Below are positions 1-64,000 of a stretch of 64,000 bases of DNA, piece by piece (position 1 is the stretch's first letter; the number at the start of each line of letters is the position of its first letter). The stretch comes from Nonomuraea muscovyensis (GTDB taxonomy: Bacteria; Actinomycetota; Actinomycetes; Streptosporangiales; Streptosporangiaceae): positions 744,001 through 808,000 of the forward strand of contig NZ_JACHJB010000001.1 of assembly GCF_014207745.1 (NCBI RefSeq). The letters run 5' to 3'. The notes under the pieces are model-generated. The model was not told where the DNA came from. It did no database searches and saw only the letters and a list, made by a program, of their open reading frames with translations. A program made the position numbers and the translations under genes.

Positions 1-1
1 G

Positions 2-571
2 ATGGGCGCCTACGTCGCCGCGCTGGCCGCCGCCGGGCGGGACTTCGCCCGGGTCGTGCTGGTGGACGGCGGCCTGCCCCTGCCGCTCCCCGACGGCGTC
101 GACCCCGCGCAGGCGCTGGCGGCCACGCTCGGGCCGGCGTTGGCGCGGCTGTCGATGACGTACGCGACGGCGGAGGAGTACGTGGCCTTCTTCCGGGCGC
201 ATCCGGCGTTCGCCGGCCGATGGAACGACGACGCGGAGGCCTACGTCCGCTACGACCTGACCGGGCCGGCCGGCGCGCTCCGCTCGCGGGTGGCCCCGGA
301 GGCGGCGCGCGAGGACGGCCGGTGGCTGCTCACCGAGCCGGGCCGGATCGGCGCCGCGCTGGAGTCGATCAAGTCGCCGCTGTCGCTGCTGCGGGCGCCG
401 CGCGGGCTGCTCGACCAGGAGACCGGCATGCTGCCCGATGCCCTCGTCGCCGCCTGGACGGCCCGGTTGCCCGGTCTGTCCGACGAGGTGCTGCCGGACT
501 GCAACCACTACACGATCCTGTTCGACGAGCGCTGCGCGTCGCTGGTGGCCGACCGGCTCACCCGGCCCTGA
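2..571 (+). CDS. alpha/beta-hydrolase, C-terminal part (5' end outside window)
   Basis: The visible frame opens with Met-Gly-Ala-Tyr. The preceding partial codon ends in G, which fits Ser-Met-Gly, so this start is probably the nucleophile elbow of an alpha/beta-hydrolase and the true start lies upstream of the window. Further on there is a strand plus turn (VVLVDGG), a helical cap-like region, and near the end CNHYTILF, whose His is the likely catalytic base, preceded by a run of acidic residues. The substrate cannot be told. A strong inverted repeat follows the stop. Family assignment is by motif layout only. Confidence 0.75.
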   Translation: MGAYVAALAAAGRDFARVVLVDGGLPLPLPDGVDPAQALAATLGPALARLSMTYATAEEYVAFFRAHPAFAGRWNDDAEAYVRYDLTGPAGALRSRVAPEAAREDGRWLLTEPGRIGAALESIKSPLSLLRAPRGLLDQETGMLPDALVAAWTARLPGLSDEVLPDCNHYTILFDERCASLVADRLTRP

Positions 572-584
572 CGGACGTACGCGA

Positions 585-615
585 ACGGCCCCGGAACGGG
601 AAGTTCCGGGGCCGT
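585..615. terminator. bidirectional hairpin terminator
   Basis: Two perfect 13-nt arms (585-597 and 603-615) flank a 5-nt loop. The hairpin sits between the convergent stop codons at 571 and 641. There is no clear T tract, as is common for actinobacterial terminators. Confidence 0.75.
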
Positions 616-640
616 CTCAGGTCATCTGAGACGCGGGACG

Positions 641-1354
641 TCAGCGCGGCGCGATCCAGGTCGCCCGGGCCGCCGCCACCAGCGTGCCGTCCACCTCGTA
701 GATCGCGCTCTCGCCGAACAGCTTGCGCCCCTCGCGGCCGGTGGCGCGGGCCACGACCGAGTAGGCGCCGCCCGGGTAGACGCGCCGGTGCACCTGGACG
801 GCCAGCCGCCCGAGCAGCGCCGACTCGCCGGGCCGGAAGTGGGCCCAGCCCGTGACGCAGTCGAGCACGGCGCCCACGACGGAGCGGGGCACGCCGTCCT
901 CGTCGGCCACGGTGAACGGCACCCGCCAGCCTGCGGCCACCAGGTCCGTGCCCTCGACCGGGCCGGGGAAGACACGCAGCCCGTCGCCCGGCTCGCGCAG
1001 CCCGCAGGCGAAGCACTCGGGGAAGGCGTGCCCGTGCCAGCCGGCGAACCCGGCCTCGGCCCGCGCCGCCTCGGTGAACGGGACGAACTCCGGAGCCTGC
1101 ACATCCTCCGCGACGGGGATGGCCTCGACGAGCAGCCGGTCGGCGTGGGAAAGGGTGGCGGTGTTGGCGACGTGCTCCAAGCGCAGCTCGGTTTCGAGGG
1201 GGGTGGGGGCGTGCAGCGTGACCTCGACGGCTGATCGGTTGTCGCTGAGCGCCTCGGCCATGGTGCCGGCTATCCAGCCGCCGTTGGCGACTCCCGCCGG
1301 TCCCCGGAAACGCTCGGGAACGGTCAACACGGTCTGCAGGGCAGCCGTCGTCAT
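641..1354 (-). CDS. hotdog-fold thioesterase-like protein
   Basis: This is a 237-residue cytosolic protein with no signal peptide or membrane segment. The N-terminal half contains GVANGGWIAGTMAEAL, a glycine-rich stretch before a central helix as in hotdog thioesterases. The middle holds FPECFACGLREPGDGLRVFPG, a paired-Cys motif typical of an actinobacterial PaaI-like subfamily. The second half (VVGAVLDCVTGWAHF) looks like a second hotdog repeat, so a double-hotdog acyl-CoA thioesterase or dehydratase-like fold is likely. The ATG start has a GGGAGGG element about 8 nt upstream. The gene is transcribed alone. Substrate unknown; thioesterase is inferred from fold-like motifs. Confidence 0.7.
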   Translation of the reverse strand: MTTAALQTVLTVPERFRGPAGVANGGWIAGTMAEALSDNRSAVEVTLHAPTPLETELRLEHVANTATLSHADRLLVEAIPVAEDVQAPEFVPFTEAARAEAGFAGWHGHAFPECFACGLREPGDGLRVFPGPVEGTDLVAAGWRVPFTVADEDGVPRSVVGAVLDCVTGWAHFRPGESALLGRLAVQVHRRVYPGGAYSVVARATGREGRKLFGESAIYEVDGTLVAAARATWIAPR

Positions 1355-1865
1355 GTCTCACCCTCCCACATCGCCCAAGGGGCGAAACTTCAAAAATCCA
1401 GATTAAGCAGGCCGATATTACCGAAGATCCGGTCGACCGAAGCCCGAAGTGCTGCGACCAGATCTACCTACACCGGCCATAACACTGCAGAGCCGTCCAG
1501 AACTTCCCGTCCAGGTGGGCCTGAAACACCGCAGCCCGCGGGTTCCGGATCCCCGAGCCCGCCGGGAAGGCGCGCACCGCACCCGTAAGATACGGGTCCC
1601 TCGTTGCACGCAGGTGACGCGGGGGTAAGAAGTGATGTTGCTCACGTACGGGAGCGCGGGCCCCGCAGGCGCTTCTGCTCGGCGATGGCCGCGCCGGAGC
1701 CGCCCTGGCGGCGAGTAGGGCGAGCCCCGGCGCGGTGCCTGGTGCCGCCGCCTGCCTCATGTTCGACCTTCCCCCGGTCGGGAGAAGGCCACCACACTTC
1801 ACTGGAAAACGGTGCAAAACGTACGTATATCGCTGTTTTCCCGCCCGCCGCCGCGGACGCCCGCC
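1355..1865. other. 511-bp stretch without a supportable gene
   Basis: This lies between the start of the hotdog gene and the stop of the SGNH-hydrolase gene, both on the minus strand. It should carry the promoter of the hotdog gene close to 1355-1420, where the sequence is less GC-rich. The short reading frames inside it lack a ribosome binding site and convincing protein composition. No RNA gene was recognised. Confidence 0.5.
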
Positions 1866-3038
1866 CTACCTGAAGGCGCCGTCGCCGGTGAAGGCCAGCT
1901 CGGCGAAACGTTCACCGATGCGGCGGTGGGTGGCGGCGTCCGGGTGGAGCCGGTCGGGCAGCGGCAGCTCGGCGGCGTCCGCCTCACCGTAGAGGTCACG
2001 CCCGTCGAGGTGGTGCAGGTCGGGGTCCTGGGCCGCGCGCTGCGCCACGATCCGGGCGAGCTCGTCGCGGATCACGCCCAGGGTCAGTTTCCCGCTCGCC
2101 CGTTCCGCCGGATCGCCTGCGGCGCGGAACCGCAGCCGCCCGGCGCCGAGGGCGGTGAGGTCGGGGGCGCTGGGACCGGGCGTGTTCTCGTGGATGGGGC
2201 ACAGGATGGGCGAGACGACCAGCAGCGGTGTGGTGGGGTGGCCTTCGCGGATGGTGTCGAGGAAGCCGTGGACCGCGGGGGCGAAGGCGCGCAGGCGCAT
2301 CAGGTCGGTGTTGACCAGGTTGATGCCGATCTTGACGCTGATCAGGTCGGCGGGGGTGTCCCGCATGGTGCGAGCGGTGAACGGGTCGAGCAGGGCGCTG
2401 CCGCCCAGGCCCAGATTGACCAGTTCCACGCCGCCGAGGGAGGCGGCGAGCGCGGGCCAGGTGGTGGTGGGACTGGCGGCGTCGGAGCCGTGGCTGATCG
2501 AACTGCCGTGGTGCAGCCACACCCTGCGGCCCCGGTCCGGCGCGGGCTCGACGGGGGCGTCGGTGCGCAGGGCGACGAGCTCGGTGGTCTCGTTGTGCGG
2601 CAGCCAGATCTCGACGTCCTTGACGCCGTCGGGCAGGCCGGCGAAGTGCAGGGTACCGGGCGGGCCGGGCCGCTGCTCGGCGGTGCCGGCGGCCATGTCG
2701 ATGGTCAGCGTGTTGCCGCCCGGCACACTGGCCTGGCCGGCCAGGCGGCCGTCGACGAGCAGGTCGTACACGCCGTCCGGGCGGGGCGGGGCGCCCGTGT
2801 AGACCCGCTTGGTGGGCAGGGTCTCCAGCTCGACGGCGGTGGCCCGGGTGCGGAAGACCAGCCGTACGCCTGAGGGCTGGGACTCGGCCATGGCCAGTTG
2901 CCCGTCGGCGCACTGGGCGCGGGCCCAGGCGGGCAGCCGGTGCGGCAGCACGCCGTGCTCGGTGCGCTCCAGATCGAGCGCGCCGCGCAGCAGTTCCGCG
3001 GTGACGGGGGTGGTGATCCAGGTGTCCTCGGTGTACAT
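1866..3038 (-). CDS. SGNH/GDSL-family hydrolase
   Basis: A 390-residue protein with an N-terminal beta-rich domain of about 160 residues, followed by an SGNH hydrolase domain. Block I reads HHGSSISHG (Ser nucleophile). A Gly-rich LGLGGSALLDP and KIGINLVN (block III position, Asn) follow, and DRLHPDAATH near the end supplies the Asp-x-x-His pair. It probably hydrolyses an ester, perhaps on a carbohydrate or lipid. No secretion signal is visible. The ATG at 3038 has GGAGAG 9 nt upstream and is preferred. A GTG at 3083 overlapping the tetR stop as GTGA is the alternative, giving 405 residues. It is probably cotranscribed with, and controlled by, the upstream TetR. Confidence 0.8.
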   Translation of the reverse strand: MYTEDTWITTPVTAELLRGALDLERTEHGVLPHRLPAWARAQCADGQLAMAESQPSGVRLVFRTRATAVELETLPTKRVYTGAPPRPDGVYDLLVDGRLAGQASVPGGNTLTIDMAAGTAEQRPGPPGTLHFAGLPDGVKDVEIWLPHNETTELVALRTDAPVEPAPDRGRRVWLHHGSSISHGSDAASPTTTWPALAASLGGVELVNLGLGGSALLDPFTARTMRDTPADLISVKIGINLVNTDLMRLRAFAPAVHGFLDTIREGHPTTPLLVVSPILCPIHENTPGPSAPDLTALGAGRLRFRAAGDPAERASGKLTLGVIRDELARIVAQRAAQDPDLHHLDGRDLYGEADAAELPLPDRLHPDAATHRRIGERFAELAFTGDGAFR

Positions 3039-3079
3039 GGCTTCGATCTCTCCGGGTCGTTCGTGGGCGCCGGCCGCGG

Positions 3080-3649
3080 TCACTTCTCGGGCCAGTTGCG
3101 CAGCAGGGCGTCGAGTGCGTCCAGGACGCGCGACCAGGTCTCCTGGGTGTCGGGGGCGCTGTGACTGAACCCGCCGCCCAGCTCCAGGCTGACGTAGCCG
3201 TGGAAGACGCTGCCCAGCAGCCGGACCGCGTGTGTCTGGTCCGGCTCGTCCAGGTCATAGCCGCGCAGGATCGCCCGCGTCATCTGCGCGTGCCGGCCGC
3301 CCGCGCTGGCGGCCGCCGTCGCCGGGTCCAGCCTGAACTGGGCCGCGGCGTAGCGGCCGGGATGCTCCCGGGCGTAGTCGCGGTAGACGTTCGCCAGAGC
3401 GGCCAGGGCGTCCTTGCCGGCCCGCCCGGCCAGCGCGGCGGAACCCCTGTCGGCGAGCTCCTCCAGGGCGAGCAGGGCGATCCTGGTCTTGAGGTCGTGG
3501 GAGCTCTTCACGTGCGAGTACAGGCTCGCGACCTTGACCTCGAACCGCCGGGCGAGCGCCGAGACGGTCACCTGCTCGAAGCCGACCTCGTCGGCCAGCT
3601 CGGCGCCCGCCAGGGCCAGGCGTTCGGAGGTCAACCCCACGCGAGCCAT
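3080..3649 (-). CDS. TetR-family regulator with WHG-type C-terminal domain
   Basis: A 189-residue one-component repressor. Residues about 8-55 form the TetR helix-turn-helix, with VTVSALARRFEVKVASLYSHV as the recognition region. The C-terminal half contains HPGRYAAAQF and a HGYVSLELGGGF segment characteristic of the WHG ligand-binding subtype. The ATG is preceded by GGGGGAGGG. It sits directly upstream of the SGNH hydrolase and probably represses that operon. A perfect 6+6 inverted repeat lies 39-53 nt upstream of the start and is a likely autoregulatory operator. Ligand unknown. Confidence 0.88.
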   Translation of the reverse strand: MARVGLTSERLALAGAELADEVGFEQVTVSALARRFEVKVASLYSHVKSSHDLKTRIALLALEELADRGSAALAGRAGKDALAALANVYRDYAREHPGRYAAAQFRLDPATAAASAGGRHAQMTRAILRGYDLDEPDQTHAVRLLGSVFHGYVSLELGGGFSHSAPDTQETWSRVLDALDALLRNWPEK

Positions 3650-3687
3650 AACCCTCCCCCCTTTCAGCAGAACCCATCATGCAGCTA

Positions 3688-3702
3688 CCTAAAGGGTTTA
3701 GG
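3688..3702. promoter_or_regulatory. candidate TetR operator
   Basis: CCTAAA-GGG-TTTAGG is a perfect inverted repeat with a 3-nt centre, placed upstream of the tetR gene in an AT-richer patch. Position and symmetry fit a TetR-type autoregulatory site for the TetR/SGNH-hydrolase operon. Confidence 0.55.
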
Positions 3703-3793
3703 CAAATACGAAAACGTTGATGGAAGTGCTGGGCGAGCAGGAGAGGGGCGGCGCGCCCGGGTCCGGCCCTTCAGCGCTTCTCAACCCCTGCCT

Positions 3794-4858
3794 CTACCGC
3801 ACATCTGCTGCCGAAGCGGTGCCCGGCAGCACCCGATCCAGTACCGCCACGATGACCGCGAAGTGGTGCGACATCGAATAGGCCTTCCACTGTGTTCCTG
3901 ATCCGGGGCCGATGGCCTCGCACGCTGCCAGCGCGATCTGTTGATCTCCCCAGGAGAATGCGGGGCCCTCCAGCGGCCAGTCGCCGGATTTGAGCAGACT
4001 CCTGCAGAGGCGGTGGAAGCTACCGTGCCCGCCCTTGACGTCCTTCGGCTGCCGATGGAACCGCCAGTCCCCGGCTGACGTGTATCGCAGGTTGGGATCG
4101 GGACGCAGCCCATCCGACGGCGGGCCGGGATGGTCGACTCCGTAGTCTCCGTATCCGAGCCCCGGCCAGCGCCGGCACACATGGGTCCACAGGGCGGCTT
4201 CCTTCCTGGGGATCGACAGGACCCTCTCACGCGGACGGCCGTCGAAGAACTCGGGGCCAGGGAACGAGCCTGCCGCGATGGTCAGCGAGTGCCAATCATG
4301 ATCCCGCAGATGCCGCAACGGTCCTGTCAGGCCGGCCAGCGCCTCTCGAACGTCGCGAAGGCGGCCACAGTCGAGTACGAGATCTGCCCGATCGACTGGC
4401 AAGCCGACGGCATCGAGTTGCTCAAGGAGCGTGCGCGAATCGCTGAGGCTGTAGACATAGGGCTCATCCACGCGAAGACATACGCCGAGGTGATGGGTTC
4501 CCACCAGGTGCCGCACTTCCTCAAGGTCATGCGGATCGTCGTCAAGATGAAGGACCGGACGGAAGGCGAGGTGTGAAGCACCGAGTTCTGCGTCGAGGAG
4601 ATGTAGCGCTTCCATCGAAGCCGATCCTCCGAAACGCTGACCAAGTGGGGCCGCATCAAATGCCAGGTCTAAATCACGAAGGCCGTGTCTTCGCACCTGC
4701 CTTGCCAGTCTCCGCACAACGGCCTTGATATCATCGTCACCATCTCCGGGCACGACCTCAATGATCGGGCGGATGCTACATCTGACCGGCTCGCTCGCGT
4801 TCTCCAGTGCCAGAAAGCTGGGCAAACGGCCTTTTAGTATAGGCGCGTACACCGACAT
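3794..4858 (-). CDS. beta-family protein (T4 beta-protein-like)
   Basis: A 354-residue protein whose N-terminus, MSVYAPILKGRLPSFLALEN, matches the opening of the 'beta family protein' group, named after a phage T4 protein. These begin with a Tyr-x-Pro-x-Leu-Lys motif and then IRPIIEVVP. Biochemical function is not established for bacterial members. The C-terminal part is rich in Trp, His and Gly (around WGDQQIALAAC). The ATG at 4858 has GGAG 9 nt upstream and is preferred over an in-frame start at 4918. The gene follows a small unknown gene on the same strand with a 75-nt gap. Base composition is less GC-biased than its neighbours, which suggests transfer. Confidence 0.72.
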   Translation of the reverse strand: MSVYAPILKGRLPSFLALENASEPVRCSIRPIIEVVPGDGDDDIKAVVRRLARQVRRHGLRDLDLAFDAAPLGQRFGGSASMEALHLLDAELGASHLAFRPVLHLDDDPHDLEEVRHLVGTHHLGVCLRVDEPYVYSLSDSRTLLEQLDAVGLPVDRADLVLDCGRLRDVREALAGLTGPLRHLRDHDWHSLTIAAGSFPGPEFFDGRPRERVLSIPRKEAALWTHVCRRWPGLGYGDYGVDHPGPPSDGLRPDPNLRYTSAGDWRFHRQPKDVKGGHGSFHRLCRSLLKSGDWPLEGPAFSWGDQQIALAACEAIGPGSGTQWKAYSMSHHFAVIVAVLDRVLPGTASAADVR

Positions 4859-4933
4859 GACCCGGTTCTCCGTGCGGTTGGCGAACCTGCATCCGGGCAG
4901 CCTCGATCCAGCGGCCAAGGGCCGACTGCCCGG

Positions 4934-5245
4934 TTATTCCTGACGGTGAAGCCAGGCGATGCGGCCGTCAACCTTCGGGAGAATGTTTCTTGCGAGCTCG
5001 CCGAACCAGGGGTGCAGGTGAGCCTGGACTGACACCCCAACGCTCCAGAGAGCAACGGGACAGCCTTGAGGAGATCCGCAGGCCTCAAATGCCGGACCCG
5101 ATGAGACGAACCTCGTCTGCTGCCCGATCACTGCCCTTCCGCCGGTCTGCAATGCGTCGAGGATACGAACAGCGAAAGCCTCCATACACAGCGAAGAGAC
5201 CTCCTCCGTCTCGGCGAGTTCACCACCAATGACATGGTCCTGCAC
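4934..5245 (-). CDS. small protein of unknown function upstream of the beta-family gene
   Basis: 103 residues, starting GTG at 5245 with GGGAG 9 nt upstream. Composition is protein-like (VIGGELAETEEVSSLCMEAF; LHPWFGELARNILPKVDGRIAW) with two to three Cys and no membrane segment. I do not recognise a family. It is codirectional with the beta-family gene and shares its moderate GC content, so the two are probably one transcript and may act together. No motif indicates activity. Confidence 0.6.
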   Translation of the reverse strand: MQDHVIGGELAETEEVSSLCMEAFAVRILDALQTGGRAVIGQQTRFVSSGPAFEACGSPQGCPVALWSVGVSVQAHLHPWFGELARNILPKVDGRIAWLHRQE

Positions 5246-5376
5246 GTGGACCGACTCCCGTCGCCATTGTCAACGGCCACCTATTGTGAGCCTCTTCGAG
5301 CACGATAGGGTTATCGATGCGGCAAGCCGGTGTCCTGGCCGCACACTCACGTCCATTGCCGGACAGGGAGGTATCG

Positions 5377-6285
5377 TTGAGCGGTTTACCCGATCTTGGC
5401 CCGATGCCCCGGCGCATCACGGTCAATGCGGAGCAGGTCCATCGACTCATTGCCGAGCAGTTCCCCCAGTGGACGGATTTCCCGATTGAACCCGTGGCCA
5501 ACGGTGGCTGGGACAACTGGACCTTCCGCCTCGGCAGCGGAATGCTCGTGCGTTTGCCCAGCGCATCCGAGTACGCCTTGGCGGTCGAAAAGGAACATCG
5601 GTGGCTGCCGCCGCTCGCCTCGCAGCTTCCGCTGCCCATTCCTGCCCCGCTGGCGAAGGGCGAGCCAGGTGCGGGCTACCCCTTCTCGTGGTCGATCTAC
5701 CAGTGGCTCGACGGAGAGCCCGCGAGCGCCGACCGGATCGCTGATCCGGTCCGATTCGCGGTCGACCTGGCCGGCTTCGTCGCGGCCTTGCAGAGCCTCG
5801 ACACTGCCGACGGTCCCCGGCCGGGAAAACACAACTGGTTCCGGGGCGCCACACTGCGCACCTATGAGGGGCAACTCGAGAGCGCGCTAGAGAAACTGGA
5901 CCGTCACGTCGACGTCAGCCTGGCGCGCGAGATCTGGAAGACCGCACTGGACGCATGCTGGGACGGTGTGGACAGTTGGTTCCACGGTGACCTTGCCCAG
6001 GGGAATCTCCTGCTCAAAGACGGCCAGTTGGCAGCTGTCATCGACTTCGGCACGTGCGGCGTCGGCGACCCGGCCTGCGACCTGGCAATCGCATGGACAT
6101 TGCTGACCGCTGACGGCCGCCAGGCGTTCCGCGAGCGACTGTCCGTTGACGATGCAAGCTGGGCACGCGGGCGTGGCTGGGCTCTCTGGAAGACGATGGC
6201 CACCTGCTCTTACACTCTGGGCGATACTGACGAGCCGGCGCTGAACGCACGGCGCGTCCTCACCGAGATCTTCAATCACCGGTGA
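5377..6285 (+). CDS. aminoglycoside phosphotransferase (APH)-family kinase
   Basis: About 302 residues. The kinase features are NGGWDNWTFRLG (ATP-binding loop), a Brenner-type catalytic loop WFHGDLAQGNLLL (the Asp is the base, the Asn binds Mg), and VIDFGTCGVGDPACDLA (DFG-equivalent Asp and the APH-family signature). It therefore phosphorylates a small hydroxylated substrate. Resistance to an aminoglycoside or a macrolide is possible but cannot be told from homoserine or choline kinase-like roles. The TTG at 5377 has AGGGAGG at 5365-5371 and is preferred; an ATG at 5404 is the alternative. The gene overlaps the next one by 4 nt and is divergent from the beta-family operon. Confidence 0.82.
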   Translation: MSGLPDLGPMPRRITVNAEQVHRLIAEQFPQWTDFPIEPVANGGWDNWTFRLGSGMLVRLPSASEYALAVEKEHRWLPPLASQLPLPIPAPLAKGEPGAGYPFSWSIYQWLDGEPASADRIADPVRFAVDLAGFVAALQSLDTADGPRPGKHNWFRGATLRTYEGQLESALEKLDRHVDVSLAREIWKTALDACWDGVDSWFHGDLAQGNLLLKDGQLAAVIDFGTCGVGDPACDLAIAWTLLTADGRQAFRERLSVDDASWARGRGWALWKTMATCSYTLGDTDEPALNARRVLTEIFNHR

Positions 6286-7061
6286 TGATCAGATATCTCG
6301 TGATCGCCGGGCTGTTGTCCCACAACCTGGTCGTGCAGGCCCCCGTCCGCCACGTGATGACGTGGAACGTCTGCGCGGGCACGAACAGCGGTTGCCCGCT
6401 CTTCCGCCGCTCAACCACCGAGGTGGCCTGGCACGTCGCCGTACTGGCGACCAAGGCGGACGTGGTCTTCCTCCAGGAGTTCTGCACGGGCGCGGACGCC
6501 GACCTGGAGCGCGAGCTGGAGGCACGCACCGGCCGGGCGTGGAGCGTCAAGTCGGCCGGGCTCACGCACCCGGACGGATCCTCGTACCTGTGCCACCCCG
6601 ACTGGAACGGCAGGCCGCGCGGGGTGCAGAGCGTCACACTGGCCGTGGCCGAGCAGGACGCCCGCTTCGACGTGCATGCGCTGACCTCGCCGCCGTGGAG
6701 CGCCCGCAGGTACGCGGTCTGCACGGCTGACCGGGCGTTCTGCACCTCGCACTTCTCGTCGGGCGCGGAATCCGACGACAGGCAGAAGGGCGCGCCCTAC
6801 CGGCACGCCCAGCTTCATGAGCTGTTCACGCTCGGCCGAGGTGTGGTCGGCGGCGACCTCAACCTGGTGCCGCGCGATGCCGCCAGCGCCTACAAGGGCC
6901 GCGACGAATGCGACCCACGCAACCGCTGGACCTACGTCACACGCAAGCGGAAGATTGATTACCTGTTCGCCGGCGACGGCCGCATACGGGGTTGCTTCGT
7001 CGACTACGGCAGGAGTGGGTGGTCCGACCACGTCCCGATGCACGTGTGGGTGGCGCGGTAG
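6282..7061 (+). CDS. endonuclease/exonuclease/phosphatase-family protein, probably exported
   Basis: 259 residues. All the EEP (DNase I-like) landmarks are present in order: MTWNVCAG, VFLQEFC (metal-binding Glu), GGDLNLVP (Asp/Asn) and a terminal WSDHVPMHV (SDH motif). A hydrophobic N-terminus (YLVIAGLLSHNLVVQA) could be a signal peptide. Members cleave phosphodiesters or phosphate monoesters. There are several Cys pairs (CAGTNSGC, CTADRAFC, CDPRN), which fits an extracytoplasmic disulfide-bonded enzyme. The GTG start overlaps the preceding kinase stop (GTGA), so translation is probably coupled; an ATG follows immediately at 6285. Confidence 0.8.
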   Translation: MMIRYLVIAGLLSHNLVVQAPVRHVMTWNVCAGTNSGCPLFRRSTTEVAWHVAVLATKADVVFLQEFCTGADADLERELEARTGRAWSVKSAGLTHPDGSSYLCHPDWNGRPRGVQSVTLAVAEQDARFDVHALTSPPWSARRYAVCTADRAFCTSHFSSGAESDDRQKGAPYRHAQLHELFTLGRGVVGGDLNLVPRDAASAYKGRDECDPRNRWTYVTRKRKIDYLFAGDGRIRGCFVDYGRSGWSDHVPMHVWVAR

Positions 7062-7179
7062 GAAGAGGTGCGCGTGGTGGCCGGGTGCGGGGATAAAAGG
7101 CCCGCGAGGGCGGACTCGCCTGGCCGTGGACAAGGTCTACGAGGCCGTCGAATCGCAGTCCGACGGCCCACACGTGCGC

Positions 7180-8541
7180 TTACAGCACCGGCAGGTAGCG
7201 GCCGAGCTCGAACTCGGTCACATGGCGGCGGTACTCTCGCCACTCCGCCCGCTTGTTGCGCAGGAAGAAGTCGAAGACGTGCTCGCCCAGCGTCTCGGCC
7301 ACCAGCTCGCTCTGCTCCATGACGGCGATGGCCTCGTCGAGGGACTGCGGCAGCGGCCGGATGCCGAGGGCGCGGCGCTCGGCGCTGGTGAGCGTCCAGA
7401 CGTTGTCCTCGGCGGCGGGCGGTAGTTCGTAGCCGTGCTCGATGCCGCGCAGCCCGGCGGCGAGGATGAGCGCGAACGCCAGGTAGGGGTTGCAGGCCGA
7501 GTCGAGCGAGCGGAACTCGATGCGGGTCGAGCCGCCCTTGTGCGGCTTGTACATGGGCACCCGGACCAGGGCCGACCGGTTGTTGTGGCCCCAGCAGATG
7601 TAGGACGGCGCCTCGCCGCCCTGGCCGGCGATGGCCTCGGCCCCGCCCCACAGGCGCTTGTAGGAGTTGACCCACTGGTTGGTGATCGCGGTGATCTCGG
7701 CGGCGTGCCGGAGCAGCCCCGCGATGAACGACCGGCCGGTCTTGGAGAGCTGGTAGTCGGCGCCGGCCTCGTAGAAGGCGTTGCGGTCGCCCTCGAACAG
7801 CGACATGTGGGTGTGCATGCCGGAGCCGGGGTGCTCGGTGAACGGCTTGGGCATGAACGAGGCCCAGATGCCCTGCTCCAGCGCGACCTCCTTCATGACC
7901 AGGCGGAAGGTCATGATGTTGTCGGCCGTGGTGAGGGCGTCGGCGTAGCGCAGGTCGATCTCCTGCTGGCCGGGGGCGCCCTCGTGGTGGCTGAACTCCA
8001 CCGAGATGCCCATCGACTCCAGCATCATGATCGCCTGGCGCCGGAAGTCGTGGCCCGAGCTGTGCGGGGTGTGGTCGAAGTAGCCGCCGGAGTCGATCGG
8101 CTCGGGCCGCTGCCCCGGCTCGGGCCGCTGCTTCAGCAGGAAGAACTCGATCTCCGGGTGGGTGTAGAAGGTGAAGCCCATGTCGGCGCACTTGGCGAGC
8201 GTGCGCTTGAGCACCCAGCGCGGATCGGCGTGCGACGGCGAGCCGTCGGGCATGAGGATGTCGCAGAAGATGCGCCCGGCGCCCGGGATCTCGCTGCGCC
8301 ACGGCAGGATCTGGAACGTCGCCGGGTCGGGCTTGGCGAGCATGTCGGCCTCGTAGACGCGGGCGAAGCCCTCGATGGCCGACCCGTCGAAGCCGATCCC
8401 CTCGGCGAAGGCGCCCTCGAGCTCGGCAGGCGCGATGGCCACCGACTTGAGGAAGCCGAGCACGTCCGTGAACCACAGCCGGATGAACCGGATGTCGCGT
8501 TCCTCAAGTGTGCGGAGCACGAACTCCTGCTGGCGGTCCAA
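7180..8541 (-). CDS. glnA: glutamine synthetase, GlnA2-type (type I)
   Basis: 453 residues, like the actinobacterial GlnA2 group. It starts LDRQQEFVLRTLEERDIRFIRLWFTDVLGFLKSV and has the GIGFDGSAIEGFARVYE loop, the catalytic PEIEFF segment, HHEGAPGQQEIDLRY, and GSGMHTHMSL with the ATP/metal-binding His. The family makes glutamine from glutamate, ammonium and ATP; some GlnA2-like homologues instead act on polyamines. The Tyr-containing adenylylation loop cannot be judged with certainty. The TTG start at 8541 has GAGGGG 5 nt upstream, and the length matches the family, so upstream in-frame starts are rejected. Monocistronic. Divergent from the EF-hand gene. Confidence 0.93.
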   Translation of the reverse strand: MDRQQEFVLRTLEERDIRFIRLWFTDVLGFLKSVAIAPAELEGAFAEGIGFDGSAIEGFARVYEADMLAKPDPATFQILPWRSEIPGAGRIFCDILMPDGSPSHADPRWVLKRTLAKCADMGFTFYTHPEIEFFLLKQRPEPGQRPEPIDSGGYFDHTPHSSGHDFRRQAIMMLESMGISVEFSHHEGAPGQQEIDLRYADALTTADNIMTFRLVMKEVALEQGIWASFMPKPFTEHPGSGMHTHMSLFEGDRNAFYEAGADYQLSKTGRSFIAGLLRHAAEITAITNQWVNSYKRLWGGAEAIAGQGGEAPSYICWGHNNRSALVRVPMYKPHKGGSTRIEFRSLDSACNPYLAFALILAAGLRGIEHGYELPPAAEDNVWTLTSAERRALGIRPLPQSLDEAIAVMEQSELVAETLGEHVFDFFLRNKRAEWREYRRHVTEFELGRYLPVL

Positions 8542-8696
8542 GGCATCCCCTCGCGCGTGTACGGTACGGCTCTTCTTACCAGAATGCCGTGTCGTTGTTT
8601 CGCACAGGTTACGGGGAACGCCGGTGCGAGCCTCACTGACAAACAGTCCGCCCCGACCTACTGTGATCTTCGCAGTCAGTCTCGGGGGAGGCACGG

Positions 8697-9242
8697 GTGG
8701 CCATCGACCTGCTCAATCACAAGCTCGATCGAGCGTTCGACCACATCGACGCGGCCGGCCGGGAGGTCGTGGACCGCGAGGACCTGCTGGGGCTCGGGGC
8801 CCGCATCCTGGTCGGTTTCGGTGAGTCTCCGACCTCGCTCGCAGGGAGCGGCCTGGTGGGCGGCTTCGGCGGGATCTGGTCGGCCCTGTCCGGGGCGCTC
8901 GGCCGTGACGGCGACTGCCGGCTGACGCGGGAGGAGTTCCGTACGGCGATGACGAAGGCGTTCGTCGTCGGCGAGGAGTACGAGCCGGTGTTCCGCCCGG
9001 CGACGGTGGCCGTGGCGCAGATCTGCGACGGCGACGGGGACGGCCTGGTCGGGATGCGGGAGTTCCGGACGCTGCTCAGCGCGTACGGCACCGCCTACGA
9101 CGACGTGGACGCGGCGTTCGACCGGCTGGACCACACCGGCAGGGGTGTGCTGACCGTGGCGGAGCTGGTGGCGGCCGCGCGGCAGTACTACGCGGGCACC
9201 GACCCGAACGCGGCGGGCAACTGGCTCTTCGGGCCCCTGTGA
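8697..9242 (+). CDS. EF-hand calcium-binding protein (calerythrin/sarcoplasmic-type)
   Basis: 181 residues in four EF-hand-like units. The third is canonical (DGDGDGLVGMREF, with acidic residues at positions 1, 3, 5 and 12). A second loop, GRDGDCRLTREEF, is near-canonical, and the first and last are degenerate (DHIDAAGREVVDREDL; DRLDHTGRGVLTVAEL). The layout resembles calerythrin-like proteins, probably a soluble cytosolic Ca sensor or buffer. The GTG start has GGGGGAGG about 6 nt upstream. The terpene cyclase begins 7 nt after its stop, so the two are very likely cotranscribed. Confidence 0.85.
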   Translation: MAIDLLNHKLDRAFDHIDAAGREVVDREDLLGLGARILVGFGESPTSLAGSGLVGGFGGIWSALSGALGRDGDCRLTREEFRTAMTKAFVVGEEYEPVFRPATVAVAQICDGDGDGLVGMREFRTLLSAYGTAYDDVDAAFDRLDHTGRGVLTVAELVAAARQYYAGTDPNAAGNWLFGPL

Positions 9243-9249
9243 GCGCGCG

Positions 9250-10293
9250 GTGAGCCTCTTTCTGAACGGCCCGGTGAACGGCCCGGTGAACGGCCCGGTG
9301 AATGGCTCCGCGCACGACTCGGCGGCCGGTGTGATGACGACCGTGCGGACGGCGCTGCGGTCCGTGCTGCAGTGGCGGCCGCCCGCGCCTCGCCGGGGCG
9401 GCCCGGCCGCGCTGGCACTGCTGCGGCTGACCGATCGGGTGCCCGCGCTCGCGGCTCCGTGCCGCATGCATCCCGCCGTGTACGCCATCGAGGCCGCCGT
9501 GATCGACTGGGCGCGGCGGACCGGCCTGCGCGCTGACCCGGGCGTCGGGTTCCACCGGATCGCCGGGCGGGCGTTCGCCGAGTTCGACGCCGCGGCGGCG
9601 GCGCTGTTCGCGCAGTGGCTGACGTGGCTGTTCCACCTGGACGACGAGATGGACGAGGGACCGGCCCGGCTGGAGATCTTCCACGGCATGCTGGCGGGCG
9701 GCGCCTCCCATCCGCTGGAGGCGGCCTTCGCCGACCTGTGGCGGGTGACGAGCGCGCGGATGAGCGACCAGTGGCGGGCCAGGTTCGCGGTGAACCTGCG
9801 CCGCCAGCTCGACGCCTGCCGGATCGAGGCGGCCAACCGGGCGGCGGGCCGCATCCCGTCGCTGGAGCAGTATCCGGCGCTGCGCAGGGGTACCGTCGGC
9901 CCGTACCTGTACGACCTGGTGGAGCCGTGCCTGCGGGTGGAGGCCCCGGCGTGGCTGCACGGCTGCGAGCCGTGGCGGGAGCTGGTGGACGCCTGCAACG
10001 ACGTGACGGCCTGGTGCAACGACGTGGCTTCGCGGCCGAAGGAGCGCGGCGACGGCCACAACCTGGTCGTGGTCGCCATGCACGAGTTGCGCCTGGACGA
10101 GCGGCAGGCCGTCGGGTGGGTGCTCGACCGGATCGCCGAGCGCTGCGAGGACATGCGCCGGGCGGCCGGGCGGCTGCCGCTGGACGAGCTGGGGCCGCGC
10201 GCCGCCAGGGACGTCAGCAAGGTGGCGTGCGCCTACCTGGCGGCGCCGCGCGCCCACATCGACTGGCTGGTGGAGTCGGCCCGGTACGCCTGA
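9250..10293 (+). CDS. class I terpene cyclase
   Basis: 347 residues. The aspartate-rich metal motif is D131-D-E-M-D135 after WLFHL. The second metal motif is N257-D-V-A-S-R-P-K-E265, an exact fit to NDx2Sx3E. A pyrophosphate-sensing Arg is likely at LRRGTVGP, and the terminal Arg345-Tyr346 pair is present. These residues support ionisation of a prenyl diphosphate (most often farnesyl diphosphate) and cyclisation; the product cannot be predicted. The N-terminus carries three GPVN tetrapeptides from a perfect 12-nt repeat. No P450, prenyl transferase or methyltransferase is adjacent, only the EF-hand gene upstream. GTG start. Confidence 0.88.
   Translation: MSLFLNGPVNGPVNGPVNGSAHDSAAGVMTTVRTALRSVLQWRPPAPRRGGPAALALLRLTDRVPALAAPCRMHPAVYAIEAAVIDWARRTGLRADPGVGFHRIAGRAFAEFDAAAAALFAQWLTWLFHLDDEMDEGPARLEIFHGMLAGGASHPLEAAFADLWRVTSARMSDQWRARFAVNLRRQLDACRIEAANRAAGRIPSLEQYPALRRGTVGPYLYDLVEPCLRVEAPAWLHGCEPWRELVDACNDVTAWCNDVASRPKERGDGHNLVVVAMHELRLDERQAVGWVLDRIAERCEDMRRAAGRLPLDELGPRAARDVSKVACAYLAAPRAHIDWLVESARYA
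9268..9303 (+). repeat. three 12-nt tandem units in the terpene cyclase N-terminus
   Basis: Three consecutive copies of a 12-nt unit (the third with one change) encode Gly-Pro-Val-Asn three times. They lie before the conserved fold and so do not touch the active site. Confidence 0.9.
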
Positions 10294-10373
10294 CCCGGGT
10301 GTGCGGAAGGACGCGCTCGCTCCGGATCATCGGTGTGCGGCCCGGGTGGGCCGAACCCCTCGGCATCAACCGG

Positions 10374-11336
10374 CTAGCTCGTGGGGCAGGCCAGCGCGTC
10401 GCCCGTCGGGGTGCGGCGGTAGACGACGTCCTTGCCCACGCGCATCCCCACGGCCAGACCGCTGCCCCTGAGCACTCCGAGGTGCTGGCTGACCGCGCCG
10501 GGGGTGAGCGCCATCCGGCGGGCCAGCGACGAGGTGGTGCTCGGTTCGGCCAGCGCGAGCAGGATCTGCGCCCGGCTGCGGCCGATCAGGGCGGCGAGCG
10601 CGCCCGGCGCGGGCGGCGGTCCCTCCTCCCACAGCGTGCCGACCCCCTGCACGGGATAGATGAGCGTCGACTGGTAGGGGGCGGACAGGACGGCCGTGGA
10701 CGGCCAGTAGAAGGCGGTCGGCACCAGCAGCAGCCCGTCGCCGTGCAGCCCGTCGACCGAGCAGATCCACGGCCGTTCGACGACGAGCCGCTCCCCCGTC
10801 CAGCTGACCGACGGGTCCAGCCCGGCGAACAGCTCCCGTGCCCCGCCTCGCGCGAGCTGCCGCGACTTGCGCAGCACGTCGCGTTCCAGCAGGGCGTAGA
10901 CGCGCGGCCAGAACTCGGCGAAGCACGCCTCCCAGTACGCCAGCAGCGCCCCGGCCATCCGGGCGACACCGGCCGCCGGGTCGCTCCTGAACCGTTCGAC
11001 GGCCGCCGGGTCCTCGCTGACCACGCGCCCGGCCTCGTCGGCGGCCTGTGCGGGCGGCGTGCGCCGGACGCGCTCCAGCTCCTCGGCGAAGTCGGCCAGC
11101 GGCGTCTCGGGCGGCGGGGTGAGGAAGTCGGGCAGGTAGCCGGTCGGCGGGACGAGCGCGAACAGCTCGGCCAGGCCGAGATCGGCCAGGCGGGGCCGGA
11201 CGGCCTTGACCCACGGCAGGTGGACCGACTGCCTGGCCGGGTCGCGCAGCGTGCGCAGGCTGGCCACCAACTCCCACATCGGCGAGAACGCGAACCTGAT
11301 CCGCGCCACGTCCTCCGGCTTCATCACCCAGGTCAC
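10374..11336 (-). CDS. ArsR-like winged-helix regulator with DUF5937-type N-terminal domain
   Basis: About 320 residues. The first ~230 form a domain seen with ArsR helices in actinobacteria (IRFAFSPMWELVASLRTLRDP at the start). The C-terminal ~80 residues are a winged helix (RSRAQILLALAEPSTTSSLARRMALTPGAVSQHLGVLRGSGLA), a canonical ArsR recognition segment. The GTG at 11336 is spaced 7 nt from AAAAGG and is preferred; a GTG at 11342 sits too close to it. The gene is divergent from an MFS exporter, with a perfect palindrome between them, so it probably represses itself and the exporter. No metal-binding Cys pair is visible, so the inducer is probably organic. Confidence 0.85.
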   Translation of the reverse strand: MTWVMKPEDVARIRFAFSPMWELVASLRTLRDPARQSVHLPWVKAVRPRLADLGLAELFALVPPTGYLPDFLTPPPETPLADFAEELERVRRTPPAQAADEAGRVVSEDPAAVERFRSDPAAGVARMAGALLAYWEACFAEFWPRVYALLERDVLRKSRQLARGGARELFAGLDPSVSWTGERLVVERPWICSVDGLHGDGLLLVPTAFYWPSTAVLSAPYQSTLIYPVQGVGTLWEEGPPPAPGALAALIGRSRAQILLALAEPSTTSSLARRMALTPGAVSQHLGVLRGSGLAVGMRVGKDVVYRRTPTGDALACPTS

Positions 11337-11346
11337 GGCCACACCT

Positions 11347-11362
11347 TTTAGTCTGCACTAAA
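11347..11362. promoter_or_regulatory. candidate ArsR operator
   Basis: TTTAGT-CTGC-ACTAAA is a perfect inverted repeat in the 66-nt gap between the divergent ArsR-like gene and the MFS gene. It partly overlaps the Shine-Dalgarno region of the regulator gene. Confidence 0.65.
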
Positions 11363-11402
11363 GCGATCGCCCGCCGCGCGGGGGACCGCCACCCTTGGTC
11401 GG

Positions 11403-12638
11403 GTGAGCACGTCATTCGCCGAGAGGCTCGGTTTCCTGCGTTCCGCGGTCGGCGGGCTGCCCCGCCCGTTCTGGGCCCTGTGGAGCGGCACGCTGGTGAA
11501 CCGCCTGGGCACCATGGTCATGCCGTTCACCGGCGTCTACCTGACCCAGGCACGCGGCATGTCCGTCGCCGCGGCCGGGCTGGTGATGGCGGTGTTCGGG
11601 GCCGGTTCGCTGCTCTCGCAGCTGCTGGCGGGGGTGCTGGCCGACCGGATCGGCCGCCGGGCGACGCTGGCGGGCAGCATGGTGGCCACGGCGGTGACGA
11701 TGCTGGCGTTGGGGTACAGCACGTCGCTGTTCGCCGTCACCGCGGCCATGTTCGTGCTGGGGCTGGTGATCGACGCCTACCGGCCGGCGTCGAACGCGCT
11801 GGTCGCCGACCTGGTGTCGCCGGCGGAGCGGCCCCGCGCCTACGGGCTGCTGTTCTGGGCGATCAACCTCGGGTACGCGGTCGGCATGACCGCGGGCGGC
11901 TGGCTGGCCGGGGTCGGATTCCTCTGGCTGTTCTGGATCGACGCGGTCAGTTGCGTGGCGTTCGCGGTCCTGGTCTGGCGGGCGGTGCCGGAGACCCGGC
12001 CGGCCGTGCGCGAGACGCCGGGCGGGTTCGGGCTGGTGTTGAGGGACCGGGTCATGCTCGGCTTCACGCTCACCGTGCTGGGCAACGCGTTCATGTACGC
12101 GCAGACGGTGACGATGCTGCCGGTCGCGATGACCAAGGTGGTGGGGCTGCCCACGGGCGAGTTCGGGGTGGTCATGGCGCTGAACGGGGTGCTGATCGTG
12201 ATCGTCCAGCCGCTGGTGTCGAGCCGGCTCGGCCGTTTCGACCCCTCATGGGTGCTGGCGCTGGGCATGACCGTCATGGGGGTGGGCTTCGCGCTGACGG
12301 CGTTCGTCACCTCCGCGGCGGGGCTGGCGGCCACCATCGTGGTGTGGACGGCCGGGGAGATCGCCACCGCCGGCCTGGCGGGCGCGATCGTCGCCTTGCT
12401 CGCCCCCGCCCACCTGCGGGGCCGTTACTCGGGCCTGTTCGGGTTCGCCTGGTCGGCCGCCACCGTGCTCGCGCCGTTGACCGGTGGCGCGCTGCTCGAA
12501 GCCGGGCCGCGGGCGCTGTGGTTCACGGTCGGCGGGGTCGGGGTCGTCTCGGCGGTGGGGATGCTCGCGCTCGCGCCGGCGATCAGGCGCCGCTCGGCCA
12601 CCGCTGCGGAGGAGCCGGCGGCTCTGAGCACCGCCTGA
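11403..12638 (+). CDS. MFS transporter (12 TM, drug-efflux type)
   Basis: 411 residues with about twelve hydrophobic segments. Between TM2 and TM3 is the MFS signature GVLADRIGRRATLAG, and the loop SPAERPRAYGL follows TM4. A proton-coupled exporter of small molecules is the usual role. It begins with GTG and is divergent from the ArsR-like regulator, which probably senses a compound that this pump removes. Substrate unknown. Confidence 0.87.
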   Translation: MSTSFAERLGFLRSAVGGLPRPFWALWSGTLVNRLGTMVMPFTGVYLTQARGMSVAAAGLVMAVFGAGSLLSQLLAGVLADRIGRRATLAGSMVATAVTMLALGYSTSLFAVTAAMFVLGLVIDAYRPASNALVADLVSPAERPRAYGLLFWAINLGYAVGMTAGGWLAGVGFLWLFWIDAVSCVAFAVLVWRAVPETRPAVRETPGGFGLVLRDRVMLGFTLTVLGNAFMYAQTVTMLPVAMTKVVGLPTGEFGVVMALNGVLIVIVQPLVSSRLGRFDPSWVLALGMTVMGVGFALTAFVTSAAGLAATIVVWTAGEIATAGLAGAIVALLAPAHLRGRYSGLFGFAWSAATVLAPLTGGALLEAGPRALWFTVGGVGVVSAVGMLALAPAIRRRSATAAEEPAALSTA

Positions 12639-12654
12639 CGCCGTCGGTGCCGCC

Positions 12655-12691
12655 GGCACGGTGGACAGCCGAGGGCCCGGCACTGTGGACA
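12655..12691. promoter_or_regulatory. 24-bp-period direct repeat upstream of the SARP-type gene
   Basis: GGCACGGTGGACA (12655-12667) and GGCACTGTGGACA (12679-12691) are near-identical 13-mers spaced 24 bp start to start, 47 nt before the SARP-type gene. SARP winged helices are known to bind direct repeats, so this may be its own target. The spacing is not the classical 11 or 22 bp. Confidence 0.4.
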
Positions 12692-12737
12692 TACGCCATA
12701 TGCCTGCACAGCATTCGGCTCTACGCTTGCCCCTGCC

Positions 12738-14264
12738 ATGCTGACATTCACCGCATTGGGACCGTTTCAGGCCTGGGCCGGCGGTGCCCCCCTCGACCTC
12801 GGCGGCCAGCGCCAGCGGGCGGTGCTCGCGCGCCTGCTCGTCGCCGGCGGCCGCGCCGTGCCCGTGACCACCCTCATCGACGAGCTCTGGCCGGGCCGCC
12901 CGCCCGCGCAGGCGCTGTCCACCGTCCAGGGGTACGTCTCCCGGCTGCGGCGCGCGCTCGAACCCGGGCGGGCGCCCCGCGAGGAGGCGGCCGTCCTGGT
13001 GTCGGCCGCGCCCGGCTACGCGCTGCGCGCCACGGTGGAGCAGGTGGACGCCTGGCGGTTCGAGAGCCTGGTCCGCTCCGACGGCGATCCGGCCGGGGTG
13101 TGGGCGGCCCTGGACGCCGCGCTGGGCTTGTGGCGCGGGCCGGCGCTGGCCGAGTTCGCCGACCTGACGTGGGCGCTCACGGAGGCGGGGCGGCTGGAGG
13201 AGCTCCGGCTGGTCGCCGTGGAACGCCGGGCCGACGCGGGACTGGCGCTCGGCCGGGCGACCGCGCTGGTGGCCGACCTGGAGGCGCACGCCTCGGCGCA
13301 CCCGCTGCGCGAGGAGGCGTGGCGGCTGCTGGCGCTGGCGCTCTACCGGACCGGACGGCAGGGCGACGCGCTGGGCGCGCTGCGCCGGGCGCGGAAGGTG
13401 TGGCGGGACGAGCTGGGGCTGGACCTGACGAGCGGGCTGCGCCGGCTGGAGGGCGACATGCTGGCCCAGCGGCTGGAGGAGCCTGCGGCGCCGCCCTCGG
13501 CCGGCAGCTCAGGAGGTCGCCCCGGTGGCGCTTCCAGCGGCGGGGGTCGCGGGGCGGTGGCCGGGGCCGCCGGGACGGGCGGTGCGCCGGGCGGTGCGGC
13601 CCCGGTGCGGGTGCTGGTGGCCGACGACCAGGCGCTGGTGCGGGCCGGGCTGCGGACCGTCCTGAGCGACGAGGAGGGCCTGGAGCCGGCCGGGGAGGCG
13701 GCCGACGGCGAGGAGGCCATCGCGGCCGTGCGCGCGAGCCGCCCCGACGTCGTGCTGCTCGACATCCAGATGCCACGCCTGGACGGCCTGGCCGCCGCCC
13801 GGCGGATCCTGGCCGAGGACCGCCCGCCCAAGGTGATCGTGATGACCACGTTCGGCAGCGACGAGAACCTCTACGCGGCGCTGCGGGCCGGGGTGAGCGG
13901 GTTCGTGCTGAAGACCTCGCCGCCCGAGCAGCTCGTGGCCGCCATCCGGGCCGCCTCCGCGGGCGACGCGCTGATCGACCCGGCCGTGACGACCCGGCTG
14001 ATCGCGGGCTTCGCGGGCACGCCGGACCCGGCCGGTCCCCCGGGTCTGGCCGGGCTGTCCGACGACCGGATCGACGTGCTGAAGCTCGTCGCCCGCGGCC
14101 TGACGAACCAGCAGATAGCGCAGACCCTCTGCCTGCCCGGTCCGGCCGTCGCCGAGGAGGTGGGGGCGCTGCTGGCCCACCTCGGGCTGTTCGACCGGGC
14201 GCAGCTCGTCGTGGCGGCCTACGAGTCGGGGCTGGTGACCCCCGGAGCCGCAGGTGTGAAATAG
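12738..14264 (+). CDS. SARP-type activator domain fused to a NarL-type response regulator
   Basis: 508 residues with three parts. Residues 1-95 form an OmpR-like winged helix (GGQRQRAVLARLLVAGG...VQGYVSRLRRAL). Residues 100-245 form a bacterial transcriptional activation domain (BTAD) as in SARPs. After a Gly/Ser/Ala linker (252-288) comes a receiver domain with acidic pair D296-D297, phosphoacceptor D342, T370 and K392. Residues 439-503 resemble a LuxR/NarL helix-turn-helix, but the recognition helix is unusual (LCLPGPAVAEEVGALLAHL instead of the common TVKTHV pattern). SARPs activate antibiotic clusters; a phosphorylatable SARP would be unusual. No sensor kinase is adjacent. nadE begins 52 nt downstream. 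Confidence 0.85.
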   Translation: MLTFTALGPFQAWAGGAPLDLGGQRQRAVLARLLVAGGRAVPVTTLIDELWPGRPPAQALSTVQGYVSRLRRALEPGRAPREEAAVLVSAAPGYALRATVEQVDAWRFESLVRSDGDPAGVWAALDAALGLWRGPALAEFADLTWALTEAGRLEELRLVAVERRADAGLALGRATALVADLEAHASAHPLREEAWRLLALALYRTGRQGDALGALRRARKVWRDELGLDLTSGLRRLEGDMLAQRLEEPAAPPSAGSSGGRPGGASSGGGRGAVAGAAGTGGAPGGAAPVRVLVADDQALVRAGLRTVLSDEEGLEPAGEAADGEEAIAAVRASRPDVVLLDIQMPRLDGLAAARRILAEDRPPKVIVMTTFGSDENLYAALRAGVSGFVLKTSPPEQLVAAIRAASAGDALIDPAVTTRLIAGFAGTPDPAGPPGLAGLSDDRIDVLKLVARGLTNQQIAQTLCLPGPAVAEEVGALLAHLGLFDRAQLVVAAYESGLVTPGAAGVK

Positions 14265-14316
14265 TCCACTTTTCGTCGTTTGGACGATAAAAATCACCAC
14301 GTACTAGGCTGGTCGC

Positions 14317-16086
14317 GTGGCACACCTGCGCATTGCCCTGGCCCAGACCAACCCGACCGTGGGCGACCTCACCGGCAACGCCGGCAAGCTCGTCGCCTGG
14401 ACACGCGAGGCCGCCGACCGCGGCGCGCATCTGGTGGTCTTCACCGAGATGTTCCTCACCGGCTACCCGGTGGAGGACCTCGTGCTGCGTACCTCGTTCG
14501 TGGACGCCAGCATCAGGACTCTCGAGGAGACCGCGGTCCGGCTGCGGGAGGAGGGCCTCGGCGAGCTGCCTGTGGTCGTCGGCTACGTCGACCGGGCCGG
14601 CCTGGCGCCGCGCGTGGGGCAGCCGAAGGGCGCGCCGCTCGACGCGGCCGCGGTGCTGTGGCGCGGCGAGGTGGTCACCCGTACGGCCAAGCACCACCTG
14701 CCCAACTACGGCGTGTTCGACGAGTACCGCTACTTCGTCCGCGGCGACCGGCTGCCGATCTTCCGGCTGCACGGGGTGGACGTGGCCGTCGCCGTCTGCG
14801 AGGACCTGTGGCAGGACGGCGGGCCGGTGGCCGTCGTCGGGCAGGCGGGCGCCGGGCTGCTCGTGGCGCCGAACGCCTCGCCGTACGAGAAGGAGAAGGA
14901 CGACGTCCGCCTGGAGCTGTGCGCCCGCCGGGCCCGTGAGGCCGGATGCGCGCTCGTGTACGTCAACCAGGTCGGCGGGCAGGACGAGCTGGTGTTCGAC
15001 GGCGACTCGATCGTGGTCGACGCCTCCGGCGAGCTGGTGGCGCGGGCCGGCCAGTTCCGCGAGGAGCTGCTGACCGTCGACCTCGACCTGCCGGAGTCCG
15101 CGGCCGAGCCGGGCCGGTTCCCCTACGACGCGGGCGACGGCTCCACCATCACCGTGGACCGGATCGTGCTGTCCTCCGAGCCCGTCGCCCCCTACCCGGT
15201 GCGGCCTGCTACCGTCGCCGACCGGCCCGAGCTGCCCGCCGAGGTCTACTCGGCGCTGGTGCTGGCCGTGCGCGACTACGTGGCCAAGAACGGGTTCCAG
15301 TCGGTGATCCTCGGCCTGTCGGGCGGCATCGACTCGGCGCTGACCGCCACCATCGCCGCCGACGCGATCGGGCCCGAGCGGGTGCACGTCGTGCTGATGC
15401 CGTCGCGCTACTCCTCCGACCACTCCGTCGGCGACGCCGAGGAGCTCGTCCGCCGCCAGGGCCTCAACGCGCGGACCGTGCCGATCGCCGACATCGTCGA
15501 CGCCTTCGAGAAGGAGATCGACCTGTCCGGCCTCGCCGCCGAGAACCTCCAGGCCCGCGTCCGCGGCATGATCCTCATGGGCCTGTCGAACGAGCACGGC
15601 CACCTCGTGCTGACCACGGGCAACAAGAGCGAGCTGGCCACCGGCTACTCCACCCTGTACGGCGACTCGGCCGGCGGCTTCGCGCCGATCAAGGACGTGC
15701 CGAAGACGATGGTGTGGGAGCTGTCGCGGTGGCGCAACGCGCACACCGACCCGTCGTTCCTGCTGCGGGCCGAGCGGCCGATCCCGGAGAACTCGATCAC
15801 CAAGGAGCCGAGCGCCGAGCTGCGGCCCGACCAGCGCGACACCGACTCGCTGCCGCCGTACGAGGTGCTCGACCGGCTGCTGGACGACTACGTCGAGAAG
15901 GACATGGGCTCGGCCGAGCTGATCGCCGCCGGCCACGACCCCGACCTGGTCACGCGCGTCATCCGGCTGGTGGACCTGGCCGAGTACAAGCGCAGGCAGT
16001 ACCCGCCGGGCCCGAAGATCACGCCGAAGAACTTCGGCCGCGACCGGCGGCTGCCCATCACCAACCGCTGGCGCGAGAGCACCTGA
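14317..16086 (+). CDS. nadE: glutamine-dependent NAD+ synthetase
   Basis: 589 residues, the length of two-domain NadE. The nitrilase-like amidase domain has the Glu44-Lys125-Cys161 triad (FTEMFLTGYP, TAKHHLPNYGVFDEYRYF, AVCEDLW), which releases ammonia from glutamine. The synthetase domain has the ATP pyrophosphatase P-loop LGLSGGIDSALTA near residue 333, and GNKSELATGYSTLYGDSAGGF. It converts deamido-NAD to NAD in the final step of NAD synthesis. Starts GTG, with a TACTAG-like -10 about 8 nt before it, so the message may have little or no leader. Confidence 0.96.
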   Translation: MAHLRIALAQTNPTVGDLTGNAGKLVAWTREAADRGAHLVVFTEMFLTGYPVEDLVLRTSFVDASIRTLEETAVRLREEGLGELPVVVGYVDRAGLAPRVGQPKGAPLDAAAVLWRGEVVTRTAKHHLPNYGVFDEYRYFVRGDRLPIFRLHGVDVAVAVCEDLWQDGGPVAVVGQAGAGLLVAPNASPYEKEKDDVRLELCARRAREAGCALVYVNQVGGQDELVFDGDSIVVDASGELVARAGQFREELLTVDLDLPESAAEPGRFPYDAGDGSTITVDRIVLSSEPVAPYPVRPATVADRPELPAEVYSALVLAVRDYVAKNGFQSVILGLSGGIDSALTATIAADAIGPERVHVVLMPSRYSSDHSVGDAEELVRRQGLNARTVPIADIVDAFEKEIDLSGLAAENLQARVRGMILMGLSNEHGHLVLTTGNKSELATGYSTLYGDSAGGFAPIKDVPKTMVWELSRWRNAHTDPSFLLRAERPIPENSITKEPSAELRPDQRDTDSLPPYEVLDRLLDDYVEKDMGSAELIAAGHDPDLVTRVIRLVDLAEYKRRQYPPGPKITPKNFGRDRRLPITNRWREST

Positions 16087-16146
16087 GGCCGGCCCGGCGC
16101 CCTGGAGGTGCCGGCGATCCGGGCGACTCTCCTGGCGGGCGGGCTC

Positions 16147-16421
16147 TCACGGGGTGAGGGCGGCCGCGACCGCGCGCAGCGCCGTCCCCGCGTCCAGGAC
16201 GGGCCCGCCGTGGCCGACGCACACGCGATCCGCGCGTCGAGCTCGGCCAGCCTGCCGAACGAGCGCAGCATCTCGGCCCGGTCGAGGTTGAACACCCCGG
16301 GCGTGACCTGCCCGTTCACGTGCGCCACGGTGTCGCCGGTGAACAGGACGCCCGGTCCCGGCAGGTGGAGGGCGATGCTGCCGTCGGTGTGCCCCGGTGT
16401 GGCGATCACGCGGGCGCCGCC
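16147..16421 (-). pseudogene. metallo-beta-lactamase-fold hydrolase, C-terminal remnant with frameshift
   Basis: Read from about 16421 leftward, one frame gives RVIATPGHTDGSIALHLPG and GVLFTGDTVAHVNG, the central His and bridging Asp motifs of MBL-fold hydrolases. Near 16225 the reading shifts by one base into CVGHGGPVLDAGTALRAV and a TGA at 16147-16149, which restores the family's last metal-binding His. The N-terminal half with the HxHxDH motif is absent; the sequence changes at 16410-16425 into an opposed LysR remnant. It is non-functional unless the frameshift is a sequencing error, and even then it is truncated. Confidence 0.75.
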
Positions 16422-16822
16422 ATGGCGCTGCCCGCGCTGCGGCGGCAGGGCATCGCGATGCCCGACCCGGCGGGCGCCGCCGAGTGGCGCGGCTACCTGA
16501 CGCGGCTCGCGGACCGGTTCGGCATCCCGCTGCGGTTCAACGCGCCCGCCATCGGCCAGAGTCACCTGGTCGAGCAGTTCCTGCGGGAGAAGACCGCCGT
16601 CGGCCTGGGCGAGATGAGCATCGACGCCGCGGGGAGCGGCCTGCGTCGCATCCCCATCGTGGAGCCGGCGATCCTCCTGCCGTGGTGAGTCGTCTGGCAC
16701 CGGCGCAACCCGCGCCCCCTCCTGCGGACGCTGCTGCGCCACCTGCCCTCGGCCGCCTTCCCTCCCCCGCCGATCCCGGGCGGTGGGTGCCCGAGACGGA
16801 CCTGCGGCCCGTGGAGCCCTGA
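16416..16822 (+). pseudogene. LysR-type regulator, C-terminal remnant with stop and frameshift
   Basis: From 16422 one frame reads MALPALRRQGIAMPDPAG... and continues through a stretch typical of the LysR effector domain's end (QSHLVEQFLREKTAVGLGEMS, then IPIVEPAILLPW). A TGA at 16686-16688 interrupts it, where Trp would be expected. The same frame then resumes VVWHRRNPRPLLRTLLRHL, and a further shift near 16785 gives WVPETDLRPVEP and a stop at 16822. The DNA-binding half is missing. With the MBL remnant it looks like a deletion that joined two convergent or divergent genes, followed by decay. Confidence 0.65.
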
Positions 16823-16885
16823 CGGGCCGGGCCCCCTGGCGGAATCCGGTTGCCAGACGCGGTTCCATCGCCGACGATCACTCTG

Positions 16886-17683
16886 ATGAGCACTGAGCAG
16901 ATCCCTGAGACCCCCGAGACTCCCGCCCGGCAGGCCCGCCCGGTGGCGCTCGTCACCGGCGTGGGCCGCACGGCCGGCATCGGCGCGGGGATCGCGCGGA
17001 GCCTGGCGGCGTCGGGATGGGACGTCGCGTTCACCTACTGGACCGCCTACGACGAGCGCATGGCCTGGGGCAGCGAGCCGGAGGCGGCCGCCACGACCCG
17101 GGAGACGCTCGCCGGGCACGGCGCGGCGAGCGTGGCGATCGAGGCGGATCTGGCGGAGGTCGACGCCGCCGCCCGGATCTTCGACGAGGCCGAGCGGGCC
17201 CTGGGGGCCGTCACGGCACTGGTGATGTGCCACTGCGAGTCGGTCGACTCCGGCCTGCTCGACACCACGGTCGCGAGCTTCGACCGGCACTTCGCCGTCA
17301 ACGCGCGCGCCACCTGGCTGCTGATCCGCGAGTACGGGCGGCGCTTTCGCGGCTGGCCCGGCACGGGCCGGATCATCGGCCTCACCAGCGACCACACGGT
17401 GGGCAACGTCCCCTACGGAGCGAGCAAGGGCGCCATGGACCGCGTCATCCTCGCGGCGGCCCGCGAGCTGGCCCACCTCGGCGTCAGCGCCAACGTGGTC
17501 AACCCCGGCCCGATCGACACCGGCTGGATGTCCGACGAGGTGCGCGCCGCCTGCCTGAGCCGGACACCGCTCGGCCGGCTGGGCACCCCGCAGGACACCG
17601 CCCACCTGGTCGGCTTCCTATGCTCGCCGGAGGGGCAGTGGGTCAACGGGCAGCTCCTCATGAGCGACGGCGGTTTCTCCTGA
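16886..17683 (+). CDS. short-chain dehydrogenase/reductase (SDR)
   Basis: About 265 residues, classical SDR length after an N-terminal extension. The cofactor motif is TGVGRTAGIGAGIA. An acidic residue after beta-2 is not evident, so NADP is likely. The active site has Ser in LTSDHT and the Tyr-x-x-x-Lys in PYGASKGAM. The C-terminal VNGQLLMSDGGFS is typical of the FabG-like branch. The catalytic alcohol/ketone substrate is unknown. ATG at 16886 is chosen because the family begins near PVALVTG; an upstream TTG at 16850 is possible. The last 66 nt overlap, antisense, the end of the CDP-alcohol phosphotransferase gene. Confidence 0.85.
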   Translation: MSTEQIPETPETPARQARPVALVTGVGRTAGIGAGIARSLAASGWDVAFTYWTAYDERMAWGSEPEAAATTRETLAGHGAASVAIEADLAEVDAAARIFDEAERALGAVTALVMCHCESVDSGLLDTTVASFDRHFAVNARATWLLIREYGRRFRGWPGTGRIIGLTSDHTVGNVPYGASKGAMDRVILAAARELAHLGVSANVVNPGPIDTGWMSDEVRAACLSRTPLGRLGTPQDTAHLVGFLCSPEGQWVNGQLLMSDGGFS

Positions 17684-18613
17684 CCCGGGCGCGGCCGTCG
17701 CGCGGATCCGCGCCAGCGCCCGGGTGAGGTCGCGGGAGGACAACCAGAGCTTGAACATGATCGCGGCCTCGAAGACCAGCAGCAGCGCGGCCGCGCCGAG
17801 TGTCACCGGGACGATCGCCCCGGTGATCGGGCCGACGATGAACACCGCCATCTGGAACTCGATGCCGCTGATCAGGTGGGCACGGACGCGGTGGTCGCGC
17901 AGCCAGTCGCGGATGCGGATGTACCAGGCGAAGTGCGCGCGGAAGTTCCGCTGCAGGTCCACCGCGTCCACCGAGGAGATCTCGCCCGGTTCCGGTTCGG
18001 CCTCCTCCGGGCCGCCGCCGGCAGTGACACCGGCGGCAGTGACATCGGCGGTGGTGACATCGCCGGCCGGGGCGCCGCCGGCCTCCTCGATGGCCTCGCT
18101 GAGCCGGCGGCGCATCTGGCGGCGTACCTTCGCCACCTGGAGCGCGTCCACATAGCGCAGCATGTCGAGGAAGACGATCAGGACACCGAGCAGCAGGTAG
18201 GACTCCTCACCCGTGGCCGCGAACCGGCCCCACGTGAGCGCCAGCGCGCAGGCCAGCACCCGGATCCGGTCGAAGACGTAGTCGAGCCAGCCGCCCATCA
18301 CGGTGCCGGTCCCCTTGAGCCGCGCGATCTTGCCGTCCACGCAGTCCAGCACGAAGCTCAGGTGATACAGGACGGCGCCGGCGACCAGCCACTCCCAGCC
18401 GGGCATCAGGAAGCAGGCGGCCGAGCCGAGCCCGAGGGCGAACGCGCCCCAGGTGATCTGGTTCGGGGTGACGGAGGTGCGGTTGGCCAGGACGGTCACC
18501 AACCGGCCGGCCAGAGGATCCACCAGGAACACCGTCCACCAGGCGTCACGCGGCTTGTAGGTCCGCGCCCGCACCTCGTCCAGGGTGAATCCGGGCATGC
18601 CGAATAGAGCCAT
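17618..18613 (-). CDS. CDP-alcohol phosphatidyltransferase-family membrane enzyme
   Basis: 331 residues with about six hydrophobic segments. The whole catalytic signature is present: D90-C-V-D93-G94-x2-A97-R98-x8-G107-x3-D111-x3-D115, which binds two metals and the CDP-linked donor. It therefore transfers a substituted phosphate to an alcohol, as in phospholipid headgroup synthesis. A cytosolic loop (about 185-215) contains three 15-nt repeats encoding Val-Thr-rich units. It lies 14 nt after the CU044_5270 gene with a good ribosome binding site (CGGAG), so it belongs to the sigma-factor operon. Acceptor unknown. Confidence 0.85.
   Translation of the reverse strand: MALFGMPGFTLDEVRARTYKPRDAWWTVFLVDPLAGRLVTVLANRTSVTPNQITWGAFALGLGSAACFLMPGWEWLVAGAVLYHLSFVLDCVDGKIARLKGTGTVMGGWLDYVFDRIRVLACALALTWGRFAATGEESYLLLGVLIVFLDMLRYVDALQVAKVRRQMRRRLSEAIEEAGGAPAGDVTTADVTAAGVTAGGGPEEAEPEPGEISSVDAVDLQRNFRAHFAWYIRIRDWLRDHRVRAHLISGIEFQMAVFIVGPITGAIVPVTLGAAALLLVFEAAIMFKLWLSSRDLTRALARIRATAAPGSGETAVAHEELPVDPLPLRRA
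18020..18064 (-). repeat. three imperfect 15-nt tandem units in the CDP-alcohol phosphotransferase gene
   Basis: Three 15-nt units lie in frame, encoding Val-Thr-rich pentapeptides in the predicted cytosolic linker between the catalytic core and the C-terminal membrane segments. Confidence 0.8.
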
Positions 18614-18627
18614 CGTCGAACTCCGTC

Positions 18628-19875
18628 TCAGTGCATGGGTTCTTCGTCGGTCCAGCCGATCGCCTCGAAGGCGACGAAGGAGCCGACCTGGGTGTCCTGG
18701 CCGCCCGCGAGCGTGGCGGCGCTGCTGGTCTCCTCGGCCAGCGGCAGCCCGCTCGCCGGGTCGATCACCAGCCGCCGGTCGCTCAGCCGGCCGTCCTCGA
18801 CGACCTGGTAGGTCAGGGCCTGGCCGGTACGGCCGAGCGGGTCGGTGACCTGGCCCTCGGCCGTCATGCCGGGCAGCGAGGCCAGGATCCGGTACGCCGC
18901 GGCGCGCAGCTCGGGCGAGACCGGCAACCGGGAGATGATCTCCAGGCAGGTCTTCCGGAGTTCGGCCTCCATCTCCCGGCCCACGTACGCGCCGTTCTCC
19001 CGGGCGATGCGGGCCACCAGGTAGGCGCGCAGCCGCGCGGGGTCGTCCGGGATCGTGCCCAGCGCCTTCCAGCCGGTGAGCTGCTTGGTCAGGATCCCGT
19101 CCGCGTCACGCCATCCGACGCGGTGCGGGCCGCTGCGGGGCTCGCCCGGCGCGGCCTCCACCAGCGCCTCCGGGGTGACGCGGCCGAGCCCGGTCACGTC
19201 GGCCGGGTAGCGCCAGGTGCCCGGCGAGCCGGCCGCCCGCCAGGCCGCCTCGTCGCGGGGCGTCGCCGGTCCGGCGCCGAGGTAGCGGCCGGCCCACCGG
19301 TCCTGCCGGCCGTCCTGCCGGGTGAGCCAGGTCTCGCGGGTGGAGCGGCGCGCGATGACGTAGCGGCGGTCCGGGGACAGGATCCGCTGCCCGGTGACGA
19401 CCCTGGTGCGCCAGTAGGCGCCGCCGGCCGGTTCGCCGGCCGTGGCGCTCGCCGCGGCCAGCAGGATCTGCCGGGCGTCGGGCCGGTCGGAGCCGGGCGT
19501 CGCGGGAGCGGTCCCCGCCTGGTCGGGCGCGAGGCGGATCGGCGCGTCGGAGGGCAGGGTCATCGCGAGCGCCAGCGCCGCGGCCGCCGCCACACCGGCC
19601 AGCCCCCTGCCGGCCGGCGCCCACCGCCGCACCCGGCTCCCCGCCGGGTCACGCCTGCCCGGCCACCGCCCGGAAGCCACCGCGTCCTCCGGTGTCCGGG
19701 TCCCGGCGGCGGGCCGCCGCCCCGGGCGCTCCGGTGGAGCGATGGGCACGGCGGCCGCCTCCGCCAGGAGCCTGTCACGGCCCGCCGCGACAGCCTCGGG
19801 TGACGGGCCGGGCCTGGAGAAGACGGCGCGTACGGCGTCCAGCTCGTCGGCGGGGTGGCCGTTCCGCTCATCCAT
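18628..19875 (-). CDS. CU044_5270-family protein, partner of the ECF sigma factor
   Basis: 415 residues with a cytosolic N-terminus (DELDAVRAVFSRPGPSPEAVAAGRDRLL), one predicted membrane span (about 93-109, GLAGVAAAAALALAMTL) and a large extracytoplasmic part. The C-terminal portion (LGRTGQALTYQVVEDGRLSDRRLVIDPASGLPLAEE) is characteristic of CU044_5270-family proteins, which usually sit next to an ECF sigma factor. The placement and topology suggest an anti-sigma factor or surface sensor, but no zinc-binding anti-sigma motif is visible. The start codon overlaps the sigma gene by 8 nt. Confidence 0.8.
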   Translation of the reverse strand: MDERNGHPADELDAVRAVFSRPGPSPEAVAAGRDRLLAEAAAVPIAPPERPGRRPAAGTRTPEDAVASGRWPGRRDPAGSRVRRWAPAGRGLAGVAAAAALALAMTLPSDAPIRLAPDQAGTAPATPGSDRPDARQILLAAASATAGEPAGGAYWRTRVVTGQRILSPDRRYVIARRSTRETWLTRQDGRQDRWAGRYLGAGPATPRDEAAWRAAGSPGTWRYPADVTGLGRVTPEALVEAAPGEPRSGPHRVGWRDADGILTKQLTGWKALGTIPDDPARLRAYLVARIARENGAYVGREMEAELRKTCLEIISRLPVSPELRAAAYRILASLPGMTAEGQVTDPLGRTGQALTYQVVEDGRLSDRRLVIDPASGLPLAEETSSAATLAGGQDTQVGSFVAFEAIGWTDEEPMH

Positions 19876-20464
19876 CGGATCCTCCGATCATGGGGTTGAC
19901 GCCGCCCAGCCCTCTGCGGAGCTTCCTGCGCACCCTGTTGAGCCGGGAACCGACGGTCCCGAACGGAATGCCGAGCGTCTGCGCGACCTCCTCGTAGCTC
20001 AGCTCGGCGAGCACCACGAGGAACAGGACGTCACGGTCGCCGGGGGACAGCCTCCGGATCGCGGCCGCGAGCCGCCCCTGTACGCTCGCGGCCGTCACCC
20101 GTGCCGTCACCCTCTCCTCGTGCCCGCCGTCGGTCACCTCGCCCGCGGGCGCCCGCTGCAGGGCCTCCAGCCCGCGCGTCTCCCTGCGTCTGTGGTCGGC
20201 GACCAGGTTGGTGGCGATCCCGTAGAGCCACGGCCGCACGGCCCCCCGGGCGGGGTCGAACGTCCGCCGCTTCCGGAACGCCACCAGGAACGTCTCGGCG
20301 GCCAGGTCGTCGGCCAGGTGGGTGCCGAGCCGGGCGGCGACGTAGCGGTGGATCTCGCCGAAGTAGCGGTCGTAGAGCACGGCGAACGAGTCCGGGTCGT
20401 GCCACGACCGCTCGATGAGTGCGGCGTCATCGGCTGCCACCGGCGCGTCCGGGGGAGCGGCCAT
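19868..20464 (-). CDS. ECF-type RNA polymerase sigma factor
   Basis: 198 residues. Region 2 runs from SFAVLYDRYFGEIHRYVAARLG through ADDLAAETFLVAFRKRRTFDP (core binding and -10 recognition). Region 4 has LSPGDRDVLFLVVLAELSYEEVAQTLGIPFGTVGSRLNRVRRKL, a canonical helix-turn-helix for the -35 element. The ATG at 20464 has AAGGGA 9-10 nt upstream; in-frame codons back to 20521 lack a signal. First gene of an operon with the CU044_5270-family protein and the CDP-alcohol phosphotransferase. Together these suggest envelope-stress control of a lipid-modifying step. Confidence 0.92.
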   Translation of the reverse strand: MAAPPDAPVAADDAALIERSWHDPDSFAVLYDRYFGEIHRYVAARLGTHLADDLAAETFLVAFRKRRTFDPARGAVRPWLYGIATNLVADHRRRETRGLEALQRAPAGEVTDGGHEERVTARVTAASVQGRLAAAIRRLSPGDRDVLFLVVLAELSYEEVAQTLGIPFGTVGSRLNRVRRKLRRGLGGVNPMIGGSDG

Positions 20465-20569
20465 GCGCGAGATGTCCCTTCTGTGGAGTACACCTCTATT
20501 CCGTCGCAACCCCCGTCTCACTTCACACTTTTTTCCCGCCGTTCCGCCCCGCCCGGCCCGGACGCCCGA

Positions 20570-21790
20570 TCAGGCCGCGAACAGCAAGGTCAGGCCGCCG
20601 AGGGTGTAGGCCAGCATGAGGACGAACAGCGGGATCTGACCGGCCACGGCCCTGGCCGGGGGCAGCAGGCGCACGGACCGGTCGTGGGCGGCGACCACGC
20701 CGGCGACGTGCCCGGCCACGATGGCCAGCACCTGCACGGTGGCGATCGTGGCCGGGCCGACCGCGTTCTGGTCCACCTCGAGGTCGAGGCGGAGGGCCAG
20801 GATGAGCGTGCGCTGCCCCTCGATGACGAACAGCGAGAAGTAGTGGGCGACCAGGTAGCCGAGCGCGATCGGGACCAGCGCGTGGGCGAAGCGGGGCGCC
20901 AGGCCGCGGGCGCCGCCGATCAGCCCGGCCAGGCCGAGGCAGGCCGCGTACAACAGGGCCACCGCGGCGACGGCCGCCAGCAGCCCGAGCGTGCCGAGGC
21001 CCGTGCGGCCGAGCGGGCCGGACTGCAGGGCGTTCACCCAGGCGGGCGACGTCGAGAAGCCGTCGTAGCCGGTGCCGCCGAGCAGCACGCACACGGTGGC
21101 GACCAGGCCGGGCGCGGGTGCGACGGCGTCCAGGCCGTCGAACGGGTTGCGCAGCACCCGCGTGCCGTCGGCCCGCCTGCCGAACGGCGACAGGTGGCCG
21201 ACCAGCGTCGAGTACGCCTCGAACGGGTCGCCGCGGTCCAGCCAGGCGTGGCCGTACACGAAGGTGCCGGCGAGCTGGACGGTGGCGTACCCGGCGCAGA
21301 AGACCAGCAGGGTGAGCGGGGCGGCCGGCTCCGGCGCGACCAGCTCCATCCAGGTGAACGCCAGCAGTCCCACGGCGGCCGGCCAGTAGCCGAGCCGGGC
21401 GGGCAGCGGGCGGCGCGGCCGGTCGGGGAGCAGCCGGAACGGGCTCAGCGATCGCCACACCGGCCCGAACAGCAGCGACGCCGGCACCAGGCCCACCCAG
21501 AACAGCACGTACACCAGGTACGGCCCGGCGTTGCCGGCGGCGGGCCCCACCAGCAGCCAGCCCACGGTGTAGGCGGCCAGGAGGAGCGTGACGACCCGCG
21601 CCGGCCGGTCCGGCCAGCGGAGCGCGACCGCCCGGCCGGCACGGTCGCCGCGGAAGCGGGAGTCCGCCCACAGCAGCCCGAGCGCCAGGAACGACGCCAC
21701 GAGCGCCGCGAAGGCGCCGGCGTAGGCGTAGAACAGCGGGATCGGCAGGTCGCCCCGCTCCCCCACGCCGTGCGCCAGCACTCCCGTCAT
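20570..21790 (-). CDS. polytopic membrane protein, third gene of envelope cassette
   Basis: 406 residues with about ten to eleven hydrophobic segments. It begins MTGVLAHGVGERGDLPIPLFYAYAGAFAALV and contains a conserved-looking loop, LGHLSPFGRRADGT...RNPFDGLDAV, between spans. Proteins with this start are sometimes labelled as fenitrothion-hydrolase-like, but I see no catalytic motif and would not assume that activity. Start ATG overlaps the stop of the cupredoxin lipoprotein gene (ATGA), so translation is coupled. It is probably a permease or membrane scaffold acting with the two upstream envelope proteins. Confidence 0.75.
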   Translation of the reverse strand: MTGVLAHGVGERGDLPIPLFYAYAGAFAALVASFLALGLLWADSRFRGDRAGRAVALRWPDRPARVVTLLLAAYTVGWLLVGPAAGNAGPYLVYVLFWVGLVPASLLFGPVWRSLSPFRLLPDRPRRPLPARLGYWPAAVGLLAFTWMELVAPEPAAPLTLLVFCAGYATVQLAGTFVYGHAWLDRGDPFEAYSTLVGHLSPFGRRADGTRVLRNPFDGLDAVAPAPGLVATVCVLLGGTGYDGFSTSPAWVNALQSGPLGRTGLGTLGLLAAVAAVALLYAACLGLAGLIGGARGLAPRFAHALVPIALGYLVAHYFSLFVIEGQRTLILALRLDLEVDQNAVGPATIATVQVLAIVAGHVAGVVAAHDRSVRLLPPARAVAGQIPLFVLMLAYTLGGLTLLFAA

Positions 21791-22191
21791 CGCACCGCCA
21801 GCTGGGTCAGCACCAGCCCGCTCCGGTGCGTCTCCACCTCGAAGACCCCGGTCAGGTCGGCGCGGAACCGCACCGTCACCGGCTCCCCCGGCCGCAGCGC
21901 GGCCGTGCGGTCGTAGCCGTGCACGTGCAGCTCGTCGGCGACGTCGCTGGTCACCGTGAGGGCCACCTGCTGGCCGCGCGCGGCCTCCAGCCAGCCCGGC
22001 GGCGGGCTGACCCGGCCCGCCCGTACGGTGATCTCCGCGCGCGCCTCCGCGCCGGTCGGGCCGGGCGCCGTGGTGGCCACCTCGTGGCTGTTGCCGGGGT
22101 CGCGGTGCGTCCCCGACAGCGGCCCGCATCCCGCCGCCACCGCCACCAGCGCGGCGAGCGCGACCAGCCGGGTGCGCTCGGGCGCGCTCAC
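21787..22191 (-). CDS. cupredoxin-like lipoprotein
   Basis: 134 residues. The N-terminus has a lipobox, LVALAALVAVAAGC, so the mature protein is anchored by Cys in the membrane. The rest is one beta-sandwich of the EfeO/plastocyanin-like type: ITVRAGRVSPPPGWLEAARGQQ, then DELHVHGYDRTAALRPGEPVTVRF, then GVFEVETHRSGLVLTQLAV. Two His-containing turns (LHVHGY, ETHR) could bind a metal, but the Cys ligand of blue copper proteins is missing. The GTG start overlaps the upstream stop (GTGA), and the stop overlaps the next ATG. This gene has no separate ribosome binding site. Confidence 0.75.
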   Translation of the reverse strand: MSAPERTRLVALAALVAVAAGCGPLSGTHRDPGNSHEVATTAPGPTGAEARAEITVRAGRVSPPPGWLEAARGQQVALTVTSDVADELHVHGYDRTAALRPGEPVTVRFRADLTGVFEVETHRSGLVLTQLAVR

Positions 22192-24245
22192 GCGGGGACC
22201 TCGGCCTCGCTCGGGGTCTCCTCGCCGGTACGGCGGCGCGGCGCGAGGACGACGACCGCCCACAGCACCCACACCCCGGTCAGCAGCCCGCGGACCCAGC
22301 CCGGCCCCAGCGGCACGACGGGGATGAGCTGCACCATCCGGTCGTAGGCGTCGGCGGCGGCCAGCACCCCGAGCACGATCGTGAACCAGCCGAACACCGG
22401 CCGCTCCGGACGCAGCGCCACCCCCAGCGACAGCCACCAGCCGGCCATGAGCAGCAGCGCCACGGCGGCCGGCAGCGTCCCGTCCACCGCGGCCGCCACC
22501 ACGTCGAGCACCAGGCCCGCCAGCCCGGCCACGGTTGCGGCGACGACGAGCCGGCGCCCGGGCCGCGCGTCCGCGCCGGCGCCCGGCGGGCGGCGTGACC
22601 GGGACCAGAACAGGACCGCGAGCAGCCCCAGCACCGCCGAGCCACCCAGCGCGAGCTGGGCCTCCACCTTGCCCAGCCCCGACGCGCCGAACCAGTCGCA
22701 GCCCGCCGGCAGCCTCGCGTCCTGGGCGCTGAAGTCGGCGCACAGGTACAGCTTGATCACCTTGACCGGCTCGGCCAGCAGCCGGCTCGCGCCGCCCGTC
22801 AGCCCGGGCGCCCGCGCCGCGCAGACCGGCAGCACGGCGGGCGTGGAGGCGGTCGTGCCGGCCTGCCAGCAGTTGCCCGTGCCCTGGCCGTCCCACCACA
22901 CGTCGAGGCCGTTCGGCAGGTGCTCGCCCGTGGGGCCGACGCCGAGTTCGTTGCCCTCGAACCGGTTGAAGCCGGAGGTGTCGAACTGCCTGTCGAGGCG
23001 GTTCTCGCCGCGCACGAAGGCGGGCACGCCGAACAGCTGGAACGCGGCCCGCTCGTGGCCCCACACCTGGTTGTCCCGGAAGACGTTGTAGTTGCCCCCG
23101 GCGACGATCACGCCGGTGCCCGGCGGCACGCCCACCTGGGAGCAGACCACGCCCCGCTCGTAGCCGCGCTCGGCGGGCGGCTTGGCGCAGGTGCCGTCGC
23201 GGGTGTGGCGGTAGTAGTCCCTGTTGTTGTCGTAGATCTTGTTGTTCTCGAACAGGGCGTGGTTCTGCGGCAGGCCGGGGTGGCCGGGCCAGAGACTGTC
23301 CATCGTGGCGCCGACCATGTTGTCGTAGAACTCGTTGTCGTGGACCCACACCGAGTCGCCGGCCGTGCCCGAGTAGCCGAGGGCGTTGTCGTGGCTCTTG
23401 CAGCGGCGGATCTCGATGGCGTAGCGGGGCACCTCGTGGCCGCGGCCGTCGTTGATGTTGGAGGCGCTGCCCGGGTACAGGCCGCCGTCGCCGTTGCCGT
23501 AGGCCTCGCAGTCAGTGTAGAGGCCGTGGTCGCTGGCGAAGGTGAGGAAGCCGTACTCGTCGTTCCAGCGGGTGAGGACCCGGTCGATGACGAAGCCGTC
23601 GGTCTCCAGGATGTACAGCGAGTTGAACGTGGTGCGCTGGGCGGTGAGGTTGCGGAAGTAGACGCCGTCGGCGCGGTCGGCGCGGATGGCGTTGAGCTTG
23701 CGGTACTCGGCGTCCACGATCACGTCGAGCGGGCCGGCGCCGGTGCCCTCGATCTGGAGGTCCTTCTTGCCGAGGACGGCCACCAGGTTCTGGTTGTGGG
23801 GGCACTGCCGCTGCTGCTCGAAGGACAGGATCTGGTAGCCCCAGGTGGACCAGCGGGCCGGGAGGCCGGCGCACGCTCCGGTGGGAGGGGCCTGGCTGGG
23901 CTCCTCGCGGTAGAGGCCGGGCAGGATCGCGATCGTCATCCCCGGCCGGTCGACCTGGTCGACGGCTTCCTGGAGATGCCTGACCCCCTTGTCCTGACAT
24001 TTCTTGAAGAGGGTGAGGTTGCGCTGCTTGAGGTCCGGCGGGAAGGCCGCGACGCGCCGCTCGAAGTCTGCCCGGTCGGTCTTGCAGACCAGCAGGTCGG
24101 GCTCCTCGGTACGCAACACCGGCACGCTGCCCGACCCGTCGGGGAAGGTCACCGGCCGCTCCTCGTGGGCCAGGGCGGCCCCGGCCGGCAGCAGCAGTCC
24201 GAGGGTCAGGGCGAGCGCGATCGCGATCCGGCGTAAGGGGGGCAT
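22188..24245 (-). CDS. exported parallel beta-helix repeat protein with C-terminal membrane domain
   Basis: 685 residues. A signal peptide (about 1-27, ending AALAHEE) is followed by a large domain built of short repeats rich in Asn and Asp (NIND, RDNQVWGHERAA, NNKIYDNNRDYYRH), typical of right-handed parallel beta-helix proteins such as NosD or pectin-lyase folds. From about 520 on there are four to five membrane spans, then a short cytosolic tail. A carbohydrate- or surface-binding role is likely; catalytic residues cannot be assigned. First of three overlapping genes with the cupredoxin lipoprotein and the polytopic protein. Confidence 0.8.
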   Translation of the reverse strand: MPPLRRIAIALALTLGLLLPAGAALAHEERPVTFPDGSGSVPVLRTEEPDLLVCKTDRADFERRVAAFPPDLKQRNLTLFKKCQDKGVRHLQEAVDQVDRPGMTIAILPGLYREEPSQAPPTGACAGLPARWSTWGYQILSFEQQRQCPHNQNLVAVLGKKDLQIEGTGAGPLDVIVDAEYRKLNAIRADRADGVYFRNLTAQRTTFNSLYILETDGFVIDRVLTRWNDEYGFLTFASDHGLYTDCEAYGNGDGGLYPGSASNINDGRGHEVPRYAIEIRRCKSHDNALGYSGTAGDSVWVHDNEFYDNMVGATMDSLWPGHPGLPQNHALFENNKIYDNNRDYYRHTRDGTCAKPPAERGYERGVVCSQVGVPPGTGVIVAGGNYNVFRDNQVWGHERAAFQLFGVPAFVRGENRLDRQFDTSGFNRFEGNELGVGPTGEHLPNGLDVWWDGQGTGNCWQAGTTASTPAVLPVCAARAPGLTGGASRLLAEPVKVIKLYLCADFSAQDARLPAGCDWFGASGLGKVEAQLALGGSAVLGLLAVLFWSRSRRPPGAGADARPGRRLVVAATVAGLAGLVLDVVAAAVDGTLPAAVALLLMAGWWLSLGVALRPERPVFGWFTIVLGVLAAADAYDRMVQLIPVVPLGPGWVRGLLTGVWVLWAVVVLAPRRRTGEETPSEAEVPA

Positions 24246-24321
24246 GGCCGCGAGACTAGAACAGTGCTCACGTTCTGCCTAGGGGTGGATCTTGTCGTTC
24301 CCCGTGCGGCGGGGTGGCGGG

Positions 24322-24924
24322 TCAGGCGGCGAAGCCCGGCAGGACGTGGTCGACGATCCGCTCGGGAAGGTCGGCGGGGAGATCGCCCGGCGGGGCCCAC
24401 TTGGTGTACCAGATCATGGTGCCCGACAGGATGGCCAACCCCATCTCGACCTCCAGGTCGGCGCGCAGCTCGCCGGTGCGGATGCCGCGCCGGAGCACCT
24501 CGCGCATGGCCTCCTTGCGCGGCTCGATCGCCACCTTCTGGAAGCGCTCCATCAGCGCCGGGTAGCGGTCGGCGTCGCTCATCATGACGTTCATCACGCA
24601 GCGTGTCCGGGACCGGCCCTTGTCCTCGCGCATCGCGCGGAGCAAGGTGATCAGGTCGTCGCGCACCGACTCCCCGCCGAGCGGCGGGAGCGGCGCCTTG
24701 AGCGTGGCGAGCGCGTCGGCGACCAGCTCCTCCTTGTTGGACCAGCGCCGGTAGATGGTGGTCTTGCCGACGCCGGCCCTCGAGGCGATCGCCTCGATCG
24801 ACAGCTCGGCGACGCCCATGCCGTCGCCGACCAGGTCGAGGGTCGCCTCGATGATCGCCCTTTCGGCCTTCTCACTGCGGGGACGGCCCGCCGGGCGGGC
24901 CGTGACCGGTTCCTGGATCGTCAT
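24322..24924 (-). CDS. TetR-family regulator of the adjacent DHA2 exporter
   Basis: 200 residues. The helix-turn-helix is LSIEAIASRAGVGKTTIYRRWSNKEELVADAL, near-consensus for TetR. The C-terminal ligand domain contains WYTKWAPPGDLPADLPERIVDHVL. It lies 7 nt after the stop of the DHA2 exporter on the same strand, so the two form one transcript. It probably represses it through the half-site cluster at 26500-26569, and the exporter's substrate probably lifts repression. Confidence 0.9.
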   Translation of the reverse strand: MTIQEPVTARPAGRPRSEKAERAIIEATLDLVGDGMGVAELSIEAIASRAGVGKTTIYRRWSNKEELVADALATLKAPLPPLGGESVRDDLITLLRAMREDKGRSRTRCVMNVMMSDADRYPALMERFQKVAIEPRKEAMREVLRRGIRTGELRADLEVEMGLAILSGTMIWYTKWAPPGDLPADLPERIVDHVLPGFAA

Positions 24925-24931
24925 CGCGGCC

Positions 24932-26482
24932 TCACACTACCGCTGGTTCCTTGACCTCGGACTGCGGGACGGGCCGGGGCTTGCCCGGCATCCACTTCGC
25001 GACCACGGCGACACCGGCCAGCGCGATCACCGCGGAGACCAGGGCCGTGACGTGCATGCCGTCGATGAAGGCGGCGAACGCCGGCTTGAGGATGGCCTGG
25101 CCCTGCTCGCCGAGGCTCCCGGCCGCGCCGACCGTCGCCATGATCGACTCACCGGCGGCGTGCCGGGCGTCCGCGGGCAGCGCCGACAGCGCGGGGGCGA
25201 CCTCGCCGCGGTAGGTCGAGGACAGCACCGAGCCGAGCACGGCGACGCCGAGGGCACCGGCGACCTGGCGGACGGTGTTGCTCATGGCCGAGCCGACGCC
25301 GGCCTTCTCCCGAGGCAGCGACTCCATGATCGCGGTCGTGGCGGGCGGCATGATGTTGGCCATCGCGGCGCCCTGGACGAAGAAGACGACCTCGATGAGG
25401 AGGACCGGGGTGTTCGCGTCGAAGAGCGCGTAGCTCGCCAGCACCACCGCGATGACCGCCATGCTGACCGTGGAGGCCAGCTTGGCCCCGAACTTCTGGT
25501 TCACCCGCTGGCTGAGCGGCGCGAAGATGAGCTGCGCCGCGGCGAACGGGATCATCAGGGCACCCGCCTCGATCGGGCTGAACCCGAGCACGATCTGCAG
25601 GTAGAAGGTCAGGAAGAACATCCCGCCCATCATCGCGAAGAAGACGATGCCCATCATGCCGATGGCCGAGGAGAAGCGGACGTTGGCGAAGCTGCGCACG
25701 TCGAAGATGGGGTGGTCGATGCGCCGCTCCCACCAGACGAACAGGCCGAGCACCGCGACGCCGATCAGCGACGGGACGTACACCTCGGGACTGGTCACGG
25801 TGGCCAGCTCGCCGCCGCGGATGATGCCGTAGACCACGGCCACCAGACCGACGATCGACAACAGCACGCCGACGGGGTCGAGCCGGGACGGCCTCGGGTC
25901 ACGCGACTCGGGCACGATTGTGGCGATGAGCACCATGCTGATCAGCACGATCGGCACGTTGATCAGGAAGACCGAGCCCCACCAGAAGTTCTCGATCAGC
26001 AGGCCGCCGGTGATCGGGCCGATCGCCACGGCCAGGCCGACGCCGCCCGCCCAGATGCCGATCGCCTTGCCGCGCTCGGCGGGCGGGAAGATGTTGGAGA
26101 TGATCGCCAACGTGGCCGGCATGATGGCCGCACCGCCGATGCCCATCGCCGCCCTGGCCAGGATCAGCTGGGTGGGGTCCTGGGCGTAGGCGCTGGCCAG
26201 CGACGACAGCCCGAACAGCGCCATGCCGACGAAGAGCATGCGCTTGCGGCCCGTGCGGTCGCCGATCACCCCGAAGGTGAACAGCAGGCCGGCGAACACC
26301 AGCGTGTAGGAGTTGATCGCCCACTCCAGCTCGCTCTGCGTCGCGCCCAAGCCCTGGACGGGGTCGGCGATGGTCTTCATCGCCACGTTGAGGATGGTGT
26401 TGTCGAGCACGACCGCCAGCAGGCTGAACACCAGCACGCCGAGGATGGTCCACCGGCGTGGGTGGCCTGTGTCCGTGTTCAT
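24932..26482 (-). CDS. MFS transporter, DHA2 (EmrB/QacA) type, 14 TM
   Basis: 516 residues with fourteen hydrophobic segments. DHA2 landmarks are present: LDNTILNVAMKTI in TM1, GVIGDRTGRKRMLFVG between TM2 and TM3, and GIGGAAIMPATLAIISNIFPPAERGKAIGIW through TM4 and TM5. It is a proton-driven exporter of drugs or toxic metabolites. It is the first gene of an operon with its TetR regulator. The upstream 90 nt are AT-richer and hold repeated CGATACG and GTTTCGCAA elements. Confidence 0.92.
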   Translation of the reverse strand: MNTDTGHPRRWTILGVLVFSLLAVVLDNTILNVAMKTIADPVQGLGATQSELEWAINSYTLVFAGLLFTFGVIGDRTGRKRMLFVGMALFGLSSLASAYAQDPTQLILARAAMGIGGAAIMPATLAIISNIFPPAERGKAIGIWAGGVGLAVAIGPITGGLLIENFWWGSVFLINVPIVLISMVLIATIVPESRDPRPSRLDPVGVLLSIVGLVAVVYGIIRGGELATVTSPEVYVPSLIGVAVLGLFVWWERRIDHPIFDVRSFANVRFSSAIGMMGIVFFAMMGGMFFLTFYLQIVLGFSPIEAGALMIPFAAAQLIFAPLSQRVNQKFGAKLASTVSMAVIAVVLASYALFDANTPVLLIEVVFFVQGAAMANIMPPATTAIMESLPREKAGVGSAMSNTVRQVAGALGVAVLGSVLSSTYRGEVAPALSALPADARHAAGESIMATVGAAGSLGEQGQAILKPAFAAFIDGMHVTALVSAVIALAGVAVVAKWMPGKPRPVPQSEVKEPAVV

Positions 26483-26499
26483 GGGGGACCCTTCAATTT

Positions 26500-26569
26500 C
26501 GATACGTCAAAGTTTCGCAACAGGACCGTATCGCATGTTATTCCGATACGCAACAGTGTCGTTTCGCAA
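26500..26569. promoter_or_regulatory. cluster of half-sites upstream of the DHA2 exporter
   Basis: CGATACG occurs at 26500-26506 and 26544-26550, and its reverse complement CGTATCG at 26527-26533. The last two form an inverted repeat with a 10-nt spacer. GTTTCGCAA occurs twice (26512-26520, 26561-26569). The density suggests several TetR dimers bind here over the promoter. Confidence 0.6.
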
Positions 26570-26686
26570 TCCCGCCAGAGGGCGCGAACCCCCCGACCGG
26601 CCGCCCCCGCCGCCCGGCCGGACGGGGCTACCGGGGCGGGACCGCGGCACCACCGGCCGGACCACCGGCGAGACCACTGGGCGGGG

Positions 26687-27904
26687 TCAGCCAGCCGTCA
26701 CCTTCGCCGGCGGCTCGGCGGGCACGTGGATCGGCTCGGCGAGGGGGCGCCGGCCCAGGAACGGCAGCGCGACCAGCGCCATGGCGACGCTGACAGTCCC
26801 CGCCACCGCGAACGCCCAGCCGGGCCCGTGGGAGTCGATGATCAGCCCGGCGATGGGCGCGGAGGCCGCCCCGCCGACGAGCAGGGCCGTGCCGTGCAAC
26901 CCCATCGCCTCGCCCCGCGCGGCCGCGGGCACCCGGCGGCTCACCATGTCGACCGTGGACGACAGCGCCGGCGCACACAGCACCCCGGCGGGCAGCAGCG
27001 CCAGCACCAGCCAGCGCCAGTCGCCGCCGGCCAGACCCACCGGCACCGTCAGCAACCCCATCGACGTGATGAGGACGAGCGGCGACACACCCCGGCTCAG
27101 CCCGCCGTAGACGAACCCGCCGAGCAGGGAGTAGGCGCACCAAATGCCTACGGCGAGACCCACCCACTCGGTCCGCCCGGCCTGCTTCATGGTGCCGACC
27201 AGCGCCAGCTCACTCGCCGTGAGCACGAACGTGGCCGAGGCCGCGATGCCCAGGACCGCGACGAAGCCGGGCGTCAGCCACCGGCGCCGCGGCACCCGCG
27301 CAGCGGGCCGCTCCAGCTCCTCGGCGGAGCGGACCGGCGGGTCGAGCACGATCAGCGCGAGCCCCGCCGCCGTCGTGCCGGCCGCGATGACACCCAGCGT
27401 CGGACCGCTGCCCAGCGCGGTCATCCCGGCCACGGCCAGCGCCGGCCCGGTCATGTAGGACAGCTCGACCAGCATCGAGTCGAGGGAGAAGCCCATGCGG
27501 CGCTGCTCCAGCGGCACCATGGCGGCCAGGCACTGCCTGATCACGCTGAACACCGGCAGCGCCAGCAGCCCGGCGACCGCCGCCGCGACGACCAGCACCG
27601 GATAGGGCAGCGCCCAGGCGCACGACCAGAAGACCGCCTGCGCGGCGGTCGTGACGGCGAGCACGGGCCGCAGGCCGTGGCGGTCGACGAACCTTCCCGA
27701 CAGCGGTGAGCCCACCGCCATGCCGACGGTGCTCGCCGCGGTGACGAGCCCCGCCCTGCCGAAACCCAGCCCCAGGCCGTGGACGACGTGCAGCGTGAGC
27801 GCCATCCCCATCGCGGTGGACGGGATGCGGGCCAGCAGCCCCACGAGCAGCAGGGTCCGCACGCCAGGAAGCCTGAGCAGACGCCGGTAAGGTTCGATGG
27901 ACAT
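26687..27904 (-). CDS. MFS transporter (12 TM)
   Basis: 405 residues with about twelve spans. The MFS loop between TM2 and TM3 is GSPLSGRFVDRHGLRPVLAV, less basic than the classical motif. The centre of the protein has a long cytosolic loop (AEELERPAARVPRRRWL). No regulator is adjacent and the substrate is unknown. It is divergent from panB, with a 133-nt gap; a link to pantothenate or its products is possible but not shown. Confidence 0.85.
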   Translation of the reverse strand: MSIEPYRRLLRLPGVRTLLLVGLLARIPSTAMGMALTLHVVHGLGLGFGRAGLVTAASTVGMAVGSPLSGRFVDRHGLRPVLAVTTAAQAVFWSCAWALPYPVLVVAAAVAGLLALPVFSVIRQCLAAMVPLEQRRMGFSLDSMLVELSYMTGPALAVAGMTALGSGPTLGVIAAGTTAAGLALIVLDPPVRSAEELERPAARVPRRRWLTPGFVAVLGIAASATFVLTASELALVGTMKQAGRTEWVGLAVGIWCAYSLLGGFVYGGLSRGVSPLVLITSMGLLTVPVGLAGGDWRWLVLALLPAGVLCAPALSSTVDMVSRRVPAAARGEAMGLHGTALLVGGAASAPIAGLIIDSHGPGWAFAVAGTVSVAMALVALPFLGRRPLAEPIHVPAEPPAKVTAG

Positions 27905-28037
27905 GTTGATTGCTTACCTCCCCACCTATTGTGGCAAGGAGCACCGACACTTTCCCACCGGGTTTCGGCGGTGGCATCATCGAAGGAGTCCGGGGACGCC
28001 GCTGGGGCGCCTCGAGACCTTTCCTGGAGGGTCGATC

Positions 28038-28886
28038 ATGTCCTCTTCCGCCATCCCCCCGAACACGGGCGCGCTCTACGGCGGCATCGCGGGTCGCAGG
28101 GTGACCGTCCGCGACATCGCCGCCGCCAAGGAGCGCCACGAGAAGTGGCCCGTGCTCACGGCCTACGACGCGATGACCGCGCGCGTGTTCGACGAGGCGG
28201 GCATCCCCGTCCTGCTCGTCGGAGACTCCGCCGCCATGGTCGTCTACGGCCACGACTCCACGGTGCCCGTCACCGTCGACGACCTGCTGCCGCTGACCGC
28301 CGCCGTGGTGCGGGGCTCCTCGCGCGCCCTCGTGGTGGCCGACCTGCCGTTCGGCTCCTACCAGTCGTCGCCGGAACAGGCGCTCGGGTCGGCCGTCCGC
28401 TTCATGAAGGAGGCCGGCGCGCACGCGGTCAAGCTGGAGGGCGGTCGCCGGGTCCTGCCCCAGGTGGAGGCCCTGGTCTCGGCCGGCGTGCCCGTCATGG
28501 GCCACCTCGGCCTCACGCCGCAGTCGGTGAACGTCCTCGGCGGCTACCGCGTCCAGGGGCGTGGCGAGTCGGGCGAGGAGCTGATGAAGGACGCCAAGGA
28601 CCTCGAACGCGCCGGGGCGTTCGCGGTGGTGCTCGAGTGCGTGCCCGCCGAACTGGCCGAACGGGTCACCACGTCGCTGTCGATCCCGACGATCGGCATC
28701 GGCGCCGGGCCCGGCACGGACGCGCAGGTGCTGGTCTGGCAGGACTTCATGGGCCTCACGCCGCGCCCGGCCAGGTTCGTCAAGCGGTACGGCGACCTCG
28801 CCGGCGACCTGGACCGCGCGGCCCGCGCCTTCGCCGCCGACGTCGCCACGGGCGCCTTCCCCGCCCCGGAACACACCTACACCTGA
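28038..28886 (+). CDS. panB: 3-methyl-2-oxobutanoate hydroxymethyltransferase
   Basis: 282 residues, the family length. It converts alpha-ketoisovalerate plus methylene-tetrahydrofolate to ketopantoate, the first step of pantothenate synthesis. Key segments include VLLVGDSAAMVVYGHDSTVPVT (Mg-binding Asp), VVADLPFGSYQ (second Asp), AVKLEGG (Lys) and AFAVVLECVPAELA (Glu), and GIGAGPGTDAQVLVWQD. The ATG at 28038 has GGAGGG 6 nt upstream. panC and panD are not adjacent. A strong hairpin follows the stop. Confidence 0.96.
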   Translation: MSSSAIPPNTGALYGGIAGRRVTVRDIAAAKERHEKWPVLTAYDAMTARVFDEAGIPVLLVGDSAAMVVYGHDSTVPVTVDDLLPLTAAVVRGSSRALVVADLPFGSYQSSPEQALGSAVRFMKEAGAHAVKLEGGRRVLPQVEALVSAGVPVMGHLGLTPQSVNVLGGYRVQGRGESGEELMKDAKDLERAGAFAVVLECVPAELAERVTTSLSIPTIGIGAGPGTDAQVLVWQDFMGLTPRPARFVKRYGDLAGDLDRAARAFAADVATGAFPAPEHTYT

Positions 28887-28901
28887 CCCCGGCCCCTGAC
28901 C

Positions 28902-28943
28902 CCGGCACGCGCGGCCGCCCTCTCAAGGGGGGCCGCGTGCCGG
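28902..28943. terminator. bidirectional GC-rich hairpin
   Basis: A long imperfect inverted repeat (CCGGCACGCG... pairing with ...GCGTGCCGG) around a TCTCAA loop. It lies between the convergent panB and dehydratase genes. Confidence 0.75.
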
Positions 28944-28984
28944 CGCGTGACCGTCCTGGACGGGCGCCCCGTGTGGCCGGGTGG

Positions 28985-29989
28985 TCAGTCCGTGACGAGG
29001 GTGGCCGGGTCGGTGTTGGAGCCGCAGACCACGACCACGACCCGCTCCCCCGGCTCGGGCGCGTACGCGCCCGACAGCAGCGCCGCGTACGCGGTGGCGC
29101 CCGCGTGCTCGGCCACCACGCGGTGCCGCTGCCACAGGGCTCGGCGGGCCGCCACGATGGCGTCGTCCGTGACGAGCAGGCTGCGCACCCCGGCGCGGGA
29201 GCAGATGTCGTAGGCCGTCTCGCCGAGCCGGGTGGCGCCGAGCGCGTCGGCCGCGACCCCGCTCACCTCCACCGGCACCGGTCCGCCCGCCCGCAGGGCC
29301 GCGTGCAGCGTGGGGATGCGCTCCGGCTCGACGGCGACGATCCGGGGCACGGGCCGAGGCACGGGCCTGGGCACGGGCCGCCCACCGGCCCCAGGTTCGG
29401 AGGCGGGTGCGGCGGGCGAGGTGGCCGCGTCCAGGGCCCCGGTGCCGACGGTGATGCCGGCGATGAAGCCGCCACCGCCCACCGCGACCAGAACCGTGTC
29501 CACCCCGCCGGTCTGCGCGACGATCTCCAGGCCCGTGGTGCCCTGCCCGGCGATCACCTCCGGCTGGTCGTAGGCGTGCACCTGCAGCGCCCCGGTCGAG
29601 GCGGCCCGCTCGGCCGCCGCCTGCGCCGCCTGCGCGTAGATGGCACCCGTCTGGCGGATCTCGGCGCCGAGGGCGCGCAGGCCGGCGACCTTCACCGGGC
29701 TCGTCACCTCGGGCACGAAGATCTCGGCGCGGACGCCGAGCGCGCGGGCCGCGTAGGCGACGGCGAGCCCGTGGTTGCCGCCGCTGGCGGCGATCACACC
29801 GCTGTCCGGCAGCCGCCCGGCCGACAGGATCCGGTTGAACGCCCCGCGCGCCTTGAACGACCCCGAGTGCTGCAACTGCTCCAGCTTGAGAAACAGCCCC
29901 GGCGAGATCTCCAGGACCGGCGTGCGCAGCACGTGCCCGGCGATCCGCCCGGCCGCGCCCGTCACATCCTCGTACGTCACCGTCTCCAC
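28985..29989 (-). CDS. PLP-dependent threonine/serine dehydratase-like enzyme
   Basis: 334 residues, fold type II PLP enzyme. Lys46 in HSGSFKARGA binds PLP, SGGNHGLA is the substrate loop, and VAVGGGGFIAGI binds the cofactor phosphate. It likely eliminates water from threonine or serine, or racemises serine. No ACT domain is present, so it resembles a catabolic or biosynthetic-lite enzyme rather than feedback-controlled IlvA. An insertion rich in Ala, Pro and Gly (about 186-216) includes three Pro-Val-Pro-Arg units from a 12-nt tandem repeat and lies between core strands. Convergent with panB. Confidence 0.88.
   Translation of the reverse strand: METVTYEDVTGAAGRIAGHVLRTPVLEISPGLFLKLEQLQHSGSFKARGAFNRILSAGRLPDSGVIAASGGNHGLAVAYAARALGVRAEIFVPEVTSPVKVAGLRALGAEIRQTGAIYAQAAQAAAERAASTGALQVHAYDQPEVIAGQGTTGLEIVAQTGGVDTVLVAVGGGGFIAGITVGTGALDAATSPAAPASEPGAGGRPVPRPVPRPVPRIVAVEPERIPTLHAALRAGGPVPVEVSGVAADALGATRLGETAYDICSRAGVRSLLVTDDAIVAARRALWQRHRVVAEHAGATAYAALLSGAYAPEPGERVVVVVCGSNTDPATLVTD
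29346..29381 (-). repeat. three 12-nt tandem units in the dehydratase gene
   Basis: Three consecutive near-identical 12-nt units encode Pro-Val-Pro-Arg repeats inside a loop of the PLP enzyme. Confidence 0.85.
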
Positions 29990-30026
29990 GTGCGCCCCCC
30001 GAATCGTCCGGCCGAGGGCATGAATG

Positions 30027-31199
30027 CTATGCCAGCGCCTGTTCGATGTCGGCCCAGAGGTCCTCGGGGTGCTCGATGCCCACGGCGATGCGGACGGTGC
30101 CCTCGCCGATGCCGTGCCTGGCCAGTTCGTCGGCGTTGAGCGCGCGGTGCGAGGTGGTCGCCGGGTGCAGGGTGAGCGTCTCGACGCCGCCGAGCGAGGG
30201 GGCGAGCAGTGCCAGCCGTACCCTGCTCATGAACCTCTCCCCCGCGGCGCGCCCGCCCGCCAGGTCGAACGAGAACACCCCGCCGAAGTCCGGCAACAGC
30301 TTGCCGGCGATCTCGTACGACGGGTGCGACGGCAGTCCGGGCCAGTGCACGGCCGAGACGGCCGGGTGCTCGGCGAGCCGGGTGGCGAGCAGGCGGGCGT
30401 TGGAGCAGTGGCGCTCCATCCGCAGCGCCAGCGTCTGCAGGCCGCGCAGCGTGAGCCAGGCGGCGAACGGGTCGGCCGAGGCGCCCAGCTCGATCGCGTA
30501 GTGCCACACCTTCTTGTACAGCTCGTCGGTGGCGAAGACGGCCAGCCCGCCGACCACGTCGGTGTGCCCGGACAGGTACTTGGTCGTCGAGTGGACGACG
30601 ACGTCGGCGCCGTGCTCGATGGGACGGCAGAGCAGGGGCGAGGCGAAGGTGTTGTCCACCACCGACACCAGCCCCAGCTCGCGGGCCGCCGCGCACATGG
30701 CGGGCAGGTCGGCGACCAGGGTCATCGGGTTGGAGATGGTCTCCAGGTAGACGAGCCTGGTCTCGGGCCGCACGGCGGCGCGCAGCGCGTCGGGGTCGTG
30801 CTCGGGGACGTGGGTGACGGTGACGCCGAACCTGGCGACCAGGTCGTTGAGCATCGCGGCCGTGCCGCCGTACAGCGACTTCTGCGCGATGAGGTGGTCG
30901 CCCGGCTTGAGCAGGCCGAGCAGCACGGTGTTGATCGCGCCCATGCCGGATCCGGTGGCGACGGCGCCGGCGCCCCCCTCCAGGTCCGACACGGCCTGCT
31001 CGAGGGAACGCACGGTGGGGTTGCTGTAGCGGCCGTACACGAACGGACCGTCGGGGCGCCCCATCGCCTCCGCCATCACCGCGGGGTCGTCGAAGACGAA
31101 CCCGGAGGTCTGGTAGAGCGGCATGGTGATCGGGCGGCTGTGCTCGACCGGCGGCTGGGGCAGGTGGACGGTCCGGGTTTCGGGACGGAGTGGGGTCAT
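30027..31199 (-). CDS. Cys/Met-metabolism PLP enzyme (cystathionine gamma-lyase/synthase type)
   Basis: 390 residues. Features of the family run in order: PLYQTSGFVFDD, YGRYSNPTVRSLE, SGMGAINTVLLGLLKPGDH, and HSTTKYLSGHTDVVGG, where Lys binds PLP. The last part, GGVETLTLHPATTSHR, is the usual substrate-binding tail. It could be a cystathionine gamma-lyase, gamma-synthase or methionine gamma-lyase; motif reading does not separate them. ATG at 31199 is preferred over an upstream codon at 31241. It is divergent from a MocR-type regulator that probably controls it. Confidence 0.88.
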   Translation of the reverse strand: MTPLRPETRTVHLPQPPVEHSRPITMPLYQTSGFVFDDPAVMAEAMGRPDGPFVYGRYSNPTVRSLEQAVSDLEGGAGAVATGSGMGAINTVLLGLLKPGDHLIAQKSLYGGTAAMLNDLVARFGVTVTHVPEHDPDALRAAVRPETRLVYLETISNPMTLVADLPAMCAAARELGLVSVVDNTFASPLLCRPIEHGADVVVHSTTKYLSGHTDVVGGLAVFATDELYKKVWHYAIELGASADPFAAWLTLRGLQTLALRMERHCSNARLLATRLAEHPAVSAVHWPGLPSHPSYEIAGKLLPDFGGVFSFDLAGGRAAGERFMSRVRLALLAPSLGGVETLTLHPATTSHRALNADELARHGIGEGTVRIAVGIEHPEDLWADIEQALA

Positions 31200-31237
31200 G
31201 CCACCAGGATGTCCGGAAAAAGTGCCGGATGTCAGAT

Positions 31238-31273
31238 CCAATGACGCACAATTGGTTCATGAATGGGGCCAAT
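31238..31273. promoter_or_regulatory. CCAAT/ATTGG elements between the lyase and MocR genes
   Basis: CCAAT at 31238-31242 and ATTGG at 31251-31255 form an inverted repeat with an 8-nt spacer, and a second CCAAT lies at 31269-31273. Such repeated half-sites fit a MocR operator. They sit in a local AT-rich patch at the likely start of the mocR transcript. Confidence 0.4.
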
Positions 31274-32746
31274 ATGGATGACCTTGTCGACCTGCTCGGG
31301 CGGTGGGCGTCCGGACGGGGGCCGCTCTATCTGCTGCTGGCGGCCCGGTTCCGGGCGCTGATCGACGACGGGGTGCTGGCTTCGGGCATGCCGCTGCCGC
31401 CCGACAGGACGCTGGCGCGGCGGCTGGCCGTGGGCCGGGGCACGGTGGTGGCCGCGTACGACCTGCTGCAGCAGGAGGGCCGGGTCACGCGCCGCCAGGG
31501 CAGCGGCACCAGGGTGGCCCCGATGGAGCTGCCCGCCACCCGGACGGCCGACGGCGTGGTGGCCAACCCGCTGTTGCAACACATCCTGCACCCGCCGGAC
31601 GGCGTGCGGCTGCTGACCTGCGCCGCGCCGGACGGCCCCCCGCCGGAGCTGCTGGAGGCCTACCAGGAGGGCGCCGGACGGCTCTCGACCGTGCGCGACA
31701 TGGGCTACCACCCGGCGGGCCTCGCGGAGCTGCGCGAGGAGCTGGCCGCCTACTACCGAGGCCGTGGGCTGCCCACGACCGCGTCGGAGATCCTGGTCAC
31801 GACGGGGGCGCAGCAGGCGCTCACGCTGCTGGCGGGGCTGCTGGTGTCGCCCGGCGACACGGTGCTCACCCAGTCGCCGACGTACCCGGGGGCGCTGGAG
31901 GTGTTCCGGCACGCCGCCGCGGTGGTCCGGCCCGTGTCCCTGGCCGGCCCGGCCGGACCCGGCGGGTCGCCCGTCCCGGCCGGCGTGGCGCGCGAACGGC
32001 CCGCGCCGGCGGAGGCGCCGCGCGAGCGGCCCGCGCTGGTCTACGCGGTGCCGACCGCGAGCAACCCCACCGGGTCCGTCATGGGAGCCGGCGACCGCAG
32101 GCGGCTGGCGCGGCTGGCCGCCGGGCACGACATCCCGCTGGTCGACGACGAGGCGTGCGCCGAGCTGTGCTTCTCCGGCGACACCCCTCCGCCGGTGGCC
32201 TCCTACGCCACCGGCGAGCACGTGATCACGATCGGGTCGATGAGCAAGCTGGTGTGGGGCGGGCTGCGGGTCGGCTGGATCCGCGCCTCGGCCCCGCTGA
32301 TCTCCCGGCTGGCGCGGCTGCGCGCCGTGCACGACCTGGGCGGCGAGGCGCTGAGCCAGCTCGCCGCCGCGGCGCTGCTGCGGCGGCTGGCGGAGATCCG
32401 GCCGGTACGGGTCCGGGCGCTGAGCGAGAGCCACGACCACCTGTGCGAGCTGCTGCGCACGCACCTGCCGTCGTGGTCGTTCGAGCCGGCGCTCGGCGGT
32501 CAGACGCTCTGGGTACGGGTGCCGCGCGGCGACGTGGACTCCTTCTCCCAGGTGGCGCTGCGCCACGGGGTGGCGGTGCCGCCCGGACGGGCGTTCGACC
32601 CGCTCGGCGGGCACGCCGACCACATGCGGCTGCACTTCCTGTTCCCCCGCGAGGAACTGTCGGCGGCGGTGCGCGACCTGGCCGCCGCCTGGCACGCCTA
32701 CGACGGAACCCGGCGAGGGAACTCGCGCCACGCCCTCATCGTCTGA
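31259..32746 (+). CDS. MocR/PdxR-like regulator (GntR helix plus aminotransferase domain)
   Basis: About 495 residues. Residues ~15-80 form a GntR winged helix (GPLYLLLAARFRALIDDGVLASGMPLP... LAVGRGTVVAAYDLL). The remainder is a fold-type I aminotransferase-like domain with TTGAQQALTLLAGLL, SNPTGS, DDEACAELCFSG and the PLP Lys in IGSMSKLVWGGLRVGW. It is therefore a PLP- or amino-acid-sensing regulator. The start is uncertain: ATG at 31259, or 31274 with GGGG upstream. A hairpin follows the stop. It likely regulates the divergent Cys/Met enzyme. Confidence 0.9.
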   Translation: MNGANMDDLVDLLGRWASGRGPLYLLLAARFRALIDDGVLASGMPLPPDRTLARRLAVGRGTVVAAYDLLQQEGRVTRRQGSGTRVAPMELPATRTADGVVANPLLQHILHPPDGVRLLTCAAPDGPPPELLEAYQEGAGRLSTVRDMGYHPAGLAELREELAAYYRGRGLPTTASEILVTTGAQQALTLLAGLLVSPGDTVLTQSPTYPGALEVFRHAAAVVRPVSLAGPAGPGGSPVPAGVARERPAPAEAPRERPALVYAVPTASNPTGSVMGAGDRRRLARLAAGHDIPLVDDEACAELCFSGDTPPPVASYATGEHVITIGSMSKLVWGGLRVGWIRASAPLISRLARLRAVHDLGGEALSQLAAAALLRRLAEIRPVRVRALSESHDHLCELLRTHLPSWSFEPALGGQTLWVRVPRGDVDSFSQVALRHGVAVPPGRAFDPLGGHADHMRLHFLFPREELSAAVRDLAAAWHAYDGTRRGNSRHALIV

Positions 32747-32763
32747 CGCTCCACCTGACGCCT

Positions 32764-32794
32764 CCCGGCCGCCGACGCTCCACGAGCGGCCGGG
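32764..32794 (+). terminator. hairpin after the MocR-type gene
   Basis: Perfect 9-nt arms CCCGGCCGC (32764-32772) and GCGGCCGGG (32786-32794) with a 13-nt loop, 18 nt past the stop. Confidence 0.65.
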
Positions 32795-32898
32795 GCACCG
32801 CGCGGGCGCCGGGGGGGTTGGTGCTCCACCCTGCGCCGGAGCTCCGCCCTGAGCTGACACGGCCGTCGGCGCCGGACCGGTTGCGCCAGCCTTGAGGC

Positions 32899-33633
32899 AT
32901 GACGACGACCTTCCTCCTCCTGCACAGCCCGGCCGTGGGGCCGGCGACCTGGGCGCCGGTGGCCGCGGCCCTGGAGCGCCGGGGCCACGCCGCCGTGGTG
33001 CCCGACCTGACCCGGGTGACCTCGGACGGCCCGCCCTACTGGCCGCGCGTGGTGGAGGCGGTGCGGGCCACCCTTCGGGAAACCGCGCCGGAGGCGGCGC
33101 CCGGGACGCCGCCCGCGAAGGCGCCCGGCACCCCGATCGTGCTGGTCGCGCACAGCAACGCGGGGCTGTTCGCGCCGGTGGTGAAGGAAGGGCTGGGCGA
33201 CCGGGTGGTGGCGTGCGTCTTCGCCGAGGCCCGCCTGCCGCCCTCGGCCGGCCTCGTGCCGACGGCCGAGGCGGGATTCCTGCCGTTCCTGCGCGAGCTG
33301 GCCGGCGAGAGCGGGGTGCTGCCCCGGTGGACCGACTGGTGGAGCGACGCGGACGTCGCGGCCCTGCTGCCCGACCCGGCCGTGCGGGCCGTGGTGGTGG
33401 CCGAGCAGCCGCGGTTGCCGCTCGGCTACTACACGCAGCCCGTTCCGGTGCCGGCGGGCTGGGACGAGGTGCGGTGTTCGTGCCTGTGGTACGGCCCGCC
33501 GTACGAGGAGGTGGCGCGGGAGGCGCAGCGGCGCGGCTGGCCCGTGACCAGGGTGCCCGGCTCCCACCTGCACCAGCTCGTCGATCCGGAGGCGGTCACC
33601 GACGCGCTGCTCACGCTGTCGCGCAGGTCGTGA
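32899..33633 (+). CDS. alpha/beta-hydrolase
   Basis: 244 residues. The fold opens FLLLHSPAVGPATWAPVAAALERRGH (oxyanion loop). The nucleophile elbow is VAHSNAGLF (Ser), and the C-terminus has a catalytic-type GSHLHQLVDPEAVTDAL (His, with Asp from the preceding strand). A 20-residue Ala/Pro-rich insertion precedes the elbow. The substrate is unknown. It stands alone before the ABC exporter operon. Confidence 0.8.
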   Translation: MTTTFLLLHSPAVGPATWAPVAAALERRGHAAVVPDLTRVTSDGPPYWPRVVEAVRATLRETAPEAAPGTPPAKAPGTPIVLVAHSNAGLFAPVVKEGLGDRVVACVFAEARLPPSAGLVPTAEAGFLPFLRELAGESGVLPRWTDWWSDADVAALLPDPAVRAVVVAEQPRLPLGYYTQPVPVPAGWDEVRCSCLWYGPPYEEVAREAQRRGWPVTRVPGSHLHQLVDPEAVTDALLTLSRRS

Positions 33634-33678
33634 ATTCTTCACTGTCCACCGCGGACTCGACCCGGAAGAGTCGTGGGC

Positions 33679-34566
33679 ATGACAGCCATTCGGGTGGACG
33701 GGCTCAGGAAGAGCCATGGCGGGTTCGAGGCGGTGCGGGGCGTCTCGTTCGAGGTGGCCGCCGGAGAGATCTTCGCCCTGCTGGGCCGCAACGGCGCGGG
33801 CAAGACCACGACGGTCGAGGTGCTGGCGGGCTTCCAGCGGCCCGACGCGGGCACGGTGCGAGTGCTCGGCCTCGACCCGGTGGCCGACCGCGCGGCCGTG
33901 CGGGAGCGTCTGGGCGTCATGCTGCAGGAGGCCGGGTTCTTCCCCGACCTGACGGTGGCCCAGACCGTCGACACCTGGCGTGACTTCACCGCGGCCGCCC
34001 GGCCCCGCGAGGAGGCCCTGGAGCTGGTCGGCCTGGCGGACCGGGCCCGCACCAGGGTCCGCCAGCTCTCCGGAGGCGAGAAGCGGCGCCTCGACCTGGC
34101 GCTGGCGCTGCTGGGCCGTCCCGACGTGCTGTTCCTGGACGAGCCGACCGCCGGGATGGACCCGGAGGCCCGGCGCGACACCTGGGAGACGGTGCGCGGC
34201 CTGGCGGGGCAGGGCACCGCGGTCCTGTTGACCACCCACTACCTCGACGAGGCCCAGCGGCTGGCCTCCAGCATGGCGATCATGGACGCGGGCGAGATCG
34301 TCGCCTCCGGCGGGATGGCCGAGACCCTCGCCGCGAGCAGCGGCCGGGTCGCCTTCCGGCTGCCGCCCGGCGTGCATCCCGCCGAGCTGCCGCTGGCCGT
34401 GACGATGGAGGGCGACCACGCCGTGTGCCGGGCCGAGGACCCCGACCTGGCGGCGCAGACGCTGCTCGGCTGGGCCGCCGAACACGGCCTGCGGCTGGCG
34501 GGCCTGGAGGTCCGCACGGCCACGCTCGAAGACCTCTTCCTCGACCTGCCCAGGAGCGCCCGATGA
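33679..34566 (+). CDS. ABC transporter ATP-binding protein
   Basis: 295 residues. Walker A is LGRNGAGKTT, the signature LSGGEKRRLDLALALL, Walker B VLFLDEPTAGMDPEA, and the switch His LLTTHYLDEAQR. The C-terminal ~80 residues resemble the accessory domain of DrrA/CcmA-type exporters. It powers the ABC-2 permease encoded next, and their genes overlap by 4 nt. ATG at 33679 is chosen over a GTG two codons upstream. The downstream kinase/regulator pair suggests drug- or envelope-stress-induced export. Confidence 0.92.
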   Translation: MTAIRVDGLRKSHGGFEAVRGVSFEVAAGEIFALLGRNGAGKTTTVEVLAGFQRPDAGTVRVLGLDPVADRAAVRERLGVMLQEAGFFPDLTVAQTVDTWRDFTAAARPREEALELVGLADRARTRVRQLSGGEKRRLDLALALLGRPDVLFLDEPTAGMDPEARRDTWETVRGLAGQGTAVLLTTHYLDEAQRLASSMAIMDAGEIVASGGMAETLAASSGRVAFRLPPGVHPAELPLAVTMEGDHAVCRAEDPDLAAQTLLGWAAEHGLRLAGLEVRTATLEDLFLDLPRSAR

Positions 34567-35288
34567 GCCTCGCCGCCACCTACCGTCTCGGCACCCGGCT
34601 GTTCTGGCGCGACCGCGCCATGCTGGTCGCCTCCGTCGTGACTCCCCTGGGCATCGGCATCGGGCTGCCGCTGCTCATGCGCCACGTACGACCCGAGGGG
34701 GCGGCGGCGGCCGCCCAGTTCTACCCCGGCACGATCGCGATCATGCTGGCGATCACCGCGTTCATGAACATCAACGTCGCGCTGACCACGCGGCGCGACC
34801 AGCTCGTGCTCAAGCGCCTGCGGACGACCATGCTGACCGACGGGCAGATCCTGGCGGGTCAGATCGCCAGCACGGTCACCCAGACCGTCGTCGTGATCGT
34901 CGTGTGCACCGTGACGGTGCGGTTCGCCGCCGACGTGCCCTTCCCGGCCGATCCGCTGCTGTTCGCCGGGGCCGCCGTGGCGGGCTCCGCCGTGATGGCG
35001 ACGCTCGGCGCCGCCTACACGGCCGCGGTCCCGCGCGCCGAGCTGTCGGCCCCCGCCTGCGTGCCGGTGTTCCTGCTGTGCGGCGTCGGGGCGGGCGCGA
35101 TGGGGCCGATCCTCGAGGTGCTGCCCTCGTGGGCGGGTACGCTGTTCGGCCTGTTGCCCACCGCGGCCGTGGTGGACGCCATGCGGAGCGGGGCGGTGGC
35201 CGCTCCCGTCCTGAACCTGGCGGTCTGGGCGGTGGTCGGGCTGGTCGGGCTGCGGCTGTGGTTCCGGTGGGAACCGCGCAGGTCATAG
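34563..35288 (+). CDS. ABC-2-type membrane permease
   Basis: 241 residues with six predicted spans, and the ABC-2 family's central segment (LTTRRDQLVLKRLRTTMLTDGQILAGQI) that couples to the ATPase. It forms the channel for the preceding ATP-binding protein. ATGA overlap with that gene. Substrate unknown, probably a drug or lipid. Confidence 0.9.
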   Translation: MSLAATYRLGTRLFWRDRAMLVASVVTPLGIGIGLPLLMRHVRPEGAAAAAQFYPGTIAIMLAITAFMNINVALTTRRDQLVLKRLRTTMLTDGQILAGQIASTVTQTVVVIVVCTVTVRFAADVPFPADPLLFAGAAVAGSAVMATLGAAYTAAVPRAELSAPACVPVFLLCGVGAGAMGPILEVLPSWAGTLFGLLPTAAVVDAMRSGAVAAPVLNLAVWAVVGLVGLRLWFRWEPRRS

Positions 35289-35327
35289 GGGGCGTATCCC
35301 GGGCATCTCCGCCATACTGGCCTGGCC

Positions 35328-36443
35328 ATGACCTCCTCCTCCGCTCAGCGGCTCGCCCGCGTGCTGATCACCGCGGTTTCCGTCGCGTACACCTTCATCG
35401 GGCTGCTCTACTTCGCGGTCAGCCCGCGCAACGGCCTGCTGGCGACCGGTGCGATCCTCGGCGTGGTGGCGACCCACTCGCTCAACATGCGGGCGGGGCT
35501 GCGCGACGAGCGGCCCCCGCTGTTCCCGCTGACGCTCGTGCTGCAGGCCGTCGCCACGTACCTGCCCGACCTGCTGCTGCCCGGCGGCTGGTCGGGAGTC
35601 GCGGCCCCCATGCTCGCCGGGACCGTGCTGGTGGCGCTGCCGCTGCGGTTCGCCGGGCCGATCGTCGGGCTCATGACGCTGTACAGCACGTCCGGGGTCC
35701 TGGCCGTCTCGGCGAACGCGGTGGTCGCGCTCTTCTACGGCCTCACCGTGCCCGTCACCGGCGGCATGATCTACGCCCTGGTCCGGCTGGTGCGCGTGAC
35801 GTACGAGCTGGAGCGGGCCAGGGCCGGACTGGCGGAGGCGGCGGTGCTGAAGGAGCGGCTGCGCATCTCGCGCGACCTGCACGACGGGCTCGGCCGCAGC
35901 CTCACCGCCATCGCGCTGAAGGGCGACCTGGCCCGCCGCCTCGTGGACCGCGACCCCGAGGCGGCCGGCGCGGAGGTGGGCGAGCTGGTGGAGGTCGCCA
36001 GGGAGGCGGTGCAGGACGTCCGGCGGGTGGCCCGCGGCTACCGGGAGCTGTCCCTGGCGGGCGAGACGGACCGGGCCGTGGCGCTGCTGGAGTCGGCGGG
36101 CGTGGCGTGCCAGGCGCACCTGGCCGGCGTCCCGCTGCCCAGGCGTTCGGAGGAGGCCCTCGCCTGGGCCGTGCGCGAGGCCGTCACGAACCTGCTGCGC
36201 CACAGCGACGCCACCACCTGCACGATCAGCACGTCCGTCCGCGACGGCACGGCGCGGCTGCTCGTGGTCAACGACGGCACCACCCCGAACGGCCCCTCGT
36301 CCGACGTGGGCGTGAACGGGTCGGTGCGCCGCGGGGGCGGACTGACGGGGCTGGCCGAACGCGCCGCCCAGGCCGGCGGCACGCTGGAGGCGGCGCCCAC
36401 CGGCACCGGCGGATTCCGGCTGGTGGTGGAGGTGCCGGCATGA
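35328..36443 (+). CDS. sensor histidine kinase (HisKA_3, DesK/NarX type)
   Basis: 371 residues. About five hydrophobic spans fill residues 10-160. After a short coiled coil comes the dimerisation/phosphoacceptor helix LKERLRISRDLHDGLGRSLTAIALKGDLARR (His of DLHDGLG). A HATPase domain follows with the N-box AVREAVTNLLRHS and a G-box GGLTGLAERAAQAGG. No extracytoplasmic sensor domain is visible, so the signal is probably perceived in the membrane. Paired with the overlapping NarL-type regulator. Confidence 0.92.
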   Translation: MTSSSAQRLARVLITAVSVAYTFIGLLYFAVSPRNGLLATGAILGVVATHSLNMRAGLRDERPPLFPLTLVLQAVATYLPDLLLPGGWSGVAAPMLAGTVLVALPLRFAGPIVGLMTLYSTSGVLAVSANAVVALFYGLTVPVTGGMIYALVRLVRVTYELERARAGLAEAAVLKERLRISRDLHDGLGRSLTAIALKGDLARRLVDRDPEAAGAEVGELVEVAREAVQDVRRVARGYRELSLAGETDRAVALLESAGVACQAHLAGVPLPRRSEEALAWAVREAVTNLLRHSDATTCTISTSVRDGTARLLVVNDGTTPNGPSSDVGVNGSVRRGGGLTGLAERAAQAGGTLEAAPTGTGGFRLVVEVPA

Positions 36444-37045
36444 TCAAGGTACTGCTCGCCGAGGACATGCACATGATCAGGGCCGCGTTGTCGGCCCTGC
36501 TGCGCCTGGAGCCCGACATCGAGGTGGTCGCGGAGGTGACGCGAGGGGACGAGATCGTCCCGGCTGCGCTCTCCGCCCGGCCCGACGTCGCGATCGTGGA
36601 CATCGACCTGCCGGTGATGGACGGCATCACCGCGGCGGCCGCGCTCCGCCCCCGGCTGCCGTCGTGCCGGATCCTCGTGCTCACCGCCCTGGGACGGCCC
36701 GGGCAGGTGCGCCGGGCGCTGGAAGCGGGCATCGAGGCGTTCCTGGTGAAGGACGCGCCGGGCGAGCGGCTCGCCGACGCCGTCAGGCGGACCGCCGCCG
36801 GGCTGCGGGTGCTGGACGGCAAGCTGGTGTCCGCGGCCCTGGAGTACGGCGAGAGCCCGCTGACCCCTCGCGAGACGACGGTCCTGCGGGAGGCCGCGCG
36901 AGGGGCGTCGGCCGAGGAGATCGCCGCCCGGCTGCACCTGTCGGCGGGGACGGTGCGCAACTACCTGACGGGCGCGATCACCAAGACCGGCGCGCGCAAC
37001 AGGCTCGACGCCGTCCGCATCGCCGAGGACGCCGGCTGGCTCTGA
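36440..37045 (+). CDS. NarL/FixJ-family response regulator
   Basis: 201 residues. The receiver has acidic residues in LLAEDMHMIRAAL, phosphoacceptor Asp in VAIVDIDLPVMDG and Lys in FLVKDAPGERLA. The C-terminal LuxR-type helix-turn-helix is LTPRETTVLREAARGASAEEIAARLHLSAGTVRNYLTGAITKTGARNRLDAV. ATGA overlap with the histidine kinase gene makes them one translational unit. They most likely regulate the ABC exporter upstream. Confidence 0.93.
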   Translation: MIKVLLAEDMHMIRAALSALLRLEPDIEVVAEVTRGDEIVPAALSARPDVAIVDIDLPVMDGITAAAALRPRLPSCRILVLTALGRPGQVRRALEAGIEAFLVKDAPGERLADAVRRTAAGLRVLDGKLVSAALEYGESPLTPRETTVLREAARGASAEEIAARLHLSAGTVRNYLTGAITKTGARNRLDAVRIAEDAGWL

Positions 37046-37081
37046 CCGCCCCACCCCCACCCCCACCGGCTCCCGTGCGGC

Positions 37082-37148
37082 GGACGACCGCGAAGGGGAC
37101 GACCGCGAAGGGGACGACCGCGAGGGAGACGACCGGAAGGGGACGACC
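37082..37148. repeat. intergenic 15-nt tandem repeat
   Basis: Four units of about 15 nt (the last two diverged) plus a partial fifth, between the convergent response regulator and npdG genes. It is outside any gene and lacks hairpin symmetry. A role in termination or as a repeat-prone locus is possible. Confidence 0.85.
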
Positions 37149-37211
37149 CCGCCGCCAGGCAGGCGGCGAGTGACAGGCGACGGCGGATGGGCGGGTGGGT
37201 GACCCGGCGGG

Positions 37212-37865
37212 TCAGATGTCGGTGACGCGGATACCGGCGTGCGCCTTGTAGCGGCGGTTGACCGAGATGATGTTGGCCGTCAGCGCCTCCACCTGGAAGG
37301 CGTTGCGCAGCCGCCCGCCGTAGACACCCCGCACGCCCGGGATGACCGACGCCAGGGCCTGCACCAGATCGGTCGCCTCCCGGTCGTCGCCCAGCACGAG
37401 CACGTCCAGGTCCACCTTGTCCACCGACGGGTCCATGAGCACCACGGCCGACACGTGGTGGAACGCCGCCACCACCCGGCTGTCGGGCAGCACGGCGGCG
37501 GCCTGCTGGGCGGCGCTGCCCTCCTCGACGGGCAGCGCGTAGGCGCCCTGCTTGTCGAAGCCGAGCGGGTTCACGCAGTCGACCACGATCTTCCCGGCCA
37601 GCTCCGCGCGCACCGACTCCAGCAGCGCCTTGTGCCCCTCGTACGGCACCGCGACGATCACGATGTCGGCCTCGGCGGCGACCACGGCGTTCTCCGCCCC
37701 CCGTGCGCCGGATCCGATGGAGTCGGCCGCCTCCTGGGCCCGCTGGGCGTTGCGCGACCCGATCAGGACGGGGTGGCCGGCCACCGCGAAACGCCGCGCG
37801 AGGCCCTTGCCCTGGTCTCCGGTGCCGCCGAGGATGCCGATGGTAAGCCCGTTAACGTCAGTCAT
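37212..37865 (-). CDS. npdG: F420H2:NADP+ oxidoreductase
   Basis: 217 residues. It opens LTIGILGGTGDQGKGLARRFAVAGH, the dinucleotide fold that marks this group, with SRN after beta-2 for NADP phosphate binding. IVVDCVNPL and AAFHHVSAVVLMD follow. It exchanges hydride between reduced F420 and NADP and so links the F420 pool to biosynthesis. It lies at the end of its region with no F420 biosynthesis genes adjacent. Minus strand. Confidence 0.9.
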   Translation of the reverse strand: MTDVNGLTIGILGGTGDQGKGLARRFAVAGHPVLIGSRNAQRAQEAADSIGSGARGAENAVVAAEADIVIVAVPYEGHKALLESVRAELAGKIVVDCVNPLGFDKQGAYALPVEEGSAAQQAAAVLPDSRVVAAFHHVSAVVLMDPSVDKVDLDVLVLGDDREATDLVQALASVIPGVRGVYGGRLRNAFQVEALTANIISVNRRYKAHAGIRVTDI

Positions 37866-37924
37866 ATCCCCGATGATGCCAGCCGCCTACCCCACCACCC
37901 TCCGCAGGGACACCCGGGCGGGTG

Positions 37925-37961
37925 CGAAGCCGGCGCCAGGGCGTCCCTGCGGCGGGCTTCG
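37925..37961 (-). terminator. hairpin after the lipase gene
   Basis: Arms CGAAGCC (37925-37931) and GGCTTCG (37955-37961) enclose a smaller AGGG/CCCT stem. It lies about 90 nt past the lipase stop. Confidence 0.55.
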
Positions 37962-38051
37962 GCGCTCTCCGGTGATCTTCCAGGGTTCCGGGCGCCGTCA
38001 CACCGCGTCGGGCCCGTCGGTCACCCGCCGGGCCCGATGGTCGCGTGGCGA

Positions 38052-39206
38052 TCAGCAGTTGCCGAACGCGGGCAGGCCGAGCAGGCGGAGCGTCAGCCAT
38101 TCGACGGCCAGCGGCCCGCCTTCCACGGCGCCCGTCACGTGGTCGGGTGCCGGCAGCGACACCCACCGCGTGTTCACGCCCGCCTGGCAGTACTCCGAGC
38201 GCAGCGTCTGCCCCACCGCGTACGGGATGATCTGGTCGCCCCGTCCGTGGTAGAGGAAGACCGGGACCCGAGGCGTCAGCGTGCCGAGCCGGTTCTCGAT
38301 GAGGCGGGCCTGCCACTTGGGCTGGTTGAGCAGGTCCACCGGGCTCAGGTCGGAGAAGCGCAACCCGGCGAGCTTGTCCAGGTCGCCCACGCAGTCGTCG
38401 GCGGCGTCCGCCATGAGTGCACGGCCCCGCTCGTTGAGGTCGGCCTCCAGGTCCAGTTCGGGGTAGGCGGCGTCCAGCCCGACACCCGCCGCGGCGGCCA
38501 GGCCGAAGTCGGGCCCGCCCTCCAGGTGGGCGGCGACGGCCCGCAGGTCGGCGGGCACGCCGCCGGCGGCCGCGCCCTTGAGCCGGAGTTCGGGCGCGTA
38601 CGAGGGCTGGAGCTGCGCCGCCCAGCCCGCCGACGCGCCGCCCTGCGAGTAGCCCATGACGGCGACGGGCGCGGCGGCGGACAGGCCGGAGCCGGGGACC
38701 CGGACGGCGGCCCTGATGGAGTCGAGCACGGCGTGGCCCTGCGACACGCCCGCCATGTAGGTGTGGGTGCCGGGCGTGCCGAGGCCCTCGTAGTCGGTGA
38801 CGGCCACGGCGAAGCCCTTGAGCAGCAGGAGGCTGACGAATGCCAGCTCCGCCTCGCGGCCCTCGCGCATGCTGGCCGACGGGGCGCACTGGTCGCCGAG
38901 CCCATGGGTGCCGGTGGCGTAGCCGACGATGGGCCGCTTGCCGAGGGCGTAGGACGCCTTGGGCACGAGCACGGTGCCGGACACCGTGTTCAGCGCTCCG
39001 GTGGCGGAGGTGGAGCGGTAGAGCACGTGCCAGGCGTTGACCGGGACCTCCAGCAGCTTGCCGGGCAGGAGGTAGACGGTGGTGGGCCGGGCGGAGACGA
39101 CGTCTCCCGCCGTCACCGCGCGGGCCGGCGTCGCGCCGACGGACACGGCGAGCGACGCGAGGAGTAAGAGGATCGAGAACACGCTGACGCGGACACGAAG
39201 GGTCAT
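38052..39206 (-). CDS. secreted lipase (LIP family)
   Basis: 384 residues. A signal peptide (about 1-31, ending ATPARAV) leads to a LIP-family alpha/beta-hydrolase. Ser nucleophile in VAVMGYSQGGASAGW; VTDYEGLGTPG, the acid-base helper loop; FLYHGRGDQIIPY (Asp) and PAPDHVTG (His). Four to five Cys support disulfides outside the cell. It probably cleaves triacylglycerol or related esters. ATG at 39206 has GGAGAGGGG upstream; the in-frame codons up to 39290 have none. Confidence 0.9.
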   Translation of the reverse strand: MTLRVRVSVFSILLLLASLAVSVGATPARAVTAGDVVSARPTTVYLLPGKLLEVPVNAWHVLYRSTSATGALNTVSGTVLVPKASYALGKRPIVGYATGTHGLGDQCAPSASMREGREAELAFVSLLLLKGFAVAVTDYEGLGTPGTHTYMAGVSQGHAVLDSIRAAVRVPGSGLSAAAPVAVMGYSQGGASAGWAAQLQPSYAPELRLKGAAAGGVPADLRAVAAHLEGGPDFGLAAAAGVGLDAAYPELDLEADLNERGRALMADAADDCVGDLDKLAGLRFSDLSPVDLLNQPKWQARLIENRLGTLTPRVPVFLYHGRGDQIIPYAVGQTLRSEYCQAGVNTRWVSLPAPDHVTGAVEGGPLAVEWLTLRLLGLPAFGNC

Positions 39207-39421
39207 GTGCCGCCCCTCTCCGGGGGGATCGCTCATGGGGGACCGGCGGCGCCGCGCCCCGATCGTTACCCGGCGGTAACCTGCTGTCAAGGCCCGAAAT
39301 GACAGCGAATCCCGCCGCGAGTCAGGCGGGTAGCGAAAACGCCGCCGGCGCGGCGCCCGTCGTGCAGTATGGGTCAGTGGCTCCCTCCGGCCAGGGCTGG
39401 CCGGTCGACGCAGGAGGTTGC

Positions 39422-40000
39422 ATGGACGCCGGCTCGGTCGCCTTCCTCCGCGAGGTCCTCGCCGACACCGGCTGGCTCGAACGCACCCGCGAGTTCGGCC
39501 GGGCGTTGCGGGCCACCCGCTCCGCAGGCGGGCTGCTGCTGGTGGGCACGCCCGACGACGAGCCGTGGCACCTGACCGCGCACCTCGGCGACGAGGCCCG
39601 GCTGTCCGGCCTGCCGCAGCTCGCCCCCACGCTGGTCCGCTGGCAGCCGCCCGCCGGCGCGCCCGCCCACCTGCGCGTCGGGCTCGACCGCATCCAGCGT
39701 GCGGGGCGCGGGGAGACGCTGTTCGTGGTGGCCGAGTGTCAGGCGCCGGTGCCGCTGCTCGAACGGGTGGACGACGCCCGCCGTACGGGGGCGACGATCC
39801 TGGCCCTGAAGGGCGGCGACACGGAGCTCGCGGGGCTGGCGCACGACGCCATCGCCGTGCCGTCCGGCGGGCCGCTGACCTTCGACGGCGCCCAGCACCT
39901 GGTCAGCGCCGCCGCGGGTGAGCTGCCACGGCAGCCGGGCCTGCGCGAGCGCCTCGCCGTCCTCCTCGAACGGCTCACCGGCCCCCGGGTGCACGACTGA
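39422..40000 (+). CDS. SIS-like (sugar-isomerase-fold) protein
   Basis: 192 residues. ATG at 39422 has AGGAGG 4 nt upstream, so an in-frame start at 39299 is rejected. The sequence has GLLLVGTPDDEPWHLTAHLGDEARL, and later GATILALKGGDTELAGLAHDAIAVPSG, which resembles the SIS-domain beta-alpha-beta pattern for phosphosugar binding. Catalytic residues are not clear. No neighbour indicates a pathway; convergent with the LysR gene. Confidence 0.65.
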   Translation: MDAGSVAFLREVLADTGWLERTREFGRALRATRSAGGLLLVGTPDDEPWHLTAHLGDEARLSGLPQLAPTLVRWQPPAGAPAHLRVGLDRIQRAGRGETLFVVAECQAPVPLLERVDDARRTGATILALKGGDTELAGLAHDAIAVPSGGPLTFDGAQHLVSAAAGELPRQPGLRERLAVLLERLTGPRVHD

Positions 40001-40025
40001 CCTGTGCGACGGGGCGGGCGGGCGG

Positions 40026-40967
40026 TCAGGTGGGCTCCAGGTGGCCCTTCAGCGAGGCCTCCAGGGCGGCGGTGGCGTCCTCGATCGCGCCGATCACGAC
40101 CGCCTGCACCGGGTCGGGCTCACCCGACCTGGTACGGCTGACCCGGGTCACGGCGTCGAGACTGCGCGCCCCCACGTCGCGCAGCTCGCTCACCCGTACC
40201 TCACCCTCGGGCACGTCGAGCAGGGCCAGCGTGGGCACGATCGCCACGCCGTGCCCCGCCGCCACCAGCGCCAGCGTCGGGCCGAACTCCGTGATGACGT
40301 GCACCTTGCGCGGCTCGAAACCGTGCAGCCCGGCGAGCCGGTCCAGCGCCTGGCCGCACGCCTGCTCGGGCTCGCCGGCCACCCACGGCACGTCGGCCAG
40401 GTCCGCCACGGAGCGGGGCGGGTCGGGCCAGTCGGGAGGCACCACGATGCGGTACTCGTCGACGTACAGGGGGCGGGTGGCCAGCGACGGCTGCGACAGC
40501 ACGGGAAGGCTCATGTCCCGCTCGGTGATGAGCACGTCCACGGCGCCGAGCCGCAGCTCCTGGAGGGCGGGCTGGCCGTAGACCTCGTGGATGACGGGGA
40601 TGATCTTCGGGTGTCGCGTGGCGAGGTCGCGCAGGGCGGGCACCAGCATGTGCGTGATCACCGTGGGGAAGGCGGCGATCCGCACGGGGCCGGCCAGCCG
40701 TTCGGTGAAGCGGGTGAGCTCGCGCCGGGCCTCGGCCAGCTCCTCCTCGACCCGCTCGGCGTAGCCCGCCAGGACCCGGCCCGCCGGGGTGAGGGAGACG
40801 CGGCGCTGGGAGCGGTCGATGAGGGCGAGCCCGACCTCGCGCTCCAGCTGGGCGAGCTGCTGGGAGACAGCGGAGGGGGTGAGGAAGAGCGCCTCGGCCG
40901 CGCGCATGACCCCGCCGCGGCGGGCGACCTCGTGCAGCACCCGCAGCCGCCTTGGGTCGATGTCCAT
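40026..40967 (-). CDS. LysR-family regulator
   Basis: 313 residues. Helix-turn-helix: RLRVLHEVARRGGVMRAAEALFLTPSAVSQQLAQLEREVGLALIDRSQR. The substrate-binding domain has HPKIIPVIHEVYGQPALQELRLGAVDVLITER and ends with a Gly-rich VAAGHGVAIVPTLALL. ATG at 40967. It faces a small membrane protein and cyclase-family gene across a 72-nt region with a short palindrome, and probably controls them. Confidence 0.92.
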   Translation of the reverse strand: MDIDPRRLRVLHEVARRGGVMRAAEALFLTPSAVSQQLAQLEREVGLALIDRSQRRVSLTPAGRVLAGYAERVEEELAEARRELTRFTERLAGPVRIAAFPTVITHMLVPALRDLATRHPKIIPVIHEVYGQPALQELRLGAVDVLITERDMSLPVLSQPSLATRPLYVDEYRIVVPPDWPDPPRSVADLADVPWVAGEPEQACGQALDRLAGLHGFEPRKVHVITEFGPTLALVAAGHGVAIVPTLALLDVPEGEVRVSELRDVGARSLDAVTRVSRTRSGEPDPVQAVVIGAIEDATAALEASLKGHLEPT

Positions 40968-41005
40968 ACAGGCGAGCTTACGCCATGGTTTAGATGTCTT
41001 TAATT

Positions 41006-41017
41006 GCGCTTTAGCGC
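41006..41017. promoter_or_regulatory. candidate LysR site
   Basis: GCGCT-TT-AGCGC is a perfect 5+5 inverted repeat in the gap between the LysR gene and the divergent membrane-protein gene. A LysR T-N11-A pattern is not clear. Position is suggestive only. Confidence 0.4.
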
Positions 41018-41039
41018 GAGAAATTCGGACAATAGGTGC

Positions 41040-41291
41040 ATGGATCTCCTCCTCGACGCCATCGGCTGGATCGGCGCGGGTCTGCTCGTGGTGGGCTACG
41101 GCATGGTCTCCGCCGCGCGCATGTCCGGCGACAGCGCGTCGTACCAGGCCCTCAACCTCGTGGGCTCGGCAGCCCTCATGGTCAACAGCGCCCACAACGA
41201 CGCCTGGCCGTCGGCGGGCCTCAACCTGATCTGGGCCGCGATCGGCGCCGTGTCGCTGGTGAAGCTCGCCCGGCTGGGAGCCGCCCGATGA
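41040..41291 (+). CDS. CBU_0592-family small membrane protein
   Basis: 83 residues with three hydrophobic segments (DAIGWIGAGLLVVGYGMV; ALNLVGSAALMVNSA; LNLIWAAIGAVSLVKL). The first and third match the repeated pattern of CBU_0592-family membrane proteins. Function is unknown. The stop overlaps the start of the cyclase-family gene (ATGA), so the two are coupled. Confidence 0.78.
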   Translation: MDLLLDAIGWIGAGLLVVGYGMVSAARMSGDSASYQALNLVGSAALMVNSAHNDAWPSAGLNLIWAAIGAVSLVKLARLGAAR

Positions 41292-41938
41292 TCGTGGAGC
41301 TGAGCCACCGCATCGTGGCGGGGATGGTCACCTACCCGGGCGTGCCGGGACCGGTGCTCGGCACGCACCTGAGCCGTGAGGATTCGCGGCAGGTGTACGC
41401 GCCGGGCACGGAGTTCGAGATCGGCACGATCACCCTGGCGGCCAACACCGGCACCTATCTGGACACGCCCCACCACCGCTACGCGAGCGGGGCCGACCTG
41501 TCACAGGTGCCGATCGACAGGCTCGCCGACCTGCCGGGCCTCGTCGTGCGGGCGCCGGAACGGGACGGCAGGCGGGTGCTGATCGACGACCGGCTCGACG
41601 TGCGCGGCCGGGCCGTGCTCATCCACACGGGATGGGACCGCCACTTCGGCACCGAGGAGTATCTGCACGGCCACCCCTACCTCGCGCCCGAGTCGGCGCG
41701 GTGGCTGGCCGAGCAGGGCGCGGCGCTCGTCGGCATCGACTCGCTGAACATCGACGACACGCCGCCGCGCGGCGAGCGACCCGCGCACACGATCCTGCTC
41801 GGCGCCGGCATCCCGCTGGTCGAGCACCTGACGGGGCTGGCCGCGCTGCCCGACGAGGGCTTCCGGTTTCACGCCGCCCCGCCGATGGTGGCGGGCATGG
41901 GCACCTTCCCGGTGCGGGCGTACGCCGTCGTCGCCTGA
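41288..41938 (+). CDS. cyclase-family (kynurenine-formamidase-like) protein with altered metal site
   Basis: 216 residues, the family's length. The metal motif in KynB-type enzymes is H-x-G-T-H-x-D-x-P-x-H. Here it reads N53-T-G-T-Y57-L-D59-T-P-H-H63, so the first two His are Asn and Tyr while Asp59 and His63 remain. The rest (VLIHTGWDRHF, YLAPESARWLAEQGAALVGIDSLNID) is typical. It may have lost zinc or bind it differently, so amide/ester hydrolysis is not certain. It is coupled to the small membrane protein upstream. Confidence 0.82.
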   Translation: MIVELSHRIVAGMVTYPGVPGPVLGTHLSREDSRQVYAPGTEFEIGTITLAANTGTYLDTPHHRYASGADLSQVPIDRLADLPGLVVRAPERDGRRVLIDDRLDVRGRAVLIHTGWDRHFGTEEYLHGHPYLAPESARWLAEQGAALVGIDSLNIDDTPPRGERPAHTILLGAGIPLVEHLTGLAALPDEGFRFHAAPPMVAGMGTFPVRAYAVVA

Positions 41939-41976
41939 GCGGCACCGGGTCAGGCTCGGCCGAGGCCGGGCGCGCG

Positions 41977-42153
41977 TCACTCGTCGTCGGCGTCGGCCTC
42001 CTCCCACGCCTTGTTGCGGTCGGCCGCCCGCTGCAGGGCGCCGGCGGCCTCCTGCTCGGTCGGATAGGGGCCCATACGGTCCTTGTTGGGGCAGCCCTGT
42101 TCGGGCTCGACGCGCATGTGCTTGAGGCAGAACCACCACTGGCCATCGCTCAC
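41977..42153 (-). CDS. small conserved actinobacterial protein (58 aa)
   Basis: A short gene with GTG at 42151-42153 and TGA at 41977-41979. The product begins [16 protein letters not shown], has [17 protein letters not shown] in the middle and a highly acidic C-terminus. This pattern (aromatic start, single Cys-Lys-His, GPYPT) is common in small uncharacterised actinobacterial proteins. No membrane segment. It is divergent from map with only 32 nt between starts. The region has AT-rich -10-like elements near the start, so its message may be leaderless. Confidence 0.8.
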
Positions 42154-42171
42154 GGGCCTTATTCTGCCCCG

Positions 42172-42177
42172 TACACT
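42172..42177 (+). promoter_or_regulatory. -10 element of map
   Basis: TACACT lies 8 nt before the map ATG, so the transcript probably starts at or next to the start codon. No Shine-Dalgarno sequence is visible. A clear -35 box was not found. Confidence 0.45.
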
Positions 42178-42185
42178 CGTGTTTC

Positions 42186-43034
42186 ATGACGACACTGCTC
42201 CAGCCAGGGCGAGTCTCGCCCGTGCGCAAGGTCCCGGCCCACATCGAGCGGCCGGAGTACGTCGGAAAGAAGCGCCCCAAGACCGGCGAGTCCGACGTCA
42301 AGACCCCGGAGACGATCGAGCGGATGCGCGTCGCCGGCAGGATCGCCGCCCAGGCCCTCGAAGAGGTCGGCAGGCACGTCCGGCCGGGCATCACCACCGA
42401 CGAGCTCGACCGGATCGGCCACGAGTTCCTCCTCGACCACAAGGCCTACCCGAGCACGCTCGGCTACAAGGGCTACCCCAAGTCGCTGTGCACCTCGATC
42501 AACGAGGTCATCTGCCACGGCATCCCCGACGACACCGTCCTGCGCGACGGCGACATCGTCAACGTCGACATCACCGCCTACATCGGCGGCGTGCACGGCG
42601 ACACCGACGCCACGTTCTGCGTGGGCGACGTCGACGAGGAGTCGCGGCTGCTGGTCGAGCGCACCCGCGAGGCGACGATGCGCGCCATCAAGGCGGTCGC
42701 GCCGGGCCGCCAGCTCAACGTGGTGGGCCGGGTCATCGAGGCCTACGCCAAGCGCTTCGGCTACGGGGTGGTGCGCGACTTCACCGGGCACGGCATCGGC
42801 ACGACGTTCCACTCGGGGCTGATGGTGCCGCACTACGACGACCCGTCGCTGCGGGTGGAGCTGGTGCCCGGCATGACGTTCACGATCGAGCCGATGCTGA
42901 CCCTCGGCACGATCGAGTACGAGATCTGGCCCGACAACTGGACGGCCGTCACCAAGGACCGCAAGCGCACGGCCCAGTTCGAGCACACGATCGTGGTGAC
43001 CGAGAACGGCAGCGAGATCCTCACCCTGCCGTGA
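42186..43034 (+). CDS. map: methionine aminopeptidase, type I
   Basis: 282 residues with an N-terminal extension of about 40 residues containing [23 protein letters not shown], as in longer actinobacterial MetAPs. The enzyme removes the initiator Met. The two Asp in [19 protein letters not shown], the His in [11 protein letters not shown], and the two Glu in FTIEPM and AQFEHTIVV are the metal ligands. Convergent with the HATPase gene, 3 nt apart. Confidence 0.94.
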
Positions 43035-43037
43035 GCG

Positions 43038-43439
43038 TCACCTCTCCCGATCACCCCGTCTGGGCACCACCCCGGTCACGGTGGTGCCCTCACCGAGGAC
43101 GCTGTTGACCGACACGGTGCCGCCGACGGCGGCGAACGCGGCCCGCATCCGGTCGATGCCCGGCCCCGTCGGGCCCAGGTTGAATCCCTGTCCGTGGTCG
43201 CTCACCGTCATGCGCAACCCGCCGCGGCCGACGGTCACCGCGATCGACACGGTGCCGGCGCCGCTGTGCCGCTCGACGTTGGCCAGGGCGTCGTCCAGCA
43301 CGGCGAGCACCGCCCGGGCGATGGGCGCGGGCGCGTCGGAGGAGGGCAGCGCCCAGATCTCGACACGGATGCCGGTGCGCCCCGACCATTGGGCGAGCCT
43401 GCTCTCGAGTGTCTCGGCGAGGCTTCCCCCCTCGCGCAT
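43038..43439 (-). CDS. stand-alone HATPase-domain protein
   Basis: 133 residues covering only a histidine-kinase-like ATPase domain: N-box AVLDDALANVERHS, a G1-box DHGQGF and a G2-like GIDRMRAAFAAVGG. The phosphoacceptor His and sensor are missing. It may be an orphan C-terminus of a NarX-type kinase or a functional small ATPase such as an anti-sigma-like protein. ATG at 43439 has GGAGGAG about 7 nt upstream; an upstream TTG at 43457 is possible. Confidence 0.7.
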   Translation of the reverse strand: MREGGSLAETLESRLAQWSGRTGIRVEIWALPSSDAPAPIARAVLAVLDDALANVERHSGAGTVSIAVTVGRGGLRMTVSDHGQGFNLGPTGPGIDRMRAAFAAVGGTVSVNSVLGEGTTVTGVVPRRGDRER

Positions 43440-43646
43440 GCGGGTCTCCTCCGCCAACTGATCCCGCCTTCCCGGGCACCCCGGATCCCCGCCGCTCCCC
43501 AGCCGGCGCTCCCGCGAGCGCTGCGCGCAACCCCCCTCAGGTCATGCGCACACCACTGCGGGGGTGATGCCCTTCTCCCCTTGCGGCAAGGCTACCCGCC
43601 GGGTTCGAGCCATGCGGTGGGAAGACAGATTGCCGTGACCGAACGG

Positions 43647-45635
43647 CTACTCGGCCTGGTCGGCCTTGTCGGCGCGGTTGAGGCGGGCCAGGTAGGCGTT
43701 GTAGGAGTCGAGCTCGACGTCGCCGCCCGAGCCGCGGTCGGCCTTGCGGTCGGCGCGCCGGGCCGTGCGGTCCTCGTCCTGGTACCACTGCACGGCGATG
43801 GCCAGCAGCACCATCAGGGTCGGGATCTCGCCGAACCCCCACGCGATCGCCCCGCCGTTCTGCTGCTCCTCCAGCAGCGGCCCGCCCCAGGTGCGGCCGA
43901 GCTGGTCGTACCAGTCGGCCGCGATGACGGTGCCGGTCATCATGAGCGCGACGCCGAAGAAGGCGTGGAACGGCATGGTGACGAAGAGGACCAGCAGCTT
44001 GCCCACGTACGGCAGGCGGTGCGGCCCCGGGTCGACACCGATGATCACCCAGAAGAACAGCGAGCCGCTGATGAGGAAGTGCAGCGTCATCCAGATGTGG
44101 CCGAGGTGCTCCTGCATCGCGGAGGCGAACAGCGGCGTGAAGTACAGCGCGTACGTCGACGCGATGAAGATCGCGGTGGCGATGGCGGGATGGCCGGCGA
44201 TCCGGACGAACCTGCTGTGCAGGATGGTCGTCAGCCACTCGCGCGGCCCCCTGTCGCCGCGCCGGGCGGCGGGCTTCAGCGCCCGCAGCGCGAGCGTGAC
44301 CGGGCCGCCCAGCACCAGGAGGATCGGCACGATCATGGCCAGCGTCATGTGCTCGATCATGTGGACGTCGAACATGACCTTCGCGTAGCGGGCCAGGCCG
44401 CTCTGGGTGGCGAAGACGAGGATGACCACGCCGGCGAACCAGGAGGCGGTGCGGCCCCACGACCAGGAGTCGCCCCGGCGCCGGAGCCTGATCACCCCGG
44501 CCGCGTACAGGCCGCCCAGGAGAGCGGCGACCAGGGCGAAGAACAGGTCGAGCCACCACAGGGAGAAGATGTTGGCCAGCGAGATCGGCGGCGGCACCGG
44601 GTAGCCGAGCAGCTCGAAGGCGCGGTCGGCGGGCAGGCTGGAGGGCGGCGGCGGGGTGCGCGACAGCGCGACCGCCAGGCCGACGGTGGCGAGCATGAGC
44701 AGCGCCTCGCCGCCCGCCAGCCGGGTGAACGCGCCCGACCCGCCCTTGGCGAGCGCGCCGAGCGTGCGCTCCCGGTGCCACCACCCGGCGTAGCCGAGCA
44801 GCACGAACGCGATGACCTTGGCCACGATGAGGACGCCGTAGGCCGACGTCCACAGGTCGGACAGGGCGGTCAGCCGGGCCAGCACGCTGAACACCCCGGA
44901 GGCGCCCACGGCCACGTAGCACCACAGGGCGAACCGGGAGAAGCGGGCGGCGGCGAGGTCGAGCTGCGGCGCGCCGCGCACGGCGTGCAGCGCCAGCACG
45001 ACGAGCCCGCCGACCCACAGGGACAGCGAGACCACGTGCAGCGACAGGGCGGTGGTGGCCAGGCCGTGGTTGGGGGAGGAGGAGGCGTGGCCGGTGAGCG
45101 TGGGCGGTAGCAGCGTCGCCAGCGCGAACACCAGCAGCCCGAGCGCCGCGCCCGCCGTGATGGAGCCGCGCGCGAACAGCGCGATCGCCAGGCCGAACAG
45201 CACCACGAGCGTCAGCGCGACGCCCTGGCTGGTCTGGGTGGCGTAGCTGTTGAGGTAGGCGCCGTTGAGCAGCACCTCGCCGACCGGCATGGCGGCGGTC
45301 TCGGCCATGCCGAACACCAGCGTCGCGAACGCCGCGGCCGACCAGGCGAGGCCGGTCCACGAGGCGGCCCGGACGTAGCCGGTCGCGGCCTTGCCGAGCA
45401 CGCCCTTGTCGCCGGGCAGCAGGGTGGCGGCCATGAGCAGCAGGCCGACGGTGAGCACGCCGGCCACGTCCATGGTCAGCTGGGACAACGGCAGGCCCCA
45501 GCGGGTGACCGCGCCGGCGTCGGGCAGGCCGGGGATGATGCGGGGGAAGGCCGCGCCACCGGCGATCATGGCGATGACCAGACCGGCGATCGCCGCTCCG
45601 GCCGCGGCGAGCGCCAGACGCGCGGCCCTGGTCAC
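43647..45635 (-). CDS. CopD-CtaG fusion (copper handling/cytochrome oxidase assembly)
   Basis: 662 residues with about sixteen spans. The N-terminal half is CopD-like (SLHVVSLSLWVGGLVVLALH with His). The C-terminal half is a caa3-type CtaG domain with MFDVHMIEHMTLAMIVPILLVLGG, HFLISGSLFFWVIIG and MPFHAFFGVALM, whose His residues likely bind Cu. Such fusions are common in actinobacteria and move copper for oxidase assembly or detoxification. It overlaps copC by 4 nt. Confidence 0.9.
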   Translation of the reverse strand: MTRAARLALAAAGAAIAGLVIAMIAGGAAFPRIIPGLPDAGAVTRWGLPLSQLTMDVAGVLTVGLLLMAATLLPGDKGVLGKAATGYVRAASWTGLAWSAAAFATLVFGMAETAAMPVGEVLLNGAYLNSYATQTSQGVALTLVVLFGLAIALFARGSITAGAALGLLVFALATLLPPTLTGHASSSPNHGLATTALSLHVVSLSLWVGGLVVLALHAVRGAPQLDLAAARFSRFALWCYVAVGASGVFSVLARLTALSDLWTSAYGVLIVAKVIAFVLLGYAGWWHRERTLGALAKGGSGAFTRLAGGEALLMLATVGLAVALSRTPPPPSSLPADRAFELLGYPVPPPISLANIFSLWWLDLFFALVAALLGGLYAAGVIRLRRRGDSWSWGRTASWFAGVVILVFATQSGLARYAKVMFDVHMIEHMTLAMIVPILLVLGGPVTLALRALKPAARRGDRGPREWLTTILHSRFVRIAGHPAIATAIFIASTYALYFTPLFASAMQEHLGHIWMTLHFLISGSLFFWVIIGVDPGPHRLPYVGKLLVLFVTMPFHAFFGVALMMTGTVIAADWYDQLGRTWGGPLLEEQQNGGAIAWGFGEIPTLMVLLAIAVQWYQDEDRTARRADRKADRGSGGDVELDSYNAYLARLNRADKADQAE

Positions 45636-46234
45636 GTGCGCTTCTTCCGCATGCTGAGGACGAGGCCGATGCCGATGCCGGCCAGGGCTCCGACGACGAC
45701 GAGCAGCCAGACGGGGAAGGTCGCACCCGTGCTCCGCTCCTCCATCGCGGCCTCCGTCGGCGCGACCGCGCTGCCCTGCGCGGTCGGGGCCGAGGGCGCC
45801 GCAGTGGGCGCCGCGGTCGGGTCGGCGGCGGGGGCCGCGCCGTCGGCGACGGACGGGGTGGCCGACGGGGTGGCGCCCTTGACGGTGAACGGGATCTCAC
45901 CCTCGATCGGGTGTCCGTCGGAGGAGACGACCCGGTAGGCGATCGTGTACGCGCCGTCGGGCAGAGCGCCCTTGAGTTCCTGGGTCACCACGGACCCGTC
46001 GAGCTCCGGCTTGCCGAGATGGTGCTGCTCGTCCCCGGGGCCGCGCACGACGACGATCGGCATGCGGACCCGGGCGGTGAACTCCAGCGTCACCTTCTCC
46101 ACCTTCTTGACGGTGGAGTCCTTGGCCGGGTCGCTGCTCTTGAGCGCGTCGTGTGCGAGGGCCGGCCCGGCCGTGCCGAGCAGGAACAGGGCGGCGAGGA
46201 TCGCGGTGAGCGCCGCGAGAGGGGATCTCTTCAT
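45632..46234 (-). CDS. CopC-domain periplasmic-type copper-binding protein
   Basis: 200 residues. A signal peptide ends PALA, leaving an N-terminal His (HDALKSSDPAKDSTV), the first ligand of the CopC copper site. The second ligand is the His in VSSDGHPIEGEIPF. A Pro/Ala-rich linker and a C-terminal span (VWLLVVVGALAGIGIGLVL) anchor it to the membrane, and MRKKRT faces in. It probably passes Cu(II) to the CopD-CtaG fusion encoded next. Starts ATG 44 nt after the XRE-TPR gene's stop, so the three genes may be one transcript. Confidence 0.92.
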   Translation of the reverse strand: MKRSPLAALTAILAALFLLGTAGPALAHDALKSSDPAKDSTVKKVEKVTLEFTARVRMPIVVVRGPGDEQHHLGKPELDGSVVTQELKGALPDGAYTIAYRVVSSDGHPIEGEIPFTVKGATPSATPSVADGAAPAADPTAAPTAAPSAPTAQGSAVAPTEAAMEERSTGATFPVWLLVVVGALAGIGIGLVLSMRKKRT

Positions 46235-46278
46235 GACACCCCCAAGGCTACCCACGCCACCGCCCGGTCCCTCCCCCG

Positions 46279-47562
46279 CTACAGCCCCACGCAGGCGAGG
46301 GCGCGCTGGTAGGCCTCCGTGGCGCCGTCGGCGTCGCCGAGCTGCTCCATGGTCTCGGCCGCGGCGTACCAGGTGCCCGCCTCGCGGCGGGAGTCGGGCA
46401 GCGGCGTCAGCCAGTCGCGGACCGCGGCCAGCTCGCGCTCGGCGTCGTGCGGCCTGCTCAGCCCGGCGTAGGCGCGGCTCAGCAGCAGGTGGGCCTCGGC
46501 CTCCTGCGCCCGGGCCGTGCCCGGCAGCAGGTCCTGGGCGGCGCGGCCGTGGCCGACGGCCCGCTCGAAGTCGCCCGCCACCAGCTCGGCACGGGCCAGC
46601 TCCACCCGGGTGTTGGCCCTGTCGAGGGTGCTCGCGGACGTCTGCGCCAGCTCCTCCTCAGCCCGCAGCAGCAGGCCGCGCACCTCGTCGACGGCCTCGG
46701 GGCGGACGCGCAGCTTCAGGCTCGCGTACGCGACGCGGGTGCGGGCGAGGCCGCGGGGCTGGCCGTTCTCCGACTGGATGGCCAGGGCGCGCTCGGCGAA
46801 GGTCAGCGACTCCTCGCCGTGGCCGGTGCTCTCAGCGACGGCGGCGGCGTTCCAGCAGGCGGCGACGATCGCCCTGGGCGTGCCCAGCATGTCGGCCGCG
46901 TTGAGCAGCTCGGCCGCGAACTGCCGGGCGCGCAGCAGGTCGCCGCTGAGCAGGTAGGCGCCGAGGAGGGTCGCGCCCAGCTCGACCAGCCCGTCGGTCC
47001 AGGTGGGCCGCGCCGAGCCGCCGAGGATGGCCTCGCCGACCTTGATGGCGTCGCTGAGCCGGTCACTGAGCCGGTAGACGCGGCACAGGGCGATGGCGAG
47101 GTCGATCTGCCGGTCGGGGCCGAGGTCCTCGGCCTGCAGCCGGCGCAGCATGGAGATCGCCTCGCCGAGCTCTCCGCACGCCTCCATCGCCAGCGCCAGC
47201 CCGTACTGGGTGTCTTGACGTAGAGATGTCAAACCTGCCAGGTTATGGTTCGCCAGCAGTTCGGCGAAACGGGTGCGGGCCTCCTGGACCTCACCGTTCT
47301 CCAGGGCCATCCTCGCGTAGCCGAGCGACAGCTCGATGTCCTCCATCTGCTCGGCGGTCACGCCGTTGAGGAGGTAGGAGAGCGAGCAGTCCAGCTTCTG
47401 GGCCAGCAGTTCGAGAACGGCGGGGGTCGGAGTACGCTTGCCACTCTCGATCAAGGAGACGTAGCTGTCCGACAACTCCGGGTGTGCCAGCTGTGCCTGC
47501 GAAAGGCCCCGTTGCCGCCTTACCGTCTTGATGCGGAGTCCGATCAGGTCAGATGTGGTCAC
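46279..47562 (-). CDS. XRE-family regulator with TPR sensor domain
   Basis: 427 residues. Residues 1-65 form an XRE helix-turn-helix (GLRIKTVRRQRGLSQAQLAHPELSDSYVSLIESGKRTPTPAVLELLAQKL). The remaining ~360 residues are repeated helical pairs with TPR-like spacing (for example RTRFAELLANHNLAGLTSLRQDTQYGLALAMEACGELGEAI and later LLLSRAYAGLSRPHDAERELAAV). This architecture matches Firmicute RRNPP receptors that bind secreted peptides. GTG at 47562. Divergent, 58 nt away, is a small secreted-peptide gene, and downstream in the same direction are copC and copD-ctaG. The inducer is therefore probably the peptide or a copper-linked signal. Confidence 0.87.
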   Translation of the reverse strand: MTTSDLIGLRIKTVRRQRGLSQAQLAHPELSDSYVSLIESGKRTPTPAVLELLAQKLDCSLSYLLNGVTAEQMEDIELSLGYARMALENGEVQEARTRFAELLANHNLAGLTSLRQDTQYGLALAMEACGELGEAISMLRRLQAEDLGPDRQIDLAIALCRVYRLSDRLSDAIKVGEAILGGSARPTWTDGLVELGATLLGAYLLSGDLLRARQFAAELLNAADMLGTPRAIVAACWNAAAVAESTGHGEESLTFAERALAIQSENGQPRGLARTRVAYASLKLRVRPEAVDEVRGLLLRAEEELAQTSASTLDRANTRVELARAELVAGDFERAVGHGRAAQDLLPGTARAQEAEAHLLLSRAYAGLSRPHDAERELAAVRDWLTPLPDSRREAGTWYAAAETMEQLGDADGATEAYQRALACVGL

Positions 47563-47620
47563 AGCTCCCGCTCCCTGAGATGATGATGTCCGAGCAACCC
47601 ATAGGCGAGGGAGAACCCCC

Positions 47621-47770
47621 ATGCGCAGGCGCATCGCCCTGTCCCTACTTGCTGCCTTGCTGACGGCAAGTGTGACCGTCGCAGGCCATGCTACGGCGGC
47701 GGCAGCCGACTCGTCTCCATCCGGTTCAAGTGGAATCATGGCGACTTACGACATTCCTCTCTGCTGCTAG
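47621..47770 (+). CDS. small secreted peptide precursor, divergent from the XRE-TPR regulator
   Basis: 49 codons, ATG at 47621 and TAG at 47768-47770. GAGGGAG (47607-47613) sits 7 nt before the ATG, a strong ribosome binding site. The product has a Sec-type signal peptide: a basic n-region (MRRR), a hydrophobic core (IALSLLAALLTASVTVA) and Ala-rich c-region, with likely cleavage after Ala29. The mature part is about 20 residues, Ser/Gly-rich and then ending M-A-T-Y-D-I-P-L-C-C. The size and layout are those of pheromone precursors; the terminal Cys-Cys could be oxidised, modified or bind copper. Codon use is normal for the genome, except a run of TC-rich codons. No homologue is recognised. 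Confidence 0.72.
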   Translation: MRRRIALSLLAALLTASVTVAGHATAAAADSSPSGSSGIMATYDIPLCC

Positions 47771-47906
47771 CCGCACCACCGCCGGCCGTCTGACGAGCGC
47801 GGGCGTCCGCACGAACCTCCGGGCCGGTGCCACCGCCTCCGCACACCGGCGGCACCGGTGCCCGGCGTCGCGGCCCGTTCGGTGTCCCCGCTCTCCCTCG
47901 CCTGGC

Positions 47907-49544
47907 TCACCCGGCCCGCAACGCCAGGAAGAAGTCGACCCGGTCCGCCATGGACGACAGGTCGCGGCCGGTCAGCTCCTCGACCCGCCTGATCCGATAG
48001 CGCACCGTGTTGACGTGCACGTGCAGCAGCGCCGCGCAGGAGTTCCACGAGCCGGCGCAGTCGAGATACGTGCCCAGCGTCCGCACCAGGTCCGACTGGT
48101 GGCGCCGGTCGTAGTCGAGCAGCGGCGCGAGCAGCCGGTCGGCGAACGAGCGGCGCACGTCGCCCGGCACCGTGGCGAGCAGCAGCGCGTGCGTGTAGAT
48201 CTCGTCACTGGTGACCACGAGGTCCGCCCCACCGGCGTCGGCGCGGGCATCGGCCACCCGCCTGGCGTGGCCCGCCTCCTCGATGCCGCCCCTGAGCGCC
48301 GCCGCGCCGGTCAGCGCGCCGCTGAGCCCCACCCGCAGGCGGGCGTCCGGCAGCGCCGCCAGCGCGCCGGCTCCCCGCCGCAGTCGCTCCGCCAGGCCGC
48401 CGGCCGTCAGGCCGCGCAGCGGCACCAGCGCGATCGCGCCGTCGGCGCCGTCGGCGCCCGCCGCCACGACCTCGCCGTCCAGCAGTTCCTCCAGCGCCTG
48501 CCCTCCGAGCGTCGCCGGATCCGGCCCGCGCGTGACGTCCGGCCTCGGCCCGGTCACCCTCTCCCCCGCGCTTCTTACCGCGTTCACGGCCACCTGGCTC
48601 TTCCCCGCGTTTGTCACCGCGTTGACCGCCGGGTTCGCCCTCGCGCTTCTCGCCGCGTCGGCCACCGGGCTCGCCACCGCGCTGACCACCGCGTACGGCT
48701 CGGTGGCGTCGATGCCGCAGGTGCGCAGGCGGGCGTTCAGCTCGGCCGGGTCGGTGTCCGCGAGCGCGGCCGCGACGAGTTCGCCGGCCAGCCGCCGCTC
48801 CACCCGGCGCCCCTCCTCCATGCGGCTGCGTTCGAGCGTCACGCAGGCGGCCAGCTCGTAGCCGAGGTCGGCCCGGCCCATCAGGTCACCGTCGCAGGCC
48901 AGCACCCAGCCCGCGGCGCGGTGACCGCGGCCGACGCCGAAGAGCGTGTGCCGCCCGGCGCGGCAGGGCAGCCGGGGGGCGGTCAGGTAGGCGCGGGCCA
49001 GCCGCGCCGGATCGTCGGCGGCGCCCACGATCACCCGGCCGGTGGCCGACAGCACCGCGCCCGTGACGCCGAGCTCGGCGGCGGTCGTCGCGAACAGCTC
49101 CGGCAGGCCGCCGCCCTCGGCGACGGCGGCGACGAGGCGGCGGTGCCGGCCGAGCGCGTCGCGGACGTCGCCCGGCAGGTGTCCCGACGGGCGGCGCCCG
49201 GCCAGGTCGGCGAGGGTGCGGAAGGACACCTCGGTGGGCACCTCCAGCAGCGTCAGCCCGGCGCTCTCGCAGGCGGCCACCAGGTCGCCGGGGACGTGAC
49301 CGAGCCAGGCCTGGCCGGCGCCGAGGGCGGACACCCCGGCCGCGGCGAGCGCGCCGACGAACCCGGCCGAGTCGGCGGGCCCGTGCCGCCACAGCAGCCC
49401 GGTCAGCACCAGCTCGCCACCCGACAGGTAGCGTCCGGGATCGGGCAGGTCGGTGATGTGGACGGTGTCGAACTCCCCGCGGGGGTCGCCGGTGAGGAGC
49501 CGCAGACCCAGCTCCTCGATGGCCAGCAGGTCACTGATGCGCAC
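47907..49544 (-). CDS. PucR-family regulator
   Basis: About 545 residues. N-terminal PucR domain (RISDLLAIEELGLRLLTGDPRGEFDTVHITDLPDPGRYLSGGELVLT) and a C-terminal HTH_30 helix-turn-helix (LLHVHVNTVRYRIRRVEELTGRDL). The middle carries an insertion of Ala/Val/Asn repeats (about 300-345). The GTG at 49544 has no Shine-Dalgarno but a TATATT -10 element ends 7 nt before it, so it is probably leaderless; a GTG at 49592 is the alternative. Divergent from the xanthine dehydrogenase subunit and likely controls purine catabolism. Confidence 0.88.
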   Translation of the reverse strand: MRISDLLAIEELGLRLLTGDPRGEFDTVHITDLPDPGRYLSGGELVLTGLLWRHGPADSAGFVGALAAAGVSALGAGQAWLGHVPGDLVAACESAGLTLLEVPTEVSFRTLADLAGRRPSGHLPGDVRDALGRHRRLVAAVAEGGGLPELFATTAAELGVTGAVLSATGRVIVGAADDPARLARAYLTAPRLPCRAGRHTLFGVGRGHRAAGWVLACDGDLMGRADLGYELAACVTLERSRMEEGRRVERRLAGELVAAALADTDPAELNARLRTCGIDATEPYAVVSAVASPVADAARSARANPAVNAVTNAGKSQVAVNAVRSAGERVTGPRPDVTRGPDPATLGGQALEELLDGEVVAAGADGADGAIALVPLRGLTAGGLAERLRRGAGALAALPDARLRVGLSGALTGAAALRGGIEEAGHARRVADARADAGGADLVVTSDEIYTHALLLATVPGDVRRSFADRLLAPLLDYDRRHQSDLVRTLGTYLDCAGSWNSCAALLHVHVNTVRYRIRRVEELTGRDLSSMADRVDFFLALRAG

Positions 49545-49637
49545 TTGGAGGAATATACAAGTTCGCAGGTCGAGTGCGGACGGTGATTTCACTTCTCACG
49601 CATAGGAGGGCCCGGGCGGCGGTGCTCTACTCGAAGG

Positions 49638-51833
49638 GTGACGGAGACGGCGAGGGGGACGGCGCGTGAGACGCGGCCGCTCGGGACACCGGGCGTCGGC
49701 GAGAGCGCGCGGCGCCCCGACGCGACGCTGAAGGTGACGGGCGAGTTCGCCTACGCCTCCGACCTGTGGCTCGACGACATGGTGTGGGGCGTGACGCTGC
49801 GCAGCCCGCACCCGTCGGCGTGGATCAGGTCGATCGACATCGGGCCGGCGCTCGCCGTGCCCGGCGTGCTGGCCGTGCTGACGCACGAGGACGTGCCGGG
49901 CGAGAAGTACTACGGCCTGGAGCTGAAGGACCAGCCGGTGCTGGCCGTCGACGAGGTGCGCTACCAGGGTGAGCCGGTGGCGCTGGTGGCGGCCGACCAT
50001 CCGGAGACGGCGCGCCGGGCCGCGGCGGCGATCGTGGTGGACTACGAGCCGCGGGACGCGGTGACCGACCCCCGCAAGTCCCGAAATGTCGTCAGATATC
50101 AGCCGGTGCGGGTGGGCGACACCTTCGAGGCCGACGTCGTGGTGACCGGCGAGTACGAGGTCGGCATGCAGGACCAGGCGTTCCTGGGGCCGGAGTCGGG
50201 GCTGGCGGTCCCTGCCGAGGACGGCGGCGTCGACCTGTTCATCGCCACCCAGTGGCTGCACGTGGACCGCGACCAGCTCGCGCCCTGCCTCGGGCTGCCA
50301 CCGGAGAAGGTGCGGCTGACGCTGTCCGGCGTGGGCGGCGCGTTCGGCGCCCGCGAGGACCTGTCCATGCAGGCGCACGCCTGCATGCTGGCGCTGCGCC
50401 TGAACCGCCCCGTCAAGATCGTCTATGGCCGCGAGGAGTCGTTCTTCGGCCACGTGCACCGGCACCCGGCGCGGATGCGCTACGAGCACGGCGCCACCCG
50501 CGACGGGCGGCTCGTCTACGTCAAGGCCGACATCCTGCTCGACGGCGGCGCATACTGCTCCTCCTCCCCCGCCGTCGTGGGCAACGCCGCCTCGCTGGGC
50601 GTCGGCCCGTACGTGGTGCCGAACGTGCGGGTGGACGCGACCGGCGTCTACACCAACAACCCGCCGTGCGGGGCCATGCGCGGCTTCGGCGCGGTGCAGG
50701 CGTGTTACGCGTACGAGTCGCAGATGGACCGGCTGGCCGAGGCGTGCGGTCTGTCGCCCGTGGAGATCCGCGTCCGCAACGCCGTCTCCCAGGGCTCGTC
50801 GCTCATCACCGGGCAGGTCATCGACTCGCCCGCGCCGCTCGCCGGCATGCTGCGCGAGCTGGAGGCCATGCCCCTGCCCTCGCCCCTGCCCCCGCCCCGC
50901 TCCGGTGCCGACCTGCGGTCGCTGCCCGGCGGGCTCTCGCAGACCACCCACGGCGAGTCCGTCCGGCGCGGCGTCGGCTACGGCGTCGGCATCAAGAACA
51001 TCTGCTTCTCCGAGGGCTTCGACGACTACTCGACCGCCAGGGTCCGGGCCGAGCTGGTCGCCGGCGAGCCGCACGTCACCGTGCACACCGCGGCCGCCGA
51101 GGTGGGCCAGGGCCTGGTGACCGTGCAGGCGCAGATCGCCCGGACCGAGCTGGGCGTCGAGCACGTGACCGTGGCGACGGCCGACACCTCGGTCGGCTCG
51201 GCGGGCTCGTCGTCGGCGTCCCGCCAGTCGTACGTCACGGGCGGCGCGGTGAAGGCCGCGTGCGAGGCCGTACGGGCCCGTTTCGAGGGGATGCCGGCCC
51301 GGGAGGCGCTGGAGAAGTTCGGGCCGATCGAGGAGACCCGGGAGTACCGGCACCGGCCCACCCGCCCGATGCACCCCGAGACCGGGCAGGGCGACTCCCA
51401 CACCCAGCTCGCCCTGTGCGTGCACCGGGCCGTGGTCGACGTGGACGTGGAGCTGGGCCTGGTCAAGGTGGTCGAGCTGGCGGCCGTCCAGGACGTCGGC
51501 CGGATCCTGAACCCTCAGCAGCTCGAAGGCCAGATCCACGGCGGCTCGGCGCAGGGGCTCGGGCTGGCGCTGATGGAGGAGATCCAGGTGCGCGACGGCC
51601 GGGTGCTGAACCCGTCGTTCACCGACTACCTGATCCCCACCGTCCTCGACATGCCGCCCATGACGCTGAAGATCTTGGAGAATCCGGACCCGGCGGCCCC
51701 GTACGGGCTGCGCGGCGCGGGCGAGCCACCCACTCTGTCGTCCACGCCCGCCATCGCCGCGGCGGTGCGGGCGGCGACCGGCCGCGAGTTGACGCGCGTT
51801 CCGATCAGACCAGAAGATATCGCCTTGGCGTGA
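49638..51833 (+). CDS. xanthine dehydrogenase-type molybdopterin-binding subunit
   Basis: 731 residues, covering the full large-subunit length. N-terminal PDATLKVTGEFAYASDLWLDDMVWGV and the pterin/substrate residues GGAFGAREDLSMQAHACMLA, YTNNPPCGAMRGFGAVQ and AEVGQGLVTVQAQIA. The near-terminal LRGAGEPPTLSSTPAIA holds the catalytic Glu (GAGEP). It oxidises xanthine/hypoxanthine with FAD and [2Fe-2S] subunits, but neither is adjacent here. GTG start; no clear Shine-Dalgarno. Divergent from PucR. Confidence 0.88.
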   Translation: MTETARGTARETRPLGTPGVGESARRPDATLKVTGEFAYASDLWLDDMVWGVTLRSPHPSAWIRSIDIGPALAVPGVLAVLTHEDVPGEKYYGLELKDQPVLAVDEVRYQGEPVALVAADHPETARRAAAAIVVDYEPRDAVTDPRKSRNVVRYQPVRVGDTFEADVVVTGEYEVGMQDQAFLGPESGLAVPAEDGGVDLFIATQWLHVDRDQLAPCLGLPPEKVRLTLSGVGGAFGAREDLSMQAHACMLALRLNRPVKIVYGREESFFGHVHRHPARMRYEHGATRDGRLVYVKADILLDGGAYCSSSPAVVGNAASLGVGPYVVPNVRVDATGVYTNNPPCGAMRGFGAVQACYAYESQMDRLAEACGLSPVEIRVRNAVSQGSSLITGQVIDSPAPLAGMLRELEAMPLPSPLPPPRSGADLRSLPGGLSQTTHGESVRRGVGYGVGIKNICFSEGFDDYSTARVRAELVAGEPHVTVHTAAAEVGQGLVTVQAQIARTELGVEHVTVATADTSVGSAGSSSASRQSYVTGGAVKAACEAVRARFEGMPAREALEKFGPIEETREYRHRPTRPMHPETGQGDSHTQLALCVHRAVVDVDVELGLVKVVELAAVQDVGRILNPQQLEGQIHGGSAQGLGLALMEEIQVRDGRVLNPSFTDYLIPTVLDMPPMTLKILENPDPAAPYGLRGAGEPPTLSSTPAIAAAVRAATGRELTRVPIRPEDIALA

Positions 51834-51974
51834 CACGTCCGGTCCGGCGGGCCGCGACCTGCGCGCCCGACACTGACCAGACCCGTCCGACGATCCGCGT
51901 ACCGGATCGCGGGCGAGGGGCGAGCGGGCCGGGGAGCCCGGTCCGGTGAGCCCGCGACCAGGGGGAGGCATCCG

Positions 51975-52208
51975 ATGACGGACGCGCGCGAAGCGGCCAA
52001 GGCGGAGTTCGAGCGGTTCGACAGCGACGGCGACGGGCTGCTGTCCGCGTCGGAGATCAGGCAGGTGAACCAGGCGCTCGGCGGCCGGGGCGTGACGGAC
52101 GCGGAGATCGAGGCGTTCATCGCGGCGGCCGACAGTGACGGCGACGGCCGGATCGGGCTGGAGGAGTTCGTCGCCCTGGTGGGCGGCGGCAAGCACGAGC
52201 GCGGCTGA
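51975..52208 (+). CDS. small two-EF-hand calcium-binding protein
   Basis: 77 residues with two canonical loops, DSDGDGLLSASE and DSDGDGRIGLEE, spaced as a calmodulin lobe. Cytosolic. ATG after a GGGGGAGG sequence. It resembles the CabB/CalD-like proteins of streptomycetes. Its position behind the xanthine dehydrogenase gene does not itself link the two. Confidence 0.9.
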   Translation: MTDAREAAKAEFERFDSDGDGLLSASEIRQVNQALGGRGVTDAEIEAFIAAADSDGDGRIGLEEFVALVGGGKHERG

Positions 52209-52238
52209 CGCGGTCCCGCGCCGGCCGGGCGCGGCGCG

Positions 52239-53201
52239 TCAGCGGACGTCGGCGGTGTTGCAGGCGACGCCGTTGCCGTCGACGTCGACGTACCAGGCGT
52301 ACTCCGGGTGGCGTCCTCTGGTGTACGGACCGTAGCCGGCGGCCACGGCCTCCTTGCACGAGGAGAACCTCCGGTCGCCGCCCACCGCGGATCCCGGTCC
52401 GCCCGTCGCGGGGGACGTGCCCGGCACACCCGTGGCCGGCTGGCCCGTGGTCGGCACACCCGTGGCCGGCTGGCCCGTGCCGGGCCCGCTCGTGGGATCC
52501 AGCGGGTTGGGCGCGCCCGTCGGATTCAGCGGGTCGGGGGCGCCGGTGGCGGGGCCGGTCGGAGCCGGGTCGCCGGTGGCGGGGCCCGTCGGAGCCGGGT
52601 CGCCGGTCGGCTGGCCGGTGCCCGCGGCGGAGCCCAGCAGGCGGCTGACGAGCACCTCGGCCTCCTGGCGGGTGAAGCCCGCGATGCTGAGGCTGTCGCC
52701 GTCCATGCCCTGCGTGACGACCGGAGTCGCGACCACGGTCTTGGGCACCAGGACGACCGCGAGCTGCCGCTGGTCCTGCACCATCTCGTCGATGAGCTGC
52801 ACGACCTTCTCCTTGAACGCCGGCGCGATGGCGATGCGCACGGAGTAGGTGCCGTCGTGCTCGCGTACGGGCTCGATCCGTTGCACGGCGCCGACCGTGG
52901 CCCCGTCCTCCAGCAGGTAGCAGGTGGTCTGCTGCTCGTCCAGCACGGCCTCGGCGCCGGGGCAGGGCGCGGGCCTGCTCTCCCTGATCGGCGCGAAGTG
53001 GATGGCCGTGGGCAGCCGCTGCGGCGGGACGCCGCCTAACAGCGGGGTGTCGGGGCTGCGTGTCATCAGAACGGCGATGGTGCCGAGGACACCGGCCACG
53101 ACGACCACCGTGACGAGCGAGACGATCAGCACGATGGTGGTGAGCCTGCTGGCCCGAGGCTTTCCCGGTGCGGCAGGGGGCTGCTCCTCCGGCTTGTCCA
53201 T
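52239..53201 (-). CDS. membrane-anchored protein with SecD-like and Excalibur domains
   Basis: About 320 residues. One span near residues 20-45 (TTIVLIVSLVTVVVVAGVLGTIAVL). The middle, IHFAPIRESRPAPC... through DGDSLSIAGFTRQEAEVLVSRLL, looks like the P1 head region of SecD/SecDF. A long Pro/Thr/Gly linker contains several 30-nt repeats. The C-terminus is an Excalibur calcium-binding domain: FSSCKEAVAAGYGPYTRGRHPEYAWYVDVDGNGVACN, with the DxDxNG loop. Start at 53201 is preferred; an ATG at 53216 is possible. Function unknown. Confidence 0.8.
   Translation of the reverse strand: MDKPEEQPPAAPGKPRASRLTTIVLIVSLVTVVVVAGVLGTIAVLMTRSPDTPLLGGVPPQRLPTAIHFAPIRESRPAPCPGAEAVLDEQQTTCYLLEDGATVGAVQRIEPVREHDGTYSVRIAIAPAFKEKVVQLIDEMVQDQRQLAVVLVPKTVVATPVVTQGMDGDSLSIAGFTRQEAEVLVSRLLGSAAGTGQPTGDPAPTGPATGDPAPTGPATGAPDPLNPTGAPNPLDPTSGPGTGQPATGVPTTGQPATGVPGTSPATGGPGSAVGGDRRFSSCKEAVAAGYGPYTRGRHPEYAWYVDVDGNGVACNTADVR
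52421..52607 (-). repeat. 30-nt tandem units in the Excalibur-protein linker
   Basis: At 52541-52607 a 30-nt unit occurs twice plus a partial copy, encoding GDPAPTGPAT repeats. A second set of about 30 nt at 52421-52480 encodes TGQPATGVP repeats. Both lie in the extracytoplasmic linker. Confidence 0.85.
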
Positions 53202-53371
53202 CCTTGACGACCCCATCCTGACGTTCGGGCTGCCGGTGAGCTTATCGAGGACGGGGCTTGGCGAGGTAATCAGCCGAACAATCCTCACCTTCCCGCGATA
53301 CAGGAGCAGGATTGGAGGAAGAAGGACGGCATGACGACAGTTCCGTCCGCCCGTCGAACGGGGAGTAAATC

Positions 53372-54496
53372 ATGAAGGTCGGCGTTCCGCGAGAGGTCAA
53401 GGACAACGAATATCGGGTCGCGCTCACCCCGGCGGGCGTCCTCGAACTGGTGCGCCACGGCCACCAGGTCTTCGTCGAACGGGACGCGGGCACCGGCTCG
53501 TCCATCCCCGACCACGACTTCGAGGCGGCCGGCGCCGTCATCGTCGACGAGGCCGACGAGGTCTGGGGCGTGGGCGACCTGGTCCTGAAGGTGAAGGAGC
53601 CGGTGGCGGAGGAGTACCACCGGATGCGCAAGGGCCAGGTGCTGTTCACCTACCTGCACCTGGCCGCCTCCCAGCCGTGCACGGCGGCCATGCTCGACGC
53701 GGGGGTCACCGGGATCGCCTACGAGACCGTCCAGACCGGGAGCGGCGCGCTGCCGCTGCTGGCGCCCATGTCGGAGGTGGCGGGCCGGCTGGCGCCGCAG
53801 GTGGGCGCGTACCATCTGATGCGCTCCGGCGGGGGCCGGGGCGTGCTGATGGGCGGCGTGTCCGGCGTGCGGGCCGCGAACGTGGTGGTGATCGGCGCGG
53901 GCGTGTCCGGGATGAACGCGGCGGCCATCGCCCTCGGCATGCAGGCCGAGGTGCTGCTGCTCGACCGCAACATCGACAAGCTGCGCCAGGCGGACCTCGT
54001 CTACCAGGGCCACTGCCAGACGCTCGCCTCCAACACGCTGGAGATCGAGCGCGCGGTGCTGGAGGCCGACCTGGTCATCGGCGCGGTGCTGGTGCCGGGC
54101 GCGCGGGCGCCCAAGCTGGTCACCAACGACCTGGTGAGCCGGATGAAGCCGGGCTCGGTGCTGGTGGACGTCTCCATCGACCAGGGTGGCTGCTTCGAGG
54201 ACTCCCGTCCCACCACGCACGCCGATCCGACCTACCAGGTGCACGAGTCGGTGTTCTACTGCGTGGCCAACATGCCGGGCGCCGTGCCGCACACCTCGAC
54301 GTACGCGCTGACCAACGTCACGCTGCCGTACGCGCTGGCCATCGCCGACCTCGGGTGGCGGCGGGCGCTGGTTGCGGACACGGCGCTGGCGCGCGGGCTG
54401 AACACCCACGAGGGCCACCTCACCAGCCGGCCGGTCGCCGAGGCGCACCTGCTGGAGTGGGTGCCGATCGAGGAGGTGCTCGCCCGCGCCGCCTGA
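53372..54496 (+). CDS. ald: alanine dehydrogenase
   Basis: 374 residues. MKVGVPREVKDNEYRVALTPAGV opens the family and has the substrate-binding Arg. Lys in DLVLKVKEP and the catalytic His in TYLHLAASQ. The NAD fold is VVVIGAGVSGMNAAAIALGMQAEVLLLDRN. Asp in LVDVSIDQGGCFEDSRPTTH. It interconverts alanine with pyruvate and ammonium, and supports nitrogen use and redox balance. The neighbouring DUF3105 gene is convergent. Confidence 0.96.
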   Translation: MKVGVPREVKDNEYRVALTPAGVLELVRHGHQVFVERDAGTGSSIPDHDFEAAGAVIVDEADEVWGVGDLVLKVKEPVAEEYHRMRKGQVLFTYLHLAASQPCTAAMLDAGVTGIAYETVQTGSGALPLLAPMSEVAGRLAPQVGAYHLMRSGGGRGVLMGGVSGVRAANVVVIGAGVSGMNAAAIALGMQAEVLLLDRNIDKLRQADLVYQGHCQTLASNTLEIERAVLEADLVIGAVLVPGARAPKLVTNDLVSRMKPGSVLVDVSIDQGGCFEDSRPTTHADPTYQVHESVFYCVANMPGAVPHTSTYALTNVTLPYALAIADLGWRRALVADTALARGLNTHEGHLTSRPVAEAHLLEWVPIEEVLARAA

Positions 54497-54517
54497 CGGA
54501 CCCGCCGCGGGACCGGC

Positions 54518-55216
54518 CTACTGCTGGGACTGGCTGGGAGCCGGGGTGGCGCTCTCCATCGGCTGGTTGGTCGGCTCGGGCGGCAGCGGCGCCTGGTCGG
54601 CCGTGGTGACGATGGCGTCCTGACCGCCGCAGGTGGCGCCGAGCTCGGGGGTGTCCTTGCCGTTCTGGTACTTCTTGATGAAGGCGCCCAGCTTGGGGTC
54701 CTCGGGGTTGTCGAGCTTGAGCTGGTGCCCCCACGAGGAGACCACGATGGGCGAGGTCAGGCCCGGGAACGGGCTCACCAGCATGTAGTCCTGCTGGCCG
54801 GTGGAGGTGGCCACCTTCTTCAGCGCGTCGATCTGCGGCTTGGGCAGGTCGGGCCGGTAGGTGATCCAGATGGCGCCGTGCTCCAGCGAGTGCACCGCGT
54901 GCTCGCTGTGGATGGGCTTGTCGTAGACGGAGCACTGCTGCCAGTAGTTGTTGTGCTCGCCGCCCACGGGCGGGGCCTCCTTGTACGACACCTGCTTCCA
55001 GACGTGCTGGCCGGCCTCGTAGGAGTAGTTGGACACGGCGTCCAGAGAGGTCTCACGGGACTGCTTGACCAGGTAGAAGCCGACCAGGCCGACGAGCAGG
55101 ACGATGACGAGACCGCCGGCTCCCCACATGAGGAATGCCAGGCGACGCTCCTTGCGCTTCTGCTCGGCGCGCATCTTCTGCAGGTGCTCGCGCCGCGCCT
55201 GCGCCTTCTCCTTCAT
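54518..55216 (-). CDS. DUF3105 family membrane-anchored protein
   Basis: 232 residues. One N-terminal span (FLMWGAGGLVIVLLVGLVGFYLV) and an extracytoplasmic DUF3105 domain (HNNYWQQCSVYDKPIHSEHAVHSLEHGAIWITYRPDLP), with conserved His residues and Cys that may bind metal. The C-terminal tail is Pro/Gln-rich. Start ATG is 131 nt from a divergent DUF305 gene. Proteins of these two families often occur together, so a shared, possibly metal-linked role is likely but undefined. Confidence 0.88.
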   Translation of the reverse strand: MKEKAQARREHLQKMRAEQKRKERRLAFLMWGAGGLVIVLLVGLVGFYLVKQSRETSLDAVSNYSYEAGQHVWKQVSYKEAPPVGGEHNNYWQQCSVYDKPIHSEHAVHSLEHGAIWITYRPDLPKPQIDALKKVATSTGQQDYMLVSPFPGLTSPIVVSSWGHQLKLDNPEDPKLGAFIKKYQNGKDTPELGATCGGQDAIVTTADQAPLPPEPTNQPMESATPAPSQSQQ

Positions 55217-55347
55217 CGTTCCTCCATCGGCGGTATAACTCCGGTCACCCTATGCCTTCCGGGCGTATGCGGAGAATAAGACGTCAAACAGGAAAGATCA
55301 CGGCTTTGCATGGGATGGGCACCCGGGGTGGGTACCCTGGACTTGCC

Positions 55348-55980
55348 ATGGAAAAGCCCCGGAACCTCGCCAAGCCGTTCGCCGCGGCGGCCGTCGTGGT
55401 CGTCGTCGCCGCGGCGCTCTTCCTCGTGTTCGGCCGCGGCGGCGCGCCGGGTGACGCCTCGCCGGAGGCGGGATTCGCCCGTGACATGGCCACGCACCAC
55501 GCGCAGGCCGTCGAGATGTCGTTCGTCATCAGGGACAAGAGCGAGACGCGGGAGATCCGCAGCCTGGCGTTCGACATCATCAACACGCAGGCCAACCAGC
55601 GGGGCATGTTCCTCGGCTGGCTGCAGCAGTGGGGGCTCTCCCCGGTGGGCGAGCAGCGGCCGATGGCCTGGATGGCCGGCCACGGCCACGGCGGCGCCCC
55701 CGTCCAGCCCGGCGTGATGCCGGGCATGGCGACGCCCGCCGAGCTGACCAGGCTCAAGGAGCTGCGGGGCACCGAGGCCGAGGTGCTGTTCCTGCAACTG
55801 ATGATCCGCCACCACGAGGGCGGCGTGCAGATGGCCGAGGGGCTGCTGAAGCTGTCCGACCGCGAGGAGGTGGCCGGCATGGCCCGCAAGATCGTCACCG
55901 GCCAGGCGGGAGAGATCAAGCTGATGACGGACATGCTTCGGCACCGCGCCGCGCAGCCGTTGCCGTCCCTGCTCAAGTGA
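55348..55980 (+). CDS. DUF305 family membrane-anchored protein
   Basis: 210 residues. A span at about 10-28 (FAAAAVVVVVAAALFLVFG). The DUF305 domain has ARDMATHHAQAVEMSF, a HxxH-type helix, and later FLQLMIRHHEGGVQMA, a second His pair. The ferritin-like four-helix layout and His/Met content suggest metal (copper) binding. A TACCCT -10 lies 9 nt before the ATG. The next gene begins 1 nt past its stop, so both are probably one message. Confidence 0.9.
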   Translation: MEKPRNLAKPFAAAAVVVVVAAALFLVFGRGGAPGDASPEAGFARDMATHHAQAVEMSFVIRDKSETREIRSLAFDIINTQANQRGMFLGWLQQWGLSPVGEQRPMAWMAGHGHGGAPVQPGVMPGMATPAELTRLKELRGTEAEVLFLQLMIRHHEGGVQMAEGLLKLSDREEVAGMARKIVTGQAGEIKLMTDMLRHRAAQPLPSLLK

Positions 55981-55981
55981 G

Positions 55982-57397
55982 GTGAGCGCCGACGCGGTGG
56001 TCGTCGGGTCGGGCCCGAACGGGCTCGTCGCGGCGGTCCTGCTGGCCGAGGCCGGCCTGCGGGTGACCCTGCTGGAGGCGGGCGAGCGGTTCGGCGGCGG
56101 CCTGCGCTCGGCGGAGCTGACGCTGCCGGGCCGGGTGCACGACATGGGCGCGACCGTGATGGCGCTCGCCCTGGCCTCGCCGGCGTTCCGGGAGCTGGGC
56201 GTCGAACGGCTGGTGGAGTTCGCGCATCCCGCCGTGGCCGCCGCCCATCCGCTCGACGACCGGCCCGCCGTGCTCGTGCACCGCGACCCGGCCCGCACCG
56301 CCGCGGGGCTGGGCGCCGACGGCGCGGCGTGGCTGCGCGGGCCCGGCGCCACGGCACGGGCCGGATCGCCGCTGGTGGATCTGCTGCTGAAGCCGCTCGG
56401 CCCGTGGGAGGCGGACCCCCGCGCGTTCGCCGCGGCCGCCAGGTTCGGTCTGGGCGGGGCGCTGCCCGCCACCACCTACGCCAGGCGGGCGTTCCGCACG
56501 GTGGAGGGCCGCGCGGTGTTCGCGGGCATGGCCGCGCACTCGCTGCTCGACCTGCGCTCCCCCATCACCGCCGGGTACGGCCTGCTGCTGTCGGCGCTGG
56601 CGCACCTGGTGGGCTGGCCGCTGGTCAGGGGCGGCTCGCAGGTGCTGGCCGACGCCCTGGTGGCCAGGCTGCGCGTGCTGGGCGGCGAGGCGGTGAGCGG
56701 TCACCGGGTGCGCGAGCTGAAGGAGCTCGACGCGCCGACCGTGGTCCTGGACGTGACGCCGCGGCAGTTCCTGGAGCTGGCGGAGCTGCCGGCCGGCTAC
56801 CGCGACCGGCTGCGGCGCTTCCGCTACGGGCCCGGGGTGTTCAAGATGGACTGGGCGCTCGACGGGCCGGTGCCGTGGCGCGATCCCGCCGTGGCCGGCG
56901 CCGGGACCGTGCACCTCGGGGGCACGCTGGAGGAGATCGCGCTCAGCGAGGCGGAGACGGCGCGGGGGCGGCACTCGCCCCGCCCGTACGTGCTGCTCGT
57001 GCAGCCGTACGCGGCCGACCCGACGCGCGGCGGCCACACGCTGTGGGCCTACTGCCACGTCCCGAACGGCTCCCCGGTGGACATGACGGGCGCGATCGAG
57101 GACCAGATCGAACGGTACGCGCCGGGGTTCCGCGACCGGGTGCTGGCCCGGCACGCGATGGGGCCGGCCGCGCTGGAGGCGGACAACCCCAACCTGGTCG
57201 GCGGCGACATCGGGGGCGGGCTGGCCGCGCTGTCGCAGTTCGTCCGGCGGCCGGTGTGGTCGCCCGCCCCGTGGCGTACGCCGCTGCCGGGAGTCTTCCT
57301 GTGCTCGGCGTCGACCCCGCCGGGGGCGGGCGCGCACGGCATGGGCGGCTGGCAGGCCGCCCGCCTCGCCCTGGAGCACCGCCGCTCCCGCGCCTAG
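55982..57397 (+). CDS. FAD-dependent oxidoreductase (phytoene-dehydrogenase-like)
   Basis: 471 residues. The FAD fold is VVVGSGPNGLVAAVLLAEAGLRVTLLEAGERFGGG. The C-terminal motif GVFLCSASTPPGAGAHGMGGWQAA is typical of phytoene desaturase/CrtI-like and all-trans-retinol-saturase-like enzymes. Substrate unknown; it may act on an isoprenoid, but no carotenoid genes adjoin. GTG start 2 nt after DUF305. The stop overlaps the stop of the minus-strand GH gene (4 nt, a CTAG shared by both). Confidence 0.87.
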   Translation: MSADAVVVGSGPNGLVAAVLLAEAGLRVTLLEAGERFGGGLRSAELTLPGRVHDMGATVMALALASPAFRELGVERLVEFAHPAVAAAHPLDDRPAVLVHRDPARTAAGLGADGAAWLRGPGATARAGSPLVDLLLKPLGPWEADPRAFAAAARFGLGGALPATTYARRAFRTVEGRAVFAGMAAHSLLDLRSPITAGYGLLLSALAHLVGWPLVRGGSQVLADALVARLRVLGGEAVSGHRVRELKELDAPTVVLDVTPRQFLELAELPAGYRDRLRRFRYGPGVFKMDWALDGPVPWRDPAVAGAGTVHLGGTLEEIALSEAETARGRHSPRPYVLLVQPYAADPTRGGHTLWAYCHVPNGSPVDMTGAIEDQIERYAPGFRDRVLARHAMGPAALEADNPNLVGGDIGGGLAALSQFVRRPVWSPAPWRTPLPGVFLCSASTPPGAGAHGMGGWQAARLALEHRRSRA

Positions 57398-59124
57398 GCT
57401 CCTTCCCCGGCCCGCCGGCTCTCGTGCTCCCCGGCCTGCCGGTTCTCGTGGGCGGCGGCCAGGACGAGATAGGCCGCGGCCGTCCAGGTGTAGGCGCGGT
57501 CGCGCAGGCCGGCGCCGGTGCGGGCGTCGAAGTTCTCGGCGAACCCCGACGTCTCGCACAGGCGGCGGAAGCGGGCGCTGACCTCGTCGGCGAGCCGGGT
57601 GTGCCCGGCGCGGCGCAACCCGTCCTCGATGAGCACGGTCGAGGGCGCCCAGATGGGGCCGCGCCAGTAGCCGTCGTCCCGGTAGTGCTCCGACGTGGGC
57701 AGCTCGGTGGCGGGCCCGTACGCGGTCAGGTGCCGCTCGATCCCCGCCGCGAGCCGCTCCCGCACCTGCCCGGGCAGTTCCGCCCCCAGCACGATCGGCA
57801 TCAGGTCGAGCAGGCTGGAGCTGGACCAGGTCTTCCCCGAGTGCACGCCGCGGGCGACGAACCGGTCACCCGTCCACAGCTCCGACAGCAGCGCGTCGCG
57901 CATCCGGTCGGCCGCCGCCGTCCAGCGGGCCGCCGCGTCCGGGTCGGCGAGGCCGCCGGCCATCCGGGCGAGCTGGCGCATCTGCAGGACGAGCAGGGCG
58001 GCCAGGTCCGCGGTCTCGACGACCCGTTCGGGGTCGAAGGTGGTGGCGTTGTCCCAGCCGCTGTCGTTGCCGTGCTGGTAGTGCGGCAGCTCCCGGCCGG
58101 GCGCCCGCCGGTGGGTCAGCCAGAACTCGGTCCAGCGCTCCAGCGCCCGGTACGTCCGGGCCTGCTCGCCGCCGGGCGCCGGGCCCAGCCGCCGCAGCGC
58201 CCAGCCGTGCACGGGCGGTTTGACGAAGTTGTGCAGCACCTCGGAATGGGTGACGGAGTCGGGCAGCGCCCCCGCGGCGTCCTGGTGGTCGAAGACCAGC
58301 CGGATCTGGTCCCAGGCCAGGCCGGGCAGCCCCGGGGCCAGCGCGAGGGCGTTGAAGCAGTGGTCCCAGCTCCACACCTTGTCCATCCAGTGCTTGGACA
58401 TGAGCACGGCGGGCCGGGTGACGAACCCCGCCGGGCGGACCGTGGCCGACCACAGCACGTAGGCGGCCAGCTCGGCGGCGGGCGTGCGCGGGCCGCGCCA
58501 GGGCGCCACGGCCTCGGCGAACGCGTCGAACTCGGCCCGGGCCGCCTTGACCACCTGCTCGAAGGAGGTCTCGGCCCGGTACGGGGCGCGGGCGGTCTCG
58601 TACTCCTCGATCGCGATCTCCCACGGCTCGCCCTCGTCCGGCAGCACCACACCACGCTCGGCGGCGCCGAGCAGCTCCCCGCCGAGCCGGTCGGCGTGTC
58701 CGCTCAGCAGCGTGATCCGGTAGCGGCGCCCGGTCTGGTAGACGGTCAGCACCGACGAGCCGTCGACGGGGTCGAGGTAGAAGTACGGGCCGCTGAACGG
58801 GGTCAGCACGGGGTCGGCGGCCAGCAGTCGCAGCCCGAGGCCGTGGCCGCGCAGCCGCACCGTGTCGGGCGTCTCGTACGCCAGGTCGATCCGGCCGCCG
58901 TCGCAGGTCCAGGTGAGCCGGTGCGGCACCGCGGTGAGCGCGGCCCCGGCGGGCGCGCCGCCCCTGGTGGGGACGAACCGCAGCACCGGGTGCATGCCGG
59001 TCTGGTGCGACACGAGGTGGATGTCGTCGGCGTAGGTGTGCAGCGCCACCACCGGCGAGAAGCAGAACCATGACCCGTGGTGGCTGAACGGGATCTCCCG
59101 CAGGGAGAACGCCGGCCCGGTCAC
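57394..59124 (-). CDS. GH63-like (amylo-alpha-1,6-glucosidase-type) glycoside hydrolase
   Basis: About 576 residues. The N-terminal half is a beta-sandwich. From about 260 on an (alpha/alpha)6 barrel appears with KHWMDKVWSWDHCFNALALA, SGWDNATTFD, and DGYWRGPIWAPSTVLIEDGL, a motif shared by GH63 enzymes; the Asp in SWDH and the acid in the GYWRGPIW loop are candidates for catalysis. Start GTG at 59124 overlaps the GH127 stop (GTGA), with GGGACG upstream; a GTG at 59157 is possible. It probably removes terminal sugars with GH127. Confidence 0.82.
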   Translation of the reverse strand: MTGPAFSLREIPFSHHGSWFCFSPVVALHTYADDIHLVSHQTGMHPVLRFVPTRGGAPAGAALTAVPHRLTWTCDGGRIDLAYETPDTVRLRGHGLGLRLLAADPVLTPFSGPYFYLDPVDGSSVLTVYQTGRRYRITLLSGHADRLGGELLGAAERGVVLPDEGEPWEIAIEEYETARAPYRAETSFEQVVKAARAEFDAFAEAVAPWRGPRTPAAELAAYVLWSATVRPAGFVTRPAVLMSKHWMDKVWSWDHCFNALALAPGLPGLAWDQIRLVFDHQDAAGALPDSVTHSEVLHNFVKPPVHGWALRRLGPAPGGEQARTYRALERWTEFWLTHRRAPGRELPHYQHGNDSGWDNATTFDPERVVETADLAALLVLQMRQLARMAGGLADPDAAARWTAAADRMRDALLSELWTGDRFVARGVHSGKTWSSSSLLDLMPIVLGAELPGQVRERLAAGIERHLTAYGPATELPTSEHYRDDGYWRGPIWAPSTVLIEDGLRRAGHTRLADEVSARFRRLCETSGFAENFDARTGAGLRDRAYTWTAAAYLVLAAAHENRQAGEHESRRAGEGA

Positions 59125-61100
59125 GAGGACGTCCCGGATGCGGACGCCGGCAGCCACACGCGCATGCTCGTCGGCCCGCGCCGGGCCCACTCGTGGTAGG
59201 GCCGCAGCGGCACGTCGAACCACTCCCCCTCGGCGTCGGCCGGGTGGGCGGCGGCGTATGCCCAGGGCCGGTCGGGGCGGGCGGGCAGCCGGCCGCGCAC
59301 CCGCGCGCCGGCCGCGTCGGGCAGCGGCTCGGACAGGGGGTCGACGACCAGGGCGTCCAGGTCGCCGGGAGCGGGCAGGTCGAGGCCCTCCACGCACAGC
59401 ACCTCCGGGCCGCGCTCGACGGCGACGCAGCCGCGCACGGCGTCGATGCGCGGGTCGGGCCAGGTGAAGCGGGGCCGCATCGGCAGCTCCAGGGTGATCA
59501 CCTCGCCGGCGCGGAAGGACCGCCGGATCGCGAGCATGCCCGGCGAGACCGGCCGGGTCCCGCCGTCCTCGGTCACCGTGGCCCCGTCCGCCCAGGCGGG
59601 CACCCGCAGCGACAGGGTCCACGGCGACCTCGTGCCGGCCGCCACCCGGACCCGGATCGTGCCGGTCTCGGGGTAACCGGTCTCGACGTCCACGGCCACC
59701 CGCCGCCCGTCCGGCAGCTCGGCGCGGACGGCGCACGGGGCGTACTGGTGGATCTGCAGGCCGTCGTCGTCGGTGGTGGCGAGGTAGCCGCCCAGGCTGG
59801 CCAGGGTGCGGGCGACGTTCGTGGGGCAGCACGACACCTCGAACCAGGCGGCGCGGGTGCCCCCCTCGGCGCGCGGGCTCACCTCGCCGGGGCCGGCCGG
59901 CTTGCCGGGCGTGCGCTGGTGGAGGGGGTTGGCGTAGAAGAACGCCGTGCCGTCCGTGCTCGGGGAGGCCGCGATGACGTTGTAGAGCGTCCGCTCGATC
60001 AGGTCGGTGTAGCGGACGTCGCCGGTGGCGAGGTGCAGCCGCCAGGAGACCATGATCGAGGCGACCCCGGCGCACGTCTCGCAGTAGGCCCGGTCCGGCG
60101 GCAGCTCCCAGTCCTCGCCGAAACCCTCGTCCTGGTGGCGCGAGCCCATGCCGCCGGTGATGTAGGTGCGGCGGGCCACCGAGCGCTCCCACTGGCGTTC
60201 CACGGCGCGCAGCAGCTCGGCGTCGCCCAGGTCGACGGCGACGTCCACGGCCGCGGCGGCCAGGTAGAGGGCGCGCACGGCGTGGCCCCGCCAAGCGTCG
60301 GCCTGCCGGATCGGGATGTCGTCCTGGAAGTAGGCGCGGCCCAGCGGGATGTCGCGGAGCGTGCCGTGGCCGCGCCGGTCGAGGAACAGGCGGGCCTGTT
60401 CGACGTAGCGCTCCTCCCCCAGGGCCCGGCCGAACTCGGCCAGGCCGACCTCGATCTCCGGATGGCCGCAGATCCCGCGCAGCCCGTCCTCGCCGAAGGT
60501 GCGGCACACGTGGTCGGCCGCCCGGCGCGCGACGCGCACCAGGTCGTCCTCGCCCGCCGTGCGCAGGCGCGCCACCGCCGCCTGCAGGAGGTGGCCGGTG
60601 TTGTACAGCTCGTGGCCCATCTCCAGGTCGCTGTAGCGGGGCGGCTGGTCCCCGTGCCCGTAGCAGGTGTTGAGGTAGCCGTCGGGGTCCTGCGCGCGGG
60701 CGATGCGCGCGGTGAGCCGCTTGATCGCGGCCTGCGCGCCCGGGTCGCCGGTGCGGCCGGTCTCCCAGGCCAGGGCCTCCAGCAGCTTGTAGACCTCCGA
60801 GTCGGAGAACGACCAGCCGGGCCGGTCGGGCGAGGTGGTCCCGTCGGCGACGCGGTCGAAGTTGGCCAGCCAGCCGAGGCGCTCCATCCACGCCTCGCAG
60901 TGGGCCGGCGTGGCCGCGGCGTTCGCGTGCTGGCGGCCGCCCCAGAATCCGCCGGAGAGGGACACCTGGGCCAGGCCGAGGGGACGCACCCGGCCGTGCG
61001 GCGGCAGCACGGGGCGGCCGCCCGCCGGATCGGGGACCGGGGCCGTGCGGGCCTCGGCCGGCGAGCCGTCCGGCACGGGGTCCGTCGTGCCTGTGGTCAT
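59121..61100 (-). CDS. GH127 beta-L-arabinofuranosidase-type enzyme
   Basis: 659 residues. The (alpha/alpha)6 barrel holds DLEMGHELYNTGHLLQAAV, YCETCAGVASIMVSW (acid/base Glu and a zinc-binding Cys) and WFEVSCCPTNVARTLAS (nucleophile Cys and second Cys). These match the Zn-thiolate site of HypBA1. No signal peptide, so hydrolysis is intracellular, after uptake of oligosaccharides. The C-terminal beta-sandwich begins with PMRPRFTWPDPR. ATG at 61100 with GAAAGG upstream. Follows the permease genes. Confidence 0.92.
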   Translation of the reverse strand: MTTGTTDPVPDGSPAEARTAPVPDPAGGRPVLPPHGRVRPLGLAQVSLSGGFWGGRQHANAAATPAHCEAWMERLGWLANFDRVADGTTSPDRPGWSFSDSEVYKLLEALAWETGRTGDPGAQAAIKRLTARIARAQDPDGYLNTCYGHGDQPPRYSDLEMGHELYNTGHLLQAAVARLRTAGEDDLVRVARRAADHVCRTFGEDGLRGICGHPEIEVGLAEFGRALGEERYVEQARLFLDRRGHGTLRDIPLGRAYFQDDIPIRQADAWRGHAVRALYLAAAAVDVAVDLGDAELLRAVERQWERSVARRTYITGGMGSRHQDEGFGEDWELPPDRAYCETCAGVASIMVSWRLHLATGDVRYTDLIERTLYNVIAASPSTDGTAFFYANPLHQRTPGKPAGPGEVSPRAEGGTRAAWFEVSCCPTNVARTLASLGGYLATTDDDGLQIHQYAPCAVRAELPDGRRVAVDVETGYPETGTIRVRVAAGTRSPWTLSLRVPAWADGATVTEDGGTRPVSPGMLAIRRSFRAGEVITLELPMRPRFTWPDPRIDAVRGCVAVERGPEVLCVEGLDLPAPGDLDALVVDPLSEPLPDAAGARVRGRLPARPDRPWAYAAAHPADAEGEWFDVPLRPYHEWARRGPTSMRVWLPASASGTSS

Positions 61101-61138
61101 GTCGTGGGCCTTTCGCAGAGAGGTCGTCACGGAGGTGT

Positions 61139-61957
61139 TCAGTCCTTCACGGCGCCGGCGGTGACGCCGGCCGCGATGTAGCGCTGCGCGATGACGAGGA
61201 GGAATGCGGCGGGCAGGGACGCGATCACCGCCGTCGCCATGATCGAGTTCCATTCCGTGGTGTTGTTGCCGATGTAGCGGTAGATGCCGAGGGTGATCGG
61301 GATCACGTCGCTGCTGCGGTTGAGCGTGGAGGCGAAGATGAAGTCCGACCACGACCACAGGAACGCGAAGAGCGAGACGGTGATCACCGAGTTCCGGCTC
61401 AGCGGCAGGATGACGGACCGGAACGTGCGCCAGGTGCCCGCGCCGTCGATCTGGGCGGCGGCCATGAGCTCGCCGGGGATGGTCGCCATGAACGACCGGA
61501 AGAGCAGCACCGCGAACGGCACGGCCAGCGTCGAGTCGGCGACGATGAGGCCGCCGATGCTGTTGAGCATGCCGAGCCTGATGTAGATGGCGTAGAAGCC
61601 CATGGCCATGACGACGCCGGGGATCATCTGCGCCACCAGGAGCGTGAAGTCGATCGTGCGCGCGCCGCGCGGCCGCAGCCTGGCCAGCGAGTACCCGGCG
61701 GGCAGCGCCACCACCAGGGTGATCGCGACGGTGCCCAGGCCGATGAACACGCTGGTGGCCAGGGCCGGCAGCTGCTGGGTGAGCGCGGCGGCGTACCCCT
61801 CGAACGTCGGGTTCCAGGGGAACCAGTGCGGCGGGTCGGCCCGCATGTCGCCCGTGCGGGTGAGCGAGACGTTGAACATCCAGTAGACGGGGAAGAGCAT
61901 GAGCGCCACCAGCACGACGCCCAGGACGGTCCTCCACCAGGTGCGCTGCCCGGTCAT
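61139..61957 (-). CDS. carbohydrate ABC transporter permease (MalG-like)
   Basis: 272 residues with six spans. The coupling helix contains ELMAAAQIDGAGTWRTFRSVILPLSR, the EAA loop of MalG-type proteins (here AAAQIDGAG). ATGA overlap with the partner permease upstream. A sugar importer of the CUT1 type. The ATPase is not in the window, as usual for actinobacteria that share one MsiK. Confidence 0.93.
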   Translation of the reverse strand: MTGQRTWWRTVLGVVLVALMLFPVYWMFNVSLTRTGDMRADPPHWFPWNPTFEGYAAALTQQLPALATSVFIGLGTVAITLVVALPAGYSLARLRPRGARTIDFTLLVAQMIPGVVMAMGFYAIYIRLGMLNSIGGLIVADSTLAVPFAVLLFRSFMATIPGELMAAAQIDGAGTWRTFRSVILPLSRNSVITVSLFAFLWSWSDFIFASTLNRSSDVIPITLGIYRYIGNNTTEWNSIMATAVIASLPAAFLLVIAQRYIAAGVTAGAVKD

Positions 61958-62943
61958 GCGTGCTCCTCCCTGCGCTGCAGACGCACGTGCGCGAGTCCGG
62001 CGGCGAACGCGATGAGGATGAGCAGGTTGCCGACGGCCGCCGCCGGGGAGAAGTCGGGCTGGCCGGTGCCGAACGCCTCGCGGTACGACCAGATGGCCAG
62101 CGTGGTCGACGCGTCCGCCGGCCCGCCCTTCGTCATGATCCAGATGATGTCGACGACCTTGAGCGTGTAGATGAGGCCGAGCAGCAGCGTGATCGCCGAG
62201 ACCGGCCGCAGCAGCGGCAGCGTGATGCGCCGCAACCGCTGCCAGGCGTTCGCCCCGTCGAGCCCGGCGGCCTCGTACAGGCTGGCGGGGATGTTCTGCA
62301 GGCCGGCGTAGAGGATCACCAGGTTGAACGGGACGCCGAGCCAGATGTTGGCGATGGTGACCGACAGCAGCGCGGTGTCCGGTGAGGTGAGCCAGTTGAT
62401 CTGGCCGACGCCGAACGCCCCCAGGGCGGAGTTGACGATGCCGTTGTCGCTGTTGAGCATCCACGACCAGGTGGAGGCGGAGACGATCAGCGGCAGCAGC
62501 CACGGCACGAGGAACATCGCGCGCAGCACCGCGGACAGGCGGAAGGTGCGGTGGAAGAACACCGCGAGCGCCAGGCCGATGGCGTACTGGGCGGCGATGG
62601 AGCCGAGCGTGAACACGGCGGTGTTGCGCAGCGCCCGCAGGAAGGCGTCGTCGGAGACGATGCGCAGGTAGTTGTCCAGCCCGGTGAACTCCGGGTCGCC
62701 CTGCACGAACGCGCGCGGCGTGTAGTCGTGCACGCTCAGCTCGATGTTGCGGTAGAGCGGGTAGGTGTAGAAGACGATCAGGTAGACGACCAGCGGCGTG
62801 AGGAAGGCGTAGGCCGTCCACTGCCGGGAACGCGGCGCGCCGGGCGGGCGCCCGTGCCCCCGGCGGGAGGCGGGCTCGCCGCCCCCCGCCGGCCGTCCCG
62901 CGCCGTGGAGTGCGGCGAGCGCTTCGGTACGTGGGGATGTCAT
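61954..62943 (-). CDS. carbohydrate ABC transporter permease (MalF-like)
   Basis: 329 residues with an N-terminal cytosolic Gly/Arg-rich tail of 40, then six spans. The coupling motif is SLYEAAGLDGANAWQRLRRITLPLLRP, a good fit to the EAA-x3-G consensus. With the MalG-like subunit it forms the channel. Its ATG at 62943 lies 34 nt after the solute-binding protein stop, so it belongs to the same operon. Confidence 0.93.
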   Translation of the reverse strand: MTSPRTEALAALHGAGRPAGGGEPASRRGHGRPPGAPRSRQWTAYAFLTPLVVYLIVFYTYPLYRNIELSVHDYTPRAFVQGDPEFTGLDNYLRIVSDDAFLRALRNTAVFTLGSIAAQYAIGLALAVFFHRTFRLSAVLRAMFLVPWLLPLIVSASTWSWMLNSDNGIVNSALGAFGVGQINWLTSPDTALLSVTIANIWLGVPFNLVILYAGLQNIPASLYEAAGLDGANAWQRLRRITLPLLRPVSAITLLLGLIYTLKVVDIIWIMTKGGPADASTTLAIWSYREAFGTGQPDFSPAAAVGNLLILIAFAAGLAHVRLQRREEHA

Positions 62944-62977
62944 CGGTTGGTCCTCGTCGTCCGCCGGTGGGGGGCGC

Positions 62978-64000
62978 TCAGCTGCCGGTCGCCTGCTTGG
63001 CCTGGGCCTGGGCTTCCTTGAGCGCGTCGGCGGGACTGGCGGAGCCGCTCAGCGCCTTCTGCACCGCGGTCCACATCGCCTCGGAGATCTTCGGGTACGT
63101 GGTGCCGAGGTTGTCGCTGGTGCGGCCCTTGGCGGTGCGGACGGCCTCGACCCACGGCTTCAGGCCCGGCTCCTTGGCCAGGATGGCCTGCTGGCCCTCG
63201 GCGGTGGAGGGGATGTAGTAGGCGAACGTGGTGCCGGTCTCCACCAGGCCCTCGGGGGTCGTCATGCACTCGACGATCTTCTTGGTGGCCGTGTAACGCT
63301 GGGTGTCCTTCTGCATCGGCACGGTGATGAACTCGCCGCCGGTGGGTGTTGGAGCGTTCCCGCCGGCCTTGGCCGGGATCTGGACGACGCCGGTGGGGAA
63401 GTCCGCCTTGGCGGCGCTGTTGATCTGCCAGGTGCCGTTCTCGGCGAAGCCGAACTCGCCGGTGAGGAACTCCTCCCAGGTGGTGTTCTGGGAGTTGCTG
63501 ATCACCGAGTTGGGGGCGAGGCCGTCCTTGAGCCAGGAGTTCCACAGGTTCAGCGCCTCGACGGCCTGGGGTGAGTCGAGCTGGGTGAGCTGCGCGCCGG
63601 CGCCCCAGAACCAGGGCAGGAACTGGAAGGAGCCCTCCTCGGTGCCGATGGCGGCGAACGTGATCGCCTTCTTGCCGGCGGCCTTGACCTTCTTCAGCGC
63701 CGCGTTGAGCGAGTCCCAGTCCTTGATGGAGGCGGGGTCGACGCCGGCGTCGTCGAGGATCTTCTTGTTGTAGTACAGGGCGAGGGTGTTGGCGCCGATG
63801 GGGATGCCGTAGGTCTTGCCGTCCAGCTCGCCGGCGGCGATGAGGTTCTTGTCGAAGCGCGAGGCGTCGAGGCCGAACTCGTCCATCGTGGCGAGCATCC
63901 CGGCGTCGGCGAGGGTGGAGACGGCGGGGTTGTCGAGCAGGATGACGTCGGGCGCGTTGCCCTCCTGCCCGGCGAGCAGGGCCTGGTTGGTCAGCGCGGT
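62978..64000 (-). CDS. extracellular solute-binding protein, C-terminal part (5' end outside window)
   Basis: The frame is open to the window edge; the visible part (about 340 residues) is the sugar-binding component of the CUT1 system. It includes APDVILLDNPAVSTLADAG, ELDGKTYGIPIGANTLALYYNKKILDDAGVDP and FLTGEFGFAENGTWQI, all typical of family-1 sugar-binding proteins. With GH127 it suggests L-arabinofuranosyl oligosaccharide uptake. The signal peptide lies outside the window. Confidence 0.92.
   Translation of the reverse strand, partial: TALTNQALLAGQEGNAPDVILLDNPAVSTLADAGMLATMDEFGLDASRFDKNLIAAGELDGKTYGIPIGANTLALYYNKKILDDAGVDPASIKDWDSLNAALKKVKAAGKKAITFAAIGTEEGSFQFLPWFWGAGAQLTQLDSPQAVEALNLWNSWLKDGLAPNSVISNSQNTTWEEFLTGEFGFAENGTWQINSAAKADFPTGVVQIPAKAGGNAPTPTGGEFITVPMQKDTQRYTATKKIVECMTTPEGLVETGTTFAYYIPSTAEGQQAILAKEPGLKPWVEAVRTAKGRTSDNLGTTYPKISEAMWTAVQKALSGSASPADALKEAQAQAKQATGS

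Follow-up and report, generated by a model that had tools for sequence, protein, structure and literature searches.

In a 64,000-nucleotide stretch of the Nonomuraea muscovyensis genome (the window), a 49-codon gene encoding a peptide that ends in Cys-Cys lies divergent from a gene encoding an XRE-TPR regulator, and we consider it probable that the two form a cognate peptide-receptor signaling pair that works like the RRNPP systems. That the peptide is the ligand of the adjacent XRE-TPR protein is well supported, if indirectly, by sequence comparisons. The evidence favors a ligand pair; travel of the signal between cells is a separate matter, which we infer. Peptide quorum sensing that uses TPR receptors is known from Bacillota and their phages, and here a gene pair resembling such systems is present in many actinobacteria. 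If this reading is correct, cheap synthetic peptides could be used to control the physiology of actinobacteria and perhaps their silent antibiotic clusters as well; the peptides of the Cys-Cys family are short and clade-specific.

Table 1. Features of the peptide-receptor locus and its neighbors, in positions of the window.
Feature	Position	Strand	Details
Cys-Cys peptide gene	47621..47770	+	ORF from ATG to TAG, 49 codons, 49 aa
Shine-Dalgarno-like GAGGGAG, peptide gene	47607..47613	+	7 nt ahead of the ATG
Predicted Sec signal peptide, residues 1-29	47621..47707	+	basic N-terminus, hydrophobic core, AAA at predicted cut
Predicted exported portion (20 aa), residues 30-49	47708..47767	+	placed from the predicted cut site
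Likely signal core YDIPLCC	47747..47767	+	CC codons 47762-47767; CC invariant over 40 Nonomuraea-group peptides
Divergent intergenic region, 58 nt	47563..47620	.	between the start codons of the peptide and XRE-TPR genes
XRE-TPR receptor/regulator gene, 427 aa	46279..47562	-	GTG start; Pfam HTH_3, TPR_12 and TPR_14 above cut-offs
Shine-Dalgarno-like AGGGAG, XRE-TPR gene	47571..47576	-	
HTH DNA-binding domain, residues 11-64	47371..47532	-	Pfam HTH_3, E 3.1e-11
TPR-like superhelix, residues 70-424	46291..47355	-	from the helices in the AF2 model
Proposed peptide-binding patch, residues 198-238	46849..46971	-	switches with peptide type and co-varies with the residue ahead of CC
R270 and R274, proposed contacts of the peptide C-terminus	46741..46755	-	putative role
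copC-like gene (context, possible target)	45632..46255	-	Pfam CopC; downstream of the receptor gene
CopD/CtaG-like gene (context)	43647..45635	-	Pfam

The features of the locus are listed in Table 1. An earlier note on this DNA, made from its letters, had pointed to an overlooked small gene divergent from the XRE-TPR gene, and this gene (product MRRRIALSLLAALLTASVTVAGHATAAAADSSPSGSSGIMATYDIPLCC) is real and is a member of an unannotated peptide family. The peptide has no match in Pfam (E <= 0.001) or NCBIfam (E <= 0.1), and the copy in the window is the only convincing match to it in the 9.23-Mb N. muscovyensis genome. The strong Shine-Dalgarno sequence claimed for it is borne out, GGAG being present ahead of the start in 77/78 named relatives. 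The claim of a clean signal peptide is narrowed to a signal-like start (RRR, a hydrophobic stretch and AxA near residue 29), a call made from composition only; a cut-like site is found, by a loose rule, in 148/148 distinct peptides. The promoters of both genes would have to overlap in the 58-nt intergenic region or sit inside the partner gene. An attenuator or leader peptide is ruled out: the ORF points away from the XRE-TPR gene, and pucR, the next likely gene, is on the opposite strand.

The selection at the protein level that could have been missing is present at the C-terminal cysteines. Among 40 Nonomuraea-group genes (780 pairs), pN is 0 at the last two codons, where synonymous changes between TGC and TGT do occur. 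As raw and partly saturated proportions, pN/pS is 0.96 over the hypervariable codons -7 to -3 and 0.71 over the signal region. Differences at codon positions 1/2/3 number 289/199/330 in 40 close peptide-gene pairs, which is a mild coding pattern. A fixed Cys-Cys with diversifying residues ahead of it is what would be expected of a pheromone core.

The frame, its position and its C-terminus are kept beside XRE-TPR genes both within the family and beyond it. A search of 200 family genomes with the receptor gave 128 that match at E <= 1e-40, and 110 of the listed loci were read (30 given and 80 picked). Beside the homologous regulator, 82 of the 110 have a divergent signal-like ORF ending in CC, 17 have one that is built alike and ends differently, and 11 have no peptide, so that a short propeptide, with a signal sequence as judged by composition, adjoins the receptor in 99/110 loci. 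The other ends include LGWNHPD, YGWGWPG and PWGYPI; 16 of the 17 have a Trp near the end, and the remaining one (L105) ends LGPLNNAE. The scripts favored ORFs ending in CC. A neutral rule that takes the most hydrophobic candidate, whatever its end, returned the same 82 CC peptides, 18 with other ends and 10 loci with none; one of the 18 (L142) was judged a chance ORF and set to none, which gives the 17 and 11 above. Locus L261 has just 288 nt of upstream sequence.

Named relatives show the same linkage. By script, 78 of 80 gave a peptide (72 ending in CC and six of the Trp type), and with the window this makes 79 peptides, 73 with CC and six with the Trp motif. Among the remaining 30-70-aa ORFs of the 80 named loci, only 5/3565 end in CC. 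A CC ORF with a basic start and a hydrophobic stretch lies divergent from the XRE gene, within 260 nt, in 73/79 named loci, a count that allows TTG starts and so includes L242 and L251. The same criteria find no divergent CC ORF beside copC (0/79), ctaG (0/79), pucR (0/63) or the XDH gene (0/66) of the named loci, i.e., in 0/287 cases for the four neighboring genes combined. A further 60 loci, 37 of which have receptors already seen, contributed 55 CC peptides, four of the Trp type and one tandem precursor. A close receptor (E <= 1e-100) is present in 143 of 341 family genomes.

Beyond the family, 48 of 296 class genomes searched with the receptor match at E <= 1e-60, and a divergent CC ORF is present at 16 of 18 loci outside the family. 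At one of the other two (L156), the contig ends within a divergent ORF that is signal-like, and this locus was counted as having no peptide and was omitted from the receptor tree; the other (L158) has none on the divergent side. Eight larger stretches from more distant relatives include three with a divergent CC ORF, three with a convergent one and two with none; L258, one of the convergent cases, and L158 are a single gene. In family f19 the receptor is present in 21 of 22 genomes; 20 of these loci are readable to the peptide end, and every one of them has a CC peptide, the 21st being cut by the contig end. In a distant genus with large genomes, a close receptor occurs in only two of 13 genomes, and in both a CC ORF lies divergent from it, some 230-280 nt upstream; no CC ORF was found beside five weaker XRE matches. 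Four loci elsewhere in the phylum have divergent ORFs of 28-40 aa that end in SFPWGGT, GYPWPK, SFPGP or GFPWPK. Receptors with as little as about 40% identity still have the same frame beside them.

The receptor, whose closest named relative is from Nonomuraea indica (87%), has a C-terminal TPR superhelix and an N-terminal HTH of the XRE type, the arrangement of the PlcR, NprR, Rgg and PrgX branch of RRNPP receptors. Its AF2 model (mean pLDDT 91.3) has nine helix pairs past the HTH. A receptor profile matches NprR (2.2e-7), PlcR (1.5e-6) and Rap proteins (4.2e-4 and 5.3e-3), with designed TPR proteins and LGN scoring equal to or above the RRNPP proteins. Foldseek returns PlcR with peptide and DNA (E 8.5e-7), RapJ with peptide, the Rap of phage phi3T and NprR (TM-scores 0.55/0.64), and these RRNPP matches stand among generic TPR proteins. 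Hence, both HMMER and Foldseek place generic TPR proteins beside or above the RRNPP proteins. Parts of the study on RappLS20 indicate that LGN-like proteins can be structurally closer than some RRNPP members (PMC7430634). The modeled fold is compatible with an RRNPP receptor, short of proof of descent. Besides this receptor, the N. muscovyensis genome encodes one other of its family at E <= 1e-6 (L174), which has no small hydrophobic peptide-like ORF in its 1.5-kb flanks.

Changes in the peptide end go along with changes in the TPR groove. A tree of 127 receptors places all 17 with other-end peptides within one clade of 21 rows (SH-aLRT 100), and the remaining four of that clade have no peptide. 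Of the TPR positions at which 93% or more of 98 CC-type receptors agree, four switch in that clade: T198 becomes Q, A234 becomes L, N238 becomes mostly G or A, and 271 also changes. Three of the four are what we take to be canonical ligand positions of TPR helices, in a register set from the helices of the AF2 model (Fisher p 0.010-0.041 at three thresholds). N238 is present in 92 of the 98 CC-type receptors and mostly lost in the other-end clade, and five new receptors of that clade have Q198, L234 and G238 in 5/5. The proposed patch comprises T198, G201, L204, L205, A234, W237 and N238; R270 and R274 are kept in 99% and 100%, respectively, of the 98 receptors with CC peptides. A single event in the tree could account for the loss of CC, so the co-changes in the groove may amount to one observation.

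Within the CC class, the residue just before CC (peptide position -3) co-varies in size and charge with receptor positions 201, 204, 205 and 238, TPR positions that are expected to face ligands. Over 135 distinct receptor-peptide pairs, the ligand-position columns are more informative than others on peptide -3, -4 and -5 (p 0.003, 0.017 and 0.024). The same test at -6 to -10 gives p 0.058, 0.047, 0.0008, 0.14 and 0.12, the lowest of all being at -8, and 2/22 control positions in the signal peptide reached p < 0.02. When the concave set is shifted, the best p is at zero shift (0.0022), and shifts of -3 to -6 also give p 0.009-0.045.

Individual contrasts at -3 were chosen after looking at the data. 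Gly is paired with L, M or T at receptor 201 in 12/12 cases, His with E205 in 9/9 and with a residue other than Asn at 238 in 8/9, Glu with R204 in 7/9, the sole Arg with D204, and Trp with G204 in 6/7. Asp is mixed, with H, Q or K at 205 in 7/10 and Glu in one. There is no simple rule, since E205 is present in 30 rows, just nine of which have His at -3, the others having Tyr, Gly and so on. Position 201 ranks first of 296 for an inverse volume relationship with peptide -3 (rho -0.52; the next is -0.38) and 204 third; for charge, 205 ranks fourth only. Both partners differ between Acrocarpospora phusangensis (FHCC, E238) and two sister species (FMCC, N238).

Correction for the tree leaves 5-8 independent pairs for each contrast, and none reaches p 0.05. 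As means over pairings (same way/other way/tied), the figures are 4.0/0/2.0 for Gly and 201, 3.6/0/1.4 for His and E205, 4.3/0.2/0.5 for His and 238, and 4.4/0.9/2.7 for an acid at -3 with a basic residue or Gln at 204/205; an acid at -3 with an acid at 204/205, for which the opposite is expected, gives 0/1.2/6.8. Predictions were also fixed before 23 new receptors were retrieved, 18 of them with a CC peptide. None failed, with zero cases for His and for Glu/Arg, and the set has little independent weight. Gly occurred with a large residue at 201 in 3/3 (all 93-94% identical to earlier rows), other residues with S, A or G at 201 in 15/15, and Trp with a small residue at 204 in 1/1. N238 was present in 18/18, one of which, with Asp at -3, carried no prediction, and one receptor (L318) lacked T198.

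Two precursors have repeated ends. One, from the Streptosporangium clade (L346, genome G976), is 91 aa long and has four copies of GWNGPD; the other (L347) carries a related pair of ends, LGWTYPE and SAWTYAE. The repetition would imply that the C-terminal core is the unit that is cut out. Together with the joint change of peptide end and groove, it supports the suggestion in the earlier note that the peptide is the ligand.

We envisage that the peptide gene gives a precursor of 40-50 aa that its signal peptide would export, and that signal peptidase and then extracellular proteases would release a short C-terminal peptide, here approximately YDIPLCC. This peptide could re-enter the cell through an oligopeptide permease; the N. 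muscovyensis genome has 20 permease-type genes of the SBP_bac_5 kind, a common type that is not specific. Co-variation suggests that the C-terminal end would then bind in the concave groove around TPR repeats 4-6, with the C-terminus presumably near R270/R274. Binding would alter HTH control of the shared 58-nt promoter region, so that the pair would regulate itself and probably other targets too, and the system could serve in density sensing. The Cys-Cys would be a fixed anchor and the residues ahead of it would set specificity; in the Streptosporangium/Planomonospora/Planobispora clade it appears to have been replaced by an end that is mostly GWxxPx.

A more speculative extension, to which we give only a modest chance, is that these peptides are a native pheromone superfamily of Actinomycetota with a vicinal dithiol fixed at the C-terminus. 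This dithiol would form a protective disulfide (a ring or a dimer) outside the cell, which the reducing cytosol would open, and only then would the free Cys-Cys fit the groove of TPR4-6; the dithiol would have been lost once, in the Streptosporangium clade. If so, the receptor would read cell density and redox state or import history jointly.

It is also conceivable, and in our view unlikely, that the receptor senses the peptide or the cut signal sequence inside the producing cell with no export or re-import, as a cell-autonomous timer or a sensor of secretion stress. The 58-nt divergent layout would suit a local feedback loop, and the co-variation in the groove would be equally expected, re-import being our own conjecture. 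However, the conserved signal-like start (148/148 by the loose rule) points to export, the repeated end motifs of L346 and L347 point to an exported propeptide cut by proteases, and permease-type genes are present, though common.

Rather less credence is due to the idea that the peptide is a regulated product, with an antimicrobial, envelope or redox function, and that the XRE-TPR protein is simply its regulator and has another ligand. Small secreted peptides are often encoded beside their own regulator, and the Cys-Cys could form disulfides. Such an arrangement, however, does not predict that peptide -3 tracks receptor positions 201, 204, 205 and 238, or that a conserved groove switches with the peptide end.

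Control of copper or redox state, with the Cys-Cys binding Cu(I) and the system governing the downstream copC-ctaG genes, is very improbable. It would account for the finding that copC and ctaG/copD are each downstream of the receptor gene, copC on the same strand, in 79/80 named Streptosporangiaceae loci (one locus, L227, is without copC, and in another, L198, the stretch stops before ctaG). However, no match to these copper genes was found near the pair in f19, in genus g52 (of the same family as the window) or in the stretches from other families (8-14 kb each), and six named loci of the other-end clade retain copC and ctaG with a peptide that has no Cys. The constant linkage to copper genes that a copper regulator should show is therefore not seen across f19, g52 and the other families, and copper control as a general function is rejected. 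The neighbors there are different, e.g., ribonucleotide reductase genes in f19 (L256) and a Ppx/GppA gene in g52 (L266), and the pair is a more constant unit than its gene context. Finally, a chance ORF or a conserved non-coding element, which the short, unannotated frame with no Pfam or NCBIfam match might suggest, is hardly credible and already contradicted by the CC ends in 73/79 cases against 5/3565 in the background, by the 0/287 beside other genes and by the retention of the frame beside such distant receptors.

The proposed signaling pair resembles several known systems. PlcR-PapR, NprR-NprX, Rgg-SHP and PrgX-cCF10/iCF10 also have a cytoplasmic HTH-TPR regulator that adjoins a signal-peptide precursor of 40-50 aa. 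Further likenesses to these HTH-TPR members of RRNPP(A) are a C-terminal core that varies, an aromatic residue next to an Asn on a TPR helix and, in some members, tandem copies of the pheromone. Unlike RRNPP(A), which belongs to Bacillota, the present pair is in Actinomycetota, its gene order is mostly divergent, its peptides end in a fixed Cys-Cys or are of the GWxxPx type, and its modeled receptor has the nine helix pairs noted above. To our knowledge, no RRNPP pheromone has a C-terminal Cys-Cys.

In the Rap-Phr systems the peptide is bound in the TPR groove in extended form (RapF-PhrF), as we suppose it is here; Rap proteins have no HTH and act on proteins. Parts of the RapF study report that Arg223 forms a salt bridge with the C-terminus of PhrF and that Asn227 binds its backbone (PMC3601957). 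The four-residue spacing of these residues matches receptor positions 234/238, and W237-N238 would match Tyr226-Asn227, a likeness of spacing and not of alignment. In contrast to RapF, the receptor has Ala at 234, and the role of the Arg may fall to R270/R274.

The gamma-butyrolactones of Streptomyces are likewise actinobacterial signals, small molecules made by enzymes and sensed by TetR-type receptors with no peptide involved. Actinobacterial signals are typically enzyme-made small molecules according to parts of a large RRNPP survey, which covers Firmicutes and viruses (PMC10075063). In the open-licence literature no actinobacterial RRNPP-like pair was found; preprints and most subscription journals were outside its scope, and a precedent may exist. 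By term search, two evolutionary RRNPPA studies (PMC9765709, PMC12700828) have no word starting with Actinobacteria or Streptomyces, and a review of quorum sensing in Actinobacteria (PMC4748050) has TPR in tables and neither RRNPP nor oligopeptide. Repeated cores are known for RRNPPA pheromones in Bacillota, where, as excerpts of one study describe (PMC11343458), a secreted precursor may hold several pheromone copies, as L346 does; in contrast to those of Bacillota, the tandem precursors here number two, and both are from the other-end clade.

Some of the receptors have no peptide beside them. For example, the second gene of the receptor family in the window's own genome (L174) has no such peptide adjoining it. 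The peptide-less receptors of L134, L136, L137, L140 and L142 have Glu at position 238, a residue of the TPR groove, and they share this Glu with their relatives L138, L139 and L141, whose peptides end in HCC.

The arrangement and design of the peptide genes also vary. At L258, L263 and L265 the receptor gene lies upstream, and the CC peptide gene is downstream and convergent rather than divergent. Two propeptides carry repeated ends of the Trp type, four copies of GWNGPD in L346 and two related motifs in L347. In the distant relatives L275-L278, from another part of the phylum, divergent ORFs of 28-40 amino acids have FPWPK-like ends, and these may represent a third peptide type.

Coordinates of the additional features
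Feature	Locus or accession	Position	Strand	Assignment
Second receptor-family gene	L174	G000:C1:2643769-2645064
Propeptide, repeated GWNGPD	L346	from 322	+
Propeptide, two Trp-motif ends	L347	from 297	+
MFGxxRPC protein	L268	7767-8969		DUF5685 (Pfam)
MFGxxRPC protein	L272	6598-7758		DUF5685 (Pfam)
MFGxxRPC protein	L271	4692-5984		recognised by look
MFGxxRPC protein	L273	8309-9643		recognised by look
XRE-TPR protein (H13)	MT836207.1	80-1069

At some loci, a Cys-rich protein that starts with MFGxxRPC and has a Cys-rich tail is encoded between the XRE-TPR gene and copC/ctaG; both of those tested were assigned to the same Pfam family.

Among the database matches is a human faecal contig, labelled 'Bacteriophage sp.' and lacking annotation, that encodes an XRE-TPR protein with 33.6% identity (H13). 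Another match (H1) lies on NZ_LT559118.1, an 11.85 Mb replicon of Nonomuraea gerenzanensis that is classed with the plasmids and looks like a chromosome.
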